Shown: positions 1 through 64,000 of the stretch, piece by piece
Layout: every line of letters starts with the position of its first letter
Position numbering within the stretch: position 1 is the stretch's first letter
DNA from: Candidatus Binatia bacterium
GTDB lineage: Bacteria > Desulfobacterota > Binatia > HRBIN30
Length of the DNA stretch: 64,000 nt
Direction: 5' to 3'
Assembly: GCA_937925685.1 (NCBI GenBank)
Contig: CALAMI010000002.1
Location: 1 to 64,000, forward strand
Notes under the pieces: generated by a model
What the model was told of the DNA's origin: nothing
What the model saw: only the letters and a program-made list of their open reading frames with translations
The model's database searches: none
Translations under genes and position numbers: made by a program

Positions 1-44
1 TCGAGTACATTTATCGGCGTGCTCGGGGCGAGGAGGTGCCCTGA
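1..44 (+). CDS. 3' end of an upstream gene cut by the window start
   Basis: Reading from base 3, the frame is open and ends at a TGA at 42-44. The last residues are EYIYRRARGEEVP. This TGA overlaps the ATG of the following acyl-CoA dehydrogenase as TGATG, and a GAGGAGG ribosome binding site for that gene lies inside this tail. Such coupling is typical of an operon, so the tail is probably real. It is too short to name a family. Confidence 0.45.
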   Translation, partial: EYIYRRARGEEVP

Positions 45-1180
45 TGGCGCTGTTCAACCAAGAGCACGAGAAGTTCCGCCGCGAGGTCCGTAGCATTATC
101 GAGGCCGAGTTGGCACCGAGAGCTGCGGAGTTCGAAGATCCACAAGTGGTCCGTACGTGGTTTCGCCGTCTTGGCTCCTGGGGGTGGTTGGGGCTTTCGG
201 TGCCAACCGAGTATGGGGGTCGAGGTGGGGATTTCGCCTATGACATTGTCCTGGCTGAAGAAATGCCCCGTGCACGTGCTATGGGCCTCGCGCTGAGCCT
301 GGGGGTGCATTCGCAGTTCGTGGTCCCCCATTTGTTAAGCCATGGCACCGAGACCCAGCGGCGGCAAATAGTGCCAGTTTTGGTCCGAGGGGAGAAAGTC
401 GCCGGGATCGCTGCGACGGAACCAACAGGAGGCACGGACCTGGTGCGGTCAGTCCAGTGCTCTGCGATGGACGACGGTGATTTTTGGGTGATTTCGGGCG
501 AGAAGAAATTTATCACGAATGGGCCGATCGCAGATTACGTGCTCGCATTGGTGCGCACGTCGCCAAACGGCGGAAGCACTAGTTTCGCTCTGGTTTTGGT
601 TCCCACGGACATTCCGGGTTTCGAGGTGTCCACCTTGCGGACCATGGGAATCAAAGCGTCGCCCACTGGCTGGCTCAAGTTTCGCGAATGCCGTGTACCG
701 AAGTCGATGACTGTCGGGAAACCGAACCTGGGTTTCCTGTACCTTATGAACGGACTGCAGCGCGAACGCCTCGTGCTGGCAGTGAGTGCAGTGGCCCTTG
801 CCGCTTTGGTGCTGCAGGAAACGATTGCGCGTGTACGTTCGCGGATGATTTTTGGACATCCGTTGGGAGAACTCCAGGCTGTGCGCCACCGCATTGCGGA
901 AATGGCGGCAGAAATCGAGGCGAACCGGCGGTTCGTGCGTTCCGTGGCCGAGTCCTATCGCGACGGGCGGGTGGAAGGAAAAGAAATTTGCATGATCAAG
1001 TTCCACGTGATGGAAAGCGTTCAACGGGTGATTGCGCAGTGCTTGCAGTTGCATGGCGCAGAGGGCTTTCTGGAAGATCATTGGGTTTCCCGGGTCTTTC
1101 GTGACACGAGGGTTTTTACTATTGGCGGTGGCGTGTCCGAAGCCATGAAAGATTTGGTGGCTGGCTACTTGCGACTGTAA
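44..1180 (+). CDS. acyl-CoA dehydrogenase
   Basis: 378-residue FAD-dependent acyl-CoA dehydrogenase that would oxidise an acyl-CoA to the enoyl-CoA and pass electrons to ETF in the cytoplasm. The three-part fold is visible: an N-terminal helical domain (EHEKFRREV), a middle beta domain with the substrate/FAD-loop signature ATEPTGGTDL near residue 125, and a C-terminal helical domain with the LHGAEGF segment. The usual IYEGT glutamate motif is replaced by IGGGVSE, so the catalytic base cannot be assigned from that motif. The start is chosen from GAGGAGG eight bases upstream. It is followed 16 bp later by a FabF-like ketosynthase, with which it probably forms an operon. The substrate is unknown. 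Confidence 0.9.
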   Translation: MALFNQEHEKFRREVRSIIEAELAPRAAEFEDPQVVRTWFRRLGSWGWLGLSVPTEYGGRGGDFAYDIVLAEEMPRARAMGLALSLGVHSQFVVPHLLSHGTETQRRQIVPVLVRGEKVAGIAATEPTGGTDLVRSVQCSAMDDGDFWVISGEKKFITNGPIADYVLALVRTSPNGGSTSFALVLVPTDIPGFEVSTLRTMGIKASPTGWLKFRECRVPKSMTVGKPNLGFLYLMNGLQRERLVLAVSAVALAALVLQETIARVRSRMIFGHPLGELQAVRHRIAEMAAEIEANRRFVRSVAESYRDGRVEGKEICMIKFHVMESVQRVIAQCLQLHGAEGFLEDHWVSRVFRDTRVFTIGGGVSEAMKDLVAGYLRL

Positions 1181-1196
1181 AGGGGCACGGTGGCCG

Positions 1197-2438
1197 TTGG
1201 AGCGTCGCGTCGTCATTACGGGGATCGGCTTTGTCAGCCCGTGTGGCTCAAGTTTCGAGCGCTTTTGGTCTGCGTTGATCGAAGGGCGCTCTGGCTTGCG
1301 CATTGTGGATCGTTTCGATCCTTCCCCGTTTACCTGCCGCGTGGGCGGGCAAGTGGACGATGAACAGCTAGAGTCGCTGGACCCCCGCTACTTCCGCATC
1401 GTGAGCCATGCGACGCAGCTTGGCCTGGTGGCAATCGGTCGTGCGCTCGCGGATGCTGGGCTTCTCCCCGATGCTTGGGAAGACCCGCACGCCGTCGCCC
1501 TGCTGATCGGTACGGCAGTGGCTGGTTTGAGAGCGGGTGAGCAACAGTACGGCATTTTGCTCGAGCGTGGAGCCCGGCGCGTGAACCCGTTTTTGGCCAA
1601 CGGATCGTTGCCCTTTGCCACCGCGGCGGAAATGGCGGCTGCGGCGAGAGCCCAGGGACCGCAGCTCACGATCACCACGGGCTGTACGGCGAGTACCCAG
1701 GCCATCGCCCTGGGGCAGAGGTTGGTTGCTGCCGGCGACGCTGAGGTGGTGATCGCGGGTGGCGCGGAAAGCCCGTTGGCGGTGTTCGTGTTCGCTTCGA
1801 TGGGCCGCACGATGGAGCTGGCACGTGAGAGCGCCGATCCTGCTCGTGCCTCGCGCCCGTTCGACCGCAGCCATAACGGCATTGTGCTCAGTGAGGGTGC
1901 TTGTATGGTGATCCTCGAACCTCGCGAGAGAGCGTTGGCTCGGGGCGCGCGGGTGTATGCCGAAGTGCTGGGCGGAACGAGTTCGTGCGACGCGCGCGGG
2001 CTCTTTCACACCGACCCAATCGGAGAAACCGGCGCGAGCGCCATTCGCGCACTCTTGCGCCAGCATGGGTTGGGACCAGCGAACGTGCAGTGGTTGTGCG
2101 CGCATGCCAACTCCTCGCCCGCGTTCGACAGCAAGGAAACGAGGGTGGCGAAAGCGGCCTTCGGGGAGTGGGCAGTGAAAGTGCCAGTGAGTTCCATCAA
2201 GGCAGTGCTGGGGCATCCCTTCGGCGCCTCTGGCGCGTTTCAAACCGCCGCCGCCTGTCTGGCATTTCGCCATCAATTGATTCCACCGACGCACTTTCTC
2301 GAGCAACCGGCTGAAGGCTGCGACTTGGATTACGTGCCTAATGTCGCTCGGGCAGCCGCCCTCGAACATATTTTGGTGAGTAGCTACGGCTATGGCGGAG
2401 TTAACGCCTACTTGCTCTTGCGCCATCCGCAGGCGTGA
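1197..2438 (+). CDS. FabF-like beta-ketoacyl synthase
   Basis: 413-residue thiolase-fold condensing enzyme that joins a malonyl unit to an acyl chain. It starts at a TTG, giving MERRVVITGIGFVSPCG, the standard KAS N-terminus. The catalytic residues fall at the numbering of E. coli FabF: Cys163 (ITTGCTAS), His303 (CAHANSS), Lys335 (SSIKAVLGH) and His340. The usual AHGTST around the first histidine is changed to AHANSS, so it is a divergent KAS II and may serve a specialised lipid or polyketide instead of bulk fatty acid synthesis. No acyl carrier protein is adjacent. It lies 16 bp after an acyl-CoA dehydrogenase. Confidence 0.88.
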   Translation: MERRVVITGIGFVSPCGSSFERFWSALIEGRSGLRIVDRFDPSPFTCRVGGQVDDEQLESLDPRYFRIVSHATQLGLVAIGRALADAGLLPDAWEDPHAVALLIGTAVAGLRAGEQQYGILLERGARRVNPFLANGSLPFATAAEMAAAARAQGPQLTITTGCTASTQAIALGQRLVAAGDAEVVIAGGAESPLAVFVFASMGRTMELARESADPARASRPFDRSHNGIVLSEGACMVILEPRERALARGARVYAEVLGGTSSCDARGLFHTDPIGETGASAIRALLRQHGLGPANVQWLCAHANSSPAFDSKETRVAKAAFGEWAVKVPVSSIKAVLGHPFGASGAFQTAAACLAFRHQLIPPTHFLEQPAEGCDLDYVPNVARAAALEHILVSSYGYGGVNAYLLLRHPQA

Positions 2439-2581
2439 ACAGCCTGCGGGTTGCCGACTCGCTCCCTCTTCTCGCCGACCATCTGGCGCGCAAACAGGTC
2501 GTGCATGAAAACGCGTCATCGCACAGCGATTTGCCGGCAGTATGGGCGGTGCGCCCTCCCCTACCGAAAGGCTCGCACCGC

Positions 2582-2872
2582 ATGAGGTCGCCTGTGCGCC
2601 CATTGAAGAAAAGGAGATTATTGCCCCGGGGGCATACCGTGTACGAGCTCAACCCGGGACTCTGGCTCGTCTTCAAGCCGGCCGGACATGTCGAATCAGA
2701 ACATACTCATCCTCGGGGGCAAACACTGCGCGTTATTGCCGGCAGGCTCGAGGTCCGCTTGGAGAGGAACGTTGCGCTGCTTAGCCCCGATTCGGCCGGG
2801 CTCCGCATCGCTCCGGAAGTAGCGCATACCACCAAGGCTTTGGCTGATACTTGGTTGGTCGTTGAGCGCTAA
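2582..2872 (+). CDS. small cupin-domain protein
   Basis: A 96-residue single-domain cupin. The segment HTHPRGQTLRVIAG matches the first cupin motif (HxH, then a polar residue and a conserved glycine), with Gln where Glu is common. A second motif with a histidine (PEVAHTTKA) closes the barrel. Upstream in-frame sequence could extend translation to a GTG at 2435 that overlaps the ketosynthase stop, but that extension looks like low-complexity non-domain sequence. The ATG at 2582 has GAAAGG upstream. It probably binds one metal ion; the ligand or reaction is unknown. Its position after the ketosynthase suggests cotranscription. Confidence 0.6.
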   Translation: MRSPVRPLKKRRLLPRGHTVYELNPGLWLVFKPAGHVESEHTHPRGQTLRVIAGRLEVRLERNVALLSPDSAGLRIAPEVAHTTKALADTWLVVER

Positions 2873-2899
2873 TTTCAACGGGCGCAACCGGCGGTGGAG

Positions 2900-3124
2900 T
2901 CAAGCTCCCGCTTCTCCCGGCGGTTGCCTTCCGTATTCCTTGGCAAAGTGTTCCGGGCAAAGCCCGCGTCGCTCCTGGCGTTTCCGGCAGCCCTCGGCGT
3001 TGCAAGTTTTGTAACGCGGTTTCGGCATTTTTCCCTTCCGCCACAAGCGGTAATGCCTGGCGCAATAGTGTTTGCCCCGCACTGCACCATTGCAACCTTC
3101 TACGCGGCACACTCCTCTTCCCAT
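2900..3124 (-). CDS. twin CX4CX9CX2H zinc-finger microprotein
   Basis: 74-residue basic protein with two copies of the same cysteine/histidine pattern: Cys6-Cys11-Cys21-His24 and Cys41-Cys46-Cys56-His59, an exact 35-residue repeat of C-X4-C-X9-C-X2-H. Each finger ends in CxxHY/CxxHF followed by basic residues. The pattern resembles the small CxxxGC..GLCxxH fingers found beside HNH nucleases, but there is no nuclease domain here. The gpsA stop codon overlaps its ribosome binding site (TAAGGGAG, then ATG), so it is translationally coupled to gpsA. Nucleic-acid or protein binding is an inference; the function is unknown. Confidence 0.75.
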   Translation of the reverse strand: MGRGVCRVEGCNGAVRGKHYCARHYRLWRKGKMPKPRYKTCNAEGCRKRQERRGLCPEHFAKEYGRQPPGEAGA

Positions 3125-3135
3125 GGGTTTCTCCC

Positions 3136-4140
3136 TTAGCTCCAGAATTCCGGTTTGGCTTCTCGGCGCAGCAAGTCGTTCAGCACCTGCAGTGCAGGCT
3201 TGTTTTCGTGCAGTAACAACCGCACCTGCTCGGCAATTGGCATTTCGACGCCAGCTTTGCGTGCCAGTTCCGATACACTGATGCTATTGCGCACACCTTC
3301 GGCAACCTCGTGCATGCTGCCGAGGATCTCCTTCAAGGGCTCGCCGCGGCCGAGGCGAAGGCCCAGTGTTCGGTTCCGGCTCAAGTCGCCGGTGCAGGTG
3401 AGAACCAAATCGCCGACGCCGGAAAGACCCGAAACCGTTTGGGCCTTGCCGCCAAGGCGAACGACCAATCGAGAAATCTCCGCCACCCCACGAGTGATCA
3501 GAGCAGCTCGGCTGCTGTGTCCAAGGCCGAGTCCGTCGCTCACTCCCGCGGCTATGGCAATCACGTTTTTGCTGGCACCACCAATTTCGACGCCAATCAC
3601 GTCGTCGTGCGTATACACCCGGAAGCTCTTGCCTTGGAAAGTGGTTTGGGTCGCTTTCGCTGCGTGGGGATTCGTACTGGCAACGGTGACCGCAGTGGGT
3701 TTCCCTGCGGCCACTTCCTTGGCGAAACTTGGGCCTGACAGCACCGCAATGCGGCTGGCGTATTCTGGTCCGAGCACCTGCTCGATCACTTGCGACATGC
3801 GCAGGAGCGACCTTTCTTCCACCCCTTTAGCCGCGCTCACGATCCACGCGGTCTCGCGCACCCAGGAGCGCGCGGTTTTTACGACCTCGCGAACCACATG
3901 AGAGGGAACGGCAACAACGAGCATTTCTGCCGCAGAGGCGGCCTCTTCGAGGTCGGCAGTGGGCGCGATCGTCGCCGGCAGCGGGATTTTAGGTAGGTAA
4001 AGCGCGTTTTCCCTGCGCGTGCGAAGCTCCTCTGCAAGGTCCTCGCGGTGACACCACAAGCGCACGCCATGGCCGTTTTCACTTAATAACTTGGCCAATG
4101 CTGTCCCGAAGCTTCCGGCACCGAGAACGCTTACCTGCAT
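3136..4140 (-). CDS. gpsA: NAD(P)-dependent glycerol-3-phosphate dehydrogenase
   Basis: 334-residue cytoplasmic enzyme that reduces dihydroxyacetone phosphate to sn-glycerol-3-phosphate, the backbone for phospholipid synthesis. The N-terminus has the dinucleotide-binding GAGSFGTALA; the centre has SGPSFAKEV and the catalytic-lysine segment EIGGASKNV; the C-terminal substrate domain contains GLSGVGDLVLTC and SRNR. The frame is open far upstream, but the ATG at 4140 gives the canonical MQVSVLGAGSFG start and normal family length. It lies 55 bp after a dockerin-like protein gene and is coupled to the zinc-finger microprotein downstream. Confidence 0.96.
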   Translation of the reverse strand: MQVSVLGAGSFGTALAKLLSENGHGVRLWCHREDLAEELRTRRENALYLPKIPLPATIAPTADLEEAASAAEMLVVAVPSHVVREVVKTARSWVRETAWIVSAAKGVEERSLLRMSQVIEQVLGPEYASRIAVLSGPSFAKEVAAGKPTAVTVASTNPHAAKATQTTFQGKSFRVYTHDDVIGVEIGGASKNVIAIAAGVSDGLGLGHSSRAALITRGVAEISRLVVRLGGKAQTVSGLSGVGDLVLTCTGDLSRNRTLGLRLGRGEPLKEILGSMHEVAEGVRNSISVSELARKAGVEMPIAEQVRLLLHENKPALQVLNDLLRREAKPEFWS

Positions 4141-4195
4141 GGTCGCAGGCTCAGCGCTTGACACAAAGGCCGGGGTACCGCAAGGCAAGGCTCCC

Positions 4196-6043
4196 TCAGG
4201 GTACGCGGACGATGATCTTTGCAGGGCGACCGTAGTTGCCGTTACGATCGCGCCAGCGAGCGATGAGCGTGGTACTTCCCGAAGGGAAACGCAATTCTGT
4301 GCCGATGACACCTTCGCTGCACACTTGCGTTGTCGAGTCCGAAGCCACGTAAGCAGGGCGCTCGCGATCGTCGAGCGTGCACGGATCGACGGTGTTGTTG
4401 GCAAGCCGACAGGCGAAGTCGTTGAGTGCGTCGGTGACTGCTTGCGAGGGATCGTCGAGATTGAGCGACGGGAAGCCGGGAACACCGCCAATCGGAAATG
4501 GCGGCGGCCCTTTGTCGCACACCTCGGCGCTACCGTTGCCCAGAGGGCGCGAGGACAAGATTTGCACGTCGGGGCGCGAGCTGGGGTCCGACGGGTTGTA
4601 AAAATTGCGAGTGTCTGGCGCGCTGTTGCTCGTACCCGGTTTGGCTTCGATGACGAGAAAGAAGCCGGCGCCAAAGGAGCGCTCGAAAACGGGTACACCG
4701 TTTTCGTCCGTACCGGAAGGTGGGATCACGTGATTGTCCGCGGTTGTAATCCCGAAGTACGTGATGACGGGTCCTGCCAGGGGCGGCAACGTGGGGGTTG
4801 GCGTGCGGGTAACCGTTGGAGTGCGGGTGGGCGTGCCGGTCTGGGTGATTGTAGGAGTGTTCGTGGGCGTACGGGTTTGGGTTGGAGTGCGGGTCACGGT
4901 GCGCGTGGCGGTTTCGGTCGGCGTAAAGGAAGCCGTGCCCGTAGCAGTGGGAGTTCGTGTGCTCGTGCGCGTGCGTGTGGGTGTCGTTGTGGCGGTGATC
5001 GTAGCCGTTGGTGTAGGGCTCGCCGTGGGTGAAGGTGTTCGGGTAAGCGAGGGCGTGCGGGTGAACGTTGCGCTCGGGGTGGCCGTGGTGGAGGCAGTGG
5101 CTGTCGTCGTGGGTGTAGACGTTCGGGTACGTGACGGTGAGGCCGTCCGCGAAGGTGTCACCGAAGGAGTTTGCGTTGCTGTTTGTGTGGGCGAGCGAGT
5201 GGTCGTGGGGGTGCGAGTCGGCGATAAAGCTGTCGTGAACGTTGCCGTGGGTACGGCGGTGCTTGACGGTGTGGAAGTGGGAGAGCGCGTTGCGCTCAGC
5301 GTTGGGCTCGGCGTCCGTGAGATCGTACTCGTGGTGCTGGGAGTCGCTGTGGCCGAGGCGCTAAGCACTGTGGTGTGCGTGGCTGTGGCCGAGGGCGAAA
5401 CACTGGGAGTGCTCGACGGGCTCGCGGATGGTGTCGGGCTTTCTGCTCGGGGGGTGAACGTACTCGAGGGCGTAGGGAGGGCCGTTCTGGGCGACGAGGT
5501 TGGGCTTAGCGTGGGAGTTGGCGCGGTTGTGTCTTGGGGGGAAGTTGTGGGGCTCTGCGTCGCGGTTGCGGTGGGCGATAGGGTGGGCGAGAACGCTACC
5601 GTCGGTCGGGGGCTCTCGGTTGCCGTTGCGCTTGGTGTCGATGTCGCTGACAGCAAGGGGGTAGCCGTAGCGGTCACACGCGGAGGAGGCGTCGACCCAA
5701 GAAGGGACAACAGGGCTACGACGTCAGCGCTACTTACGCTGCCGTCAGCGTTAGCGTCGACGCCGATGCACGAGGAAAAGCCAGCGAACAGCTCGTCAAG
5801 GAAAGCGGCTACATCGTCAAAATCGATGTGGCCATCGCAATTGGCGTCTCCGGGCAAAATCGAACTGCCGTCGCTGCCACTGGCCCAATGCATTTGCGCG
5901 CTCGCGGGGAGGAGCACAGGGGTAAGCAGCTTTACCTGAGCTGGAGACGCCGTGGGCGAAAATACGAGGAAACCGAGTGCCACCCAAAGAACTTTTGCCA
6001 CACTCCCCAAAGCCGCTGCCATGCGTGGGCAGCTTCCATACAC
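4196..6043 (-). CDS. secreted dockerin-like EF-hand protein with a 300-residue Thr/Pro linker
   Basis: 615-residue exported protein of unknown function. After a signal peptide (hydrophobic core around residues 17-35) there are two dockerin-type calcium loops, [13 protein letters not shown] (about 65-77) and [13 protein letters not shown] (about 94-106). Residues about 117-422 are almost only Thr, Pro, Ser, Ala and Arg in TPT/TRT runs, a likely extended and perhaps O-glycosylated spacer. The C-terminal domain of about 190 residues (from [11 protein letters not shown]) is beta-rich with four cysteines and is not recognised. A GTG start at 6043 has AGGA five bases upstream; the ATG at 6022 is an alternative. 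The next gene upstream has the same architecture. Confidence 0.8.
4778..5695 (-). repeat. low-complexity Thr/Pro-coding tract
   Basis: About 0.9 kb inside the dockerin-like gene encodes degenerate TPT, TRT and SAT runs. The plus strand reads as GTGGGNGT-type repeats and gives a long artificial Val/Gly-rich open frame. The units are degenerate and not exact tandem copies. Confidence 0.85.
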
Positions 6044-6085
6044 CGTTTTCCTGCGGTGCGCTACCGACGAACTTTAGCGCTATGG

Positions 6086-7570
6086 CTAACGGCCACAGAA
6101 CTGGAACTCGGTGACCAAGTCGGCTCCTTGGAAGGCATGAAGTATTGGAGCTGCCAGCACGAAGCAACCCGGCCCATTGGAGTTCCGCCAATCTTGGCAG
6201 GAAAAGTTCTCACCTTTGACGGTGTGCACGAGTTGATGCCCGCACACCCCGCGACCGGGTCCATCGACATGGTCGCAGTCGCTGTCTCGCGTGCATGCAG
6301 CGTTGTCGCTGCACACGCCGAATTCGTTGCTCACGTTTTGCACGATGGCGCGTGCCGTGCCGGTGGTAAATGCAAAGGACTGACTAAAGCCGCTCGATAT
6401 CGGCTCATCTCCGCAAGGCAAGGATTGTTCGAACGAGAGTTCCACCGGCAAACCGTTTAATCCTAGCACCGGTGCTAGCACAGCCGAGCCAGGGCCACTG
6501 TCTTCGCCGATGGAACTGACCGTCAAGGGGCCGTTGCAAACGCCCGGGTGGAAGGCGCGGTTGCCGCATTGCCCGTCCCCGGAACCAGTTGCGGTGTCGC
6601 AGTCGGCATCGTTGCGACAGGGCAAGCCATTGCGCCCTTGCGTGCAGGTGGGCTCAGGGCTGCAACGTCCCTCGGTGTCGGCACTACGGCAATCGTCGTC
6701 GGTAGAACAGGCCTCACCCAGTCGTCCGGAAGTACAGTACCGCCCTAGGCCGCATCGGCCGTCGCCGGCGTTGGAGGCAGTGTCGCAGTCGCTGTCTGCC
6801 CGACAAACTTCGCCAACGGCACCGGCTCCACAAATCTGAGTGAAACCTTCGATCTGGCCGCATACGGGTCCACTGCAAGTGGAGAGGCAGTCGACCAAGG
6901 TAAACCCGTTTAGCCCAAGTTGGCCGACGTGGTGGTTAGTTTGCAGGACAATGCTGTAGTCTTGGCCGCCGCTGCACTGAACGACTCCGGCGCTGCTCAC
7001 CGGGATCAGGGGGCGAATGCAGACGAGCAGGTTGGCGACTTGTGCTTGGACGAAGAAATAGTCAGAGCCATCGACAACATCGATGGTGGCAACGCCGTTG
7101 GAGTCGGGCTCACCAGCACGAAGCACCAGGTACGCGTCCTGCGTGACCCCATTTTTTTGTCCCCGGAATGATCCTAACGGGAGGCGGAATCCAGAGTTCA
7201 ACACTGCACTAAACTGACTGCGCTGACTAAAGGTGAAGCGGCGGTCTCCGAGCGTGCCGCCCGTAGGGCCGCTGGTTGGGGTCGGCGTGGAGGCTGGCGT
7301 AGGGGTTGGCGTACCCGTGGTAGGGCAGGAAGCGAGCAGATAGTTGACCGCAGCGACAATTTCGTCGACGGTAATCACCCTGTCCCCGTCGCGGTCCCCC
7401 ACTGTGCACGACTCGATATTTTGGTTTCCGAGAGCAATGTTCACCATGGTGACAACTTCGTCCACGGTGACTTCGCCATCGCCATTGCAGTCGCCGACGC
7501 ATTGTGCCAGCGACGCTGCAGACCCTCCCACCACCCAAGCGGTGATGGCGACGAAGAACCAAAGTTGCAT
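6086..7570 (-). CDS. secreted dockerin-like EF-hand protein with Cys-rich repeats
   Basis: 494-residue exported protein. The signal peptide MQLWFFVAITAWVVGGSA is followed by two calcium-binding loops, GDCNGDGEVTVDE (about 25-37) and GDRDGDRVITVDE (about 58-70), spaced as in a dockerin. A short TPTPTPASTPTPTS linker leads to a beta-rich region and then Cys-rich repeats of the form GxxCxxDxDCxxxxxxGDGxCG (about residues 245-365). The ATG at 7570 is preferred over the GTG at 7585 because GAGGGG lies nine bases before it. No cohesin gene is seen in the window, so cellulosome assembly is unlikely. It is followed 42 bp later by the related Thr/Pro-linker protein; both probably act at or outside the cell surface. 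Confidence 0.8.
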   Translation of the reverse strand: MQLWFFVAITAWVVGGSAASLAQCVGDCNGDGEVTVDEVVTMVNIALGNQNIESCTVGDRDGDRVITVDEIVAAVNYLLASCPTTGTPTPTPASTPTPTSGPTGGTLGDRRFTFSQRSQFSAVLNSGFRLPLGSFRGQKNGVTQDAYLVLRAGEPDSNGVATIDVVDGSDYFFVQAQVANLLVCIRPLIPVSSAGVVQCSGGQDYSIVLQTNHHVGQLGLNGFTLVDCLSTCSGPVCGQIEGFTQICGAGAVGEVCRADSDCDTASNAGDGRCGLGRYCTSGRLGEACSTDDDCRSADTEGRCSPEPTCTQGRNGLPCRNDADCDTATGSGDGQCGNRAFHPGVCNGPLTVSSIGEDSGPGSAVLAPVLGLNGLPVELSFEQSLPCGDEPISSGFSQSFAFTTGTARAIVQNVSNEFGVCSDNAACTRDSDCDHVDGPGRGVCGHQLVHTVKGENFSCQDWRNSNGPGCFVLAAPILHAFQGADLVTEFQFCGR

Positions 7571-7692
7571 GATGGTACCCCTCACGCTGTCGAGAATACG
7601 AGGCTGCTACACGCTTGCGCGGACTAGCGCAACCACCCGAGCCCCGAGTGGCCTCAAAAATAGCGTAAAGTGCCGGAACCGCGGCGCGTGGC

Positions 7693-8445
7693 TTACCAGT
7701 GCATGCGCGAGCGTAGCAGCCGGGTTTGTGCGCGACTGAGTTCGAGCTCGGAGCCCTTTTGGTCCTTCATAACGAGTTTGTACCGGCCAGCAAACCAGGG
7801 CACGATAGCCTTCACATAGCGGAGGTTGACCAGCCGCGATTTGTGCGCTCGAAAGAAGATGTTGGGGTCGAGCTTCTCCTCGAGTTCGCGGAGGGTGAAA
7901 TTGGTCATGAATCGGTCGCCGTCGATGTAAGCGAAGACGATGCGGTCCTCCACCTCGAACCAGAGGATTTGGTCAGTAGACAGTACGAGGATACTCCGGC
8001 CACGTTGTACAGGGATTTGCTGCAAGTAACGCCGCTCTCGGGCTTCGAATGCACGGAGGACTTCTTCGATTGCCGGTGGCACGGTTCGGTTCGCTAAACG
8101 ATCGCGTACGCGGCGCATGGTTTCGGTCAGTCGTTCGCGCGAAATGGGCTTGAGCAAGTAGTCGACAGCGCAAACCTCGAAGGCCCGGATCGCATATTGG
8201 TCGTAGGCCGTGGCAAAGACGATTTGCGGCCGGTGACGGATGGCTTTGAGTACGCCGAAGCCATCCACCCCTGGCATCTGGACATCGAGGAAGACCACGT
8301 CGGGCTTCAGGGTATCGATGGCTTGGATTGCCTGGGGGCCATTTCTAGCCGTTCCTACGACTTCGACCTCCGCAAAATCCCGGAGAAACGTTTGCAACCG
8401 CTCGCGCGCGAGTTTCTCGTCGTCGACAATGAGCGCTCGGATCAT
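7693..8445 (-). CDS. LytTR-family response regulator
   Basis: 250-residue cytoplasmic transcription factor. An N-terminal receiver domain carries the phospho-acceptor Asp in VVFLDVQMPGVDG (near residue 54) and a conserved Lys in YLLKPISRERL. The C-terminal LytTR DNA-binding domain (about 145-245) contains FFRAHKSRLVNLRYV, typical of the AlgR/LytR type. Its start overlaps the stop of the sensor kinase gene as ATGA, so the two are translated together. Targets are unknown; LytTR operators are normally direct repeats, and I did not find a convincing pair. Confidence 0.93.
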   Translation of the reverse strand: MIRALIVDDEKLARERLQTFLRDFAEVEVVGTARNGPQAIQAIDTLKPDVVFLDVQMPGVDGFGVLKAIRHRPQIVFATAYDQYAIRAFEVCAVDYLLKPISRERLTETMRRVRDRLANRTVPPAIEEVLRAFEARERRYLQQIPVQRGRSILVLSTDQILWFEVEDRIVFAYIDGDRFMTNFTLRELEEKLDPNIFFRAHKSRLVNLRYVKAIVPWFAGRYKLVMKDQKGSELELSRAQTRLLRSRMHW

Positions 8446-9710
8446 TGTGATGTTACCCGGTTCACCGTGAGTGGAAAGCGCAGTCGCACGACGGTCCCTT
8501 GGCCTGGAGCCGACTCGACCTGAGGACGATATGTCTCGCCGTATAGGCGCACCAGCCGGTCCCGAACGCTGCGCAGCCCCAACCCCTGCTCGTACAGTCG
8601 AGTGCCATCGCTGAAGCCAACGCCGCTGTCCTCAACCTCGACGAGCAGCTCTTTGCTTTCCACATGTGCTCGCACGGTGAGAGTGCCTCCATCAATTTTC
8701 TTGGAAATGCCGTGTTTCACGGCGTTCTCCACCAAAGGTTGCAGGATTAAGCTTGGCACCAAGCGATGCCTCGCCGCAGGGTCCACGTCCCATTCCACCC
8801 CAAGTTCATCCCCAAACCGTGCCTTCTCGATTTCTAAGTAAGCGTGGGCAAAACGCAATTCTTCTTCGAGCGGAACGAATTCCGTTCCCGAGCGCGACAG
8901 CAGGTAGCGAAACACCTCGGCCAAACGTTCCACGCAACGCTCGGCCTGGTCCGGATCGCTGCGAATGAGTTGCGCAATGGAATTTAAGCTGTTGAAGAAA
9001 AAATGCGGATGGATTTGTGCCCTCAAGGCTGCGAGCTGTGCCGATGTAGCTACGTTCTCCAAGGCCCGGGCCTTAGCCTGCATGACCAGAATGCGCCACC
9101 AGTGCAGGTTAAATCCCACCACGCAAAGGATGGCCGTGGGCACGATTGGGATGAGGAAGTAAATGACGGGAGCGTGGCGCAGCGCACTGGCGGGAATGGT
9201 AATCGTGCGGTCCGGCCCGTGATATGGGTTTAAAATGGAGTGGCCGCCAAAGAGAAAGGAATTGGCCTCTACGGTGAGAAACGAAAGCGCTGCGATGGCG
9301 AAGGACGAGGTGAACACTTGGGCCACAAGCCGGATGGGGAAGGTAAGGTGGGCAAAACGTGGCAGAACCCAAATCCAGAGTGCGAGGATGACGGTACACG
9401 ACAACAAAGTGGCGCCGAGGAAAAAGAAAAAGGCTCGGGGCGAGCCCCATAGATAGAGGTGCACGAGGGCCAGGTGCAGGCCGATGGCAAGTCCAGCAAG
9501 GTAAAGAAAGCCAATTTGCAGTAACGGTGAGGCCGCCGACGAAATGGGATGGACCGCCATGGTATCGACCACGGCAGCTGTATCGATGAGCGAGCCTGGG
9601 GCATGCGGGGTTTCGCTGCGGTCACCGGTTTGCTGGCGGGTCGTTTCGAAGAGGGAATCTTCGCTTTGGACCGCTCGTTGTTCCCGTACGCCCTGAAGTG
9701 AAGTTGACAT
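8442..9710 (-). CDS. LytS/YehU-type sensor histidine kinase
   Basis: 422-residue membrane kinase. Several hydrophobic segments between about residues 65 and 225 form the sensor region, with no recognised extracellular domain. The His_kinase domain has the phospho-acceptor in IHPHFFFNSLNSI, followed by the HATPase_c N box LVENAVKHGISKK and G boxes DSGVGFSDG and GQGTVVRLRF. This is the cognate of the LytTR regulator, whose gene it overlaps by four bases. The ATG at 9710 is preferred because longer versions run into the divergent gene at 9741. The signal sensed is unknown. Confidence 0.9.
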   Translation of the reverse strand: MSTSLQGVREQRAVQSEDSLFETTRQQTGDRSETPHAPGSLIDTAAVVDTMAVHPISSAASPLLQIGFLYLAGLAIGLHLALVHLYLWGSPRAFFFFLGATLLSCTVILALWIWVLPRFAHLTFPIRLVAQVFTSSFAIAALSFLTVEANSFLFGGHSILNPYHGPDRTITIPASALRHAPVIYFLIPIVPTAILCVVGFNLHWWRILVMQAKARALENVATSAQLAALRAQIHPHFFFNSLNSIAQLIRSDPDQAERCVERLAEVFRYLLSRSGTEFVPLEEELRFAHAYLEIEKARFGDELGVEWDVDPAARHRLVPSLILQPLVENAVKHGISKKIDGGTLTVRAHVESKELLVEVEDSGVGFSDGTRLYEQGLGLRSVRDRLVRLYGETYRPQVESAPGQGTVVRLRFPLTVNRVTSQ

Positions 9711-9731
9711 AACCGAGGCCGCACGGATACT
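9704..9731 (+). promoter_or_regulatory. candidate sigma-70 promoter for a near-leaderless mRNA
   Basis: TTGACA at 9704-9709 and GATACT at 9726-9731 are separated by 16 bp. The predicted transcription start would fall within a few bases of the ATG at 9741, and no ribosome binding site is visible there. The -35 box overlaps the start codon of the divergent kinase gene. Confidence 0.35.
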
Positions 9732-9740
9732 AGTTGACCC

Positions 9741-10109
9741 ATGAACGCAAAGAAAGTAGGTTGGCTGGCTCTTGTGTCTGGACTGCTGGTGGCTGCCCCG
9801 GTATCGATGGGGGTTGCTCAGGAGGACGTAAAACTCCAGGGCGAGGTTGTCGACCTTGCCTGCTATGTGGCGAAGGGTGCGAAGGGTGCCGCGCACAAAA
9901 GCTGCGCGCAAATGTGCGCGAAAAAGGGCGTTCCGTTGGGGCTGCTGACCGACTCGGGCGAACTCTACTTACTGGTCGACGATCATAACAACGAAGCCCC
10001 GTACAACGAGGCGAGAAAGCTTGCGGGCGAAAGGGCCGAAGTCACCGGTAAGAAGTACATTCGTAACAATCTGCCCAGCATTGTTGTTGGTGGGGTGAAA
10101 GGCCTTTGA
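9741..10109 (+). CDS. small exported Cys/His protein
   Basis: 122-residue protein with a Sec signal peptide (hydrophobic residues 7-26, cleavage near VAQ). The mature part has Cys41, His52, Cys55 and Cys59 (C-X10-H-X2-C-X3-C), which could bind a metal ion or form disulfides. The region VDLACYVAKG, then SCAQMCAKKGVPLGLL, is followed by a small OB-like segment (GERAEVTGKKY). I recognise similar uncharacterised periplasmic proteins but no named family. It is divergent from the LytS/LytTR pair and just upstream of a lipoprotein with unusual CX4CH motifs, so a shared redox or metal role is possible but unproven. Confidence 0.72.
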   Translation: MNAKKVGWLALVSGLLVAAPVSMGVAQEDVKLQGEVVDLACYVAKGAKGAAHKSCAQMCAKKGVPLGLLTDSGELYLLVDDHNNEAPYNEARKLAGERAEVTGKKYIRNNLPSIVVGGVKGL

Positions 10110-10140
10110 GCCTTTAGCCTCGGGGCGTTGTCGCGCATCG

Positions 10141-10986
10141 GTGGCTAGTTTAAGCGAGCGTTGGCTCAGGCACGCCATCGTGGTGTGCGTTGTGAGCACG
10201 GTGGCGAGTTGCGCCGGTGACGGGCCCCCGCCGGCGGCTTTGGGTGGCGAAACATTTGCGGCGTTGCAAACGGAAGTGTTTGCTCGCCACTGTGCACTTG
10301 GCCCCTGCCACTCGGCGGCCGTTGCGGCCGGTGGCTTAGTCTTGGAGGGGCCAGACGTGTACGACGAGTTAGTGGACGTTGCTCCGCAAAACGCCGCTGC
10401 CCGGCTGGCTGGATGGTTGCGGGTTACGCCGTTCTCCCCGGAGCGCAGCTTTTTATGGGTAAAACTTACTGGTCCGGCTCCGGGGCAAGGCAGCCGGATG
10501 CCTTTGGGTGCTCCACCATTGGACCAGGATGCGCTGGCGCGCATCGAACGTTGGATCCTCTTGGGTGCTCCGCGAGGCGAGGATCCGGTAGTTGTTCCCT
10601 CACCGAGCCCTTCCCCTACGGCCACAGTGACTGCGGAGGTCACGCCCTCGCAAAGCTCTTTTAGGCGTCTGCAAGAAGAGTTGTTCCGCCCTCGATGCGC
10701 CGTCGCGTTTTGCCACGACAGTACCACCCGCGCGAGCGGGCTCGATTTGACCACTCCTTACCCGGCACTCGTGGGGGTGCTTCCGACAAATACTGAAGCC
10801 CGCGAGGCTGGCTGGCTCCGGGTGACTCCGGGTCGGCCCGAGGCCAGTTTCCTCTTAACAAAGGTAAAGTTGACGAGTTTTGACCCCCGTTGGGGGAGCC
10901 CGATGCCATTATCGGGTCCACGACTGGACACTCCATGGTTAGAAGCACTGACGGCTTGGATCGAACGTGGAGCTCCCAATGACTAG
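10141..10986 (+). CDS. lipoprotein with two tandem CX4CH cytochrome-like modules
   Basis: 281 residues, GTG start. The signal peptide ends in a lipobox (VASC). Two homologous halves (about 38-145 and 175-281) each have F, then CAxxxCH (CALGPCH and CAVAFCH), GLxL, GWLRVTP, SFL, MPL, a Leu-Asp pair, WI and GAP. This order matches the planctomycete-type cytochrome c domain, including a methionine in MPL that could be the distal heme ligand, except that the heme motif is CX4CH instead of CXXCH. The halves are joined by a PSPSPSPTATVT linker. Either heme attachment through CX4CH (known in tetraheme cytochrome c3) or disulfides is possible. It lies 31 bp after the small Cys/His protein. Confidence 0.78.
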   Translation: MASLSERWLRHAIVVCVVSTVASCAGDGPPPAALGGETFAALQTEVFARHCALGPCHSAAVAAGGLVLEGPDVYDELVDVAPQNAAARLAGWLRVTPFSPERSFLWVKLTGPAPGQGSRMPLGAPPLDQDALARIERWILLGAPRGEDPVVVPSPSPSPTATVTAEVTPSQSSFRRLQEELFRPRCAVAFCHDSTTRASGLDLTTPYPALVGVLPTNTEAREAGWLRVTPGRPEASFLLTKVKLTSFDPRWGSPMPLSGPRLDTPWLEALTAWIERGAPND

Positions 10987-11006
10987 CCGGTTTGGTTTGC
11001 AGGCGC

Positions 11007-13190
11007 TCACGAAGGGACGCAGAACTTGACGACGGCGCTGCCCATCGGAGTTCTAATCTCGAGCACACTCGGGTAGGAGCAGGTAAACGGCATCCTTACA
11101 AAAAGGCTTGTGGGCGTTGCTGCTGCCACGGTGGCAGGTATTCCGTTTACCTGAACGCAGAGGAGGTCGTCGCAAGGCCAGTATGTTCGTCCACAAACAG
11201 CAGACCAAGCTTGCGGAAAGAACCCCGAGCCAAAGATGCGTATCAGATCCCCCGCGGCAGCGATCAGGGGTCGCACTGCGTTGATGCGTGGCGGTTGAGC
11301 CCGAGAAACGGGAAAAGCTGGCAGCAACGAGGCAGGGCTCACAGTGCCAACAATGTCCGCCCCTATGACCCGACTCTCGCAGCCAGGCTCGACGTTGCAG
11401 TGTTCCCAATAGTTTCCGCGGGCGAACAGCGGCTGACTGGCTGCGTACACGAGGTTGCGGCGCGGCTGATTCCCACCGTTCCACGCGAACAGGTTTCCGC
11501 CTGTTGCTCCGAACGGCCCGCCCCCAAAATCGACGCGCGTCTCTGCCTCAGCCACGAAGCCAGCAGCGCTGTTACACACGAAGGCGTTATCCTCGGCCCG
11601 TAGTACTGGGGCCTCCCCTGCGCTGGTGGATTGCAGCCGGCCTCCGTCACGGGTGTTGTGGACGAAAACGTTAGCGCGGAGGTAAGCCGCAGAGTGAGCG
11701 CGAACCAGGATGCCTGCTCCGGCGTTGTGGCGGACGAGGTTGCCTTCGGCAACGAGCAGCGCAGGATCGTCCGGGGCAGAAGGGTGAGCGCCGTTGACAG
11801 CGAGGCCATTCTGGGCGGACGCCCCTTCGTTGCGTTCAATGAGGCTGTCGCGCACCATCACCCGGCCCCCCAGTGTAGCTTGAACGCCACCATTTCCATT
11901 GTGGAGCACCCAACTGTGTTCCACGCGGGCGTAAGCCCCGGTGGTGACCTTGACGCCTTTGTCGTTGGCACCGCGGATGACGCAATTGCGTATGAGGTTT
12001 GCGCTGCCTGCAAAGTCGCCTCCCGCCTGGTTGTCGATTCCTACGGCATCGCCCGTGGCCGACCCCTCGATGAGGCAGTGTTCCACAAGGTTGCTGTAAG
12101 CGTTCGGTCCAGCGATGGAGACCACATCGCGGTCTGTTCCACCGACATTGCGTAATGTAAGTCCAAGCACGCGGTTGCGTGCGCTGCGAAGTGCGAGGGC
12201 AGGATAGGCACCCGCATTGGCATCGATGATGCGCAGAGTGGCGTTTCCGAGAGCGTCGTGACCGTCAATGGTAATATCGCCGCCGGTTAGCGCCGGTAGC
12301 GCAGAACGGAGGGAAATGGTGACGGACGCTCCTGGCGGGAAGATGACATCGTCGAAACGAACAAGCGCCGGCCCGGGCGCAAGGTTCGCTTGTTCCAGGG
12401 CATCGCGGAGAGACGTTCCAGACCCTCCGCGGTCTTCAGGTGTTGTGACCGTGAACACTGAAGGAAACAAGCGCCAGCGCACACGGTTCGCTTTTGGGCC
12501 GGCAACCACCAGCCCTTGGCGATGCTGAATTTGCCCCGTGGTGGGCTCGATGACTGTAAGGTGGTGAACCCAAACTCCAGGTGCCAGGCCCGCGAAGCGC
12601 ACGGAACCAGTGGCGGAGAGCTGGCCGGAGTAATGCGTTGCAAGCGGCATATCGGCTTGGCAACTGGGAGAGAGAAGTTCCCCATTTACCTGTGCGACCG
12701 CACCAATCAGCAGGTCACCGTTTTGGAAATCGATTTCCACAGTGGCCGCAGTGTCTGCAGGGCAGAGCAGCGGTGTCGGCGTAATCGTAGCTGTCGGAGT
12801 TTGTGTTGGTGTACGGGAAGGAGTTGGTGTGGGTGTGCGGGTGGGGGTGCCGGAAGGGGTCGGGGTGATCGACGGTGTCGGGGTGTTTGTGGGGGTGCTG
12901 GTTTGGGTGGGTGTACCCAGCCACGGAGTGGGAAACACCTCTGCCCCCAGGAGGTGCATGGCCACTACCACCCAGTCGGCCGCAGAGACGATACCGTCGC
13001 CATTCCAGTCGAAGCAGTTCGGTCGCTGCGGCGACTGGAATAGTGCGGCAAAGTCGAAAGTAACCCCGTTCGATGACTCCGGGCAGGGCTCACTGGCCCG
13101 ATGGTTCGTTGGGAACGCTGCCAAGGCGAATTCTGACAACAAGGCAAGGGTTAGCGTTGCGGTGATCACGGCAGCCCAAAATTGGACCAT
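11007..13190 (-). CDS. secreted beta-helix (pectate-lyase-like) protein with EF-hand and TIG domain
   Basis: 727-residue exported protein. After a signal peptide (residues 1-25), one calcium loop DWNGDGIVSAAD lies at 61-72, then a Thr/Pro linker (about 93-140). A short beta domain precedes a region starting with TTPEDRGGSGTSLRDAL, which introduces right-handed parallel beta-helix repeats (ITIDGHDALGNATLRI, NLVEHCLIEG, NLIRNCVIRG and ADKGVK-like turns). The C-terminus, from INAVRPLIAAAGDLIRIFG, resembles an IPT/TIG domain. The frame is open to 13349, but the ATG at 13190 gives the signal peptide. This adhesin- or lyase-like layout has no visible catalytic set, so a binding role is as likely as enzymatic activity. 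Confidence 0.82.
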   Translation of the reverse strand: MVQFWAAVITATLTLALLSEFALAAFPTNHRASEPCPESSNGVTFDFAALFQSPQRPNCFDWNGDGIVSAADWVVVAMHLLGAEVFPTPWLGTPTQTSTPTNTPTPSITPTPSGTPTRTPTPTPSRTPTQTPTATITPTPLLCPADTAATVEIDFQNGDLLIGAVAQVNGELLSPSCQADMPLATHYSGQLSATGSVRFAGLAPGVWVHHLTVIEPTTGQIQHRQGLVVAGPKANRVRWRLFPSVFTVTTPEDRGGSGTSLRDALEQANLAPGPALVRFDDVIFPPGASVTISLRSALPALTGGDITIDGHDALGNATLRIIDANAGAYPALALRSARNRVLGLTLRNVGGTDRDVVSIAGPNAYSNLVEHCLIEGSATGDAVGIDNQAGGDFAGSANLIRNCVIRGANDKGVKVTTGAYARVEHSWVLHNGNGGVQATLGGRVMVRDSLIERNEGASAQNGLAVNGAHPSAPDDPALLVAEGNLVRHNAGAGILVRAHSAAYLRANVFVHNTRDGGRLQSTSAGEAPVLRAEDNAFVCNSAAGFVAEAETRVDFGGGPFGATGGNLFAWNGGNQPRRNLVYAASQPLFARGNYWEHCNVEPGCESRVIGADIVGTVSPASLLPAFPVSRAQPPRINAVRPLIAAAGDLIRIFGSGFFPQAWSAVCGRTYWPCDDLLCVQVNGIPATVAAATPTSLFVRMPFTCSYPSVLEIRTPMGSAVVKFCVPS

Positions 13191-13659
13191 GTCGCAGTGG
13201 ACGCAAGCTAGGTTGAACTTCTCGGTTTTGGTTCCCCATGGTGCGAGATCGTGGTTCGGCCTCCATGAGGCTTCAGGACTCCGGGCGATGTGCACTTTTT
13301 GGTCATTTCTAAATGCTTTGGATGAGGCAGCGCGGCCGGGAAGGCCCAACGGGAATGCGGCCTACCGGATTTGTTTGCCTGCTCTGGTGTCGTTCAGTTC
13401 TCGCTCGTATGATCGCTTGGCCGGAAGGGACGTCTTCCTCCCAGAGGTGCGGGTGGCGTCTTGGGGGGTGGAGCTTGGTTTTTGCCGCTGGTAGCCCGTA
13501 GCTGGTTCGTTCCGTATACCGGTTTCACGATCGAACGTTTTCTTCTGTTGGTGCCCAGCAACGCGTGCCGGAATTTGCGGTGCTGCCCAACGGCGGCGGA
13601 CCTGCTGAGTAACGGTAGGTAAACGCGCGCTGGCGCGCTTGAGCGTTGCAACGATGGTA

Positions 13660-13688
13660 AGCACAGGCCGCATCCCGGTGCCTGTGCT
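13660..13688. repeat. inverted repeat (9-bp perfect stem, 11-nt loop)
   Basis: AGCACAGGC at 13660-13668 pairs perfectly with GCCTGTGCT at 13680-13688. There is no following T tract, so it is not a standard terminator. It lies about 470 bp upstream of the beta-helix protein gene. Confidence 0.5.
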
Positions 13689-14253
13689 AACCGGTGTAGA
13701 TCGTACGGCGGACAAGATCGCGCACGCAAGATCTACCGCATGGAAGCATAATCTCAGCAAACGGCATTGCCGGTAAGCACTTATTCGAGGTTGGCAAGTG
13801 CGCGGGAGCACCGAGAGAGCCACGTTGCACCTGAGAGAAGCGTGCCCAAGCCACGGAGGGCTTCATGTTTGCCTGTGTCGATCCGTGGGGAACCGGAGAG
13901 TTGCAAAGGCCACCTAGGGGTGTTGGCGATGCAGACTCGGGAAGGTTGCGAGTGGGTGCGAGCGGGCAGTGTGCGGGTCAGATGCCTTTGCGAACTGAGA
14001 TGAGCCACGGGGGCTTGGTCCCAGGTGCTCGCATGGGGCGAAGCTTTGTGCCCCATACCGGGGTGCCAAGCCGTGTGCGGGCCGCGGCAAGATGCATGCA
14101 CCGCAGCGTTGCGAAGCTCTACCTCCAGCCACTTACTTCTTCGGATCGCGCAGCGCTCGTGAGCGGCCGTGCTGCAAGGCAACGTGCAGTTTGCTCTTCC
14201 CCGTTGGGTTATGGTTGCATCGCCGAGCTCGATGGTCGAGCAGGTACGCGGCC

Positions 14254-14283
14254 TTGACTTGCAAGACTGTTTTGCAGGATAAG
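14254..14283 (+). promoter_or_regulatory. candidate sigma-70 promoter upstream of the sigma-54 activator gene
   Basis: TTGACT at 14254-14259 and GATAAG at 14278-14283 are separated by 18 bp. The resulting leader would be about 150 nt and G-rich. The spacer contains TGCAA and TTGCA arms as a small inverted repeat. Confidence 0.28.
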
Positions 14284-14441
14284 CTCTTGCGGTGCTCGGT
14301 GGGGTTGGTGGGGGGGACAACCAACGCCGAAGGAGTTAGCGTAAAGATCCGAGCAGCGCGGTAGACCATCAGGGATCAGCCATTAGCCCCACGGGCGGGG
14401 GGTTGCGTGAGGGGGGATCTCCTCCTGCAAGGGGCAAGGTC

Positions 14442-17084
14442 ATGGAGGGCGCATCGATGGAGGGCGTGCGCGTGGTACTGGTGCAGCTTGGCTTGGCGGC
14501 AGCGGCCGGAAATCTCGTGCTCGTCGGGGTATTGCTTTTCGGTGCTCAGGATCGAGCGGCCGCACTGGTGACGCTTCTGTTGTTGCTTACGGTTTTTCCA
14601 TGGAGCTTGGCTGTAGCCTTGCAGAGCGTGCCTGAGGTTCTCGCAAGCTTCGGGCCCTTGCTCGAAATCGCCACGCTTGCGTTGTTTTGGATCCCGCCCA
14701 CCGCCCTGCATGTCGCCTGTCGTTGGACCCATCATCACGACTGTCGCTTGTCCCGTTCGTTGTTGCTTGTGGCCTACGGGGTTGGAGGGCTTGGGTTTGG
14801 CGCGCAAGCTATGGGACTCTTGCCTCTCGGAGGTCCCACGGACCACGGGTGGGGGGTCATGCGTGGGGGAAGCAATGCTTGGTTGGCGTTCGCCGTGCAC
14901 GGGTTACTGACGCTCGTCTGTATCGCAGTGGGTGGCTTTTGGTGTTGGGCTCGCCTTTGGTTCGGTGCTCCCGCGGAACAAAAGCTGGGCGCCCGCGTGT
15001 GGCTAGCTAGTGCCCTGGCGTTTGTCGCTCCGACGGTGTCGAACTACCTAGTTGTCTTTGGGTTCCCGGTGCTGCCGGCAGGTTCTCTGGGCAACCTCCT
15101 GTTTCTTTGTGTCTTGGCCTTCTTTGTTACGCGCCGCGGTTTTCTTCACGTCCGTGGCGAAGTGCGCCGCCTGGCGGCTGGGGTAACCCTCGGGATGGTT
15201 TGCGTGTGGCTTCTGGCCAGCCTGTGGTTTGCGTTGGTTAGCCCACCCCTTCTCTCGGCGCGGTGGGTCAGCGTCGAGCTCGCAGCAGCGGGCGCTGGTG
15301 GCGCCATCCTGCTGGGCTACGGCTTGTTCTTGCAGAGGGAAAACACGGTGCCCTCTGCGCCGAAGGAGGCAAGGCGGGAGCCCCACCGACTGCTTGCCGA
15401 GTTGTCGAACGTCGCGAGACTCCAAGGGTCAACCAGGCAGCAAGAGCTCTCTGAGCTTGTGGTCGATGTCATCCAAGCTTTGCCCCACGTTCACTCAGCT
15501 GCCATATACCGTCGTGCGCCCGGAGCGAAGCTCTTTCGGATCGATGCCCACCGGGGTTTGGGTTTTTTCCCTTTGTACGCGAGCGACGGGGAGTTGGCTT
15601 CGCATTTCAGCAAGAGCGCGGATCGGGAGGCAAGCCAGCGGCAATCGCCCCAGCCTTTTCGTGAGCGCGTTGGTTGCCGGCGTGCCCTGGCCGACACCGT
15701 GAGCGGTTTGGGCCAACTGCTGATCAGCCAGCCCCAATCCTCCCTTTTAGTTTCTTGGCCGATCCCGCGGCTAGGTCAATTCGAGGGCTATGTGGTTGCA
15801 CAACTCTCCAAGGGGTCCGTCGACCTCTTGGACCACCTTCCCGTTTCCTCCCTAGCCCTGGCGTTAGGAGCCCTGTGGCACAATCTGGAGCTCCGGAGTC
15901 GCGGGAAGCAGGCGCCTGCCCCGGTCGCCGTTCCCTCCTCGTCGTCGTGGGCCGAGCCCCCGCAGCGTCAACTGCCTCTCAAGCCGTTTCCAGGGCTTCC
16001 AATCGGGGGGAAGACGGCCTTGGGGATGACAGCACTTTCCCATCGTCTGCCTGAGGAGGCTCCGGCACTCCGAGCAATTGTGGGCCAGAGTCAGGTGCTG
16101 CTGCAGGCGCTCGATCTTTTGCGGAAAGCGGCTAATTTGCCCTTACCCGTGCTCCTCGTGGGAGAGACTGGCACGGGCAAAGAGCTTTTTGCCCGCGCCC
16201 TTCATGCTCTTGGGCCACGCAAAGATGCTCCATTTCAGGCCATCAATTGCGCAGCTATTCCCTCGGAATTGGCGGAAAATGAATTGTTTGGCCACGAGCG
16301 CGGCGCTTACACGGGAGCCGTTCAAACGCGTCCCGGTTGGCTGACGAAGCTTTCGGGGGGTGTGCTGTTTCTTGACGAGGTGGCGGAGATGCCGCTGCCT
16401 CTGCAGGCGAAACTGCTGCGAGTCCTGGAGTACGGCGAGGTGACCCCGTTGGGCAGCACCGAGACGCACCACGTCGACGTGCGCGTCATAGCTGCCACCA
16501 GCCGCTCGCTCGAGCAGATGGTGCAGGAGCAAAGGTTTCGCGAAGACTTGTACCATCGCTTGCGCGGCATCGTCATTGCCGTGCCGCCCTTGCGTGAGCG
16601 CTTGGAAGATATCCCTCTGTTGGTCGAGCACTTTCTGCGAGAGGTGCAGGGCGCGCCTGTCACCCCCTGGCCCGAGGAAGCATTCAAACTGCTGATGAGT
16701 TACTCCTGGCCAGGTAATATCCGAGAACTGCGAAGCCTCGTGCTCTCCGTTGCCGGTCTTTGCGAGGGGGGCCGAGCTACGGTGGAAATGATCGAATCTG
16801 CCCTGCGAGAGCGGTTGTCCGCCCCCTCTTACAATCTCGTCCGCCTCGGCAATGCATACACCTTTCGCCTTGACTTGCATCACCCGCTGGCGCACGCGGT
16901 ACGCGCCTATAAACGGGCGCACGTCACGGCGGCACTGTGGGCTAACCATGGCGATGCCTGCCTTGCAGCGCGGGTGCTCGGGCTCACCAAGAGTAATTTC
17001 AACCGCCTGTTACGCTCACTGGGCTTGCAGGCGGTTTTGCAGAAAGATCTTTGCTCCGGTTCGGGCCCAAACCTGGAAGCTTGA
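14442..17084 (+). CDS. membrane-anchored sigma-54-dependent transcriptional activator (7TM-AAA+-HTH)
   Basis: 880-residue regulator. The first 300 residues form about seven to nine hydrophobic segments, like the N-terminal 7TM region of some histidine kinases. A GAF-like linker (about 315-480) follows. The AAA+ sigma-54 interaction domain (about 540-775) has Walker A GETGTGKE, a GAYTGA loop (Tyr for the usual Phe of GAFTGA), Walker B GGVLFLDEVAEM and the R-finger region FREDLYHRLRG. The C-terminus has a Fis-type HTH (AARVLGLTKSNFNRLLRSLG). It is not a kinase and has no receiver domain, so the signal may pass directly from the membrane part. The ATG at 14442 is preferred over the upstream TTG at 14403. 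Confidence 0.88.
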   Translation: MEGASMEGVRVVLVQLGLAAAAGNLVLVGVLLFGAQDRAAALVTLLLLLTVFPWSLAVALQSVPEVLASFGPLLEIATLALFWIPPTALHVACRWTHHHDCRLSRSLLLVAYGVGGLGFGAQAMGLLPLGGPTDHGWGVMRGGSNAWLAFAVHGLLTLVCIAVGGFWCWARLWFGAPAEQKLGARVWLASALAFVAPTVSNYLVVFGFPVLPAGSLGNLLFLCVLAFFVTRRGFLHVRGEVRRLAAGVTLGMVCVWLLASLWFALVSPPLLSARWVSVELAAAGAGGAILLGYGLFLQRENTVPSAPKEARREPHRLLAELSNVARLQGSTRQQELSELVVDVIQALPHVHSAAIYRRAPGAKLFRIDAHRGLGFFPLYASDGELASHFSKSADREASQRQSPQPFRERVGCRRALADTVSGLGQLLISQPQSSLLVSWPIPRLGQFEGYVVAQLSKGSVDLLDHLPVSSLALALGALWHNLELRSRGKQAPAPVAVPSSSSWAEPPQRQLPLKPFPGLPIGGKTALGMTALSHRLPEEAPALRAIVGQSQVLLQALDLLRKAANLPLPVLLVGETGTGKELFARALHALGPRKDAPFQAINCAAIPSELAENELFGHERGAYTGAVQTRPGWLTKLSGGVLFLDEVAEMPLPLQAKLLRVLEYGEVTPLGSTETHHVDVRVIAATSRSLEQMVQEQRFREDLYHRLRGIVIAVPPLRERLEDIPLLVEHFLREVQGAPVTPWPEEAFKLLMSYSWPGNIRELRSLVLSVAGLCEGGRATVEMIESALRERLSAPSYNLVRLGNAYTFRLDLHHPLAHAVRAYKRAHVTAALWANHGDACLAARVLGLTKSNFNRLLRSLGLQAVLQKDLCSGSGPNLEA

Positions 17085-17288
17085 CTGCCGCGACCGCTGC
17101 CAAAATCTCGTAGATGCCCCAACAAATACTTTGGCCCCCCCTTACAACCCGCGTCCGAGTGTACCTTTAAGCTCGGCTTGGGGCTGTGCCTACCCCAGGG
17201 TGGGGCACCGCGCCTCGAGTGAAGGTACGCCGGAGCCCCACCTGCTTTCCAGCGAGCCCAGCTCCAAGGAGACGAGAGAACCATGACG

Positions 17289-17316
17289 TTGACTTCGCTC
17301 CTAGAAGCCTTCTAAC
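17289..17316 (+). promoter_or_regulatory. candidate sigma-70 promoter for the aldolase gene
   Basis: TTGACT at 17289-17294 and TCTAAC at 17311-17316 are 16 bp apart. The predicted start of transcription leaves a leader of about 33 nt that contains the strong GGAGGAG ribosome binding site of the aldolase gene. Confidence 0.38.
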
Positions 17317-17355
17317 GTGGGCATGGTTTCTCGTAAGCACGGAGGAGGAGCGAGG

Positions 17356-18279
17356 ATGACCGAACGCGTGCGTGAAATTCTTAGTTGGTACCGAAGTGAG
17401 AACCCGGGAGTGCTGACGAATTTGGCCCGGCTGTTGAACCATGGCCGCTTGAGCGGAACCGGGAAATTGGTGATTCTGCCGGTCGATCAAGGCTTTGAAC
17501 ATGGGCCCGCGCGCAGTTTTGCCCCCAATCCTGCTGGTTACGACCCGCGGTATCACTTCGAACTAGCGATCGAGGCGGGGTGCAACGCTTACGCGGCGCC
17601 GCTGGGATTCCTCGAGGCTGGTGCAGCAGAGTTTGCCGGTGAGGTGCCGCTGATTCTCAAGCTGAACAACTCGGACACCTTGTACAGTGGCTCTGACCCT
17701 TGTCCAGCGGTGACGGCAAGCGTGGAGGATGCCTTGCGTCTTGGATGTGTGGCGATTGGATTCACGATTTACCCTGGCTCGGCGGCACGCAACGAGATGT
17801 ACGGGCAGTTGCGCGCCCTAGCGGAGGAGGCCAAGCGTAAAGGGTTGGCTGTGGTTGTTTGGTCGTATCCGCGCGGCTCAGGATTGTCCAAAGCAGGGGA
17901 GACGGCGGTGGATGTTGTGGCGTATGCCGCGCAGATCGCTGCCCAACTTGGCGCCCACTTGATCAAGGTTAAGCCCCCGACGAGCCACATCGAGCAGGAT
18001 GCGGCGCGTAAAGTTTATGAAAAGCAGCGCATCCCTGTGGAGACGCTAGCCGATCGCGTGCGGCACGTGGTTCAAAGTGCTTTCCATGGCCGTCGCATCG
18101 TGATTTTCTCGGGTGGCGAGGCCAAAGAAACGAGTGCAATTTTGGATGAGATCCGTGCGATCCGCGACGGTGGGGGGTTTGGGTCGATTATCGGGCGGAA
18201 TTCTTTTCAGCGCCCGCGCAAAGAGGCGATCGACTTTTTGCACACGGTTATGGACATCTATGCCGGGAAGGTGAACTAA
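17356..18279 (+). CDS. fbaB: class I fructose-bisphosphate aldolase (DhnA/FbaB type)
   Basis: 307-residue Schiff-base aldolase of the archaeal-type class I family; it interconverts fructose-1,6-bisphosphate and the triose phosphates in glycolysis and gluconeogenesis. The signature VILPVDQGFEHGP occurs near the N-terminus, the likely Schiff-base lysine is in HLIKVKPPT (about residue 205), and phosphate-binding segments FSGGEAKET and GGGFGSIIGRNSF lie near the C-terminus. The ATG at 17356 is chosen because GGAGGAGGAG stands just before it; the longer start at 17317 has no such site. With glpX at 25.6 kb it supports gluconeogenic carbon flow. Confidence 0.93.
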   Translation: MTERVREILSWYRSENPGVLTNLARLLNHGRLSGTGKLVILPVDQGFEHGPARSFAPNPAGYDPRYHFELAIEAGCNAYAAPLGFLEAGAAEFAGEVPLILKLNNSDTLYSGSDPCPAVTASVEDALRLGCVAIGFTIYPGSAARNEMYGQLRALAEEAKRKGLAVVVWSYPRGSGLSKAGETAVDVVAYAAQIAAQLGAHLIKVKPPTSHIEQDAARKVYEKQRIPVETLADRVRHVVQSAFHGRRIVIFSGGEAKETSAILDEIRAIRDGGGFGSIIGRNSFQRPRKEAIDFLHTVMDIYAGKVN

Positions 18280-18357
18280 CCTAGCGACTTGTGAGGGGTG
18301 CAAGCGTCATTGGAGCCGCAGGAGCGGTAGTCGTATTGTGGACGCGCGTCGTCGGGC

Positions 18358-19500
18358 TCAAGACTTCAAAAGGTTACGGGCAATGACCACGCGTTGGATT
18401 TGCGAGGTCCCTTCGTAAATTTGCAGCAGTTTGGCATCGCGCATCAGTTTTTCCACCGGGTACTCGCGCATGTAACCATATCCACCGAAAATTTGCACCG
18501 CGTCGGTGGTGATGCGCATACAAGCATCCGCCCCAAAAGCTTTTGCGTAACTGGAAACGATCGGTGCCCCCGCTCCTTGATCGAGCAGCCAAGCCGCCTT
18601 GTAAGTTAACAAGCGCATGGCCTCCACTTCGATGGCCATGTCGGCGAGCATAAACTGGATCGCTTGAAAATTGGCAATCGGTTGGCCAAAGGCTTGCCGT
18701 TCGAGCGCATACTTCTTTGCCTCGTCCAGCGCGCGCTGAGAAATCCCGATAGCAATGGCGCCAATTTCCGGGCGAGTATGGTCAAAGGTTTGCATGGCAA
18801 GCCTGAACCCCTGCCCTTCTTCCCCCACCAGGGCATTTTTGGGAACCACGACCTCCTCGAACACAACTTCCGCAGTATCGGCAGCACGTTGCCCAAGTTT
18901 GCCGTGCATGCGCCGACGTTTAATTCCAGGCATGTCGGCGGGCAGAACGAAGCAGGAAATGCCTTGATGGCGGAGGTTGCGGTCGCGCGTGGCAAACACC
19001 GTGTACCAGTGGGCGACGGATCCATTCGAGATGAAGTGCTTCACGCCATTGATGACAAAGTCGTCACCCACTCGCCGGTAGGTCGTCGACATGCCAGCGA
19101 CATCTGACCCCGCTCCCGGTTCGGTTGTGCAAAAAGCCGCGAACGTAAATTCGTGCGCCAACATACCGAGATATTTCTTCTTTTGCTCCTCGGTTCCCGC
19201 TTTGATCAAAGGTACAGCGGCCAGCCCGTTGGCGGCCACCGCGTTAGTAATCCCCGCACACCCGTAGTTGAGTTCCTCGAGGATCAAAATGGTATCCAAA
19301 ACGCCTAGCCCAGGCCCGCCATACTCCTTGGGGACCTCGAAATTCATCAAACCAAGCTCCCAGGCCTTTCGGCAAACGTCGACGGGGAACGTTTCTGTCT
19401 CGTCGCAGTGGGCGGCAACGGGAATAATTTCCTCGGCCGCAAACTTGCGTGCGAGTTCTTTCATTTCGCGTTGCTCCGGGCTCATTTCGAACGAGAACAT
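18358..19500 (-). CDS. acyl-CoA dehydrogenase (short/medium-chain type)
   Basis: 380-residue enzyme with all classic signatures: TTEPGAGSDVAGMS (FAD/substrate loop, about residue 130), the second signature QAFGQPIANFQ, and IYEGTSQIQR at the C-terminus, whose Glu is the catalytic base of short- and medium-chain acyl-CoA dehydrogenases. The ATG at 19500 is preceded by GAGGAGG. It is divergent from the FG-GAP surface protein gene, with 263 bp between. Electrons would pass to ETF. The chain-length preference is not readable from the sequence. Confidence 0.95.
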   Translation of the reverse strand: MFSFEMSPEQREMKELARKFAAEEIIPVAAHCDETETFPVDVCRKAWELGLMNFEVPKEYGGPGLGVLDTILILEELNYGCAGITNAVAANGLAAVPLIKAGTEEQKKKYLGMLAHEFTFAAFCTTEPGAGSDVAGMSTTYRRVGDDFVINGVKHFISNGSVAHWYTVFATRDRNLRHQGISCFVLPADMPGIKRRRMHGKLGQRAADTAEVVFEEVVVPKNALVGEEGQGFRLAMQTFDHTRPEIGAIAIGISQRALDEAKKYALERQAFGQPIANFQAIQFMLADMAIEVEAMRLLTYKAAWLLDQGAGAPIVSSYAKAFGADACMRITTDAVQIFGGYGYMREYPVEKLMRDAKLLQIYEGTSQIQRVVIARNLLKS

Positions 19501-19763
19501 CAGGCACCTCCTCGTCGCTATAAGGGCACGCTGCAAACTTCTGCACGGAGGCCACTAGCACGGGGACTCGACGGCAATCCAGGGCAACGACAAAGGTGCT
19601 TGCTTTACGGTGGCAGTTGTGCGCTAAAGGCTGCTTCGACTGTTGGGTATCTTTCCATTTGACAAACCTGGTGCGGGGTTGAAGAAAGGAGCCCGCAATC
19701 TGCAATGGCTTGAGGCAAAGGATTTTGATAAGCCGGTCGCGATCCACACGAGGAGAACGGTTC

Positions 19764-22466
19764 ATGAGGTGCACGATCAGTGGTTTTTTCGCGCTTGTAG
19801 TGGGATTGGGAGGGCTCAGTCCCCTCGCCGCGCAAGTTTCGTTTATCCCCGGGGAACAACGACAAGTTCCCAACGGCCCCACGTATGTTGCCGGTGGCGA
19901 TTTTAATGGAGACGGCATCAATGATGTTGTGGTTGCCAGTACGGTTCGCGATAGGATTACGGTTTTGTTCGGTAGCCCCACGGGGATCTTCTCGTCCGTT
20001 GTGGAAATCCCGGTGGGGACGTTGCTGCGCGGTGTAGCCGTCGGAGACTTCAACGGTGACAACATTAACGACATTGCCGTCACCGATCCGAACGTGGGCA
20101 AGTTGTTCGTTATTCGTGGCGAGGGAACTGGTGGTCGCAACGACGGGCGCTTTGCTGCGCCGCAGCCATTTGACGTTACCCGGCGTGGTCCGGTGTGGGT
20201 AGCTACGGGTTACTTCGATAGCGACAACCGAACCCGTCTCGATGCGGCAACCGCCAACGGCGCTGCGGATTCGTTCACCGTCTTGGTGAACCAAGGTGGG
20301 AATCGTGGCTTGGCCCGGGTGGGCACGTTCCCCGTTGGAGCGAACGCCAACCCGCGTGTGATCTTGGCCCATGACTTAAACGGCGATCGCCTGGACGACG
20401 TGATCTTGCTCGATACCGGAACTCGCGGAACCGACGAGGTTTCGGTGTTTCTCAACACGGGTACGGGGACGTTCAGTGGGGTTGTTCCCCAGCGGTACGT
20501 CGTCGGCACGGAGGCCTTTGGCATCACCAAGGGGGACTTCAATAATGATGGCCGAATCGATTTGGCTGTTGTCAACCGCGAGCTTCGCGCTGTGAATCAA
20601 TTCTCGATTTCCATCTTGATCGGCGGGGAGAGTCCGTTGTTTCGCGTCTTACCGCCTTTGCGCTTATCGTGCCCATCGCGGATCAGTGGAGTGGCTGTGG
20701 TTTGCACCCCGCAAGATATTGCTGCGGCAGATTTCGATTTAGACACGCGCCAAGATCTTGCGGTTTCGTTCAGTACGCGAGCGGCCGACAACAATGCGGT
20801 GTTTGCCGGATTTGTGAATGTTTACACTGGATTAGGTGATGGTCGCTTCGAGTTCGGTACCCAGGTCATCGTTGGGTTGGGTCCGCGCCGGATCGCGGCC
20901 ATGGACTTCACCGGTGATGCTATTCCGGACATTGCCGTAGCGGAGTTTTCGAATAATTCCGTTCGGGTGTTGCGTGCCCGTGAGATACCACCCCGTCCGA
21001 ACGGAGCTGCTTGCACGGTAGGTAGACAATGTGAGTCTGGTAACTGCGTGAACAATGTTTGTTGCAGCACTGCGAGTTGCCCGCAGGGAGAGCGGTGTGA
21101 CATCTTGCCTCCGCGAGCAACGAGTTTGGACGGTGTTTGCCGGCCACCGGCACCCAACGGGAGCCGCTGCACGCTAGGGGCGCAGTGCGAATCTGGCCGC
21201 TGCGTGGACGGCTTCTGCTGCGCATCGGCATCCTGTCCGGAAGGGCAATATTGTAACACGGGAACCTGTGGTCCACCGGCAGGCAACGGCGTGCCGTGCA
21301 ATGCCCCTGAACAGTGTGCTTCCGGATTCTGCACGGACGGAGTCTGCTGCAGTGATCCGCTGTGCGCTGTGAATGCTGCCTGCAACATCCCCGGCTTTGA
21401 AGGAACCTGTACCACTCGGCTGCCACCAGGAAGCCCATGTACAGACCCAGCTCAGTGTTGTACCAGCATCGACGACCCGACGCAGTGTGACCCCTCGTTT
21501 TGCATCGACGGGTTCTGTTGCGAGCGGCAATGCTCCAGTAGTGAGACCTGCGCCGCGCCTGGGCGCGAGGGACAGTGCGTGCCCAAGCCGACAGCAACCC
21601 CAACGCCGATCTTCACCCCAACGCCGCTGCCCATCGGGTTCCCATGTACTTCCGATGCTCGCTGCATCAGCGGGTTTTGCGTAGACGGTGTTTGCTGTCG
21701 CGAGCGCCTTTGCCCAGCTGGGCAATCATGTGGTATTCCGGGGTTCGCTGGTACTTGTCAACTCAGGCGGCCAAACGGCGATCAGTGCGACAGCAATGAC
21801 GACTGTGAAAGCGGTTTCTGTCGCCTCACTGGCGGCGGAATGGGCGTGTGTGACATTCCTCCCCCCACCCCGACGCCGACGAAGGTGCCGCGGGGTGGTT
21901 CGTGCTCAGACACTTCACAGTGCGAATCGTTCTTCTTTTGTAACACGGTAGAGGGCGGGGTGTGCTGCAACCAGCCGGAGTGTCCACCGGGCCAATCTTG
22001 CCGCGTTCCGGGCAATGCTGGCTTCTGTCAGCCAATTCCCCCCACGCCTACACCCCGTAAGGGGATAGGGGAGCCGTGCTCGCGTCCAGAGCAGTGTGAG
22101 TCGGATTTCTGCGTGCATAACGTCTGTTGCGAAGTTGAGGTGTGCGACCCTGGTGAACGATGCGACATCACAGGGTTCCGCGGGTTCTGCGTGCCCCCGT
22201 TTGACGTTGGTGAGGCGTGCCAGAAAAACTCGGATTGCATCACGAACCTCTGCTTGTCTGGCTTTTGCCAGCCTCCACCGACTTTGCCACCGACGCCGCC
22301 GACTCCGTTGCCAGCGAGTCCGACACCAGAAATCGAGACGAGGGTTGACCGGAGCGGTGGTTGCCATGTGGTGACGACGGGCAGTGGTCTACCGGGGTGG
22401 CCCTTCCTTGCTGTGGCTGCTCTCGCTTGGATGCGACGGCAGAGGCGCTTAGGACGAGGGCACTAG
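19764..22466 (+). CDS. secreted FG-GAP/VCBS and Cys-rich repeat protein with a C-terminal sorting-like tail
   Basis: 900-residue surface or secreted protein. A signal peptide (MRCTISGFFALVVGLGGL) is followed by about six FG-GAP/VCBS repeats (residues about 45-430) with calcium-type loops such as GDFNGDGINDVVVA and GDFNNDGRIDLAVV, which usually fold as a beta-propeller. Residues about 430-850 carry repeated Cys modules of the form GxxCxxxxQCxSGxCVxxVCC. The last 35 residues have GGC, a hydrophobic stretch (GWPFLAVAALAW) and RRQRR, resembling MYXO/JDVT-CTERM type sorting tails. The ATG at 19764 has GAGGAGAA upstream. Its stop overlaps the end of the convergent exonuclease gene by 18 bp. Confidence 0.85.
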   Translation: MRCTISGFFALVVGLGGLSPLAAQVSFIPGEQRQVPNGPTYVAGGDFNGDGINDVVVASTVRDRITVLFGSPTGIFSSVVEIPVGTLLRGVAVGDFNGDNINDIAVTDPNVGKLFVIRGEGTGGRNDGRFAAPQPFDVTRRGPVWVATGYFDSDNRTRLDAATANGAADSFTVLVNQGGNRGLARVGTFPVGANANPRVILAHDLNGDRLDDVILLDTGTRGTDEVSVFLNTGTGTFSGVVPQRYVVGTEAFGITKGDFNNDGRIDLAVVNRELRAVNQFSISILIGGESPLFRVLPPLRLSCPSRISGVAVVCTPQDIAAADFDLDTRQDLAVSFSTRAADNNAVFAGFVNVYTGLGDGRFEFGTQVIVGLGPRRIAAMDFTGDAIPDIAVAEFSNNSVRVLRAREIPPRPNGAACTVGRQCESGNCVNNVCCSTASCPQGERCDILPPRATSLDGVCRPPAPNGSRCTLGAQCESGRCVDGFCCASASCPEGQYCNTGTCGPPAGNGVPCNAPEQCASGFCTDGVCCSDPLCAVNAACNIPGFEGTCTTRLPPGSPCTDPAQCCTSIDDPTQCDPSFCIDGFCCERQCSSSETCAAPGREGQCVPKPTATPTPIFTPTPLPIGFPCTSDARCISGFCVDGVCCRERLCPAGQSCGIPGFAGTCQLRRPNGDQCDSNDDCESGFCRLTGGGMGVCDIPPPTPTPTKVPRGGSCSDTSQCESFFFCNTVEGGVCCNQPECPPGQSCRVPGNAGFCQPIPPTPTPRKGIGEPCSRPEQCESDFCVHNVCCEVEVCDPGERCDITGFRGFCVPPFDVGEACQKNSDCITNLCLSGFCQPPPTLPPTPPTPLPASPTPEIETRVDRSGGCHVVTTGSGLPGWPFLAVAALAWMRRQRRLGRGH

Positions 22467-24374
22467 TTGAGGCGCAGCAAGAAGTTGCTCGCAGGCGGCC
22501 CGCCACTCTTCTCCTAGAGTGGCGGGCCAATGCGTATTTGGGTGCGGTAAGCGGAAGACTACCCCGCCCCTTGCTCGGCGGTCGCGCAGCCAAGCAGCGA
22601 TAATCACGCCCGCCTCAACACGGTCTGCCCGGGGTCTTTGGCGTGGGGGGTCCTGGGCGTGTTGCAGCACCCAGGGCTCGATTTCGAACGGCTGAAGGAT
22701 AACGGCTCGCGCGACTAGTTCTCCGGCAAGCAGCAAATAGGCGCGAATGGCCGCGCCATGACCCTCGGGCAAAAGTAGCAAGAAATTTTGGTCGGAGTTC
22801 AGCCATCCCAAAAAGCGAAAGCGGGCGCAGAGGCGTTCGAAAAAAACCAGCTCTTGTTGAACTCTTTGCGCTGCCTCGAAGCGCTCGAGTTCGACGAAAC
22901 GATCCCGCTCAGCAAGAAGGTGAGTCCGGGTAGCTTCGCCGTTCCGAGCAAGATCGGCCAACAGAGCCGCCACTCTTTCTTGATACGCCTCGCTTTCGAT
23001 TCGGGCAGCACACGGCATTGTGCAGAGACCAGTTTGCCCTTGAAAACACGGTGTGATCTCTGGCGATGGCACGAGCCGGCCTCGGCACGTCCTTAGCCCG
23101 TACATGCGCAGCCAAATCTTCAACAGCCGCTCTGCCTCTTGACGCGAGCGCAAGGGTCCGATGAGTCGATGCACTTGTCTGCCCGGGCGTGATGCGATGG
23201 AGACGCGTGGGAAGCCTGGTTCACAGCCGATCTTCAAATAGGCCACTTGCGGTAAGTGCTTGAACCGTTGGTTGTATGGCGGCTTGGCACGACGGATCTC
23301 TTCGGCTTCTAGGAGAGCAGCCTCGAGCTCTGAGGAACAACGTTCCACGCGCACGCGATGAACATGACGAATAAGGTCGAGAGTTTTATTGGAGTGGTGC
23401 TCCGCATTGACGAGGTAAGAGAACACCCGTCGGCGCACATCTTTTGCCCGGCCAATGTATAACAGCCGATCAGCCTCGTCATAAAAGCGATAAATGCCAG
23501 GGCTATCGGGCAATTCCTCCACCGCCGCGCGCGGCAGTGGACAAAAGAATGGCCGGCCATCGCGTGCTTCGTTTTGGAGGGCGAGAAGCTGATCGACTCG
23601 CTGGATCCCTGTGGATTTAGCGCGTTGCATGAGATGGAAAAGGATCTCCACGGTGATCAGTGCGTCACCGAGAGCGCGGTGACGCCGTTCGGGCCGGATG
23701 CCGAAAAATTCTGCTAATGTGTCGAGCCCGCGTTTGCGTACTTCGGGAACCAAGCGACGAGCCAGTTTGAGCGTACACACGTGCGTGTCCGTTAGTGGAG
23801 CACCGGTAAGCTGGCGAGAAGCAAGATTGAGGTAGCCCAGGTCAAAGCTGGCATTGTGGGCGACAAGCACAGCATCGCGCACGAACTCGCGAAACTCCGG
23901 CCAGACTTCCGCAATGGAAGGTTGATCGCGCAACATCGCCCAGTCGATCCCGGTCAGATGAACGATAAAGGGCGGTGGACGCTTGCTCGGTCGCACCAAG
24001 CGCTCGAAGCAGCTTACGACGCGCCCGCGCTCTACCCGCGCTGCCCCAATCTCCATGATGCCGCCGACGTCGGGAGTTAGGCCCGTCGTTTCGAGGTCGA
24101 CAACGACAAAGCTGGCGTCGTCCAAAGGCTGGCCAAGAAGGGCGTATTCTCGCAGCTTCCAGCGACCGAGGTGGGGGTCGAAGACGAACCGCGGGTCAGG
24201 TTCGAGGAGCAGCCGGATGAGATATGGCTGCAGCTCAGCATCGGACCCGGGAGAAGTGAACATCAAGTGGAGCAGTTCGTCGGCAGTGGCGCCTGCAGGT
24301 CGTTGTTGGAGATAAGCATAAACCTTGTCGCGCATGCTGAAGCTGCGCTCCTCGTGCTCGAAAACGGCCTTCAT
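22449..24374 (-). CDS. DEDDh exonuclease / GIY-YIG (UvrC/Cho-like) fusion nuclease
   Basis: 641 residues. After about 85 N-terminal residues comes a DnaQ-like 3'-5' exonuclease with VVDLETTG (Asp and Glu), HNASFDLGYL and HRALGDAL (His and Asp). A GIY-YIG domain follows (about 290-375): SPGIYRFYDEADRLLYIGRAKDVRRRV, related to UvrC N-terminal and Cho nucleases. The C-terminal part contains a Cys cluster (CFQGQTGLCTMPC) like that near the end of the Cho/UvrC module. It probably acts in DNA repair. The ATG overlaps the prfB stop as ATGA, implying cotranslation. Confidence 0.9.
   Translation of the reverse strand: MKAVFEHEERSFSMRDKVYAYLQQRPAGATADELLHLMFTSPGSDAELQPYLIRLLLEPDPRFVFDPHLGRWKLREYALLGQPLDDASFVVVDLETTGLTPDVGGIMEIGAARVERGRVVSCFERLVRPSKRPPPFIVHLTGIDWAMLRDQPSIAEVWPEFREFVRDAVLVAHNASFDLGYLNLASRQLTGAPLTDTHVCTLKLARRLVPEVRKRGLDTLAEFFGIRPERRHRALGDALITVEILFHLMQRAKSTGIQRVDQLLALQNEARDGRPFFCPLPRAAVEELPDSPGIYRFYDEADRLLYIGRAKDVRRRVFSYLVNAEHHSNKTLDLIRHVHRVRVERCSSELEAALLEAEEIRRAKPPYNQRFKHLPQVAYLKIGCEPGFPRVSIASRPGRQVHRLIGPLRSRQEAERLLKIWLRMYGLRTCRGRLVPSPEITPCFQGQTGLCTMPCAARIESEAYQERVAALLADLARNGEATRTHLLAERDRFVELERFEAAQRVQQELVFFERLCARFRFLGWLNSDQNFLLLLPEGHGAAIRAYLLLAGELVARAVILQPFEIEPWVLQHAQDPPRQRPRADRVEAGVIIAAWLRDRRARGGVVFRLPHPNTHWPATLGEEWRAACEQLLAAPQLVPSS
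22497..22528. repeat. 13-bp perfect inverted repeat at a convergent gene junction
   Basis: GGCCCGCCACTCT (22497-22509) and AGAGTGGCGGGCC (22516-22528) flank a 6-nt loop. It lies 31 bp past the stop of the FG-GAP gene but inside the last codons of the exonuclease gene. It could terminate the plus-strand transcript although no T tract follows. Confidence 0.55.
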
Positions 24375-25517
24375 CCGCTCTTTGGCGTGGACATGCGAGC
24401 TTGCTGGCGTAAGTATGCCTCGATGAAGGAGTCGATCTCACCATCGAGTACTGCATCGGCATTGCCGACTTCGACACCTGTGCGGTGATCTTTGACCAAC
24501 CGATAAGGTTGTAACACATAGGAACGGATCTGATTGCCCCAGGCAATTTCGCGTTGCGACTCGGCAAGTTCGGCAAGTTGCTCGTGGCGTTTTTTCAGTT
24601 CCAATTCATACAGGCGCGCGCGCAAAATCCGCATTGCCATGGATTTGTTCTTGTACTGCGAGCGCTCGTTTTGACACGTTACCACGATGCCCGTGGGGAT
24701 GTGGGTAATCCGGACAGCGGAGTCCGTTTTGTTGACGTGTTGCCCGCCAGCGCCACTGGCTCGGAAAGTGTCGATCCGTAAGTCTTTCTCTTCGATGGCG
24801 ACCTCGATGTCTTCGTCGAGGTCTGGGTAAACGAATACTGAGGCAAAGGACGTATGTCGGCGCGCATTGGCATCGAACGGGGAAATGCGAACGAGGCGAT
24901 GCACGCCGACTTCGGCCTTGAGGTAGCCGTACGCATAAGGTCCCTCGACAGCAACCGTGGCACTTTTGATTCCGGCGCCTTCGCCCGGCTGCAAGTCGAG
25001 GATTTCTGTTTTGAAACCCCGACGTTCCGCCCACCGCAAATACATGCGGAACAACATTTCTGCCCAGTCTTGAGCTTCGAGGCCGCCGGCACCGGGGTGA
25101 ATAGTCAGGATGGCGTTTCCGCTATCGTGTTCACCGGAAAGCAAGCGTTCGAGCTCGAGTCGCTCGAGTTGTTCGCGGAGTTCCGCGACAAGGCGTTTGA
25201 GCTCACCCACGGATTCGGCGTCGCCCTGGCGAGCGAATTCCACCAAAACGCGGGCGTCGTCGAGTTTGCGCGTCAACTGGCGGTAAACATCGAGCAGCCG
25301 TAAGATCTCCGCGCGTTCACGTTGCGCTGCCCGCGCCCGCTCGCGGTCGCTCCAGAACTCCGGGGCTGCGGCTTGTGCGTCAAGTTCGCTAAGTCGGCGC
25401 TCGCGCTGAGCGACGTCAAAGATAGCTCCCGAGGGTGTTCACGCGGTGCGCGAGTTCACGTACCTGCTCTCCGAGTGTTTCATCGAACACGGGTATGTCT
25501 GCCGAGCGATTCTGCAT
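24371..25517 (-). CDS. prfB: peptide chain release factor 2, expressed by programmed +1 frameshift
   Basis: Recognises UGA and UAA stop codons and releases the peptide. The upstream frame starts at ATG 25517 and encodes 33 residues ending GSYL at an in-frame TGA (25416-25418). A +1 shift at CTT-TGA-C continues as DVAQRERRLSELDAQ into the main frame, giving about 381 residues, the normal RF2 size. The main frame has the stop-recognition tripeptide SPF (RISPFDANARR) and the catalytic GGQ (ASGAGGQHVNKTDS). Annotating only from the ATG at 25276 would lose the N-terminal domain. It is followed by the exonuclease fusion gene with a 4-bp overlap. Confidence 0.95.
25415..25430 (-). promoter_or_regulatory. 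prfB programmed +1 frameshift site
   Basis: On the minus strand the order is GGGAG (Shine-Dalgarno-like), C, TAT, CTT, TGA, C. This is the classic RF2 autoregulatory shift site: slow decoding of the internal UGA when RF2 is scarce allows the CUU peptidyl-tRNA to slip to UUU. The SD-like element is placed as in E. coli. Confidence 0.92.
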
Positions 25518-25572
25518 AGGCCCATGTTTAGTCAACTCCCTGACGGGTGCAAGCACGAGAGCTGAGCCACGA

Positions 25573-26568
25573 TTAAAATTCGACGACGGCGTCTGGTGAT
25601 CCGTCCAAATGCACGGTATCGACAAAGCGAATGATGCGTTCCCGCAGGGTCATGACGACGGAGTAGGTGCGCGCACCATGGCCGAAGAAGCGTACCCCGC
25701 GAAGCAACGCGCCGTCGGTAACGCCCGTTGCCGCAAAGAGGATATCTGGTCCCGGGGCGAGATCGCGCTCCGTGTACAAGCGGTGCGGGTCGCTGATTCC
25801 CATCCCGCGCAGGCGTTCTTCAAAGCGACGGCGCTCCTCGTCTCCTGGTTTTGCAGGGACGAGACGAGCTTCCATGCCACCGTTTAAGCAGCGCAGCGCG
25901 GCCGCGGTGAGAACCCCCTCCGGCGCTCCGCCAATACCCATCACCGCGTGCACATTGGTCCGGCGGATGGCTGCAGAAATGCCGGCGGAAAGATCGCCGT
26001 CACTGATCAGCCGAATGCGAGCCCCGGCGCTGCGGATGTCTTCGATGAGTTTTTCATGCCGGGGACGATCGAGCACGATGACGACGAGATCCTTCACCGC
26101 TCGATCGAGTCGTTTGGCGATTGCCGTGAGGTTATCTTTCACTGTGGCATCGAGATGTACAGCGCCGCGAGCTGCGGGTCCGACGATAATTTTCTCCATG
26201 TAACAGTCGGGTGCGTGTAAGAGGCCCCCCTTGTTGGCGGCCGCTAAAACGGCAATCGCACCCGGAGCACCCGTGGCGCACAAGTTGGTCCCTTCTAAAG
26301 GATCCACGGCAATGTCGACCTCGGGATCTTCGTCTCGCTGCCGGCCGACTGCCTCTCCGATGTAGAGCATCGGAGCTTCGTCTCGTTCTCCTTCTCCGAT
26401 GACGACCGTCCCCCGCATGGGTAGCGCGTCCATGCACTTCCGCATCGCCTCGACGGCGACGCGATCGGAAAGCTTGCGGTCCCCCTGTCCCATCGTGCGC
26501 GCCGCGGCAATGGCCGCCTCCTCTACGACCCGCAGAAACTCTCGCGATAATAGGCCTTCAAAAGACAC
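25573..26568 (-). CDS. glpX: class II fructose-1,6-bisphosphatase
   Basis: 331-residue metal-dependent phosphatase of gluconeogenesis, fructose-1,6-bisphosphate to fructose-6-phosphate. Signatures of the GlpX family are [20 protein letters not shown] (metal-binding Glu residues), [23 protein letters not shown] and [15 protein letters not shown]. It starts at GTG 26568, with GGGAGGG placed nine bases upstream. It lies 55 bp upstream of the prfB start on the same strand, so cotranscription is possible. Together with the class I aldolase at 17.4 kb it makes a gluconeogenic pair. Confidence 0.95.
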
Positions 26569-26889
26569 AATGAGCGCCCTCCCTCATGGAAAGTGAACGT
26601 TTCCTGACATAAGCGAATCGAACAGGCAATGGTGCATCGATCCGGGATCGACTGCTCTTCGGCAGCACGAACCAACGCAGTCGGCCGAGCATGCCGCCCT
26701 GGAGCGGCGGGTTGTCAACACGGTGATCGAGGATGGGAGTGGCCACTGCGCCCGACGCTTGACCCCACTGACGCGTTGGGTGTGGCCGTTGCGCTGCTCG
26801 GTGTTGCACTCGCGGCTCCTCCGGATGGGTTTAGGCTAGTGGCTTCGAGCTTGACTGGAATCCGCCGCCGGGGCGGTTAGCTAACAGGT
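26569..26889. other. divergent intergenic region between glpX and thiD
   Basis: 320 bp. An open frame ending at 26880 has no recognisable protein features. I looked for a TPP riboswitch ahead of thiD and did not see its conserved CUGAGA element. Promoters for both neighbours must lie here, but I cannot place a good -35/-10 pair. Confidence 0.5.
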
Positions 26890-27762
26890 ATGGTTGCGCT
26901 TGCTCTTTCCATTGCAGGATCCGACTCGAGTGGTGGTGCAGGAATTCAGGCGGATCTGAAGACATTTACCGTGTTCGGGGTGTACGGCATGACTGCGGTG
27001 ACGGCGCTCACTGCCCAGAACACGTGCGGCGTCGAGGATGTCTTGGCTGTGCCTGCCAAGTTCGTGGAGGCGCAAATCCGGGTGGTGGTGACGGATATCG
27101 GATCGGGGCCGACGAAAACGGGCATGTTAGCGAACGCAGAGATTATCGAGGTTGTCGCTGCTGCCGTTCGTCGCTACGGCCTCGAGCCTTTGGTGGTAGA
27201 CCCCGTGATGGTGGCACAAAGCGGAGCGCCGCTACTGGAGCCCGATGCTGTGGAGACGCTTCGCCGCTGCTTGCTTCCGTTGGCCACGGTGCTGACCCCG
27301 AATGTACCAGAAGCAGAAGCGTTGCTTGGCGAGCGCATTTGCTCGGTGGACGACATGCGTGGCGCCGCTCGAGCGTTCATCTCCCTAGGTGCACGAAGTT
27401 GTTTGTTGAAAGGTGGCCATCTCGAAGGTGAGCGGGCTGTCGATGTTTTCGATGACGGCAGTCAATCCGTGCTTCTCGAAGGGCCGCGTCTGCCGACGCG
27501 GCATACTCATGGCACGGGTTGTCAACTTTCTGCCGCCATCGTTGCTGCTTTGGCAAAGGGCCATGAGTTGCACAGTGCCGTCCATCTTGCCAAGCAGTTT
27601 ATTCAGCGAGCGATCGAGAAGGCGTTGCCTTTGGGCCAAGGGTGCGGACCGGCCAATCCGTTGGCGTGGCTGCCGGAGGCAGCCGTTGGCCGCACGGATG
27701 AGGCCCGCTCGACCGAGGGGTTCTCCAGCGGGGGAAGCGGTCCTGGACGCGGGTCGTTGTGA
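26890..27762 (+). CDS. thiD: hydroxymethylpyrimidine/phosphomethylpyrimidine kinase
   Basis: 290-residue ribokinase-fold kinase that phosphorylates HMP and HMP-phosphate in thiamine biosynthesis. The N-terminus ALSIAGSDSSGGAGIQADLKT is the family signature; the centre has VDPVMVAQSGAPLLE and LTPNVPEAEALL; the C-terminus has the anion hole and catalytic Asp in THGTGCQLSAAI (Cys replaces the usual Ser-Ala pattern). The last 40 residues are Gly/Ser-rich and extend past the usual family end. No other thiamine gene is nearby. Confidence 0.94.
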   Translation: MVALALSIAGSDSSGGAGIQADLKTFTVFGVYGMTAVTALTAQNTCGVEDVLAVPAKFVEAQIRVVVTDIGSGPTKTGMLANAEIIEVVAAAVRRYGLEPLVVDPVMVAQSGAPLLEPDAVETLRRCLLPLATVLTPNVPEAEALLGERICSVDDMRGAARAFISLGARSCLLKGGHLEGERAVDVFDDGSQSVLLEGPRLPTRHTHGTGCQLSAAIVAALAKGHELHSAVHLAKQFIQRAIEKALPLGQGCGPANPLAWLPEAAVGRTDEARSTEGFSSGGSGPGRGSL

Positions 27763-27799
27763 TCGCGACGTACGGCTGCCTTTGACGCTGACTATCTTG

Positions 27800-29608
27800 T
27801 TACGTGTCCTGGTGTGCTCGCAGGTGTGCTTCAATGATGTGAGCGGGCGTCGAGTTCCGCGCCAGTTCCCGCGCGGCGGGCAAGCGCGACAAATGAAAGC
27901 CTGCCAAAGCAACACAAAAGCCACTTGTGACCACGAGCAGGACCGGCAGCGCACCGGGGTCGACTTCGAAGCTGCGCACCTGGGTGAACGCAAACACCAG
28001 GGAAGCCACCGCTCCGGAAAAGGCGGCCAGTGCAGATCGCCAGGCTGACTTCACCGCAGCTCTCGAGGCTCCTTTGAGGTAATGTTTCAGCTCACGTGCA
28101 GAGAAGTGATCTAGAAACCAGCCGGTTTCTTCGTCTACTTCGCGGTTTTGAGGAGGCGGCACGGTCCGACCCGTAATGGGATCGATGACCACGAAGCCTT
28201 CGCGGTGGCAGGCTATTCCCTTCAGAATTTCGCGGTGAACTTGTTCCGAGATGGGGAAGCGCAGAGCGATAAAGAATGCCAGAAGAGCAAACGCCGCCGG
28301 GGTAAGGGCAAAAATCGCCTTGATCGCGAACACGACCTCTGGCGTCTGTGGTTGATTCGGTACGTAGCCAATTGACCCCAGAATGGCGATTGGGACCGCA
28401 GCACTAGGGATCGCGACGAGCTTTGGCAACATCCCCCAAAAGGCTGAGTACTGGGCCTCGCGGCGGCGGCCTGTATGAAGTTCATCGTAGTCGATAACGT
28501 CGGCTTGCATGGCAGGGCCAAGAAACAAGCCTGCACCGAAGCTTGCCCCTGCCCAAGCAATAAGGCAGGCGGCGGGAGCCAGGTCGCCAGGGCCCAGAAA
28601 AAAAAGCCCGGCGCCACCGCTAATCCCGAGGAAAAAACTAGCCAGCCAAGCCTTCTTTTTTCCGACGCGGCGCGCCAGCATGACCCAGCCCGGGAGGCAA
28701 ACAAAGGCAGCGGAGAAGTACACCCCTAACAAGATCGACAACCAGCCGGCCGCATTTTCCGGTTGGAGGACGTAGGCGTTGTAATACGGCATGAGCGTTC
28801 CTGGGATCGCACCGGTAATGCTGGAGACAACATACGTGGCCAGTAAAATGCGAAACGGCCGATTACGCAGTGCCCGTCGCACCCCAGGAGCGAACGGGTT
28901 AGAGGTGCGCTCTGCAAAGCCCGGGCGTTCCCGAAGGAACGCCACCACGCCATAGCACGTGAGAACCAAGGCAGCGCCAAAGACGAGGCCGATCCAAGCG
29001 AAGGCTTGCCGCTCGTCTACGTGAAAATAAGCCACGAGTAACCCCGGAGCGGCTGAGGCACAAATCGTCCCGAGGATGCTGAAACCTTCGCGGACGCCGA
29101 ACAGCTTGGATCGTTCGTGATAATCCAACGTGAGTTCCGCCCCGAGCGCCCAGTAGGGTAAGGCATAAGCCGTGTGAAAAATCGAGTACAGGACGAACAT
29201 CGTGCCGAACCACACCGCTGCGGCTTGCGGGGACAAGCCGCGAGGCGGATCGAACAGACCCCAAAATGCTAAAGCACAAAGTGGTGACCACAGGGCGATA
29301 TACGGCAAACGGCGTCCGAAGCGGGTGCGGTGATCGGTGAGCCAGCCGAAAAATGGATCAGCAAGAGCATCGATCGCCCGCGCAATGGCGATGGCCAACG
29401 CTAGGTACCCGAGCGGAACCAGAATCACGTCTGAGTAAAACTTGGGCATGTGAATCAAAATCGGCACGAGCATGGCTGCGCCGGCAAAGCTCGGGGCGCC
29501 GTATACCACCAGGCTTCGAAGGGAGACTCTGTCCATGTCGGAGTACGGGGATGCGCGATGGCCGTTCTCCTGGGCGTCGGCCTGGCGGGTGGGGATGGCG
29601 TGGCTCAT
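27800..29608 (-). CDS. MFS transporter, GPH (MelB-like) family
   Basis: 602-residue inner-membrane transporter with about 12 membrane segments. The N-terminal part has the family hallmark region around SDVILVPLGYLALAIAIARAIDALADPFFGWLTDHRTRFGRRLPYI, including a DP-FG motif and the loop RTRFGRRLP as in MelB/XynB-type sugar:cation symporters. After the transport core there is a C-terminal cytoplasmic region and two extra hydrophobic segments near the end. The ATG overlaps the preceding acyl-CoA dehydrogenase stop by 4 bp. The substrate is unknown; in this operon an organic acid or lipid-like compound is as plausible as a sugar. Confidence 0.88.
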   Translation of the reverse strand: MSHAIPTRQADAQENGHRASPYSDMDRVSLRSLVVYGAPSFAGAAMLVPILIHMPKFYSDVILVPLGYLALAIAIARAIDALADPFFGWLTDHRTRFGRRLPYIALWSPLCALAFWGLFDPPRGLSPQAAAVWFGTMFVLYSIFHTAYALPYWALGAELTLDYHERSKLFGVREGFSILGTICASAAPGLLVAYFHVDERQAFAWIGLVFGAALVLTCYGVVAFLRERPGFAERTSNPFAPGVRRALRNRPFRILLATYVVSSITGAIPGTLMPYYNAYVLQPENAAGWLSILLGVYFSAAFVCLPGWVMLARRVGKKKAWLASFFLGISGGAGLFFLGPGDLAPAACLIAWAGASFGAGLFLGPAMQADVIDYDELHTGRRREAQYSAFWGMLPKLVAIPSAAVPIAILGSIGYVPNQPQTPEVVFAIKAIFALTPAAFALLAFFIALRFPISEQVHREILKGIACHREGFVVIDPITGRTVPPPQNREVDEETGWFLDHFSARELKHYLKGASRAAVKSAWRSALAAFSGAVASLVFAFTQVRSFEVDPGALPVLLVVTSGFCVALAGFHLSRLPAARELARNSTPAHIIEAHLRAHQDT

Positions 29609-31347
29609 GTCGGGTTGGACGGGGGTTGAGTGAGGATCCCAAGAATTTTGTCGTAGCGCTCGAGTCGCCGTGCGTCACCGCTTTGAATGCGCCGCGCTCC
29701 CATTTCGATGGCCAAGGCACGTCGTTCGAGGAAGCTTCGTGCTGCGAGCCGCTTCCCCTCCGAGCGGTTGGCTTGGTGTAAAAGCTCCACCGCAGCGACA
29801 ACATCGATGACCATTTCAGCCAGTCGTTTGGCATTCAACAAGGCATAACGTGGATCCGGGAGCAACGAGGGGAGCGAGGCGCGGATCCACCGGTCGACGA
29901 TTTCCTCGATTCGTTGCGACTCCTCCAAGTACGAGTTGCGCAAGGCCTGTACGTCAGACACGACTTGATCGAAAAGGGTGAATAGACTTCCCTTGCTCAT
30001 CTCTTTGAGGGCAAAGCTCGCCTGGATTTCCGACGTTCCTTCGTAGATCGTTGTAATAATCGAGTCGCAGTGGAAATGGGCGACCGCCGAGGACGCCATG
30101 TAGCCAATGCCACCGTGGATTTGGACGGCTTTGCGGGTAACGTCGTTACTGATCTCCGTTGCGTAGTATTTGCAAAGAGGGGTCAGGAGCTGGACGGTTT
30201 GGCGCAACAGTCCCAGTTCTCGTCGCAGCGCTTCGTGCGATTCGCTCGGTTCCCCCGACAGGAAGTTGCGGAGTGCTTCCAGGCGGTCGACTAGTGCGGC
30301 CGTGCGGTAGAGCAAAGCGCGTGCAGCCTGTAAATTGATGGTCATTTGCGTCAACATCGATTTCACCAAGGGTTGCTCGATAATCGGGGCATCGAATTGG
30401 ACGCGCTGCTTCGCATAGGCCAAGGCTTCTTCGAAAGCGGCTTGCGCCACCCCCAGCGCTTGCGCAGCGACGCCGAGCCGAGCACTGTTCATGAGATCGA
30501 GCATGGCACGGAACCCTTGACCAGGGCGACTCAAGATAAAGCCCTCTGCATGGTCAAACTCCACGGCACAGGTAGGGGATCCATGCAATCCCATCTTGCG
30601 CTCTACTTTCGTGACGCGCATGCGATTGCGCGTGCCGTCAGGCAAAAATGCGGGGACCAAGACCAAGCTTAAGCCCAAGGTGGTTCCGCGCGTCTTCTGA
30701 AAGGTTGCCGCGTCGCGAGCAAGGACTAAATGCACTTGCGACCCGCCATTGGTAATGAAGATCTTTTCCCCGTCTACGTAAAACCGCCCTTGGTCCTCCG
30801 TCACCCTAGTGACGATGCTTCCCAAATCCGAGCCGGCATTTGGCTCGGTAAGGTCCATGCTCCCTTGCCACTCGCCACTGGTCAGTTTTGGGAGATACCG
30901 TTGCTTGATGTCTTCTGAACCGTAACGCTCGATGTCGCCGGCAACCCCAGTCTGCAGTCCGACGATGGTCATGAGGCTCGAGTTTGCTCGAGCCAGCATT
31001 TCCAAGTAGAAGGTATTGATGAGAAAAGGCAGCCCGTAGCCGCCGTAGGCTGGGGAGATGGGGAGACACAGGAGCCCCGCTTGACGCAACTGTTCGTACC
31101 CCTGCGCGATATGTAAGGGAACTTTGACTTCTCCATCCGCCAGCTCCGCTTCCTCGTGCCAATGTAAGCGCGACTGTTCTTCCAAACCGCGGCAGACTTG
31201 GTCGGCAGTCTCTAAGATGGCGGTGTACGTTTGTATTTCCTCTTCCACGGACGTCTGAGGCCGCCCTTGAAAGCGCAGCAGACTAGCCCAATCGACACGA
31301 TGCTCCAAAAACCAACGCATGTCGTCGTGAAAAAACGCTTCGCTCAC
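29605..31347 (-). CDS. acyl-CoA dehydrogenase, long form with extra C-terminal domain
   Basis: 580 residues, longer than the usual 380-400 because of an added C-terminal helical domain of about 120 residues, as in the FadE5/DmdC-like group. Signatures are MDLTEPNAGSDLGSI (about 165), KMGLHGSPTC, IHGGIGYM, and IYEGTSEIQASFAL carrying the catalytic Glu. This group often acts on long-chain or 3-methylthiopropionyl-type acyl-CoAs, but the substrate cannot be read here. It overlaps the metallophosphoesterase gene before it and the MFS gene after it by 4 bp each, forming a tight three-gene operon. Confidence 0.93.
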   Translation of the reverse strand: MSEAFFHDDMRWFLEHRVDWASLLRFQGRPQTSVEEEIQTYTAILETADQVCRGLEEQSRLHWHEEAELADGEVKVPLHIAQGYEQLRQAGLLCLPISPAYGGYGLPFLINTFYLEMLARANSSLMTIVGLQTGVAGDIERYGSEDIKQRYLPKLTSGEWQGSMDLTEPNAGSDLGSIVTRVTEDQGRFYVDGEKIFITNGGSQVHLVLARDAATFQKTRGTTLGLSLVLVPAFLPDGTRNRMRVTKVERKMGLHGSPTCAVEFDHAEGFILSRPGQGFRAMLDLMNSARLGVAAQALGVAQAAFEEALAYAKQRVQFDAPIIEQPLVKSMLTQMTINLQAARALLYRTAALVDRLEALRNFLSGEPSESHEALRRELGLLRQTVQLLTPLCKYYATEISNDVTRKAVQIHGGIGYMASSAVAHFHCDSIITTIYEGTSEIQASFALKEMSKGSLFTLFDQVVSDVQALRNSYLEESQRIEEIVDRWIRASLPSLLPDPRYALLNAKRLAEMVIDVVAAVELLHQANRSEGKRLAARSFLERRALAIEMGARRIQSGDARRLERYDKILGILTQPPSNPT

Positions 31348-32618
31348 GGCTCATCCCTCCTCCCACCGCCGTCAGTGAGTAGTGCTTCAGGGAGACCCTG
31401 TTTTCCGGTGTTCTGGCGGTGGAACCTTGTCTGGTGAAGCACGTATGCCTCGTTCGTTCCTACAGGGCAAATCCGTTTCTCGGTGCACTCGCTCGTAGCA
31501 TATAGGGTGATGGTCAAAGAGTCTATGGTGAAGTCCAGGACGGCAAAACCATGCTTGGCGGCGGCAAATCTCAAGGCGGGGTCCTGGCGAACAGGCGAAC
31601 AATAAGCACCACTGCCGACTATGAGTTCGAACGGAAAGCCTTGTTCCCGAGGCTCGAGAAGCTGCAAGCTGTGGTCGTGTCCGGCCAGGAAAAGATCGAC
31701 GGCACCTGGGTAGCTCCTCCACACTCGTTCGATGGCGCGGCGGTAGCGTTGGTACCGGAAAGAGTACGCATCCTGGGAAAGTGCGGAAAATGGCGGTAAG
31801 CCCGCTGCCGCCAAAAAGTGAAGCGGAAAGAACAGAAACGTGAGAGGTTTGCGTATGCCCCCGGGGAATGCCCCGTCGTGTTCTCCGAAAGTTCGCAATG
31901 GGTGATGCGCCGCGACAAGTTGCCATTGATAGCGGCCCAGTCCTTCTTGAATCAGCTGTTTCAGCCCTTGGGTCGAGGCTTGAAGAAACTTCCGGTCTTG
32001 TAACATGGGCTCGCTATCGAGAAGCAGCAGCTGCAGTCGGGCGGGCGCGAAGGTGACGGCTCTAGGTTGCCCGGAGTGGAAGTTCCAAAGGGATCGCCAT
32101 TGCTGGTGTGGCGGCACGAAGCGGTCGGGATTTTCTTGGTTTTTGAGGCCCAGGCTTCCACAGCCATGGTCGTGGTTGCCTGGAATCGCGGTGATGGGAA
32201 TGTGCATGTCACGCAAAAAGGCAAACGGCTCGAGCACCGCTTCCAATTGTTGCGCGATCGCTGCGGAGTTTGCCTCTGTCGGATCACAGCGGCCATTTGT
32301 CCCGACAAGTCCGCGCGGATAAAAGTTGTCCCCCAAAAGCACGACGTGGGTGACCGCTCGAGCCTCTGGGGCTGCGGCAAGAAGGCGTTGTAAGGCTTGG
32401 GCGAGAAGGACGTTACGGTCCTCATAGTTTGCGCCGAAGTCCCCGATGACGATAAGCCTTTGGATTAAAGGGGTTGCAAGCCACGGTGTGGAATGCGTTG
32501 GCTGAGGCCAGCAGCCCAGGACAGTGGGCACCCCGACCCATGCGCATCCGCCGAGCGCCAGACTCTGAAGGACAACTCCACAAATCAAAATGCCTTGGGT
32601 GTAGGCTCGATTCTGCAT
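31344..32618 (-). CDS. lipoprotein metallophosphoesterase (purple acid phosphatase-like)
   Basis: 424 residues. The N-terminus has a lipoprotein signal (LALGGC). The calcineurin-like metallophosphoesterase motifs occur in order: VIGDFGAN, LLGDNFYPRG, AIPGNHDHG, VAAHHPLRT and LAGHDHSLQ, so both metal sites look complete. This arrangement resembles tartrate-resistant (purple) acid phosphatases. It should be exported and anchored to a membrane. It is the first gene of a tight operon with an acyl-CoA dehydrogenase and an MFS transporter; the combination may scavenge a phosphorylated or lipid substrate, which is an inference. Confidence 0.9.
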   Translation of the reverse strand: MQNRAYTQGILICGVVLQSLALGGCAWVGVPTVLGCWPQPTHSTPWLATPLIQRLIVIGDFGANYEDRNVLLAQALQRLLAAAPEARAVTHVVLLGDNFYPRGLVGTNGRCDPTEANSAAIAQQLEAVLEPFAFLRDMHIPITAIPGNHDHGCGSLGLKNQENPDRFVPPHQQWRSLWNFHSGQPRAVTFAPARLQLLLLDSEPMLQDRKFLQASTQGLKQLIQEGLGRYQWQLVAAHHPLRTFGEHDGAFPGGIRKPLTFLFFPLHFLAAAGLPPFSALSQDAYSFRYQRYRRAIERVWRSYPGAVDLFLAGHDHSLQLLEPREQGFPFELIVGSGAYCSPVRQDPALRFAAAKHGFAVLDFTIDSLTITLYATSECTEKRICPVGTNEAYVLHQTRFHRQNTGKQGLPEALLTDGGGRRDEP

Positions 32619-32700
32619 GAGGTGGGGTGAACTTTTAGGGAGTCTCTCGAAGGCTGTCCACGCAATTGCCGAGGTAATGTAGGCATTGTAAACACGGGCT

Positions 32701-33465
32701 ATGAAGCGCTTGGCTGGTCAAGTGGCGTTGGTAACCGGAGCAGCAAGCGGCATTGGCCGTGCCACGGCAGAAAAGTTGGCAGCTTTGGGTGCGGCGGTGG
32801 TCATTGCAGACCGTAACGAGGAGGGAGCGGAACACTTGGCCCAATGCTTGCGTGAAGCGGGCAACGTGGCCTTGGCCGTGAAGATGGATGTGACAAAGCG
32901 GGAAAGCATTTTAGCCGGGGTGGAGCGGGCAAGAAATGCACTGGGACCCATGACAATTCTCGTGAGTGCTGCGGGCTGGGATCGGATTCAATTGTTTGTC
33001 GATAACCCTCCAGAGCTTTGGGAAGAATTGATTGCTGTTAACCTTTTGGGGCCGATTTACGTGACCCGGGCCGTGATCGACGATATGATCCAGGCGCAGC
33101 GTGGAAGGCTGGTGTTCGTCAGTTCCGACGCGGCGCGCGTGGGCAGTAGCGGGGAAGCGGTGTACGCGGCGGCAAAAGGTGGCTTGCTTTCGTTTGCCAA
33201 GACATTGGCGCGTGAGCTAGCTCGCTACCGGATTACAGCGAACGTGGTGTGTCCCGGACCAACCGAGACCCCTCTGCTCGACCAAGTGAGAACGAGCGAG
33301 GTCGGAGCCAAGATTGTTGCGGCCATGACCAGAGCTATCCCCCTCGGGAGGCTTGCGAAAGCCGAGGAAGTTGCCGCGGCCATTGTGTTTTTTACCAGCC
33401 CTGACGCAAGTTTCGTCACCGGGCAGGTGCTGAGTGTCAGCGGCGGACTGACCATGGTGGGTTGA
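32701..33465 (+). CDS. short-chain dehydrogenase/reductase, BadH/FabG-like
   Basis: 254-residue classical SDR. It has the cofactor motif TGAASGIGRA, an Asp after beta-2 (ADRNE, suggesting NAD), VSAAG where NNAG is usual, catalytic Ser in VFVSSDAAR, and YAAAKGG (Tyr and Lys). The C-terminal CPGPTETPLLD and FVTGQVLSVSGG are family-typical. It resembles 2-hydroxycyclohexanecarboxyl-CoA dehydrogenase and 3-ketoacyl reductases, consistent with the surrounding acyl-CoA genes. It starts 82 bp from the divergent metallophosphoesterase gene. Confidence 0.93.
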   Translation: MKRLAGQVALVTGAASGIGRATAEKLAALGAAVVIADRNEEGAEHLAQCLREAGNVALAVKMDVTKRESILAGVERARNALGPMTILVSAAGWDRIQLFVDNPPELWEELIAVNLLGPIYVTRAVIDDMIQAQRGRLVFVSSDAARVGSSGEAVYAAAKGGLLSFAKTLARELARYRITANVVCPGPTETPLLDQVRTSEVGAKIVAAMTRAIPLGRLAKAEEVAAAIVFFTSPDASFVTGQVLSVSGGLTMVG

Positions 33466-33554
33466 TGCTTCGTTGCCTGCGCTTGCCTTCGTTCGCTTGT
33501 TTCGCGTTCTGCTTGCCGACACTGCTAGCCTGGGCTAAGCGCCAGCAGCATAAC

Positions 33555-34016
33555 ATGAGCAACGGTGCGAAGTTCCTTCTTACCTGCTGCGCGGCGCTTT
33601 GTTTATCTTGTTTCTTGGGATGCGCGAATCTTAACCCGGTGGGGTCGCGAGTCGAACCCGGGGCGGCAACGACGCCCCTTCTTTTGCGGCACGTGCAAGT
33701 GGTCGAGGTCGGGCAGGGGTTTAGTCGTGCGGTTTTGCTGAGGTTGTCGCGGCCGCCTGATTTTGTACGGCACGAGGGGAAGTCGCGCCCGGCACGTGTG
33801 GTTATCGAGGCGGCAGCAACGAACGCCGGCGAAGACTTCTCCGAGCGGGCCATGCCACAAGCAGACGTGGAGCTCAAAGGGGTGCGCGTGGCGCGCAAAA
33901 AGGGAGTGCTCCGCGTCACTCTCGAGCTCTCGCGCGATGAGCCCCCCCCCTACGCAGTGCAGGAAATGGCCGACTGGATCTTGATTCGTTTCGGCTCGTT
34001 GGTGCCGAGTAGTTGA
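33555..34016 (+). CDS. putative lipoprotein with AMIN-like domain
   Basis: 153 residues from the ATG at 33555, which gives a signal ending in CFLGC, a good lipobox. An upstream ATG at 33465 overlaps the SDR stop as TGATG and would add 30 residues including a second hydrophobic stretch; either start is possible. The mature part (HVQVVEVGQGFSRAVLLRL through ADWILIRFG) is a compact beta-rich domain resembling the AMIN domain of envelope proteins that localise to peptidoglycan or secretin complexes. It is followed 15 bp later by a HEAT-repeat protein. Confidence 0.7.
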   Translation: MSNGAKFLLTCCAALCLSCFLGCANLNPVGSRVEPGAATTPLLLRHVQVVEVGQGFSRAVLLRLSRPPDFVRHEGKSRPARVVIEAAATNAGEDFSERAMPQADVELKGVRVARKKGVLRVTLELSRDEPPPYAVQEMADWILIRFGSLVPSS

Positions 34017-34031
34017 GGCGGGGGTCTCAAT

Positions 34032-34733
34032 ATGGAGGGCACGCAGCTGTTGCAGAGCCGACCGCGGCGCATTTTCGGGTGGGTGTTGGTACTCGTGGCG
34101 TTGTCTGGCGTCGTTGTGCTGCCAGCTTCCGCCCAGTTTACCAATCGCACCTTGCAGCAGCGTAATCGAGCGCAAGCAGGCTCATTAGACGAGCACATTC
34201 GCAAACTGAATAACCCGGACCCGGATACCCGGCTCGAGGCAGTGCGCCAGCTAGCGAGTTCGCGCGATCGCAAGGCGGTGGAATATTTGATCCAAGCCCT
34301 GGGCGATGGTGACACGCGCATTCGCGCAAAAGCAGTGGAAGCGCTGGGGGAAATGCGCGCCGCCGATGCTACGCAGGTGCTAGTGCAGCAACTGTTTTTG
34401 CGCTCGAGCGAACCAGCGATGAAACAGCGCATTCTCGCGGCGCTCGGGAAAATTGGCGATCCGCGGGCCGCCCGTCCCATCGTGGAGTTCTTGCAGTTGG
34501 ATCTCGATCAATCCACGCGAGGTACAGCCGTTTATGCTCTCGGAGAGATTGGCGCTGCGGAGGGGCTCGAGATTTTGCACCAGATTGCCTTGGGGGACGA
34601 AGACCCCACCATTCGTCGGTTAGCGCAGGAGGCAACGGCGAAAATCGAGTACTACCAGTCGGCAAAAGCGCGAGAAGCAAAAGGGCCCACAGACACCTTT
34701 CTCCCCAAGCCACCACCACAGCAGCCAAGGTAA
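34032..34733 (+). CDS. exported or membrane-anchored HEAT-repeat protein
   Basis: 233 residues. A hydrophobic signal/anchor lies at about 14-34 (ending PASAQ). Residues about 55-210 contain four HEAT/PBS-lyase-type repeats (for example DTRLEAVRQLASSRDRKAVEYLIQAL, TRIRAKAVEALGEM, MKQRILAALGKIGDPRA and GTAVYALGEIGAAEG). The C-terminal tail is Lys/Pro-rich. Such repeats form a helical solenoid for protein binding. It lies 15 bp after the AMIN-like lipoprotein gene and may partner with it in the envelope. Confidence 0.85.
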   Translation: MEGTQLLQSRPRRIFGWVLVLVALSGVVVLPASAQFTNRTLQQRNRAQAGSLDEHIRKLNNPDPDTRLEAVRQLASSRDRKAVEYLIQALGDGDTRIRAKAVEALGEMRAADATQVLVQQLFLRSSEPAMKQRILAALGKIGDPRAARPIVEFLQLDLDQSTRGTAVYALGEIGAAEGLEILHQIALGDEDPTIRRLAQEATAKIEYYQSAKAREAKGPTDTFLPKPPPQQPR

Positions 34734-34799
34734 CTGCATCGTTTACAAAAGCGGTTGCATCCAGTGAGTCTAATTCGTTAGGGAAGCTGGCCGGTGGGT

Positions 34800-34882
34800 G
34801 CCCCAGTGGTGGAATGGCAGACACGGCAGACTCAAAATCTGCTCCGGGCAACCGGGTGGGGGTTCAAGTCCCTCCTGGGGCA
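34800..34882 (+). tRNA. tRNA-Leu (anticodon CAA)
   Basis: 83-nt class II tRNA. The acceptor stem GCCCCAG/CTGGGGC is fully paired. The D stem is GTG/CAC, the anticodon stem GCAGA/TCTGC encloses CTCAAAA (anticodon CAA), the long variable arm has CCGG-GCAA-CCGG, and the T arm is GGGGG-TTCAAGT-CCCTC. The discriminator is A, and the 3' CCA is not encoded. The following protein-coding gene starts 18 nt after it; a longer open frame that begins inside this tRNA is an artefact. Confidence 0.95.
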
Positions 34883-34900
34883 TCTGACTTTGCTGGTGCC

Positions 34901-36712
34901 GTGTTGCGTTCGCGAGTGAGTGCATGGCTAGCGTTGGGGGCCGCGGTATACGCCGCTGGTCCATCAGTCGCCACCGCTCTTTTGCAACGCCCGCATGGTT
35001 ATGAGCTCTTGCGGACAGTTGCCGACCATGCTGTAACCTTCGCGCTTGCACTCACCCTGCTGCTCATGGCTAGCCGAGCCGGACGCTTGCGCGAGTGGGC
35101 GATGGGGATGGTTGGCTTCCTGGGGGCAGTTTACGGGGCTCTTTTGTGGGGGCTGATTGGGTACTGGCTATGGTCGGGGCACCAATTCGACGCGCGCTTT
35201 GCCCTCGATGTCGGCGGTGATGTGGTGCGAACGTTGCTGGCCACGCTCGGGTGGCAACTGGTGGCGATGGTAGTGGGGCTGTTCCTCTTCGGAGCAACCT
35301 TGTGGGGATATTGGAGGCTTGGTGCGCTCTGGCTTCGATCTCGCTCGGTGGAAGTCTTTCGTTCGTGGGCAATCGCATTGCCCCTCAGCTTGCTGGGGGT
35401 GATTTGGGGCTTATGTGCTCATGAACAGCGCCTGGTTTGGCCGGAGCTTGCTGTAGGCCTGGCGCGGGTTTGGAACGAGCCCGTGGTCGCGCCAATTTTT
35501 CCGGATACCGCAAGCTGGCCGGTGCAAGGGGAGGAGAGCGTGTATGTGTTGCAACTCGAGTCAGGCAGCGCCCACGCCCTGAGTGGGTCCGTAGAGTTAC
35601 ACGGCCGCCGTTACGATGGTGATTATGCCCCGAACCTCCGCCGCCTGGCAAAGGAAGGGGTGTTCTTCCCGTTTTTTTGGAGCAACAGCGTACAGTCGAA
35701 CCGAGCCTTGGAAAATATTCTGTGCGCGATCACAAACAACGTAGGCCAGGCACTTTCTTATAATCCCGCCAAGATCGTCAGCGAATGCCTCCCGGCAGTG
35801 CTGCGGCGTGCAGGGTATCGTACGCTGTTTTACGTGGCTTTCGATGACCCGGATTTCATGAATTACCGCAATTTCATTCGCTTCATCGGGTTCGAAGAAT
35901 TCCGTGATGCTCGTTCTCTTGGCATGCCGGTGGATGTGACCTCTTGGGGAATCGATGATTGTCGCTTTTACGATGCGGTATTCCAGGATCTAACTCGGCG
36001 TCCAGTAAACGAGAAACGCTTCGTCTATATTGCGGTCAGCGCCCACCATTATCCCTTTGCGGGTCGGGCGGAGTACGCTCACCTTCACCCGTTTGTTTTG
36101 CCCCAGGCCCCGATCGAGTGGTATTTGAACTCCTGGGTGGAGCAAGATCACTGTCTGGAGACGTTCTCCGCCGGATTCCAGAGGCTCACGCATGGCCAAG
36201 CGCACCTCATCGTCACGCCGGATCACTCTTGGCCCGTCGGGATGCATGGGAACCACCTCAACGACTACGGTTGGTTCGACGAAAACTTTGCAGTGCCTTT
36301 CGTGTACGTCCCGCCGCGCCAACGTGCGGCCGAGTTCCGCACCGGCGAGATCCTTGACGTGCGTCCTAGCTTAGCGGACTTACCGCCGACAGTTTTGGAG
36401 CTCCTGGATGGCAAGCCACGAGCGGGCTCGTTTGCGGGGATCCTGTACAAAGGGGGGGACGCGGACGTGCAGAAAAACAGCGAGTGGTGCCACTTGTTGG
36501 TGCAGCCCTATGGCGGGGGGGCGATTGTCATTCAACGTGCAACAGAGAAGTATGTTTACCATCTGAAGCGCAAACGGCTCGAGCGCTACGACCGCCTTGT
36601 GGATCCTGAAGAACGCGCTCCAGAGCTGGTTGCTGAGCCGATGGAGTACTCGGAGGTGCGGCAGCGTTACTACTGCGAGCGTTACCGCTTGTCTCGACCT
36701 CCTCAGGGTTGA
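34901..36712 (+). CDS. membrane sulfatase-fold protein, LTA-synthase-like
   Basis: 603 residues from a GTG at 34901, the first suitable start after the tRNA; a GTG at 34916 is an alternative. Four or five N-terminal membrane segments (to about residue 180) precede an extracytoplasmic alkaline-phosphatase/sulfatase domain: VLQLESGSAHAL (metal-binding Glu), YDGDYAPNLRRLAKEGVFF, the nucleophile region SVQSNRALENILC, SAHHYPF, and VTPDHSWPVGMHGNH (metal-binding Asp-His). This matches LtaS/phosphoglycerol-transferase-like enzymes that modify envelope glycans or lipids. The nucleophile is not certain: Ser of QSNR aligns near the usual Thr. No lipid carrier genes are adjacent. Confidence 0.83.
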   Translation: MLRSRVSAWLALGAAVYAAGPSVATALLQRPHGYELLRTVADHAVTFALALTLLLMASRAGRLREWAMGMVGFLGAVYGALLWGLIGYWLWSGHQFDARFALDVGGDVVRTLLATLGWQLVAMVVGLFLFGATLWGYWRLGALWLRSRSVEVFRSWAIALPLSLLGVIWGLCAHEQRLVWPELAVGLARVWNEPVVAPIFPDTASWPVQGEESVYVLQLESGSAHALSGSVELHGRRYDGDYAPNLRRLAKEGVFFPFFWSNSVQSNRALENILCAITNNVGQALSYNPAKIVSECLPAVLRRAGYRTLFYVAFDDPDFMNYRNFIRFIGFEEFRDARSLGMPVDVTSWGIDDCRFYDAVFQDLTRRPVNEKRFVYIAVSAHHYPFAGRAEYAHLHPFVLPQAPIEWYLNSWVEQDHCLETFSAGFQRLTHGQAHLIVTPDHSWPVGMHGNHLNDYGWFDENFAVPFVYVPPRQRAAEFRTGEILDVRPSLADLPPTVLELLDGKPRAGSFAGILYKGGDADVQKNSEWCHLLVQPYGGGAIVIQRATEKYVYHLKRKRLERYDRLVDPEERAPELVAEPMEYSEVRQRYYCERYRLSRPPQG

Positions 36713-36715
36713 ACT

Positions 36716-37060
36716 TCAAGGAGAGCTTTCCGTTGGCCCGAGCGAATTTCCCTCCCTGCAGCAAGGGCAAAGCTCGCGCAAGTAGGTGTAAGTATAGATC
36801 CCCGTTTCGTGCCCATCGCCCCAGCGCAAGCTGAGTGCGTACCGTCCGACGACGGACACGTGTTCCAGCCGCACCTGGGTGACCTTGCGAAAACGGCGCA
36901 CTCCGCTGTGCCCTTGGCACTGCGCGCAGGGACACCAGCCGCGGAGGTAGCTCCACGGGTAGCGACTCACATGGCCGTCGCTCCAAGTCACCTGCATGCA
37001 CTCTTCCCCACCGTCTCTGCGCACCTCTATGGGATATGGTTGCGTCGCCGCGTCAGCCAT
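36716..37060 (-). CDS. DUF971 protein (gamma-butyrobetaine hydroxylase-like N-terminal domain)
   Basis: 114-residue small protein. The pattern TWSDGHVSRYPWSYLRGWCPCAQC, then WGDGHETGIYTYTYLRELCPC, is the DUF971 signature, with CPCAQC and CPCC cysteine pairs that probably hold a metal ion or iron-sulfur cluster. DUF971 proteins often sit near Fe-S and P-loop (Mrp-like) genes; none is next to it here. Its start is 11 bp after the stop of the unknown membrane protein upstream, so they form a pair. It ends only 3 bp from the convergent sulfatase-fold gene. Confidence 0.88.
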   Translation of the reverse strand: MADAATQPYPIEVRRDGGEECMQVTWSDGHVSRYPWSYLRGWCPCAQCQGHSGVRRFRKVTQVRLEHVSVVGRYALSLRWGDGHETGIYTYTYLRELCPCCREGNSLGPTESSP

Positions 37061-37071
37061 TCCAAATCGTT

Positions 37072-37707
37072 TTACGATCCGGGAGGAGTTGGTTCTGGTT
37101 TGCGACCGATGACGATGACGTAGGTTTGGTCTTCAGCGAATTCAAAGCCGACCCAATTGGGATTTTCAGCCTTTTTTTGGCGGTAGAATTCTCGATAACC
37201 ACGGCCCGATTGCGTGATCTCGATTCCCGCGTCTTCCAGAGCTTGCTGGGCACTGGCCACGTAAGCCGGCGGGTCTTCGTCTGCTGCAAATACGTAAACC
37301 CCGGGCTTCATGCGGAAGCGAACAGTGGCGTTCCCCTTAACGATCCAACCAGCTTCCTCGAAAGCGCTTTGGATTTGTTTCTGAAAGGCGGCTGCCTCTG
37401 GGTCATTTGGCACCGTGGCAAACCACACCGGGTTGGCCAGACTCGAGTTGGGACCACCTAAGGCACGGACCATCGCTGCCCTTTGGTCTTCCGTGAGGGC
37501 GCGTGCCGAGCCCCCAGAACGGGTGGCCACGCCACTCCCTTGGGTCGACGGAGGCTGGTTGTCTCGCGGTCGTGCAACCATTGAACGGCCCACCTGTGCT
37601 TCTCGTTTGAGTCGATCGATTTCCGCCCGGAGTTCCACGATGTACCAGCCCATGGCGGCAACGACCACCAAGCTCGTGAGAAACGCGGGAACGGCCAAGT
37701 TTCGCAT
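37072..37707 (-). CDS. membrane-anchored protein of unknown function
   Basis: 211 residues. An N-terminal membrane segment (about 4-24) is followed by a short coiled region (ELRAEIDRLKREAQ), a Ser/Gly/Pro linker and a globular domain of about 130 residues (QRAAMVRALGG to YVIVIGRKPEP). The domain looks alpha/beta: FATVPNDPEAAAFQKQIQSAFEEAGW and DPPAYVASAQQALEDAGIEITQ resemble two related halves. I do not recognise a family. The start at 37707 is chosen over 37713 because GGAGG then has proper spacing. It is followed by a DUF971 gene 11 bp downstream. Confidence 0.7.
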   Translation of the reverse strand: MRNLAVPAFLTSLVVVAAMGWYIVELRAEIDRLKREAQVGRSMVARPRDNQPPSTQGSGVATRSGGSARALTEDQRAAMVRALGGPNSSLANPVWFATVPNDPEAAAFQKQIQSAFEEAGWIVKGNATVRFRMKPGVYVFAADEDPPAYVASAQQALEDAGIEITQSGRGYREFYRQKKAENPNWVGFEFAEDQTYVIVIGRKPEPTPPGS

Positions 37708-37747
37708 GCTCATTCCTCCGACGCCGGCAACACGCTGGTCTTTCTAG

Positions 37748-37839
37748 CTAACGAGTTAGGAAATAGACAGTACGCTTTTCGGCGGTGCCTCGAGTTGATT
37801 TGTCCACAAGAGTGGACGATCATCCATAGCTTCGAAGCT
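37748..37839. promoter_or_regulatory. cluster of operator-like palindromes upstream of an acyl-CoA dehydrogenase pair
   Basis: Three dyads lie in the divergent gap: CTAAC-GA-GTTAG (37748-37759), GTCCAC-AAGA-GTGGAC (37802-37817) and AGCTTCGAAGCT (37828-37839). Such symmetry is typical of TetR/GntR-type fatty acid regulators, but no regulator gene is adjacent and the sites are untested. Confidence 0.35.
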
Positions 37840-37859
37840 GTCAGACCGAGAGGGTACGC

Positions 37860-39062
37860 ATGGATTTGACCTACCCACCGCAGTACGAAGACTTTCGCCG
37901 CGAGGTGCGAGCCTGGTTGCGGCGCAATCTCCCCGCTCGAGGTCACGGGCTTGGAGGGCTGGAATACGACGATCCTCGCCGCGTCGAGCGCGCGAAACAA
38001 TGGCAGCGGAAATTGTACGGGGCAGGATACGTGGCGATGACTTGGCCGAAAGAATACGGCGGCCAGGGGGCTGACGTGCTGACCCAGGCGATTGTCCATG
38101 AAGAACTCGTTCGCGCTCAAGCCCCGCCTCTTATTGGCCAAATGGGCATCCAAATGGTTGGGCCTACCCTGATTCAGTTTGGCAGCGAGGAGCAAAAACG
38201 CCGCTTCCTGCCGAAGATTCTCACAGCGGAGGAAATCTGGTGCCAAGGCTATTCAGAACCGAACGCCGGCTCGGACTTGGCTTCACTGCAAACGCGCGCG
38301 GAACTCGTTGGCGACGAATTTATCGTCAACGGTCAGAAGATTTGGACGTCGAATGCGCAATTTGCCGACTGGATGTTTTGTTTGGTTCGCACCGACCCCC
38401 AAGCCCCCAAACATCGGGGGATTTCTTACCTCTTGATCGAGATGAAGTCGCCCGGCATTCGCGTGCGGCCGTTGGTGCAAATGACCGGAGAGCGTGGGTT
38501 CAACGAAGTTTGCTTCGAAAACGTACGGGTGCCTTGTGAAAACCTCGTGGGCGAGCTGAATCAGGGTTGGCAGGTAGCTCAAGCGACATTGCTTCATGAA
38601 CGGAACATGCTGGGCGCCGCCACCACTACCCAGGAATTATTCGCTAGACTCGTGCGGCTAGCGAAATTGTGTACCCGTCAGGGGCGACCGGCCGTGGAGG
38701 ACCCAGTTGTGCGGCAGCGCCTCGGGGCGCTGGCGATGCGCGTGGAAGCCATGCGCTTCCACGCCTATCGGCAGTTGACCACGACAGTTTTAGGCCGCCC
38801 GCGGGGGATTGAGGCCTCGGTAAACAAGCTGGTGTCGACGGAGCTTAATCACGACATCACTGGGTGTGCCCTCGACTTACTGGCGAGCTATGCCACACAG
38901 ACTTCCGAGTCGAAATTTGCAGTCGATAGAGGAAAATGGATTCGCGAGTTCATGTTTACGTTAGGAATGATCATCGGTGGGGGCACATCAGAGATTCAAA
39001 AAAACATCATCGCAGAGCGCGGACTTGGACTCCCTCGTGAGCCGCGCGTGGCTCCCGGGTGA
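37860..39062 (+). CDS. acyl-CoA dehydrogenase, first of a tandem pair
   Basis: 400 residues. Signatures are GYSEPNAGSDLASLQTRAE (substrate/FAD loop, about residue 128), NGQKIWTSNAQFADW and the C-terminal GGGTSEIQKNIIAERGLGLPR, where Gly-Gly-Gly replaces IYE of the simple enzymes. This FadE28/FadE29-like form is often one subunit of an alpha2-beta2 acyl-CoA dehydrogenase that acts on bulky substrates such as steroid side chains. The ATG is preceded by GAGAGGG. The partner gene begins 28 bp downstream. Confidence 0.93.
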   Translation: MDLTYPPQYEDFRREVRAWLRRNLPARGHGLGGLEYDDPRRVERAKQWQRKLYGAGYVAMTWPKEYGGQGADVLTQAIVHEELVRAQAPPLIGQMGIQMVGPTLIQFGSEEQKRRFLPKILTAEEIWCQGYSEPNAGSDLASLQTRAELVGDEFIVNGQKIWTSNAQFADWMFCLVRTDPQAPKHRGISYLLIEMKSPGIRVRPLVQMTGERGFNEVCFENVRVPCENLVGELNQGWQVAQATLLHERNMLGAATTTQELFARLVRLAKLCTRQGRPAVEDPVVRQRLGALAMRVEAMRFHAYRQLTTTVLGRPRGIEASVNKLVSTELNHDITGCALDLLASYATQTSESKFAVDRGKWIREFMFTLGMIIGGGTSEIQKNIIAERGLGLPREPRVAPG

Positions 39063-39090
39063 ACGCCTGCGGGGTGAAGGGGGTCGAACG

Positions 39091-40224
39091 ATGAACTTCG
39101 CATTGTCACCGGAGCAGGAGTTATTGCAACGGGGTGCGCGCGATTTCCTTGCGCATCAGTGGCCGGCGGCGGCTGCCCATACTGTCTTTCACCCTGATCA
39201 TGACGGCTACCCCCGAAAGCTCTACGAGAACATGGCGCAGCTTGGTTGGTTGGGGTTGCTGGCTCCGGTCGAGTTTGGTGGTGTCGGGGGAACGTGCCTA
39301 GACGCTGCGCTTTTGGCAGAGGAGTTGGGGCGCGCAGCAGTGCCCGGCCCTTATCTTGCGAACACATTGTCGATCCTGGTTTTGCGCCAGATCGGGGCCG
39401 CGAGCGTAAGGCGGCAGTGGTTACCCTTGCTGGCGAAGGGGGCGGCAGTCCTCACGCTAGCATGGTTCGAGGAGAACGCCTTCGCGTGGCCGTTCCGCCC
39501 GCAAACTCGCGGATCCATCGGACGCTTCGGCTTGCGTCTCAACGGTACGAAGCGCTTCGTGTTGGACGCTCACGTGGCGGATGGGCTGCTCGTCGTTTGC
39601 ACAATCCCAGTGAGGCAGACACGGTTGACAGCGATTGCCTTGGTACCGAAGGACCGACGGGGCGTGACAATTCATCCCATGAACGATGTGGATCGCACAC
39701 GTCGGCCCTGCGAAGTTGTCTTGGAGGACGTTATCGTGCCTCGGCGTTCGGTGATTGCCATAGGCAGCCAAGCAGAAAAGTTGCTGGCGCGTTTACAAAA
39801 TGCTGCCGCTGTTTTCTTAGCCGCCGATTGCCTCGGGGGCGCCGAGCGACTGTTAGAGATGGCAGTGGAGTACGCGAAGGTTCGGTATCAGTTCGGGCGG
39901 CCGATTGGCTCGTTTCAAGCCGTCAAACACCGCTGCGCCGAGATGGTTGCACAGATAGAGCCAGCGCGTTCTCTCCTGTGGTATGCGGCCCATGCGGTCG
40001 ATGCGCTGCCGCGCCACGCCACTTATGCTGCCTCGTTGGCAAAAGGACACCTGTCCGAGGTATTTAGCCAGGTAGCAGAAAATGCTTTGCGGGTGCTCGG
40101 CGGGATCGGTTTTACATGGGAACATGACCTCCACATTTGGTTCAAGCGTGCGCAATGGAATCGGTTCGCATTTGGGAGTCCCGAATGGCATCGCGAGCGT
40201 GTTGCTCAGGAATGCCGTTGGTGA
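39091..40224 (+). CDS. acyl-CoA dehydrogenase-like subunit, second of a tandem pair
   Basis: 377 residues. It starts MNFALSPEQELLQRGARDFL and has the overall acyl-CoA dehydrogenase fold, but key signatures are weak: the TEPGAGSD loop is absent, and the C-terminal YEGT/GGTSEIQ motif is replaced by GGIGFTWEHDLHIWFKRAQ. Lost active-site residues are usual for the second subunit of heteromeric FadE pairs. The ATG at 39091 is preferred over longer starts that overlap the first subunit gene. I infer that both subunits form one heterotetramer. Confidence 0.88.
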   Translation: MNFALSPEQELLQRGARDFLAHQWPAAAAHTVFHPDHDGYPRKLYENMAQLGWLGLLAPVEFGGVGGTCLDAALLAEELGRAAVPGPYLANTLSILVLRQIGAASVRRQWLPLLAKGAAVLTLAWFEENAFAWPFRPQTRGSIGRFGLRLNGTKRFVLDAHVADGLLVVCTIPVRQTRLTAIALVPKDRRGVTIHPMNDVDRTRRPCEVVLEDVIVPRRSVIAIGSQAEKLLARLQNAAAVFLAADCLGGAERLLEMAVEYAKVRYQFGRPIGSFQAVKHRCAEMVAQIEPARSLLWYAAHAVDALPRHATYAASLAKGHLSEVFSQVAENALRVLGGIGFTWEHDLHIWFKRAQWNRFAFGSPEWHRERVAQECRW

Positions 40225-40304
40225 CAGGCTTTTCGGGGTGACCGAAGCGAAAGGGAAGCGGGGCTTGCCCCCGAACGCGCATCTGCCCTAGGATCGGAGT
40301 TGCT

Positions 40305-41060
40305 GTGTCTCCCGTTGTCAAGCACAGGGCTGACGGCGTGCGCGTCTGGCGCAGGGTCTCGCCGCGGTGGTGGCAGCGGCGAGCACTTGCGCTGGCAACG
40401 ATCACGCTCCTGGCTGGGAGCTTGGCTTGGTGGCGTTTCGCCTTTTTCCCTTTTGGGAGCCTTGAACCCCCAACGGGCCCTACGCGAGGGTATGGACAAG
40501 GTAACGATCTTGCGGCGTCGAACCGGCGCCAACCTCCGGAAGGATCCTCTAGGGTTGTCGGACGCCCGTTACGGCTCGAGATGGGGCGAAGCGAGCAGCG
40601 CCGGCAGAACAGCGCGGCCGAAGTGCAAGGTACCGGTGAGGCCGAGAATGAGAAACCACAGGATGGACTGGAGAGATCCGGCGAAGCGCCGCAAGACCTC
40701 GGGGCCCATCGAGAAGAAGAGGAAGGCGTGAGTGGTATTGCCCTTTTCCCTCCGCCTGGGACGAATCCGCCCAAGAGCGGTCTAATTGTGCCCGATGATT
40801 TCGAATTGCCCCCCGGCTATGTGCGGCACTACCAGGTGACAGATGACGGCAAACCCCTCCCCCCCATTTTGATGTTTCATCCAGATGCTGTGCTGTACGA
40901 TGCCGAAGGAAATCGCATTCCCTTGCCTCCTGACCTTGTAGTGCCGCCGGAGTTGGCCCCACCTGGTTTCCCCCAAGAGTTTCTCCAGGTACCAGAGCAG
41001 GCCGTGCCGTTCTTTGAGCCAGCCCCGAACGATGGGGATTCCGTGGCCACTGACAAGTGA
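40305..41060 (+). CDS. Pro-rich membrane-anchored protein of unknown function
   Basis: 251 residues from a GTG. A positively charged N-terminus leads to one membrane segment (about 28-46). Residues 55-140 are charged and of low complexity. The C-terminal 110 residues have Pro-rich motifs: ELPPGYVRHYQVTDDGKPLPPILMFHP, then GNRIPLPPDLVVPPELAPPGFP. This may be a scaffold or peptidoglycan-proximal protein; the function is unknown. It ends before, and probably is cotranscribed with, the lnt-like gene. Confidence 0.6.
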   Translation: MSPVVKHRADGVRVWRRVSPRWWQRRALALATITLLAGSLAWWRFAFFPFGSLEPPTGPTRGYGQGNDLAASNRRQPPEGSSRVVGRPLRLEMGRSEQRRQNSAAEVQGTGEAENEKPQDGLERSGEAPQDLGAHREEEEGVSGIALFPPPGTNPPKSGLIVPDDFELPPGYVRHYQVTDDGKPLPPILMFHPDAVLYDAEGNRIPLPPDLVVPPELAPPGFPQEFLQVPEQAVPFFEPAPNDGDSVATDK

Positions 41061-41145
41061 CAGCCTCCGTGGCCAGCAAAAGAGCCACTGCCCGCCGCGA
41101 GTTGGAGCGCGGTGGAAAAGATTCGCATGGTGCCGCTTGGGCGGT

Positions 41146-42735
41146 ATGGTTGCAGGGGTGTTGTTGCTTGCCGCGTACGCAAAGGGGGAGCGGCCATACG
41201 TGTATGCGGGCTGGTTTTGCCTTGTGCCTTGGCTCGTTGTGTGGGGCCGATGCCGAACGATGAAAGAACTGTTCACGCTGGTAGCGGTCGGTTCCGCTGC
41301 GTTCATGGGCCTGGCCTTCCCGTGGTTTTCAGCGGCGGTGAGCGCTTACACGGGCTGGCCCCCTTTCCTCGCTACAGCAGTTTTAAGTGCGGCAAGCGTG
41401 TTTTTAGAACCGCAGTTCTTCGTATTAGCTGCGGTGTGGTATTGCCTGCGTCGTTGCCCCTCTTCCGTGGCCAGGACGACTCCGCCCAGCTTGGCCTTGT
41501 TTGCTGCTGCAGCTTATGTGGCTAGCGAGGAGATTGCCCCGACCAAGATTCTAGCCGACAGCCTCGGGCTCGGTTTGTGGCCGGTGCTCGAGTGGGCCCA
41601 GGCTGCAGATCTGGGTGGCGTTCCTCTGCTCACGTTTGCTTTGTTGTTTGCCAACGCGTGCATTGCTTGTACGTGGGAAGATCTGATGAGCCGGCGGTGG
41701 TGTCGAGGGGCGATCCTCACCCTGGCGCTGGCCGCAGCGACTCCCGCATCGTTGTGGCTTTATGGAACGTGGCGTCTGCGAACGGTAGAAGTAGCCGCGT
41801 CAAGGGTTGATCGCCCATATGAATTCCGGATCGGGCTCGTGCAAGGGAATATTTCGCACTACGATCGCCTGCGGGAGCAGATGGGAACCTTTGGGGCAGT
41901 GAGGTATATTTTGGATCGATACCTAGGCTTGACCCAAACCTTACCCGTGGAAGCCGATCTGTGGGCCTGGCCCGAGACGGTGTATCCAACCACTTTTGCC
42001 AAGCCTAAGAGTCACGATGGCCTTCTGTTTGACCGGGAAATCGCTGCATTCGTCCAGAGGCATCAACGGCCACTCATTTTTGGTGCATATGATCGCGACG
42101 ATCTCCGTGAGTACAACGCCGCGTTCGCTTTGCTTCCAGAGCCGGGCGGAGGAATGCGCATCCAGGTCCAGCGCAAACTGCACCCTTTTCCCTTTACCGA
42201 ACACGTGCCGCAGTGGCTCGACAGCGGCTGGTTGCGGGAGCGCTTTCCGTGGTTAGGGACGTGGAGCCCAGGAACCGAGCTTGACGTGGTAGAGATGCGC
42301 GGCCGGGACGGAACAAGATTCGCGGTTGCGATACTTCTTTGTTACGATGCGATTCTCCGAGAGCCGGCACGGCTTGCAGCGGGAGCTGGCGCAGATGTGC
42401 TCCTATCTTTGTCCAATGACTCCTGGTTTGAAAGTGGCACGGGGAAGCGCTGGGCCCTGGTGGCGAGCGCTTTTCGGAGCATCGAGACCAGGAAACCTCA
42501 GGTACGTGTAACCCCCACTGGAATTTCTGCGGTGATTCAGCCTTCTGGTGATGTCCATGTGCTCGTCCCCCAGGGGGTGGAGGGGGCGGCGTTGGCCCGC
42601 GTCGAACTGGGTCCAGGAAATGCAACGTTTTGGGTAAAATGGGGCGCTTGGCTACCGTGGGTGTCCGTCTTGGGCACTTCGCTTCCCTTAGGCTTGTGGG
42701 CCCGGCGTAGATTGCAAAGCAGTGCAAAGCTTTGA
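41146..42735 (+). CDS. lnt: apolipoprotein N-acyltransferase
   Basis: 529-residue inner-membrane enzyme that adds the third acyl chain to lipoproteins, fitting the many lipoproteins in this window. Several membrane segments precede a C-terminal nitrilase domain with the catalytic triad Glu277 (LWAWPETVYP), Lys344 (QRKLHPFPF) and Cys399 (ILLCYDAI), close to E. coli Glu267, Lys335 and Cys387. The start is uncertain: TTG 41137 or ATG 41032 would give a more basic N-terminus but overlap or abut the preceding gene. The 41146 start matches the family spacing best. Confidence 0.9.
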   Translation: MVAGVLLLAAYAKGERPYVYAGWFCLVPWLVVWGRCRTMKELFTLVAVGSAAFMGLAFPWFSAAVSAYTGWPPFLATAVLSAASVFLEPQFFVLAAVWYCLRRCPSSVARTTPPSLALFAAAAYVASEEIAPTKILADSLGLGLWPVLEWAQAADLGGVPLLTFALLFANACIACTWEDLMSRRWCRGAILTLALAAATPASLWLYGTWRLRTVEVAASRVDRPYEFRIGLVQGNISHYDRLREQMGTFGAVRYILDRYLGLTQTLPVEADLWAWPETVYPTTFAKPKSHDGLLFDREIAAFVQRHQRPLIFGAYDRDDLREYNAAFALLPEPGGGMRIQVQRKLHPFPFTEHVPQWLDSGWLRERFPWLGTWSPGTELDVVEMRGRDGTRFAVAILLCYDAILREPARLAAGAGADVLLSLSNDSWFESGTGKRWALVASAFRSIETRKPQVRVTPTGISAVIQPSGDVHVLVPQGVEGAALARVELGPGNATFWVKWGAWLPWVSVLGTSLPLGLWARRRLQSSAKL

Positions 42736-42955
42736 AGCACGATACCTACGGTCAAGGACGACGGTCGCTGCTGCAATCGGGTTGTGCAGCACGAAGATCC
42801 CTGGTAAACGTCGGGACACAATAGGTGCCCGGGACGCATGGGTCCAATGCAATCCCTTCGCTGGCCGTGTGGTTACATGGAGAGGCTCGACGCGACCACT
42901 GCGGCGTTGGCGTGGTTGCTGTAAGCCGTCCGACCCGGAACGAGGGAACTGCCAA

Positions 42956-42969
42956 ATCGCTAGAGCGAT
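42956..42969 (+). promoter_or_regulatory. hairpin just before the RRM gene ribosome binding site
   Basis: ATCGCT-AG-AGCGAT is a perfect 6-bp stem immediately upstream of AAAGGAGGT and the ATG at 42983. Its position could let it influence translation, for example in cold or by autoregulation, but no known riboswitch or thermometer class is recognised. Confidence 0.3.
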
Positions 42970-42982
42970 AAAGGAGGTATAG

Positions 42983-43294
42983 ATGGGTCGGAAACTTTAC
43001 GTTGGGAATCTACCGTTTGATGCCACCGATGCCGACTTGTTGGCTTTGTTCTCTCGTGCAGGGCACTGCGAGTCAGCCGCAGTTGTTACCGACCGGTACA
43101 CAGGGCGTTCCCGAGGCTTCGGTTTCGTCGAGATGGGTTCAGCCGCCGAAGCAGCCCAGGCGATCGAACAACTGAATGGTTACCCCCTCATGGGACGGCC
43201 GATCACTGTGAGCGAAGCACGGGAACAAGGCAGGGGCGGACCAGGGCGGTCGGGTGGCCGAGGCGGTCGCGCCGGCGGTGGCCGGCGTTCCTAA
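42983..43294 (+). CDS. small RRM RNA-binding protein
   Basis: 103-residue cytoplasmic protein with one RNA recognition motif: RNP2 LYVGNL (residues 5-10) and RNP1 RGFGFVEM (about 44-51), followed by a Gly/Arg-rich tail (RGGPGRSGGRGGRAGGGRR). This matches the Rbp family of bacterial cold-inducible RNA-binding proteins. A strong AAAGGAGGT ribosome binding site precedes it. The monocistronic setting and hairpins at both ends suggest post-transcriptional control. Confidence 0.94.
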   Translation: MGRKLYVGNLPFDATDADLLALFSRAGHCESAAVVTDRYTGRSRGFGFVEMGSAAEAAQAIEQLNGYPLMGRPITVSEAREQGRGGPGRSGGRGGRAGGGRRS

Positions 43295-43314
43295 GAGGCC
43301 TAGCCCAAAGTGGT

Positions 43315-43368
43315 GCCCGTGTGGGAGAAAGCTCCCGGGCGCTAACTTAGCCTGGAGTCTCCAGGCTA
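43315..43368. terminator. two hairpins between convergent genes
   Basis: First hairpin: GCCC (43315-43318), then GGGAG-AAAG-CTCCC (43323-43336) and GGGC (43337-43340), a bulged stem with a tetraloop. Second: TAGCCTGGAG (43348-43357) and CTCCAGGCTA (43359-43368), a perfect 10-bp repeat with one centre base. They follow the RRM stop by 20 bp. No T tract follows, so a bidirectional terminator or mRNA-stabilising role is inferred. Confidence 0.45.
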
Positions 43369-43476
43369 GCGAAGGAGCCTGCTCACTTGGTGAGTCATTA
43401 CGGTGCCAAGCGTGCTTTGCTCAAGGGTTGGACCTTGGCTCGGGTGTGCGAGCGCTGCTTTGGTTGAAGACGGTGC

Positions 43477-44031
43477 CTAAGCGAAGGACCGGGCAAACAG
43501 CTCCTCAATGGCTTGGCGACCGTTTGGCTCGAGGTAGCGCGTACCCGTGCCGCAAAAATGATGATGAGAAATTTGAGGTAATGCTTCGACCCAACGTTCG
43601 TTGCTCCAGTGAAACCAGCCATTGCGAACTTGATCGAAGACGAAAACTGGTTTGTTGCACAGTTTCGCGAACTCCGCGCCCCACCCGGTGCCACCCTTAA
43701 CCGTAGCGTCGGGCAGGATGGTGCCGACGACGAAAACTTGTTGGGCGCTGTTCACTTGGTACCAGATAGTCTGCAACACTCTTTTGAAATACTCGGTCTC
43801 CGGATAGCGGCGGTGCATCAGCTTGGACACATAAGCGAGGCTCACGTCGCCTTTTTGCAACTCCTCATGTGTGAGCACGCGCAAACCGCGTTGACGTTCG
43901 ACTTCGTGTCCCTCGAAAGTAAACGCCACCTCCTCGATTCCATATCGCTCGGCCGTGGTGCCGAAACAGGCTTCACTGCCTTTGAGCCCTCCACTGAATA
44001 AAATGCATTGACGCGGATCCAGCTTGGCCAT
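43477..44031 (-). CDS. SLOG/Rossmann-like protein of unknown function
   Basis: 184 residues from the ATG at 44031. It opens with ILFSGGLKGSEACFG, reminiscent of the nucleotide-binding SGG loop of SLOG (LOG/DprA-like) proteins, followed by ERYGIEEVAFTFEGHEVER. The second half has VFVVGTILPDATVKGGTGWGAEFAKLCNKPVFVFDQ, again a Rossmann-like strand-turn-helix, and ends with CGTGTRYLEPNGRQAIEELF. I recognise it as a conserved uncharacterised family. Nucleotide-derivative sensing is an inference; no toxin or effector gene is next to it. Longer starts up to 44211 exist but lack domain sequence. Confidence 0.72.
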   Translation of the reverse strand: MAKLDPRQCILFSGGLKGSEACFGTTAERYGIEEVAFTFEGHEVERQRGLRVLTHEELQKGDVSLAYVSKLMHRRYPETEYFKRVLQTIWYQVNSAQQVFVVGTILPDATVKGGTGWGAEFAKLCNKPVFVFDQVRNGWFHWSNERWVEALPQISHHHFCGTGTRYLEPNGRQAIEELFARSFA

Positions 44032-44299
44032 CGTTTCACACTCTCCCCATAGGTAGTCTCGCCCACTGAATTTTCTTTGGCTCGGAAAGCGAAGTTGCCT
44101 GAGCAATGCAAGCCGAACGGTGGCTTCGGTGCGACCCCTGTCGATGCCCCATGACCATGGGCACGGGCCCGCGTTGACCACCTCCCTCCATCCCGACATA
44201 AAGATGGTCATGAGGCGGTCGTGCTTGAGCTGGAGCTGGCGAGGAGGCTCAGGTCATTTGGCGCTGAAAAGCATTCTCGGCTGCGAGAGGATACTCGCA

Positions 44300-46852
44300 G
44301 TGTTGCGCTGGAGAATCGGCTTTGTTTTTTGGGTGGGGGCGGCTGCGCTTGGGTTATTGAGCGCGTGTGGTGACGATGGAGAGCCCGTGGGTGCGATGCA
44401 AGAGATTGCCCTTGGCTCGGAGTATGGCATGAGGTTGGATTTGCCGACAGGGGTTCTTGCTCTGGTTCGCGGGGGCCGTGTGTTGATCGACGTTCCCCTG
44501 TCAGGGTGGCAACTAGGTTTGGTAGAAACCGTGGATCCGGGGTTTAATTACGATCCGTATCCGCTTTTCGTTCCCAACGGTGTCTATAACGCTCCTGCAG
44601 GGTTGCGGTGGTTGCGGCCCGTGGAAATGAATTTGGTTTCCCGAACGAGCAGAACATGGGAGCTCGCCCTGTCCTACGACGAAGGGTTCGAAGCTCGGCT
44701 CTTGATCGCAGAAGTCGATAACGGCGCGTTCAAACTTCTCTGGAGGCCGCAAAGCGGTGCCCCACTCGCTTACTTTCGCCTGCAGTTTCGTAGCCCAGAG
44801 GAACAGGGATTTTACGGCCTGGGCGAGTACTTCGACGACGTGAACCACCGCGGAAGACTGCGAGCGATGCAGATCGAGGTCGATCCCGAGCTCGAGAGCT
44901 TTTACAACGAGGCACACGTCCCCGTGCCGTTCTTGGTCGGTGCGAGTGGTTGGGGAGTGTTCGTCGAGTCGTACTACCCGGCGATTTTCGACGTCCAACG
45001 AAGCGATCGGCAATTGATTGAGGTTGTGTATGGCACTGGCGAGGCAAGCACCTTGGGGCTGGAGTTTTACCTATTCGCCGCTGCTAGCGGGCTGGATGTC
45101 ACGCGTCATTATTACAATGTCACGGGCTACCCACGATTGCCGCCGCCGTGGGTCTTTGGCCCTCTAGTCTGGCGCGACGAGAATCGCGACCAGGCACAGT
45201 TCGAGAACGATCTCATCAAGATGCGAGAACTCGACCTGGCTGCAACCGGTGTTTGGATCGATCGCCCGTATGCTTCTGCAGTGAATTCCTTTGACTTCGA
45301 GGCCAAGCGCTTTCCCGATCCACGCCGGATGTTCGAGCTAGCACGCCGGTTGGGGTACAGTGTAGCTCTTTGGCATACTCCGTACCTGGATACTCGTGCG
45401 GAGGCCACGCGCAGGCTGCGAGAAGAGGCGGCGACGCGGGGTTTCTTTCCGCCCCGGACGGGCCTTCTGTTGAATCCCTGGGGTCGTCCGCTGGATTTTA
45501 CTCAAAGCGCGGCGCGCGCGTGGTGGCAGGAATTGCTCCAAGGTTACCTGCGACTGGGGGTGAGTGGGTTTAAGTTGGACTACGGCGAAGACGTCGTCGT
45601 TGGGCTTAGCTCGCAACGCAACCGCTGGCTTTTTACCGACGGCAGCGATGAGCGCACGATGCATGCGCGGTATCAGCTTTTTTATCATCGAACTTATGCT
45701 GACGTGCTCCCGCCAGAAGGAGGTCTGTTGCTGGTGCGGCACTCCACGTTCGGGGGCCAGGTGTTCGGACCAGTGATCTGGCCCGGCGACTTGGATGCGA
45801 GCTTTGCACGCCACCGCGAGCGTGTGTCGGAGAAGGGAACGTCCTATGTCGCCGTTGGAGGTTTACCAGCGGCGGTCATTGCGGGCTCGGGGCTCGGTGT
45901 ATCAGGCTTCCCTTTGTTTGCATCCGACACTGGCGGTTATCGTCATTCCCCACCAGACAAGGAACTGTTCACCCGCTGGTTCCAACACACGGCGTTAAGT
46001 CCCGCGATGCAGATTGGCACGAGCACAAACGACGTTGCCTGGGAACCGACACCGCAAAACGGATTCGACGAGGAAATGCTTGAGTGGTACCGGAAATATA
46101 CCCGTCTGCACTTGCGGTTGTTCCCCTATCTGTGGACGTACTTGCACCGTGTGCGTGAAGACGGGCGGCCGATCCAACGCCCCTTGGGTCTAGTGGATCC
46201 GGGGCTCGGTGCGCATCCGTGGGATCAATACATGCTCGGTGACTTTCTTCTTGTTGCACCAGTGGTGAACCGAGGGGAGCGGCAGCGCTCGGTGTTATTT
46301 CCGGAGGGGGAATGGATCGAGTGGTGGACGGGACGGAAATACACCGGTCCAGGTAGCTACCAAGTACCCGCGCCCCTTGAGGATGCACCTTTTTTTCTGC
46401 GCCGCGGCGGCATCGTTCCCCTGCTACGCCCGACCATCGATACTCTTCTGCCGACTGACGAGCCCACGGTGGTCGACTCACTTGCCACTACCCCTGGGCT
46501 GCTTTACGTGCGAGTCTTCCCCGGAGGACAGACGGTCTTCGAGGTTTTCGATGGAACGCGGTTAACACAGGCTCTCGACTCTCGACAGAACACTCCTGTC
46601 ACGGTGAACCTTCGTTACCAACCAGGCTCCGATTTCCGCTACGGTGCCTTACTTGAGTGCCTGGGCCTCCAAGGACTGACCGTCGAAAGCGTAAGAATCG
46701 GCGGTAGGCTTTTCCCCGAGGAAGCCTCGGTAGCGGCACTGGAAACAGCACAGGAGGGGTGGCATCAAGAAGGGGAGCGCACCTTTGTTCGTCTTTCTGC
46801 CGCTGCTCGCGAAGCAACGTTAACCTTCCGTCCCGCCGGTGAATTGCCTTGA
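44300..46852 (+). CDS. secreted GH31-family glycoside hydrolase (lipoprotein)
   Basis: 850 residues from a GTG at 44300, which gives a lipoprotein signal (VLRWRIGFVFWVGAAALGLL, then SAC). The N-terminal beta domain (about 30-270) leads to a TIM barrel with the GH31 nucleophile region GFKLDYGEDVV (Asp in LDY) and the acid/base region VIWPGDLDASFARH, plus FASDTGGYR and conserved W/R residues. GH31 enzymes act on alpha-glucosides, alpha-xylosides or sulfoquinovosides; the specificity is unclear. GAGAGGA precedes the start. The divergent SLOG-like gene lies 268 bp away. Its transcript probably ends at the 46.87 kb hairpin. Confidence 0.9.
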   Translation: MLRWRIGFVFWVGAAALGLLSACGDDGEPVGAMQEIALGSEYGMRLDLPTGVLALVRGGRVLIDVPLSGWQLGLVETVDPGFNYDPYPLFVPNGVYNAPAGLRWLRPVEMNLVSRTSRTWELALSYDEGFEARLLIAEVDNGAFKLLWRPQSGAPLAYFRLQFRSPEEQGFYGLGEYFDDVNHRGRLRAMQIEVDPELESFYNEAHVPVPFLVGASGWGVFVESYYPAIFDVQRSDRQLIEVVYGTGEASTLGLEFYLFAAASGLDVTRHYYNVTGYPRLPPPWVFGPLVWRDENRDQAQFENDLIKMRELDLAATGVWIDRPYASAVNSFDFEAKRFPDPRRMFELARRLGYSVALWHTPYLDTRAEATRRLREEAATRGFFPPRTGLLLNPWGRPLDFTQSAARAWWQELLQGYLRLGVSGFKLDYGEDVVVGLSSQRNRWLFTDGSDERTMHARYQLFYHRTYADVLPPEGGLLLVRHSTFGGQVFGPVIWPGDLDASFARHRERVSEKGTSYVAVGGLPAAVIAGSGLGVSGFPLFASDTGGYRHSPPDKELFTRWFQHTALSPAMQIGTSTNDVAWEPTPQNGFDEEMLEWYRKYTRLHLRLFPYLWTYLHRVREDGRPIQRPLGLVDPGLGAHPWDQYMLGDFLLVAPVVNRGERQRSVLFPEGEWIEWWTGRKYTGPGSYQVPAPLEDAPFFLRRGGIVPLLRPTIDTLLPTDEPTVVDSLATTPGLLYVRVFPGGQTVFEVFDGTRLTQALDSRQNTPVTVNLRYQPGSDFRYGALLECLGLQGLTVESVRIGGRLFPEEASVAALETAQEGWHQEGERTFVRLSAAAREATLTFRPAGELP

Positions 46853-46864
46853 AATTTCACTGTT

Positions 46865-46888
46865 CGGGTGAGCTTCCAAGCTTACCCG
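46865..46888. terminator. bidirectional terminator-like hairpin
   Basis: CGGGTGAGCTT (46865-46875) pairs with AAGCTTACCCG (46878-46888), with one G-U type mismatch. It is located between the GH31 stop (46852) and the convergent ComEA-like gene stop (46939). No strong T tract follows. Confidence 0.42.
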
Positions 46889-46938
46889 TGCGGCCACAGA
46901 TGGTAGGGCGCAAAGCGAAGTTTTCCACCTTGGCTTTC

Positions 46939-47274
46939 TTATTTGCCTGCCGGCACCTGCCCAGTACCCGAGCTAGGGGCTGCGGCCTCTCCGACCGTGA
47001 CGTGCGGCTTTAGTGTGGCAAGCAACTTGTCACCGATCCCGCTGACGTTCTTGAGTTCGTCGACTGTTTTGAATGGCCCGTGCTTTTCCCGGTGTTCGAT
47101 GATGGCCCGCGCTTTGGCCTCACCGATGCCCTTGATGGACATGAGTTCTGCCATCGAGGCTGTGTTGACATTGATGGGTTTAGTTTCCGCTGCCCAAGTG
47201 GGCACGGTGAACCACAAGAGCAGCAAGAGAACCGGGATCGCTCTGCTCAATCGTACTAGCCCTGCTCGTTTCAT
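46939..47274 (-). CDS. ComEA-like helix-hairpin-helix protein
   Basis: 111 residues. A signal peptide (RAIPVLLLLLWFTVPTWAA) is followed by tandem HhH motifs: NVNTASMAELMSIKGIGEAKARAIIEHREKHG and DELKNVSGIGDKLLATL, the ComEA/T2SS-K-like DNA-binding fold. The C-terminal tail is Ser/Gly-rich. AAAGGAGGAAGC precedes the start. Stand-alone exported ComEA-like proteins may bind DNA during uptake, but no ComEC or pilus gene is nearby. Confidence 0.93.
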   Translation of the reverse strand: MKRAGLVRLSRAIPVLLLLLWFTVPTWAAETKPINVNTASMAELMSIKGIGEAKARAIIEHREKHGPFKTVDELKNVSGIGDKLLATLKPHVTVGEAAAPSSGTGQVPAGK

Positions 47275-47332
47275 AGCTGCTTCCTCCTTTGCTCAACGAC
47301 CTGACCGCTTGCGCCCAACCATCTGTAGCTTG

Positions 47333-47361
47333 ACCTTACATTTTACATATTACATTGTCAA
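47333..47361 (-). promoter_or_regulatory. candidate promoter of the ComEA-like gene in an AT-rich island
   Basis: On the minus strand a perfect TTGACA lies at 47361-47356, with a 17-bp AT-rich spacer before TAAGGT (47338-47333). TGTAAG with a 15-bp spacer is an alternative -10. The region is clearly more AT-rich than its surroundings and gives a leader of about 55-65 nt. Confidence 0.4.
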
Positions 47362-47378
47362 GCAATTTTCAAATCATG

Positions 47379-48350
47379 CTACCATGCGTAGGCTTCAGGC
47401 GCAGGGCCCCCAGGGCCAGGCCAAATTTCGTCGAGTTGAGCGAGCTGAGTAGCGTCGAGCTGTACGCTCAAGGCATCGAGCGCGCTCAGCAATTGCTCGA
47501 CGGTTCTTGGTCCAATGATCGGGGCAGTGACTCCGGGCCGATGTAAGAGCCACGCCAAAGCGACTTTTGCGGGAGCAAGCCCCATGGCTTTGCAAAATGC
47601 TTCGTAACGCGCCAAAGCGGCTTCGTGCTTTTGGGCTGCCTGACGAATTCGGTCGTTCGCCCGGCGGGCAAGCCCCTGTGGGTCGCTTGTGCCAGCGAGC
47701 AAACCGCCGGCGAGCGGGCTCCACGGTATCAAGGCGATTCCCTGCGCTTGGCAGGCGGGAATCACTTCAAGTTCCGCCGTTCGCTGCGCGAGATTATAGA
47801 GGCTTTGTTCGCTGACAATGCCGAGGAGGTGGCGCTCCTTGGCAAGGGCGTTAGCTTGCACGATATGCCAAGCGGCAAAGTTGCTGCTACCGACGTACAG
47901 GACTTTCCCTTGCCGAATCAGTATTTCCATGGCCTGCCAAATCTCTTCCCACGGGGTGTCGCGATCGACATGGTGCATTTGATACAAGTCAATGTAGTCG
48001 GTCTGCAGACGCCGTAAGCTTTCTTCGCACGCGAGCAGAATGTGGCGCGCCGACAGCCCTCGGTCGTTCGGGCCAGTTCCCATGCGTCCGAACACTTTGG
48101 TGGCAACGACAACTTGCTGGCGACGGCTTTTGTCTTGCGCCAACCAGCGGCCGATGATTCGCTCGGTGACACCTTCGCCGGTTTTCCAGCCGTAAACGTT
48201 GGCCGTGTCGAAGAACTGGATCCCTGAATCCAAGGCGCGGTCCATGATGGCGAAGCTTTCCTGCTCTGTCGTCACTGGACCGAAGTTCATCGTGCCAAGG
48301 CAAAGCCGACTGACACGAAGCCCGGTGCGACCGAGTTGAATGTACTCCAT
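47379..48350 (-). CDS. aldo/keto reductase
   Basis: 323-residue NADPH-dependent TIM-barrel oxidoreductase. The catalytic tetrad is complete: Asp and Tyr in FFDTANVYGW (about 50-55), Lys in VVATKVFG (about 86) and His in YQMHHVD (about 128). The C-terminal region has the cofactor segment IPWSPLAGGLL and GVTAPIIGPRTVEQL. The ATG at 48350 follows AAAGGAGGATAACC. It resembles the YghZ/Tas-like general reductase group; the substrate is unknown. It is divergent from the FecR-like gene and not in an obvious pathway. Confidence 0.94.
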   Translation of the reverse strand: MEYIQLGRTGLRVSRLCLGTMNFGPVTTEQESFAIMDRALDSGIQFFDTANVYGWKTGEGVTERIIGRWLAQDKSRRQQVVVATKVFGRMGTGPNDRGLSARHILLACEESLRRLQTDYIDLYQMHHVDRDTPWEEIWQAMEILIRQGKVLYVGSSNFAAWHIVQANALAKERHLLGIVSEQSLYNLAQRTAELEVIPACQAQGIALIPWSPLAGGLLAGTSDPQGLARRANDRIRQAAQKHEAALARYEAFCKAMGLAPAKVALAWLLHRPGVTAPIIGPRTVEQLLSALDALSVQLDATQLAQLDEIWPGPGGPAPEAYAW

Positions 48351-48496
48351 GGTTATCCTCCTTTCTTGCCGATAAGGTTCCTCGATAGTTACCCTTGAAG
48401 CCGTCTCGTAAGCGAAGCTAGCCCTGGTTGCGAGGAGGGCATGCAGCTCAGGTTTGAGCATAGCCCCTTGGCCCTGGTAGCTGCTACACTGTTGAC

Positions 48497-50554
48497 ATGA
48501 CTTACCGGCTCACAGGGCTCGCACCGTGGGTGTTAACAGCTGCGCTCATGGGTTCAACGGCGTCTAAGGCTGCGCCTTCGTACGAGGTCCCGACACACAC
48601 GCCTCCGCGACTTGCTCTTTTGGAGGGCGACGTCTCATTTTGGAGGCCCTCGTTGGGGGATTGGCAGAAGGCCCCTGTGAATCTTCCGCTCGCAGAGGGC
48701 GATGTCGTGGCGACAGGGCAAAGCAGCCGAGCGGAACTACAATTGCGCCGCGGTGTTTACTTGCGAGTTGGATCGGAAAGCGAGCTTCAACTCGTGGAGC
48801 AGACGGATTCTCGGTATCGCTTCGAGCTGGGCAGGGGCGTGGTGGCTTTGGATGTGCGGGCGTCGGTAGCCGGCGAACCGATTGAAATCGTTCTTGGGGA
48901 TGTCGAAATGCGGCCTCTGCGACAAGGCTTTTACCGTGTCGAACGCCGGGAGCAACAAGCGCGCGTGATTACGCGGCGAGGCGCTCGCGCCTGGCTAGCT
49001 CGGGGCTACGCACAGCGCGAACTGGCAAGCGACCTGGAACTTACGTTGGACCTTTCCAAGCCTGGTACGTTGCCGGTTGCCGGTTTGGCTCCCCCACCAG
49101 ACGACTGGGACCAGTGGAATTTTCACCGGTCGGCGCAGTTAGTCCGAGAGCGAGGCCGCCTTTTTGCTAGCGACCTTGCTGGCGTTGAAGAACTCGAAGC
49201 TTACGGCGAGTGGCGCACAGTGCCAGCGTATGGGCTGGTTTGGTTCCCCCGTGTGCCGCGAGTGTGGGCACCATACAGCACCGGAAGATGGATTTGGGAC
49301 CCAGTGTACGGTTGGACGTGGATTGATTTTGCGCCTTGGGGTTGGGTTCCCTTTCATTATGGGCGCTGGGTTTGGGTCGACGGCAGCTGGGGTTGGGTGC
49401 TCGGCCCTCCCGGCCCCAGGTATGTGTATGCCCCGGCTTTAGTGGCGTTCTTTGTGGGTAAGGGATTTTTCGTCGGTGTAGCGAGCCGCCCTGCGTTCGT
49501 TGCTTGGGCGCCGCTTGGTTGGGGTGAACCTTGTCTTCCGTGGTGGGGACCAGCGTGGTTTGTCGGCAAGCCGTGGTGGGGAGGATGGCATGGCCCACGA
49601 CGCCGGCTGGCTGGTGAAGACCAGGAAGTAGGGCGCCACGGAGCCGATGCGCTTCAGAAAGATGATTTTGAACATGTACGCGCTCGTCGTGGCCTTCGCG
49701 GTATCAGGTCGGATCGCTTTGGCCTTTTCCCCGTGACAACGGCACGAACGGAGCCTGTGCAAATTGATCGCTTAGCACTACCCCACCGTGATTTACCTCG
49801 CCGCCCAGGTAGCCGTACTCCTGAGGCAGGGGAGCTGGGTACCGTGCCTGACGGCCGTGACCTCCCCAAGCAGCGCTCTGACGTGAAACGGAAGCCTTTC
49901 CCAGGCGCGAAAGACGCCCCGGAGCGAAGACCAGCGCCCGCCCCCGAGTTGAGTGGAGACATTGGCAGGGTGCCGCGGCGTCCGTCCCGCAGCGCGGCGG
50001 GTGCCTGGTCAGCCCCAGGTACGGCCGGAGATACACCGTTGCAACCCTCGCCGGAGCGATGGGGGCCGTTTGCACCAAATATCCAACGCGGTGACGTTGG
50101 GGAGAGGCTGGATGAGGGTCTGGGTGTCCAACGAAAGCGAGTCGATCCGCGGGGATTTGCACGGGACCGTGCTCCGTTGCCCCGGGGCGTTTCTGGAGCC
50201 GGTACATTCGACGAGTCGAGCCGGGGCCAGCACCCTCGCGGCCCTTTCGAACGGCCTGGCCTACCAGCCGGACAGCCTACTTTGCCAGAAAGAGGAAGTG
50301 CGTTTCCCAAAGTTGGGATCCGCCGCCAGCCGCCGATTCACTTCCCTCCGCCTTTGCCGGTCACTGAGCGCGGGCGAAACCCGGAGGACCTGGTTCCCAG
50401 AAGACCTTTCCACCCCATCACCTCCGAAGCGGTTCAGGCCCCGTCCGGCCTTGGCTCGATGGCCGAAGGCTCGGATGCTGCTCCCTCGTCTCCGGAACGT
50501 CGGCGCCGATTTCCGTTTCCCAGCGAGCGAGGGGCGGTGCATCGTGGCCGGTAG
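48497..50554 (+). CDS. exported FecR-domain / DUF6600 Trp-rich protein
   Basis: 685 residues. After a signal peptide (to about residue 26) a FecR-like beta domain (about 38-150; LLEGDVSFWRP, PLAEGDVVATGQSSRAELQL) is present without an anti-sigma anchor. Then a Trp/Gly-rich segment (about 215-360) repeats the pattern W.P....W.PY..GRW.W...YGWTW, typical of DUF6600. The last 300 residues are Arg/Pro-rich and disordered. DUF6600 proteins are found in many proteobacteria but have no clear function. It begins 146 bp from the divergent aldo/keto reductase gene. Confidence 0.87.
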   Translation: MTYRLTGLAPWVLTAALMGSTASKAAPSYEVPTHTPPRLALLEGDVSFWRPSLGDWQKAPVNLPLAEGDVVATGQSSRAELQLRRGVYLRVGSESELQLVEQTDSRYRFELGRGVVALDVRASVAGEPIEIVLGDVEMRPLRQGFYRVERREQQARVITRRGARAWLARGYAQRELASDLELTLDLSKPGTLPVAGLAPPPDDWDQWNFHRSAQLVRERGRLFASDLAGVEELEAYGEWRTVPAYGLVWFPRVPRVWAPYSTGRWIWDPVYGWTWIDFAPWGWVPFHYGRWVWVDGSWGWVLGPPGPRYVYAPALVAFFVGKGFFVGVASRPAFVAWAPLGWGEPCLPWWGPAWFVGKPWWGGWHGPRRRLAGEDQEVGRHGADALQKDDFEHVRARRGLRGIRSDRFGLFPVTTARTEPVQIDRLALPHRDLPRRPGSRTPEAGELGTVPDGRDLPKQRSDVKRKPFPGAKDAPERRPAPAPELSGDIGRVPRRPSRSAAGAWSAPGTAGDTPLQPSPERWGPFAPNIQRGDVGERLDEGLGVQRKRVDPRGFARDRAPLPRGVSGAGTFDESSRGQHPRGPFERPGLPAGQPTLPERGSAFPKVGIRRQPPIHFPPPLPVTERGRNPEDLVPRRPFHPITSEAVQAPSGLGSMAEGSDAAPSSPERRRRFPFPSERGAVHRGR

Positions 50555-50833
50555 CCGGGTGCGCCCTGGTTCAAGGCAGAGATTGCAGGTCGATGGGCGG
50601 CTAGATCGAGGTTCTCGGTTGAGGCACGTTGAGTGGAGCAAGGGCTCCCTTGAAGATGCTACGCGACTTGCTAGCAGCGCACAAATTGAGAGCTTGATGA
50701 CGAATCTGCGGATCCCGAGCCGTTTGCTGGCCAGTTGCTCGGTGTTCAGGTCCAAGGCCCGGGTCTCGGACAGCAATGGAGGGCGGCGTCGATCAGCGTT
50801 TTGCAGTCCGGGAGAGGCAGAGTAGGAGAGGAC

Positions 50834-51556
50834 GTGTTGTTCGAGCGCGACAAGAACACGATTGACGTTGTGTGGAGGCTGGTTTTCGGAATAATTCTGC
50901 TGACAACTTCATCCACCGTATTGTCTCGGACTGCGAGCCCAGAAATCTCGCTGAACCCGGGAAGTCCTCCAATCGCGACCTCTACTCCAGAGTCTGTCAC
51001 CCAAGCGTTTGGAGCAATCCCGGAAGACCTTGCAGGCCTTTGGTTGATGGTCACGCACGCCCAAGTCGCGCCGGACAGGGTGCGTAACAACTTTCACTTC
51101 TACCGTATCCGTCACTGGGGAAATCGCTGGACCTTTCAGCGATTGGAAAAGCCAAACAATTTGCAAAGCCTTGCTCCCTTTGTTGCAGCACAAGACGACC
51201 CGCGGCCGTTTTGGCCCACCGAAGGACAATTGAGGAAGGTGAGAGCTGATCGCGCTCGGCTAGCGGCGCTCACGGCTTACCCGGAAGTAGCTACTTTTCA
51301 AGTGGTGCACCTGCGGACCGCAGAAGAGATTCCTTCACAACCACCGCCACCACCGGCGGCTGCAGGGGCTAAGTTGGTGATCGAGTTCCTTGAGCGAACC
51401 GAGCGTACTTCCACGTTGTCGGCGGTGTCGTTTTACGTAAAGAAGATACAGAAGGACCAGATGGAGGGGGATATTCATGGTTTGACCCTGGTTGCGGGAA
51501 TGGGAGTCGTTCCCGTGATCACGCCAGGGAAGTTCGTCATGTACCGGATCGAATAG
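50834..51556 (+). CDS. membrane-anchored or exported protein of unknown function
   Basis: 240 residues starting at GTG 50834 or TTG 50837, both after AGGAGAGG; a longer start at 50735 adds low-quality sequence. A hydrophobic N-terminal segment (VVWRLVFGIILLTTSS) is followed by a Ser/Pro linker and a domain of about 185 residues: DLAGLWLMVTHAQVAPD, FYRIRHWGNRWTFQRLEKPN, LVIEFLERTERTSTLSAVSFYVKK and MYRIE at the end. The alternation suggests a beta-barrel or lipocalin-like fold. No family is recognised. It lies after the FecR/DUF6600 gene by 279 bp. Confidence 0.6.
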   Translation: MLFERDKNTIDVVWRLVFGIILLTTSSTVLSRTASPEISLNPGSPPIATSTPESVTQAFGAIPEDLAGLWLMVTHAQVAPDRVRNNFHFYRIRHWGNRWTFQRLEKPNNLQSLAPFVAAQDDPRPFWPTEGQLRKVRADRARLAALTAYPEVATFQVVHLRTAEEIPSQPPPPPAAAGAKLVIEFLERTERTSTLSAVSFYVKKIQKDQMEGDIHGLTLVAGMGVVPVITPGKFVMYRIE

Positions 51557-51732
51557 CGGTCACGGTCACTGTGTCTCGGGCCGGCGCAATGAAAAAGACG
51601 GTTGCTAGCTGTATAAACTGACGCTATAGAGCGGTTCACAGCCACTGATCCCGAGTGGTGGGGCGGTGGAATCCGGAGGTCGGGTAGAGGGAGGCCGAAC
51701 AGCCGGTTCTCTCCATCAGCAGGCTGCGCCGC

Positions 51733-52206
51733 ATGAACCGACAACTCAAGCACCAGGTAGAAAGGGCAGCCGTCGCGGCCAAGCTGCGCCGCATGGGTTT
51801 TGACGTGCAAGATGTGCCGCGGAACGGCAAGTACGACTTGTTAGTTGACGGGCATATCCGGGTGGCTTTACGCGTGGCCTTTCCAGGGAGGTATGCCCAC
51901 ACGGTTACGGTCAACGGTCGCCGCTACGCTTACGACTATAGGAGTTGGAACTTTAATTTCCATCGTCACGGCCGTTGGGATCGTCGCTACTGTGACGTCT
52001 TTGTGTGCATAGCGAAGCAGCGACGGGCGGAAGACGAAGTTTTTATTATCCCAGCCGAAGCTGTGTCTGGCCCAACCTTTAGCTTGCACGGAGCGAGCAA
52101 GCCCTACCGCGGGCGGTATGCGCAGTTTCGCAACCGCTGGAGTATCTTCTCCTCGTGGCCGCGCCAACGCCATGGCTCTGGCTCACCTGTTGCCGAGGTT
52201 GCTTGA
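51733..52206 (+). CDS. PDDEXK-nuclease-like protein with a degenerate active site
   Basis: 157 residues. The central segment (KYDLLVDGHIRVALRVAFPG, then WNFNFHRHG, CDVFVCIAKQ and EVFIIPAEAV) has the strand-strand-helix order of restriction-endonuclease-like folds that end with a V/IPAEEV-type strand. Asp35 fits the first catalytic Asp, but the expected E-x-K is A-L-R (residues 45-47), so cleavage activity is doubtful. A Trp/Arg-rich C-terminus is basic. It starts at ATG 51733. The assignment is fold-level only. No methylase or partner is adjacent. Confidence 0.5.
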   Translation: MNRQLKHQVERAAVAAKLRRMGFDVQDVPRNGKYDLLVDGHIRVALRVAFPGRYAHTVTVNGRRYAYDYRSWNFNFHRHGRWDRRYCDVFVCIAKQRRAEDEVFIIPAEAVSGPTFSLHGASKPYRGRYAQFRNRWSIFSSWPRQRHGSGSPVAEVA

Positions 52207-52269
52207 GGCGGCCGCAAACAGACGAGGCTCGCGGTTACGATGGACCCTGGCAGGTGTTTACCCCACAAT

Positions 52270-52295
52270 GGGTAGGATCGCAGGGTAGGATCGCA
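52270..52295. repeat. tandem 13-bp direct repeat
   Basis: GGGTAGGATCGCA occurs twice head-to-tail. It could be a binding site pair or simple slippage. Confidence 0.6.
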
Positions 52296-52916
52296 CGGCT
52301 TGCGTGATCCAGAAGACTACCACGAGGGCGTTGCTGGGGCGGCTGGAGTGTCGGTCTTGGGACGTCGTCTTTTACAGCGTGGAAATGGGGGAGGCACTTT
52401 GAGCATTGCCGCTACGGGTCCTGATGGGGATAGGAAACATCAACTCCTCCAAGGCACTTCGGAACACGCCATTGTGAGGGTTCCCCACGAAAGATTTCGC
52501 ATGTGCTTATTGTCAAAGAGGAAAGAGCTGGTACACTTCGGTTCCACTGTTGGTTCAGCCTTACTGGTTACCAGCTCGGCGTGCTGACGGCCACGGCGTC
52601 AGGGACGATACGAGGGACTCCCTGTGTGCCGCGCAGTTGCTCGCTGACCTTCCGGCCGTGTGAAGTTAACCCTGAGCAGGGCTTTACTAAGTTCTTTGGC
52701 GCGCTCGGCTAGGCGTGGCTCGCTGAGCCTTAGAGGGTGTTGGCCTGCCATATAGGAAACCGGCGTGCACACTGCGCCGGCGGTTGTGCAGGCCGTCCCA
52801 AGGCACCACAAGGCGCCGCGTCCCCGCGCAAAATGCCGTGCTCTTTGGCCTAATGCTCCGTGGTGCAGCGCCTGGTTAAGCCCTTACTGCGCCGCTGCCC
52901 AACAGTGAATTTTCTG

Positions 52917-52945
52917 TTGACTGCCTTCATTCCGAGTGGTATACG
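52917..52945 (+). promoter_or_regulatory. sigma-70-type promoter of the large repeat protein gene
   Basis: TTGACT (52917-52922), a 17-bp spacer and TATACG (52940-52945). Transcription would start near 52952, leaving a leader of about 57 nt before the ATG at 53009, which has AAAGGA in front of it. This also argues against the TTG start at 52952. Confidence 0.52.
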
Positions 52946-53008
52946 CTTAGGTTGTTGTTGTGTGGGGCATTGAGGGGCACGCGCAGTGCACTGAAAGGAA
53001 ATAGAAAT

Positions 53009-55684
53009 ATGTGTTTGGAATTAAAACAAAGATGTTACAACAAAGCGCGGCTCAGGCAGTGGTCCCTGAGTTTTCCGCTTGCTCGAGGGTTCGTTGTGGC
53101 GAGCGTCACTTTGCACCACCGGCGGTCTTCCCGGTGGGGGAAGTCAAACGTCGATGAGCTCAAAGGGCGAGAGATCTCCCAATTAGCTCGGTCAGAAAGC
53201 AACGTTCACGACCGTGGCGTCCGATCGCAACGCATCCGCGCGGCTCGGCAGCGCGGGTGGCACTTCGCCGCGCCGCTTTTCCTAGCGCCGTGCTTGTTGG
53301 CGGCGCTGTTGGGGCGCGCAAATGCCTCGGATCTCCCCCCTGCGACACCCAACATCGAGACCATTGCCGCCGGCTCGTTAGTCATCCCGATGGATAATGA
53401 CAACCAAAACATCGGCGCACCGTTCAACCTGAGGGCATATGGGTTAGTGCAGCGCCTTTTGAAGGCTCAAATTCCAGTCAAGTGGGCTATTCGCGCAGGG
53501 AAGTCTAAAGATGGCATCGACTTCTCGGCGCGTGCCGAGCGTGTGCTGCCTACCGCTCGGCCGGCTTCACTTTTAGACTTCCGCGGGGGCCCATTCGTTG
53601 TTGAGGCAAGTTCTGCGTCTGCAGCGCTAGAGATTGCATCGAGTTACGGCAACAATGTTGCCTTGTATCGGTTAGTCGAACCAGCTCAAGTTGATGTTCG
53701 CTACACATTGATGCAAAGAGCCTTTGTTTTTGTGGCCAACGACGGTGGAACGGCAGACGTACACACTGCTGTTCTATCTGCGGCCGGGTTTGTCTCGGGC
53801 GAAGACTACTCAGTGCTCGATCGACCAACCACGAGTACCCAGCTCAATGGCAACCTCTGTGCGACGATTGTAACCGAACCTCACTATGACGGGCTGCAGG
53901 ATGCAAATTGGGGAACAGTGGTGGCCGCCGTTCGAGAGTTTGTGCTTTCGGGCGGCAATGTGTTGGCCCAATGCAAGGCGATCGAGAGTTACGAAAACCA
54001 TTCGACGTACGGCCGGTTCCAGACGTCTGGCGGAGTGATCAAGCCCGGCAATCCAGGTACACCCTTCAGTTACCTGGCTCCTGATATGGGCTTTAGTCAA
54101 TTTGTCGGTCCTTTAGCAGATCGTGGAGGGGCAATTCCGCGCTATGCCCTCGCAAGCGGGTCGGCTTTTCACCATGGTGGCCACGTGCACGTGGAACACT
54201 CTGGTAGCGGAGCCGGTCGTTACAAGGCGAGTGTGTCAAAGCTCGGCAGTGGGGTAGGGTCGTTGGTTTTCTACCTTGCCGGTCACGAATACCCGGGTTC
54301 GTCATTGGAGGAAATAAACGGTCGCCGCATGTACCTGAACGCGGTTTTTCACCCAGCAAGGCGTCCGGCAAGTTGTGGTTTCGACATTCCGACTCCCACG
54401 CCGACTCGGAGTGCCACGCCACAGGTGACCGATCCCGTGCCGTTGTACAGCGCCACGCCGACTCGGAGTGCCACGCCGCAGGTGACCGATCCCGTGCCGT
54501 TGTACAGCGCCACGCCGACTCGGAGTGCCACGCCGCAGGTGACCGATCCCGTACCGTTGTACAGTGCCACGCCGACTCGGAGTGCCACGCCGCAGGTGAC
54601 CGATCCCGTGCCGTTGTACAGTGCCACGCCGACTCGGAGTGCCACGCCGCAGGTGACCGATCCCGTGCCGTTGTTCAGCGCCACGCCGACCTTCACTCCT
54701 AATCCTTGTGGTAATGGAGAGCTCGATCCGGGAGAAGAATGTGACGATGGGAACAATGTCAACGGCGATTGTTGCAGTGCGACTTGTCGCCTCGATCCCC
54801 CGGGGGCACCTTGTGAAGACGGGTTAGATTGTACCGAAGGTGACGCTTGTGATGCCTTTGGCGTTTGCCGAAGCGAGCCGTCAACGGGACAGTACGCAAT
54901 TCTCCGTTGGGCTCCGACGGATCCGGTGGGCAGTTTCACCACAGCCTTGATGCGCCGATCGTTGATCGGTGGCCATGTTTGTTCTGACGTCGTGCGGTTA
55001 GCGCGCCAATCACGGGTGCTTGGCGACCTTGTGGCGCTCGCGCCGAGTGGAAATGCACTATATTTCGGTAAGCGCACCCAGGTGGCAGGAAAGGTTGTCA
55101 CTTTAGGGGGCGCAGTCGTTGGCGCGGAGAACGCGTCCATGGGGGAGTTTTTAGGTGCAGACTCAACCGGATCGACACCCCCGGTACAAGACTGTGCGGA
55201 GGCGAGAGCGCGGACCCTGCAAGCACGGCAGAACCTTTTGAGCTTGCCCAACAGCGCTGGATTTTCTTTTGGCGTGACGAAGGTAAGGGCCCGTAAGACA
55301 CTACGCTTACCACCGGCGGGTGAGCTCGATGGGGGTACCGTGGTCGTGGATTTCGAAGATCTCAAAATAGGCTCCAGTGGAACTTTGGAGCTTGTCGGGT
55401 CAGCGGCCACGGAGGACGTGGTTATCCGAGTGCGAAACCACTTGCGCTTAGGGCGGCGCGCAAAGCTGCTCCTGGCAGGCTTGCAACCTAATCAAGTGGT
55501 ACTGGCGGTCGATGGACGAACGATCATTGGTGGTTCTGCACACTTACCTGGAACTTTGATGGGTGGCGACAGGATTGTCGTCCGGCGACGGGCGGTCGTA
55601 GAGGGAGGGCTCTTTGGCAGGACTGTTCTTGTCTCTGGTTCGGCGCGGGTGCGTCGGGCTGGCTGGGTCGGATGGTGTCGTTGA
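53009..55684 (+). CDS. large exported protein with 19-residue tandem repeats and a Myxococcus Cys-rich motif
   Basis: 891 residues from ATG 53009. The first 85 residues are basic; a signal-like stretch (WHFAAPLFLAPCLLAALLGRANA) follows. Residues about 105-455 are one alpha/beta domain (VIPMDNDNQNIGAPFNLRAYGLVQRLL, KWAIRAGKSKDGIDFSA) with GHVHVEHSG near its end, seen in other uncharacterised secreted proteins. Five copies of a 19-residue repeat follow (466-560), then a DUF4215/Myxococcus Cys-rich motif (CGNGELDPGEECDDGNNVNG) and a beta-rich C-terminal domain of about 240 residues. The long basic N-terminus before the signal is odd, and a later unrecognised start may be used. Cell-surface role inferred. 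Confidence 0.78.
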   Translation: MCLELKQRCYNKARLRQWSLSFPLARGFVVASVTLHHRRSSRWGKSNVDELKGREISQLARSESNVHDRGVRSQRIRAARQRGWHFAAPLFLAPCLLAALLGRANASDLPPATPNIETIAAGSLVIPMDNDNQNIGAPFNLRAYGLVQRLLKAQIPVKWAIRAGKSKDGIDFSARAERVLPTARPASLLDFRGGPFVVEASSASAALEIASSYGNNVALYRLVEPAQVDVRYTLMQRAFVFVANDGGTADVHTAVLSAAGFVSGEDYSVLDRPTTSTQLNGNLCATIVTEPHYDGLQDANWGTVVAAVREFVLSGGNVLAQCKAIESYENHSTYGRFQTSGGVIKPGNPGTPFSYLAPDMGFSQFVGPLADRGGAIPRYALASGSAFHHGGHVHVEHSGSGAGRYKASVSKLGSGVGSLVFYLAGHEYPGSSLEEINGRRMYLNAVFHPARRPASCGFDIPTPTPTRSATPQVTDPVPLYSATPTRSATPQVTDPVPLYSATPTRSATPQVTDPVPLYSATPTRSATPQVTDPVPLYSATPTRSATPQVTDPVPLFSATPTFTPNPCGNGELDPGEECDDGNNVNGDCCSATCRLDPPGAPCEDGLDCTEGDACDAFGVCRSEPSTGQYAILRWAPTDPVGSFTTALMRRSLIGGHVCSDVVRLARQSRVLGDLVALAPSGNALYFGKRTQVAGKVVTLGGAVVGAENASMGEFLGADSTGSTPPVQDCAEARARTLQARQNLLSLPNSAGFSFGVTKVRARKTLRLPPAGELDGGTVVVDFEDLKIGSSGTLELVGSAATEDVVIRVRNHLRLGRRAKLLLAGLQPNQVVLAVDGRTIIGGSAHLPGTLMGGDRIVVRRRAVVEGGLFGRTVLVSGSARVRRAGWVGWCR
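54404..54688 (+). repeat. five 57-bp tandem repeats (coding)
   Basis: Units start at 54404, 54461, 54518, 54575 and 54632, and encode SATPTRSATPQVTDPVPLY with one final Phe for Tyr. Copies differ at only a few third positions, so the expansion is recent or kept uniform. Copy number may vary between strains. Confidence 0.97.
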
Positions 55685-55728
55685 ACCGATTGGGCCGTTG
55701 TTGGATCTAACCGAATGCCGTTGAAAGC

Positions 55729-55771
55729 TCCCGAGAGCACTTGATCCTCGAGGGCCAGCTCGCTCTCGGGA
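55729..55771. terminator. stem-loop between convergent genes
   Basis: TCCCGAGAGC (55729-55738) pairs with GCTCTCGGGA (55762-55771) around a 23-nt loop. It lies between the large repeat protein stop (55684) and the yajQ stop (55791) and may end both transcripts. There is no T tract. Confidence 0.33.
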
Positions 55772-55790
55772 CGCAAGAGTTGCCTGCTTA

Positions 55791-56276
55791 TCAGTCGCGA
55801 AAGTTTACGAATTGAAGAGGAATCTCAAAGTCATGTTCCCGTAGAATCCGGATTGCCGCCTGCAAGTCATCCTTCTTCTTTCCCTGGACGCGTATTTGCT
55901 CGTCCAGAATCTGCATCTGGATCTTGAGCTTACTCTCCTTGAGCACTTTGACCACTGTTCGAGCACGTTCCGCGTCGATTCCTTGTTGCAGCTCGATGGT
56001 CAGACGCGCTCGACCACCGGCCGCTGGCTCAACGGTTCGGTGCTTCAGGGCTTTGAGCGGCACTCCGCGCCGGGCCAGCTTCGACTGCAGGACGTCGACT
56101 ATGGCTCGCACCTTGAAGTCGTTGGCAGACACAATCGTTATGCTTTTTCGATCCCATAGAATCTCGCTTCCAGTGTCCTTGAAGTCGTACCGTTGCGCGA
56201 TTTCTTTGCGAGCCTGGTTGACTGCGTTTTCCACTTCTTGAACGTCGACTCGAGAGACGACATCGAAGGATGCCAT
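55791..56276 (-). CDS. yajQ: YajQ-family cyclic-di-GMP-binding protein
   Basis: 161-residue cytoplasmic protein, full length. The start MASFDVVSRVDVQEVENAVNQA and YDFKDTGSEI, then LRVQGKKKDDLQAAI-like and FEIPLQFVNFRD at the end are family signatures. YajQ proteins bind nucleotides or c-di-GMP and act as regulators or translation-linked factors. It follows lolA by 11 bp, with AGAGGA just before its start, as the last gene of the rnj-ftsK-lolA-yajQ operon. Confidence 0.96.
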   Translation of the reverse strand: MASFDVVSRVDVQEVENAVNQARKEIAQRYDFKDTGSEILWDRKSITIVSANDFKVRAIVDVLQSKLARRGVPLKALKHRTVEPAAGGRARLTIELQQGIDAERARTVVKVLKESKLKIQMQILDEQIRVQGKKKDDLQAAIRILREHDFEIPLQFVNFRD

Positions 56277-56287
56277 AATCCTCTACT

Positions 56288-56965
56288 TTAATTGCCACTG
56301 GCGTCCAGCACATCGGCCCCTGGCGGAATCTCGAACCGAAAGAGGTCGTTGCCCAGCCCTGTATTCCGCCGAACATTTCTCAGCGTGACTTTGCTGGTAT
56401 TCCCGAGTGGGTCCTGTATCTCAGCGCCCGTGATGTCGTATGTCGTCTTATCTACCTCGAGCCATAGAGTGCCTACGTCGGCGTTGTTCCGTTTTGGTAC
56501 GAGTCGCAGCCGCAAGGACGAGCCTTGGGAGGGCTCGAGGGCGACGTCGAAGTCCTCAGCGATGCGACCGACACCGGTCAGGAAGGATACAGGCGTAGTC
56601 GATCGAAATGCTTGCTGGAACGGCATACGGATTACCTGTTGGTCCTCAGGGCGGTAGATCCATAGCGTTTGGCCATCGCTGACAATGGTTTCGCGCATAC
56701 CGTTTGCTAGGTCCCACCGCATTTTCCCTGGCTTCCGAAAGGCAAAGGTGCCATGGGCGGCAACGCGCTTGTTCAACCGCAGGAGCAAGGTTTCTTGCAC
56801 CACCTCGCCACTCAAGTCGAGTGTGGAATCGTAACGCTTTTGCACCTGAGTGATCAGTTGTTCGATGGATTGTGGGTCAGCCTCACCACTCGCAGGGATT
56901 GCTGGGGTTGGTAACGCAAGCACCAGGCTCCAGAACCAGCAGACGGACTTCCACGAGTAGTTCAT
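56288..56965 (-). CDS. lolA: outer-membrane lipoprotein carrier protein LolA
   Basis: 225 residues. A signal peptide (to about residue 26) precedes the LolA fold: VQKRYDSTLDLSGEVVQ, GTFAFRKPGKMRWDLAN, TLWIYRPEDQQVIRMPF and the hydrophobic-cavity strands ending RFEIPPGADVLDASG. It carries lipoproteins across the periplasm from LolCDE to LolB, which fits the several lipoproteins and Lnt in this window. It overlaps the ftsK stop by 4 bp. Confidence 0.93.
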   Translation of the reverse strand: MNYSWKSVCWFWSLVLALPTPAIPASGEADPQSIEQLITQVQKRYDSTLDLSGEVVQETLLLRLNKRVAAHGTFAFRKPGKMRWDLANGMRETIVSDGQTLWIYRPEDQQVIRMPFQQAFRSTTPVSFLTGVGRIAEDFDVALEPSQGSSLRLRLVPKRNNADVGTLWLEVDKTTYDITGAEIQDPLGNTSKVTLRNVRRNTGLGNDLFRFEIPPGADVLDASGN

Positions 56966-59202
56966 GGTTCTGGCGGCGGTGGAACCAGCACTTCGCGCGG
57001 ACGTCCATTTTCGCTCTTGCTCACCACCCCGTCGGTTTCCATCCGCTCGATCAACCGCGCTGCCCGGTTGAAACCGATCCGTAAGCGTCGCTGCAAGTAA
57101 GAAATGGAAGCAATTCGCGATTCGGCAACGATCCGAACGGCTTCGTCGTACAGCTCGTCCTCCTCAGAATTCCCCCCGGGACCGGGGACGCTGTCGTGGT
57201 CCTCATTCTCACTGTCCTCAAGCAAGCTGAGCGCATACTGCGGCGCACACTGTTGCTTGACGAACTCGGTAAACCGGTGAATTTCCCTCTCTCCCACGAA
57301 AGCGCCGTGTATCCGCTCCAAAGCTTTGCCAGGAAAGGAAAAGAGCATGTCGCCCTCTCCCAAGAGACGCTCGGCCCCGCTGCAATCCAGGATGGTGCGG
57401 GAGTCGGTACGCGTAGGCACTTGGAAAGAAACCCTTGCGGGGAAGTTGGCCTTAATGAGGCCAGTGACCACGTCCACAGAGGGCCTCTGGGTAGCCACAA
57501 TCAGGTGGATCCCGCAAGCCCGACCCTTTTGTGCCAAGCGGATGATGGGCTCCTCGACTCTTCGGCTAGAAGTCACCATGAGATCCGCAAGCTCGTCGAT
57601 GATGACCACGATCTTCGGCATGTGTTCGTGCTGTAGCTTGCCTTCGGCCAATTCGTCAGGCGACTGGTCGAAACTGAGGGGCGGGTGTTCCGGCGGCGTT
57701 TGTTCTTCGGCAACTTTTTCGAGGTCGATTACGCTTCTACATTCCTCTTCGGCGAGCAAGGCGTTGTAGGCATCAATGTTGCGAACCCCCTTATCACGAA
57801 GCAACTGATACCGTTGGTCCATCTCGCGGCATAAGTTGTTCAATACGCGGATTGCCGCGTTGGGATTCGTTACGACCGGGACGATCTGATGGGGCAGTCC
57901 TTCGTAAAGGCACAGTTCCAGCATCTTGAGGTCGATCATCACGAAACGTACTTGGCGCGGTGAGGCTTTACTGAGAATGCTCATGACTAAAGCATTGAGA
58001 AAAACCGACTTGCCCGTCCCCGTCGCACCGGCGATGAGCAAATGCGGCATGCGGGCGAGGTCCTCCACACGCGGTACTCCGACGCTATTCTTTCCTAACG
58101 CTAGCGTTAAATCCGAGGAAGCCTTTTGGAACGCTGGACTGCCGAGGATTTCGCTCAGGTATACGGGCTCCCGTTGCTCATTGGCCACTTCGATGCCCAC
58201 CACAGACTTCCCGGGCACAGGGGCAAGGATGCGCACCGGAGAGCACAGCGCCATCGACAAGTCATCCTGTAGTGAGAGCACCCGGTTAACTTTGATTCCG
58301 ACTCCAAGTTGAATTTCGAAGGTCGTAATGACCGGTCCCGTTCCGACGGCAACCACTTCTGCGTCAATGGCAAAATGCGCCAACTTTTCTTCGAGGATCT
58401 TGGCATTTTTGCGCAGGGTTTCTTCATCGAAGATTGGGTGCTCTGCCGGTCGCGGTCTCTCGAGAAGGGACAGCGGTGGTGGCTGATATTTGTTTTTCTC
58501 GACCAATTGCAGCCGAGGTTGAGAACTCCCATTAGAAGGCCTGGGCCGTTCCTCGTCTGGAGTTGGTGCGGGGATGATTAGATGCCGCTCCTCTCGCCTT
58601 GACGGCAAGATCAGTTCCCTGAGTGGGCGGGCGTTTCGGGTGCCCCCAACGAGTGTCGAGAAAGTAGTCAGAAGATGCGTTGGCCATACCCGGTAAAGCA
58701 ATCGCAAAGGCGTCGTGCCGGCAATATAACTCAAGATGGTTAGTGTCCCGATGGACAAAATCAGCCAGGCGCCAACCTGGCCGCACCCGTTTAGAAGCAA
58801 CGTGGCAAAAAACCCACCAACCCACCCGGCGGCTCCTTTCGTTCCTAAGGGATCGATCAAGCCCAGCATGGCGGACAGAAGAAGCAGCACGACTCCCCAA
58901 GCGCCGAACCGTGACAGCGGAAACTCATCCAAGCCGCCACGGAAGAAATGGAGAGCGAGCACAACAAGAGCGACTGGAAGTACGTACACCGCGTAGCCAA
59001 ATAAACCTGCCAGGCCACGAGCCAACGTTGCTCCTAAGAAACCACCCCACGTTCCTCCGGAACCGAGATGGTAGGAGCCGAAACTGAGAAGCACAAATAG
59101 AGCCGCGCCAAGTGTGAGCAGCCCTGAGAGCTCGGTGACGTACCGGGAGTACCGGTCGCTGGAGGCTAGGCGGTGGGGGGCTTTGCTGCCTACTAGGGCC
59201 AT
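56962..59202 (-). CDS. ftsK: DNA translocase FtsK/SpoIIIE
   Basis: 746 residues. Four N-terminal membrane segments (about 18-170) anchor the protein. A linker follows, then the motor with alpha/beta domains: Walker A GATGTGKSVFLNALV (about 390), Walker B VVIIDELADLMV (about 515) and the KAGRA-like RLAQKGRACGIHL. The C-terminal gamma winged-helix domain (DELYDEAVRIVAESRIASISYLQRRLRIGFNRAARLIERME) reads polarity sequences on the chromosome. It pumps DNA during septation. It starts 2 bp after the RNase J stop. Confidence 0.96.
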   Translation of the reverse strand: MALVGSKAPHRLASSDRYSRYVTELSGLLTLGAALFVLLSFGSYHLGSGGTWGGFLGATLARGLAGLFGYAVYVLPVALVVLALHFFRGGLDEFPLSRFGAWGVVLLLLSAMLGLIDPLGTKGAAGWVGGFFATLLLNGCGQVGAWLILSIGTLTILSYIAGTTPLRLLYRVWPTHLLTTFSTLVGGTRNARPLRELILPSRREERHLIIPAPTPDEERPRPSNGSSQPRLQLVEKNKYQPPPLSLLERPRPAEHPIFDEETLRKNAKILEEKLAHFAIDAEVVAVGTGPVITTFEIQLGVGIKVNRVLSLQDDLSMALCSPVRILAPVPGKSVVGIEVANEQREPVYLSEILGSPAFQKASSDLTLALGKNSVGVPRVEDLARMPHLLIAGATGTGKSVFLNALVMSILSKASPRQVRFVMIDLKMLELCLYEGLPHQIVPVVTNPNAAIRVLNNLCREMDQRYQLLRDKGVRNIDAYNALLAEEECRSVIDLEKVAEEQTPPEHPPLSFDQSPDELAEGKLQHEHMPKIVVIIDELADLMVTSSRRVEEPIIRLAQKGRACGIHLIVATQRPSVDVVTGLIKANFPARVSFQVPTRTDSRTILDCSGAERLLGEGDMLFSFPGKALERIHGAFVGEREIHRFTEFVKQQCAPQYALSLLEDSENEDHDSVPGPGGNSEEDELYDEAVRIVAESRIASISYLQRRLRIGFNRAARLIERMETDGVVSKSENGRPREVLVPPPPEP

Positions 59203-59204
59203 GG

Positions 59205-60869
59205 CTACATCTCCAACACAAACGGCAGAATAACCGGGCGCCGATCGAGAGTCCGTGCAAAATACCGACGTAACACCCGCCGTACCTGCTCCTTCACCTC
59301 TTGAGAGTCAGTGCGCGATTCCAGAGGTAGCTCCGCTAAGCTGTCCAGGACAAGCTGGCGGGCTTGCTCCATGACTAAGTCTGCGCCTGCCTCTGGTAAG
59401 AACCCGCGGGAGACGAGATCCGGGCCAGCGATGACACTGCCTGTCTGTTGGTCTAACACCACAACCGCGAGTACTAGCCCGTCAGAGGATAAGTGGCGGC
59501 GGTCTCTGAGCACAACCTCGACGACGTCACCGACACCTTTGCCGTCGACAAACACTCGCCCCGCTGTCGTTCGACCTGTCTCCCTTGCGCCATAGGCATC
59601 GATCTCCAGAACTTTGCCATTCTCGAGCAAAAACGTGTTCTCCGGCGGGATCCCGAGCTCAAGAGCGATTCGTCTGTGCGCTATGAGGTGGCGAAGCTCC
59701 CCGTGAATGGGCACAAAAAACTTGGGCTTGCAAAGGCGGAGAAAAAGTTTGAGCTCTTCTTGGCTTCCATGACCAGATACATGCACCGGTGTATTCTGCG
59801 AGTGATACACCTCGGCTCCTCGGCGCAAGGCATGGTTAATCAAATTGCTGATTTGCTTCTCGTTGCCTGGGATGACCCGCGAAGACAAAATGACAGCATC
59901 TCCCGGACCCATAGTAAATTGCGGGTGCCCGCCTTCGGCAATGCGAATGAGAGCCGACATCGCCTCGCCTTGACTCCCCGTCGTTAGAATCGTGACCCGA
60001 TCGCTCTCGTTCGATGGTAAATCTTTGGCGTCGAGCAACAGCGAGGCTGGACAGTCTAAATAGCGGAGCTGGGTGGCGATCTTGATGCTGTTGAGGAGGC
60101 TGCGTCCCACAACGGCGATGCGCCGCCCATGAGCGAGCGAAAGTTCGATGGCTTGGGTGATGCGATGGATGTGCGAGGCGAACGTAGAAAAGAATACCTT
60201 TCCCGGGGTGTGTGCAAAGATCTCAGCTAGCGGCTCGCGAAGCGAGCGTTCTGATGGCGTGTGCCCGGGCCGCTCGGCATTCGTGGAATCCGATAGGAGG
60301 AGAAGCACCCCGAGTTCACCATACTGTGCTAAACGGTGGAGGTCCGAAGGTTTTCCGTCGATCGGGGTTTGGTCGAATTTAAAATCGCCGCTGTGTATGA
60401 CCACCCCGACTGGGGTGCGGATCGCCAGTGCTACCGTATCGACCAAAGAGTGGGTGACGTGAATGGCTTCGATAGAAAATGGACCTAAATCCCAAGATTC
60501 TCCTGCCCGGAACACGCGAAACTCGGCGCTGAGACCATGCTCTTTGAGTCGTTCGGCTACCAATCCCTGGGCCATAGGCGTGGCGTACACTGGAACGGAA
60601 AAAGTTCGCAGGGCAAACGGCAGCGCTCCTTGATGATCTTCGTGACCGTGTGTCAGAACAAAACCGAGGAAGCGATCCCCAAACTGTTCGAGGTACGAGA
60701 GGTCCGGAATGACCAAATCGATCCCTAGCATGTGTGGTTCTGGAAACATGACCCCACAGTCAATTGCTAGAGCGTAACCGTTCCAGTCGAGGACTAAGCA
60801 ATTCAGCCCGATTTCTCCTAAGCCGCCGAGCGGAACAACACGTAGCTTACCTGAGGGGGCTTGTGTCAT
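59205..60869 (-). CDS. rnj: ribonuclease J
   Basis: 554-residue metallo-beta-lactamase-fold exo/endoribonuclease for mRNA decay and rRNA maturation. The zinc motif THGHEDHQGALPF, the second set with HSGDFKFDQTP, beta-CASP motifs LLSDSTNAERPG and TTGSQGEAMSAL, and the C-terminal HVSGHGSQEELKLFL and PIHGELRHL segments are all present. The length is normal. It heads the operon with ftsK, lolA and yajQ. Confidence 0.95.
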   Translation of the reverse strand: MTQAPSGKLRVVPLGGLGEIGLNCLVLDWNGYALAIDCGVMFPEPHMLGIDLVIPDLSYLEQFGDRFLGFVLTHGHEDHQGALPFALRTFSVPVYATPMAQGLVAERLKEHGLSAEFRVFRAGESWDLGPFSIEAIHVTHSLVDTVALAIRTPVGVVIHSGDFKFDQTPIDGKPSDLHRLAQYGELGVLLLLSDSTNAERPGHTPSERSLREPLAEIFAHTPGKVFFSTFASHIHRITQAIELSLAHGRRIAVVGRSLLNSIKIATQLRYLDCPASLLLDAKDLPSNESDRVTILTTGSQGEAMSALIRIAEGGHPQFTMGPGDAVILSSRVIPGNEKQISNLINHALRRGAEVYHSQNTPVHVSGHGSQEELKLFLRLCKPKFFVPIHGELRHLIAHRRIALELGIPPENTFLLENGKVLEIDAYGARETGRTTAGRVFVDGKGVGDVVEVVLRDRRHLSSDGLVLAVVVLDQQTGSVIAGPDLVSRGFLPEAGADLVMEQARQLVLDSLAELPLESRTDSQEVKEQVRRVLRRYFARTLDRRPVILPFVLEM

Positions 60870-61074
60870 AGCTTTAACCTCGCCGCCCTAGGCTCGGAGG
60901 AGACCGCCAAATGACCGCTGTCCACCCTTCCACGCCTTCACCATTCCGACCGTGTACTCGGCAGTGTAGATCACGTTTCGCGCAGTTAACGCCAAAAACA
61001 ATTCTAGACCCTTTACAGGTTCAGGGCAAATGCAGATTGCATCCGGTGACACGGAGCCAAAGAACAGCAACGAT

Positions 61075-62538
61075 TCAGTTCTTCGGCTCAACGTGGGCGC
61101 CAGCCGGCAGGCTGATAGATTTGACCTCTAAGTAGGCCAGCAGACCCTCGGGACCGAGCTCGCGACCGAGGCCGCTGGCTTTGAACCCACCAAACGGTGC
61201 CCGGAATTCTAAGGCAAAGCCATTGACGGTATACGTTCCGGTGCGCACCTGTCGGGCGATTTCCAGTCCACGGTTAAGGTCACTCGTCCATACAGTGCCG
61301 GAGAGGCCGTATTCCGAGTCGTTGGCGATTCGGATGGCTTCCTCCTCCGTCTCGTAGGGAATGACTGCAACCACGGGTCCGAAAATTTCCTCTCGGGCTA
61401 TCCGCATGTCGTTTTTGACGTTGGCGAACACCGTGGGCTCGACGTACCAACCCCGGGAAAGGTGCTTTGGGCGACCTCCGCCACAGACGACCTGGGCGCC
61501 TTCTTCGCGGCCGATACGGATGTAGCCTTCGACCCGCTCCCGCTGCCGGGCCGATACCAGCGGGCCTACCACTGTGGAGGGATCGCACGGGTCGCCAACA
61601 GGGACACGCTGGAGAGCGTGAGCGAGCGCCTGAACGACATCATCGTAGCGTCGCTTCGACGCCAACACGCGGGTTTGAGCTACGCAGGCTTGCCCGTTGT
61701 TCATCAACACTGCCGGAACGAGGCCACCGATGGTTTGTTCCAGAGGGGCGTCGTCTAAGATAATCGCCGCCGACTTCCCGCCGAGCTCGAGGGTACAGCG
61801 CTTGAGCCGCTCACCACACAATGCCGCAATCCGACGTCCTGCTGCCGTGCTGCCGGTGAAGGCGACCTTGTCGACCCCGGGGTGGCATACGAGATACTCC
61901 CCGACATCGCGATCAGCGGGAACGACATTGACTACCCCGGGCGGAAATTCCGCTTGCTCGATCAACTCGGCGAGAAAGAGCCCGTCTATAGGCGTTTCTG
62001 GTGCTGGCTTCAGCACGACCGTGGCCCCGGCAGTCAAAGCAGGCGCTAACTTCAGCATCGTGGTAAACAAGGGGACGTTCCAGGGCACGATGCACGCAGC
62101 CACACCTACGGCTTCCCTACGTACCAACACAGGCCCCATCATCCCCTCGCGCACTTCTTCGAAGGCAAAACTGCTCGCGAGGTCGATGTAGTAGTGGAGC
62201 ACCATGGTGGCTGCCAACGTCTGACCGAGCCGAGAAAAGCTGATGGGAGAACCCATCTCTAGAGTAATCATCTGGGCGAAATTTTCCTGCTGTTCTTGCA
62301 CGAGCTGGAGCAACCGTTCCAAGTAGGTAGCTCGCGCCGCCGCGCTCATGTGGGGCCAATCTCCATGATCGAATGCCCACCGTGCCGCCGCAACCGCGCG
62401 ATCCATGTCAGCTTTTTCCCCAGCGGGGACTCGAGCGACCACTTCCTCCGTGTGCGGAGAAACAACTGATATTTGCCCAGAACCGGCGGGCTCTACCCAT
62501 CGACCACCAATGAAAAGCCGATCGAAACTCTTGAGCAT
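61075..62538 (-). CDS. NAD(P)-dependent aldehyde dehydrogenase
   Basis: 487 residues. Key elements: PWNVPLFTTMLKLAPALTAGATVVLKPAPETP, TGSTAAGRRIA, catalytic Glu in LELGGKSAAI (about 257) and catalytic Cys in MNNGQACVAQTRV (about 291), EEIFGPVVAVIPY and FGGFKASGLGRELG. This full-length ALDH-fold enzyme oxidises aldehydes to acids. GGAGGATACAAACCG precedes the start. It lies 48 bp after the APH-like kinase gene, and both may serve alcohol or aldehyde breakdown. Confidence 0.95.
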   Translation of the reverse strand: MLKSFDRLFIGGRWVEPAGSGQISVVSPHTEEVVARVPAGEKADMDRAVAAARWAFDHGDWPHMSAAARATYLERLLQLVQEQQENFAQMITLEMGSPISFSRLGQTLAATMVLHYYIDLASSFAFEEVREGMMGPVLVRREAVGVAACIVPWNVPLFTTMLKLAPALTAGATVVLKPAPETPIDGLFLAELIEQAEFPPGVVNVVPADRDVGEYLVCHPGVDKVAFTGSTAAGRRIAALCGERLKRCTLELGGKSAAIILDDAPLEQTIGGLVPAVLMNNGQACVAQTRVLASKRRYDDVVQALAHALQRVPVGDPCDPSTVVGPLVSARQRERVEGYIRIGREEGAQVVCGGGRPKHLSRGWYVEPTVFANVKNDMRIAREEIFGPVVAVIPYETEEEAIRIANDSEYGLSGTVWTSDLNRGLEIARQVRTGTYTVNGFALEFRAPFGGFKASGLGRELGPEGLLAYLEVKSISLPAGAHVEPKN

Positions 62539-62586
62539 CGGTTTGTATCCTCCGCCACGAAGTCTAGCCCCACAGAGTTACGCGCA

Positions 62587-63657
62587 CTACCCACCTTTTA
62601 GCTTGAGCTCACGCTCGAGGATTACCGAGGCTAGGTTCTCTCGATCCATTTCCGTATCGTCTGGAAAAACCTCGTAGTGACAGAGTTGCCGTACAACCCT
62701 TGCCATAATTGCCGTGAATTTGTAGAGCGCGAGCATTTCGTAGTAATCGAAGTACTTCGCGGAAAATCCCGAAGCTGCCTCCCAAAGAGCGATGGTTCGT
62801 TCACGTGGAGGCAGACCCTCGAGCCGGGAGATCCCGAGTCCCTCACTGAAGCAGCGATCGATCGCCCACCACCAAGCAAGGTCTTGAACCGGATCGCCTA
62901 ACCGTGCCATTTCCCAATCCAGCAGGGCGACACACCGTCCCTCCCGGAATAACTGGTTTCCGAAGCGCGCGTCGCCCCAGCAAAGCGCGAGCTGGTCCTC
63001 TGCGGGCTTGTGCGTTTGCAGCCACACCTCGGCTCGTTCGAGCAGTGGATAACGACTGCGATTTAAACCCCAATCGATGAACCGGCGGTAATCATCGAGT
63101 TGCAAATCAAGGTACGTTCGCCCCGGGTCGGGCGCAGAAAATAGCGATCCAACGAGGTCCAGCCACGGAGCGCGGTGCACAGCAGCCATGGCAGCAATCC
63201 CCGCATTCCAGAGTTGGCCCCGTTCGCTCGCGTTGAGTTCAAGGAGCCAACCTGAAGAGTGATAAGGTGGGTTATCCGGTGGAACCTGCCCAGGGATGAA
63301 CTCCATAATGTAAAAATCGTTGCCCAAAATCTCGGGGCGGGTTTCCAGCCATAAGACTTTAGGCACGGGGGCTTCGGTGGAACGGCCGATCCAAGCGAGA
63401 AGGCGATACTGCCGCTCCATGTCGTAGTCCGGGAATACCGTAACCCCTTGGGGACGTAATTTGGCGACGAAAGTGATCCAGAGCTGTTGCTGGCTCCCGA
63501 TGGTTACGTCGAACAACAAAGTGTCGCTGGAGTAACCTGTTGCCGTCGGGCCACGGAGGTTCACCACGGTCAAGCTCTCGAAGGCAGGAAGTTTGCCCTG
63601 GAGCCATCGTGTCAAAGCGCGGCGCATTGCCGCTAGATCACGTCGGGGAGGCGGCAT
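62587..63657 (-). CDS. phosphotransferase family protein (APH / ACAD10-like kinase)
   Basis: 356 residues from ATG 63657, 29 bp after the upstream stop; the frame could extend to 63759. It has the aminoglycoside-phosphotransferase fold: an N-lobe with TGYSSDTLLFDV and a Lys in FVAKLRP, the hinge YIMEFIPGQ, catalytic loop CWGDARFGNQLF (Asp and Asn, with Trp replacing the His of HGD) and metal-binding ALLDWEMARLGDPVQDLAWW. Such kinases often sit with acyl-CoA dehydrogenases and are related to human ACAD10/11 kinase domains that phosphorylate 4-hydroxy acyl-CoAs. That role fits the neighbourhood but is unproven. Confidence 0.9.
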   Translation of the reverse strand: MPPPRRDLAAMRRALTRWLQGKLPAFESLTVVNLRGPTATGYSSDTLLFDVTIGSQQQLWITFVAKLRPQGVTVFPDYDMERQYRLLAWIGRSTEAPVPKVLWLETRPEILGNDFYIMEFIPGQVPPDNPPYHSSGWLLELNASERGQLWNAGIAAMAAVHRAPWLDLVGSLFSAPDPGRTYLDLQLDDYRRFIDWGLNRSRYPLLERAEVWLQTHKPAEDQLALCWGDARFGNQLFREGRCVALLDWEMARLGDPVQDLAWWWAIDRCFSEGLGISRLEGLPPRERTIALWEAASGFSAKYFDYYEMLALYKFTAIMARVVRQLCHYEVFPDDTEMDRENLASVILERELKLKGG

Positions 63658-63686
63658 ATCGGCTGTTGTTCGCTGGGTGATTTGCC

Positions 63687-64000
63687 TCAGGCTTCTCCCG
63701 TCGTTGGCGGCGCTCCGGAGAACGCATCCTTCAAACCATACCGGCGAAACGGCCCCCAAAATCCAAACTCATGCAGACCGTACCCGACATCCCCGCTGTC
63801 CGTGGTGAAACGGGCTACCTGGTCCACAAGGCCATATTGCCCGAAGGATGCTACCTCTTCGACGTCGCGATGGAAACCTTGGACCACTAGGGGACCTTGG
63901 TACATCCCGTGTCGCCAGTCGGGTTCCATGCCGTAGCCCGTGCCCACGGCCACAAAGGCGTTCAACAATGGAGTGACCGTAATCGTGAGCGGCCCGCCCG
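63687..64000 (-). CDS. C-terminal part of an uncharacterised protein cut by the window end
   Basis: The frame is open to the window edge and reads GGPLTITVTPLLNAFVAVGTGYGM, then EPDWRHGMYQGPLVVQGF and ends GEA. The beta-rich pattern GYGxxPDWxHGMYxG resembles the C-terminal domain of hypothetical proteins found near acyl-CoA and phosphotransferase genes in actinobacteria and deltaproteobacteria. Its stop precedes the APH-like gene by 29 bp. No function can be assigned. Confidence 0.7.
   Translation of the reverse strand, partial: GGPLTITVTPLLNAFVAVGTGYGMEPDWRHGMYQGPLVVQGFHRDVEEVASFGQYGLVDQVARFTTDSGDVGYGLHEFGFWGPFRRYGLKDAFSGAPPTTGEA

Follow-up and report, generated by a model that had tools for sequence, protein, structure and literature searches.

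We propose that the gene at positions 10141 to 10986 of the window codes for a lipid-anchored diheme c-type cytochrome that belongs to an undescribed outer-membrane electron-transfer module; judging from sequence comparisons, we put the probability of this reading at about 0.65. The window is the whole 64,000-nucleotide stretch of DNA that was analysed; it opens a 292 kb contig in the 3.7 Mb genome of a Candidatus Binatia bacterium of the HRBIN30 lineage. HRBin30 is described as an order of the Binatota, with genomes from thermal springs (PMC8262859). Two observations are new here: the lipoprotein gene is paired with a small gene directly upstream, and the family to which the lipoprotein belongs is linked to a Cyc2-like cytochrome-porin. 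The lipoprotein is more interesting for these gene partners than for its motif alone, and the gene linkage yields a candidate that can be tested for a part in extracellular electron transfer in Binatota. Our literature search on Binatia and extracellular electron transfer brought up one paper, which dealt with petroleum-degrading communities.

The lipoprotein and its two repeats

The features discussed below are as follows.

7693..8445, minus strand: LytTR response regulator (PF00072 and PF04397), divergent, possible regulator
8442..9911, minus strand: LytS-type histidine kinase (PF06580 and HATPase_c), divergent, possible regulator
9741..10109, plus strand: small exported protein of 122 aa with an OB-fold model, 31 bases upstream of the lipoprotein reading frame
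10141..10986, plus strand: putative lipoprotein with two candidate CX4CH heme motifs, 281 aa read from GTG, from translation and relatives
10210..10212, plus strand: predicted lipobox Cys24 (codon TGC, preceded by VAS and followed by AGDGP), from sequence reading
10291..10311, plus strand: candidate heme motif 1, CALGPCH (Cys51, Cys56, His57), both Cys and the His invariant in 18 of 18 aligned rows
10498..10503, plus strand: Met120-Pro121, potential distal ligand of the heme, without variation in the 18 aligned rows
10579..10653, plus strand: Pro/Ser/Thr-rich linker from repeat 1 to repeat 2, from sequence
10696..10716, plus strand: candidate heme motif 2, CAVAFCH (Cys186, Cys191, His192), from sequence and family alignment
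10903..10908, plus strand: Met255-Pro256, candidate distal heme ligand, from family alignment

The hydrophobic N-terminus, which closes at the lipobox, is followed by two repeats of about 107 residues each. They are 48% identical to each other and are separated by the Pro/Ser/Thr-rich linker, whose length differs among relatives; the earlier note was thus right to call the protein duplicated. Each repeat contains a CX4CH motif, a later Met-Pro-Leu and a WI..GAP terminus. One cysteine of the protein lies in the signal segment and one in the lipobox, and the rest are those of the two CX4CH motifs.

That the product is a lipoprotein, as the same note had claimed, is predicted from the lipobox at Cys24, and a.CAG.GP segment with its cysteine at the expected lipobox position occurs in all 13 lipoproteins found at the level of the order. 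Eleven of these 13 have two CX4CH domains, while those of genomes G003 and G007 have one. A cruder pattern, applied to all the family frames, many of which are fragments, detects a lipobox in 23 of 125. The rule that the residue at position +2 of the lipobox governs outer-membrane sorting comes from E. coli; with an alanine at this position, the lipoprotein would probably reside at the outer membrane.

A family in which CX4CH is the rule

The stretched motif seen in both halves extends to the relatives: as far as sequences can tell, CX4CH is the rule of the family and not a chance motif, an explanation that is ruled out by the residues invariant in 18 aligned rows and by a census of 137 distinct domains. 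The census relied on an HMM that was built from the two repeats of the window protein and iterated on the retrieved loci at an E-value limit of 1e-3, including 80 additional regions that are a subset of the family matches listed. CX4CH is present in 134 of the 137 domains, CX5CH in three and CXXCH in none, with the proviso that diverged CXXCH relatives may be under-sampled, since the seed itself is CX4CH. An earlier round had given 129 CX4CH and one CX5CH among 130 distinct domains. Met-Pro, scored as any MP past residue 45 of the match, is found in 135 of the 137 domains (132 CX4CH and all three CX5CH); the two domains that lack it are short hits (model positions 7-48 and 1-30), both of them CX4CH. 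Exactly two cysteines are present in 123 census domains. In the 18 rows, which were chosen for diversity from 45 family domains, both cysteines, the histidine, Met-Pro, one leucine, one serine and one tryptophan are invariant, so that the possible methionine ligand that the earlier note had pointed out proves to be a property of the family.

Relatives occur in at least 41 of the 58 genomes searched, with up to at least 25 matches in one genome, and some members have a single domain (L009, L018, L021 and L022). Two of the CX5CH domains, CAVAAACH and CAQSTACH, lie beside the porin in loci L163 and L167. The window's own genome also encodes longer proteins that contain a CX4CH domain. One, on contig C15 (L059:5962-9039), is a 1025 aa protein that starts dockerin-like and also has a P460-like region (27.2 bits for a cut-off of 27) bearing CVGCH, the CX4CH domain and NHL repeats. 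In another, on contig C11 (L058:7999-9999, 666 aa), the CX4CH domain is N-terminal and precedes a long region for which no Pfam match was obtained at E up to 0.01.

Among the open-access papers listed by our searches, none describes a CX4CH-only cytochrome family in its title or at the start of its abstract. The usual way to look for c-type cytochromes is to count CXXCH, and a large family that has CX4CH as its only motif can be missed, its members being labelled hypothetical lipoproteins. CX3CH and CX4CH are also counted as heme motifs in PMC5566968 and PMC10734462.

Evidence for heme binding

By profile comparison, the nearest solved relative of the window protein is FoxE, the diheme cytochrome c of the foxEYZ operon of phototrophic Fe(II) oxidation (PDB 5mab). 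The match has an E-value of 5.8e-5 over the whole sequence, the best single stretch reaching an i-E of only 0.53. Both proteins consist of two repeats with RMPLG...WI.AGAP-like ends, and in the alignment the CXXCH of FoxE stands opposite CX4CH with a two-residue gap, the Met-Pro regions being in register. Unlike FoxE, which has CXXCH motifs and swapped methionines, the window protein has CX4CH, and Fe(II) oxidation is a feature of the operon of FoxE. The distal ligands of FoxE are described as methionines that are exchanged between the two halves (PMC10654088), and the window protein might do likewise. The existence of single-domain members of the family suggests that exchange of methionines inside one chain is not obligatory.

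The resemblance to other described families is partial. Over its C-terminal part, the SO2930 family of diheme cytochromes (TIGR03806) resembles the window protein (E 3e-7, 29.9 bits where 313.3 are required), and it matches 12 of the 18 domains with E no higher than 0.1. The LIC11213 family of lipoproteins (NF047812) gives a partial match (4e-5, 23.7 bits against 100), and 4 of the 18 domains match at the same limit. As for the planctomycete-type cytochrome pattern mentioned in the earlier note, the likeness is weak: PSCyt1 (PF07635, planctomycete cytochrome C) matches 10 of the 18 domains, again with E no higher than 0.1, and the window protein stays below the threshold (19.1 bits versus 22). 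No Pfam model scores above its cut-off for the window lipoprotein. A match to fatty acid cis/trans isomerase (E 0.065) was taken as noise or as a shared C-terminal motif. When the CX4CH domains were compared, by profile, with domain 2 of the canonical diheme cytochrome, the probability was 8.7% and the E-value 0.0038, with the CH and the Met-Pro in register.

Repeat 1 was modelled with AlphaFold2 at a mean pLDDT of 83. A Foldseek search of the PDB with this domain model returned nothing significant (best E 3.2; FoxE at E 9.1). In a second structural comparison, run against 10 chains, residues 670-797 of hydrazine synthase gave Z 5.8 (88 aligned residues, rmsd 3.1) and FoxE gave Z 5.5 (88 aligned, rmsd 3.2), Z values of 5-6 being within the background stated for the tool itself. 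The predicted structure is thus weakly consistent with a cytochrome fold.

Cytochrome c3 has CX4CH hemes, four hemes being packed in one small domain. The comparison with this protein drawn in the earlier note holds for the motif and not for the rest: the domains of the window protein keep Met-Pro and resemble FoxE, and kinship with cytochrome c3 was rejected, the window protein having one motif per repeat and two in all. CX4CH is also common to the window protein and the multiheme cytochrome MmcA, in which attachment of heme to CX4CH is reported to have been demonstrated by mass spectrometry (PMC11024163). MmcA has five CXXCH, one CX3CH and one CX4CH, whereas each small domain of the window protein has no motif other than CX4CH and keeps a conserved methionine.

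The machinery for heme attachment is present. Among the Ccm genes that the earlier note had proposed to look for, three Cytochrom_C_asm (CcmF/CcmC-like) matches and CcmE are found on one contig of the window's genome, all above cut-off. CcmE is found in 56 of 56 genomes, which establishes the capability and has no discriminating power. The lone match to ResB, of System II, was not counted because it is below its cut-off (21.3 bits for 24.6) and apparently corresponds to the CcmF frame, which has the same 676-aa length and strand.

From family-wide conservation of CX4CH and Met-Pro, kinship with FoxE and the proven attachment of heme to CX4CH in MmcA, we infer that the window protein very probably binds heme. 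If it does, CX4CH would be the norm in a small Met-ligand domain, which raises the question of how the Ccm proteins recognise the longer spacing.

The small gene upstream

A small exported Cys/His protein encoded just before the lipoprotein had already been noticed from the sequence, and this gene turns out to be a regular companion. Wherever the lipoprotein occurs in the order, in 13 genomes (the window's and 12 relatives), the small gene is directly upstream of it and on the same strand. In the remaining two of the 15 genomes of the order, G005 and G006, the CX4CH family is absent among the matches listed; the small protein is present in G006. All counts of the small gene were obtained by tblastn, because our simple gene-calling script missed small genes, including that at 9741 in the window.

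Four residues of the small protein (C41, H52, C55 and C59) are invariant in the four rows aligned. Neither Pfam nor NCBIfam has a family for it. Its model (pLDDT 80) is OB-fold-like: the best Foldseek matches are OB proteins at E about 7e-3, with YgiW and SilF among the matches listed (SilF weakly, at E 4.1e-2) and none among them at 1e-3 or better, and a second structural comparison gives Z about 7 to many OB domains. In three relatives associated with family f9 (L053 to L055), homologues of the small protein lie between hemC-like and hemD-like genes, names that rest on the reading of L053, and a single-domain CX4CH lipoprotein is found a few kb away.

Linkage to a cytochrome-porin and a diheme cytochrome

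In 25 of 56 genomes there is a gene for a cytochrome-porin of about 400 aa, which starts with EPY..R.G..C..CH and continues as a probable beta-barrel. Two loci, L172 and L173, were left out of the 25, being second pieces of the genes at L161 and L171. Counted on the best frame of each locus, both CXXCH and the EPY..R.G..C..CH start are present in 26 of 26 porin frames. The putative architecture, with one CXXCH near the N-terminus followed by a probable beta-barrel, resembles that of Cyc2. The motifs that are described for Cyc2, AXPXFAR[QK][TY] upstream and PXL downstream of CXXCH (PMC8406198), are each found in 0 of the 26 frames. Porin_O_P is above cut-off in a copy from Pseudomonadales (L065), no Pfam porin is above cut-off in three further frames scanned (L048, L050 and L146), and a PDB search with the porin returned nothing relevant.

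A domain of the CX4CH family lies within about 1.5 kb of the porin in 16 of the 25 genomes (14 CX4CH and two CX5CH), in families f2, f3, f4, f7, f11 and f13, and in 13 of the 25 the small gene is also present in the flank of the porin. In the other nine genomes (G000-G004, G025, G039, G045 and G052), one of which is the window's, no family domain is that near. The fourth component, a diheme cytochrome of the CXXCH type, has a hydrophobic N-terminus, and the one copy scanned gave Cytochrom_C above cut-off and a partial CcoP-like match; this cytochrome shares a stretch of a few kb with the other three genes in eight genomes (G009, G011, G012, G013, G014, G017, G030 and G037). The window's genome has all four genes, only the lipoprotein and small genes being adjacent. 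Its porin is on the same contig (C2:176304-177536), about 112 kb past the end of the window, in a 19 kb neighbourhood (L174) where neither a CX4CH domain nor a homologue of the small protein was found; its diheme cytochrome is on contig C11 (53% identity).

The linkage is also seen in a MAG labelled Pseudomonadales (JANQPF010000013.1, L065), where a CHRD-repeat lipoprotein with a terminal CX4CH (3405-5312) ends 3 bases before the porin-cytochrome (5316-6377). It is a single MAG and the pair may reflect misbinning.

Across genomes, the CX4CH family is present, among the matches listed, in 25 of 25 genomes that have the porin versus 15 of 31 that do not (Fisher p 9.7e-6), and the small gene in 24 of 25 versus 10 of 31 (p 9e-7). 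The co-occurrence of the CX4CH family and the small gene is not significant over the 56 genomes, among the matches listed (p 0.13); seven of these genomes have the small protein but, among the matches listed, not the family. These p-values take no account of phylogeny, and the CX4CH family extends beyond the module. The porin, the small protein and CcmE were searched in 56 genomes and the CX4CH family in 58, with thresholds of 1e-10, 1e-5, 1e-5 and 1e-3, respectively.

Proposed function and alternative explanations

In the mechanism that we favor, the protein would consist of two FoxE-like domains in which CX4CH serves as the heme-attachment motif, heme being attached by System I (Ccm) to both cysteines of each motif. 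The histidine would be the proximal ligand and the conserved methionine the distal one, the methionine coming from the same repeat or, by a swap like that of FoxE, from the other one. Electrons would pass, in one direction or the other, between the Cyc2-like fused monoheme cytochrome-porin and the membrane-anchored diheme cytochrome, and the small OB-fold Cys/His protein would assist, perhaps in metal or heme handling. By analogy, kinship with FoxE and the Cyc2-like architecture would suggest that the module oxidises a donor outside the cell, such as Fe(II). The most novel version of this proposal is tentative, and we give it somewhat less than an even chance: a new outer-membrane conduit of Binatota, present also in at least one Pseudomonadales MAG, which combines a member of a new family of fused monoheme cytochrome-porins, set apart from Cyc2 by its motifs, a FoxE-like lipoprotein cytochrome with CX4CH, an OB-fold Cys/His accessory protein and an anchored diheme cytochrome, and which is built on family-wide His-Met CX4CH hemes.

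The lipoprotein could also be a diheme cytochrome c that has no part in an outer-membrane conduit and works as a periplasmic shuttle or redox domain, its neighbourhood reflecting shared regulation or the supply of heme or metal. We regard this as unlikely. In its favor, the family is large, with up to at least 25 matches in a genome, it includes multi-domain members such as that with the P460-like region and the CVGCH, the porin is not adjacent in the window's genus, and in 15 of 56 genomes, among the matches listed, the family is present but the porin is not, so that many members must do something else. Against it, the porin linkage recurs in six families (f2, f3, f4, f7, f11 and f13) and in the Pseudomonadales MAG.

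The role of a diheme electron carrier, which the earlier note had suggested, is supported by conservation, by the homology with FoxE and by the gene neighbourhood. The other possibility that it raised, a redox-silent derivative in which CX4C forms a disulfide in a heme-free binding or structural module, is disfavored, and we consider it very improbable. Cysteine pairs of exported proteins often form disulfides, the spacing of the motif varies between four and five residues, and the structural match is weak (best Foldseek E 3.2), all of which would fit such a module. However, a disulfide alone needs neither the histidine nor Met-Pro, and the former follows the second cysteine in 137 of 137 domains (it is part of the classifying pattern, and none failed) while the latter is present in 135; moreover, several genomes have a CXXCH cytochrome in the neighbourhood, and the single copy that was scanned exceeds the Pfam cut-off. 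A lipoprotein that binds a metal such as copper by its Cys, His and Met residues, with the OB-fold protein as metal chaperone, would be consistent with this set of residues and with the weak match of the partner's model to SilF, but it conflicts with the homology with FoxE, and no metal-efflux gene was recognised by eye in two neighbourhoods (L048 and L050); we consider it very improbable too.

Neighbouring genes of the window

The divergent LytS/LytTR-type pair (7693-9911) may control the lipoprotein gene. The kinase reading frame as listed overlaps the gene at 9741, and the true start of the kinase is therefore probably lower. When genes were clustered over the 21 loci compared, the LytS-type kinase was found in 7 and the LytTR regulator in 4; cluster 0 of this comparison, merged via low-complexity linkers, was not used. 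Farther along, at 6086-7585 on the minus strand, a secreted protein with EF-hand/dockerin-like repeats is encoded (CNGDGEVTVDEVV), and proteins that resemble it are found at a similar place in some relatives, in a clustering blurred by low complexity. On the other side, convergent with the putative cytochrome gene, 11007-13349 (minus strand) codes for a beta-helix protein with a long TPTPTP linker, whose cluster is represented in 4 of the 21 loci compared.
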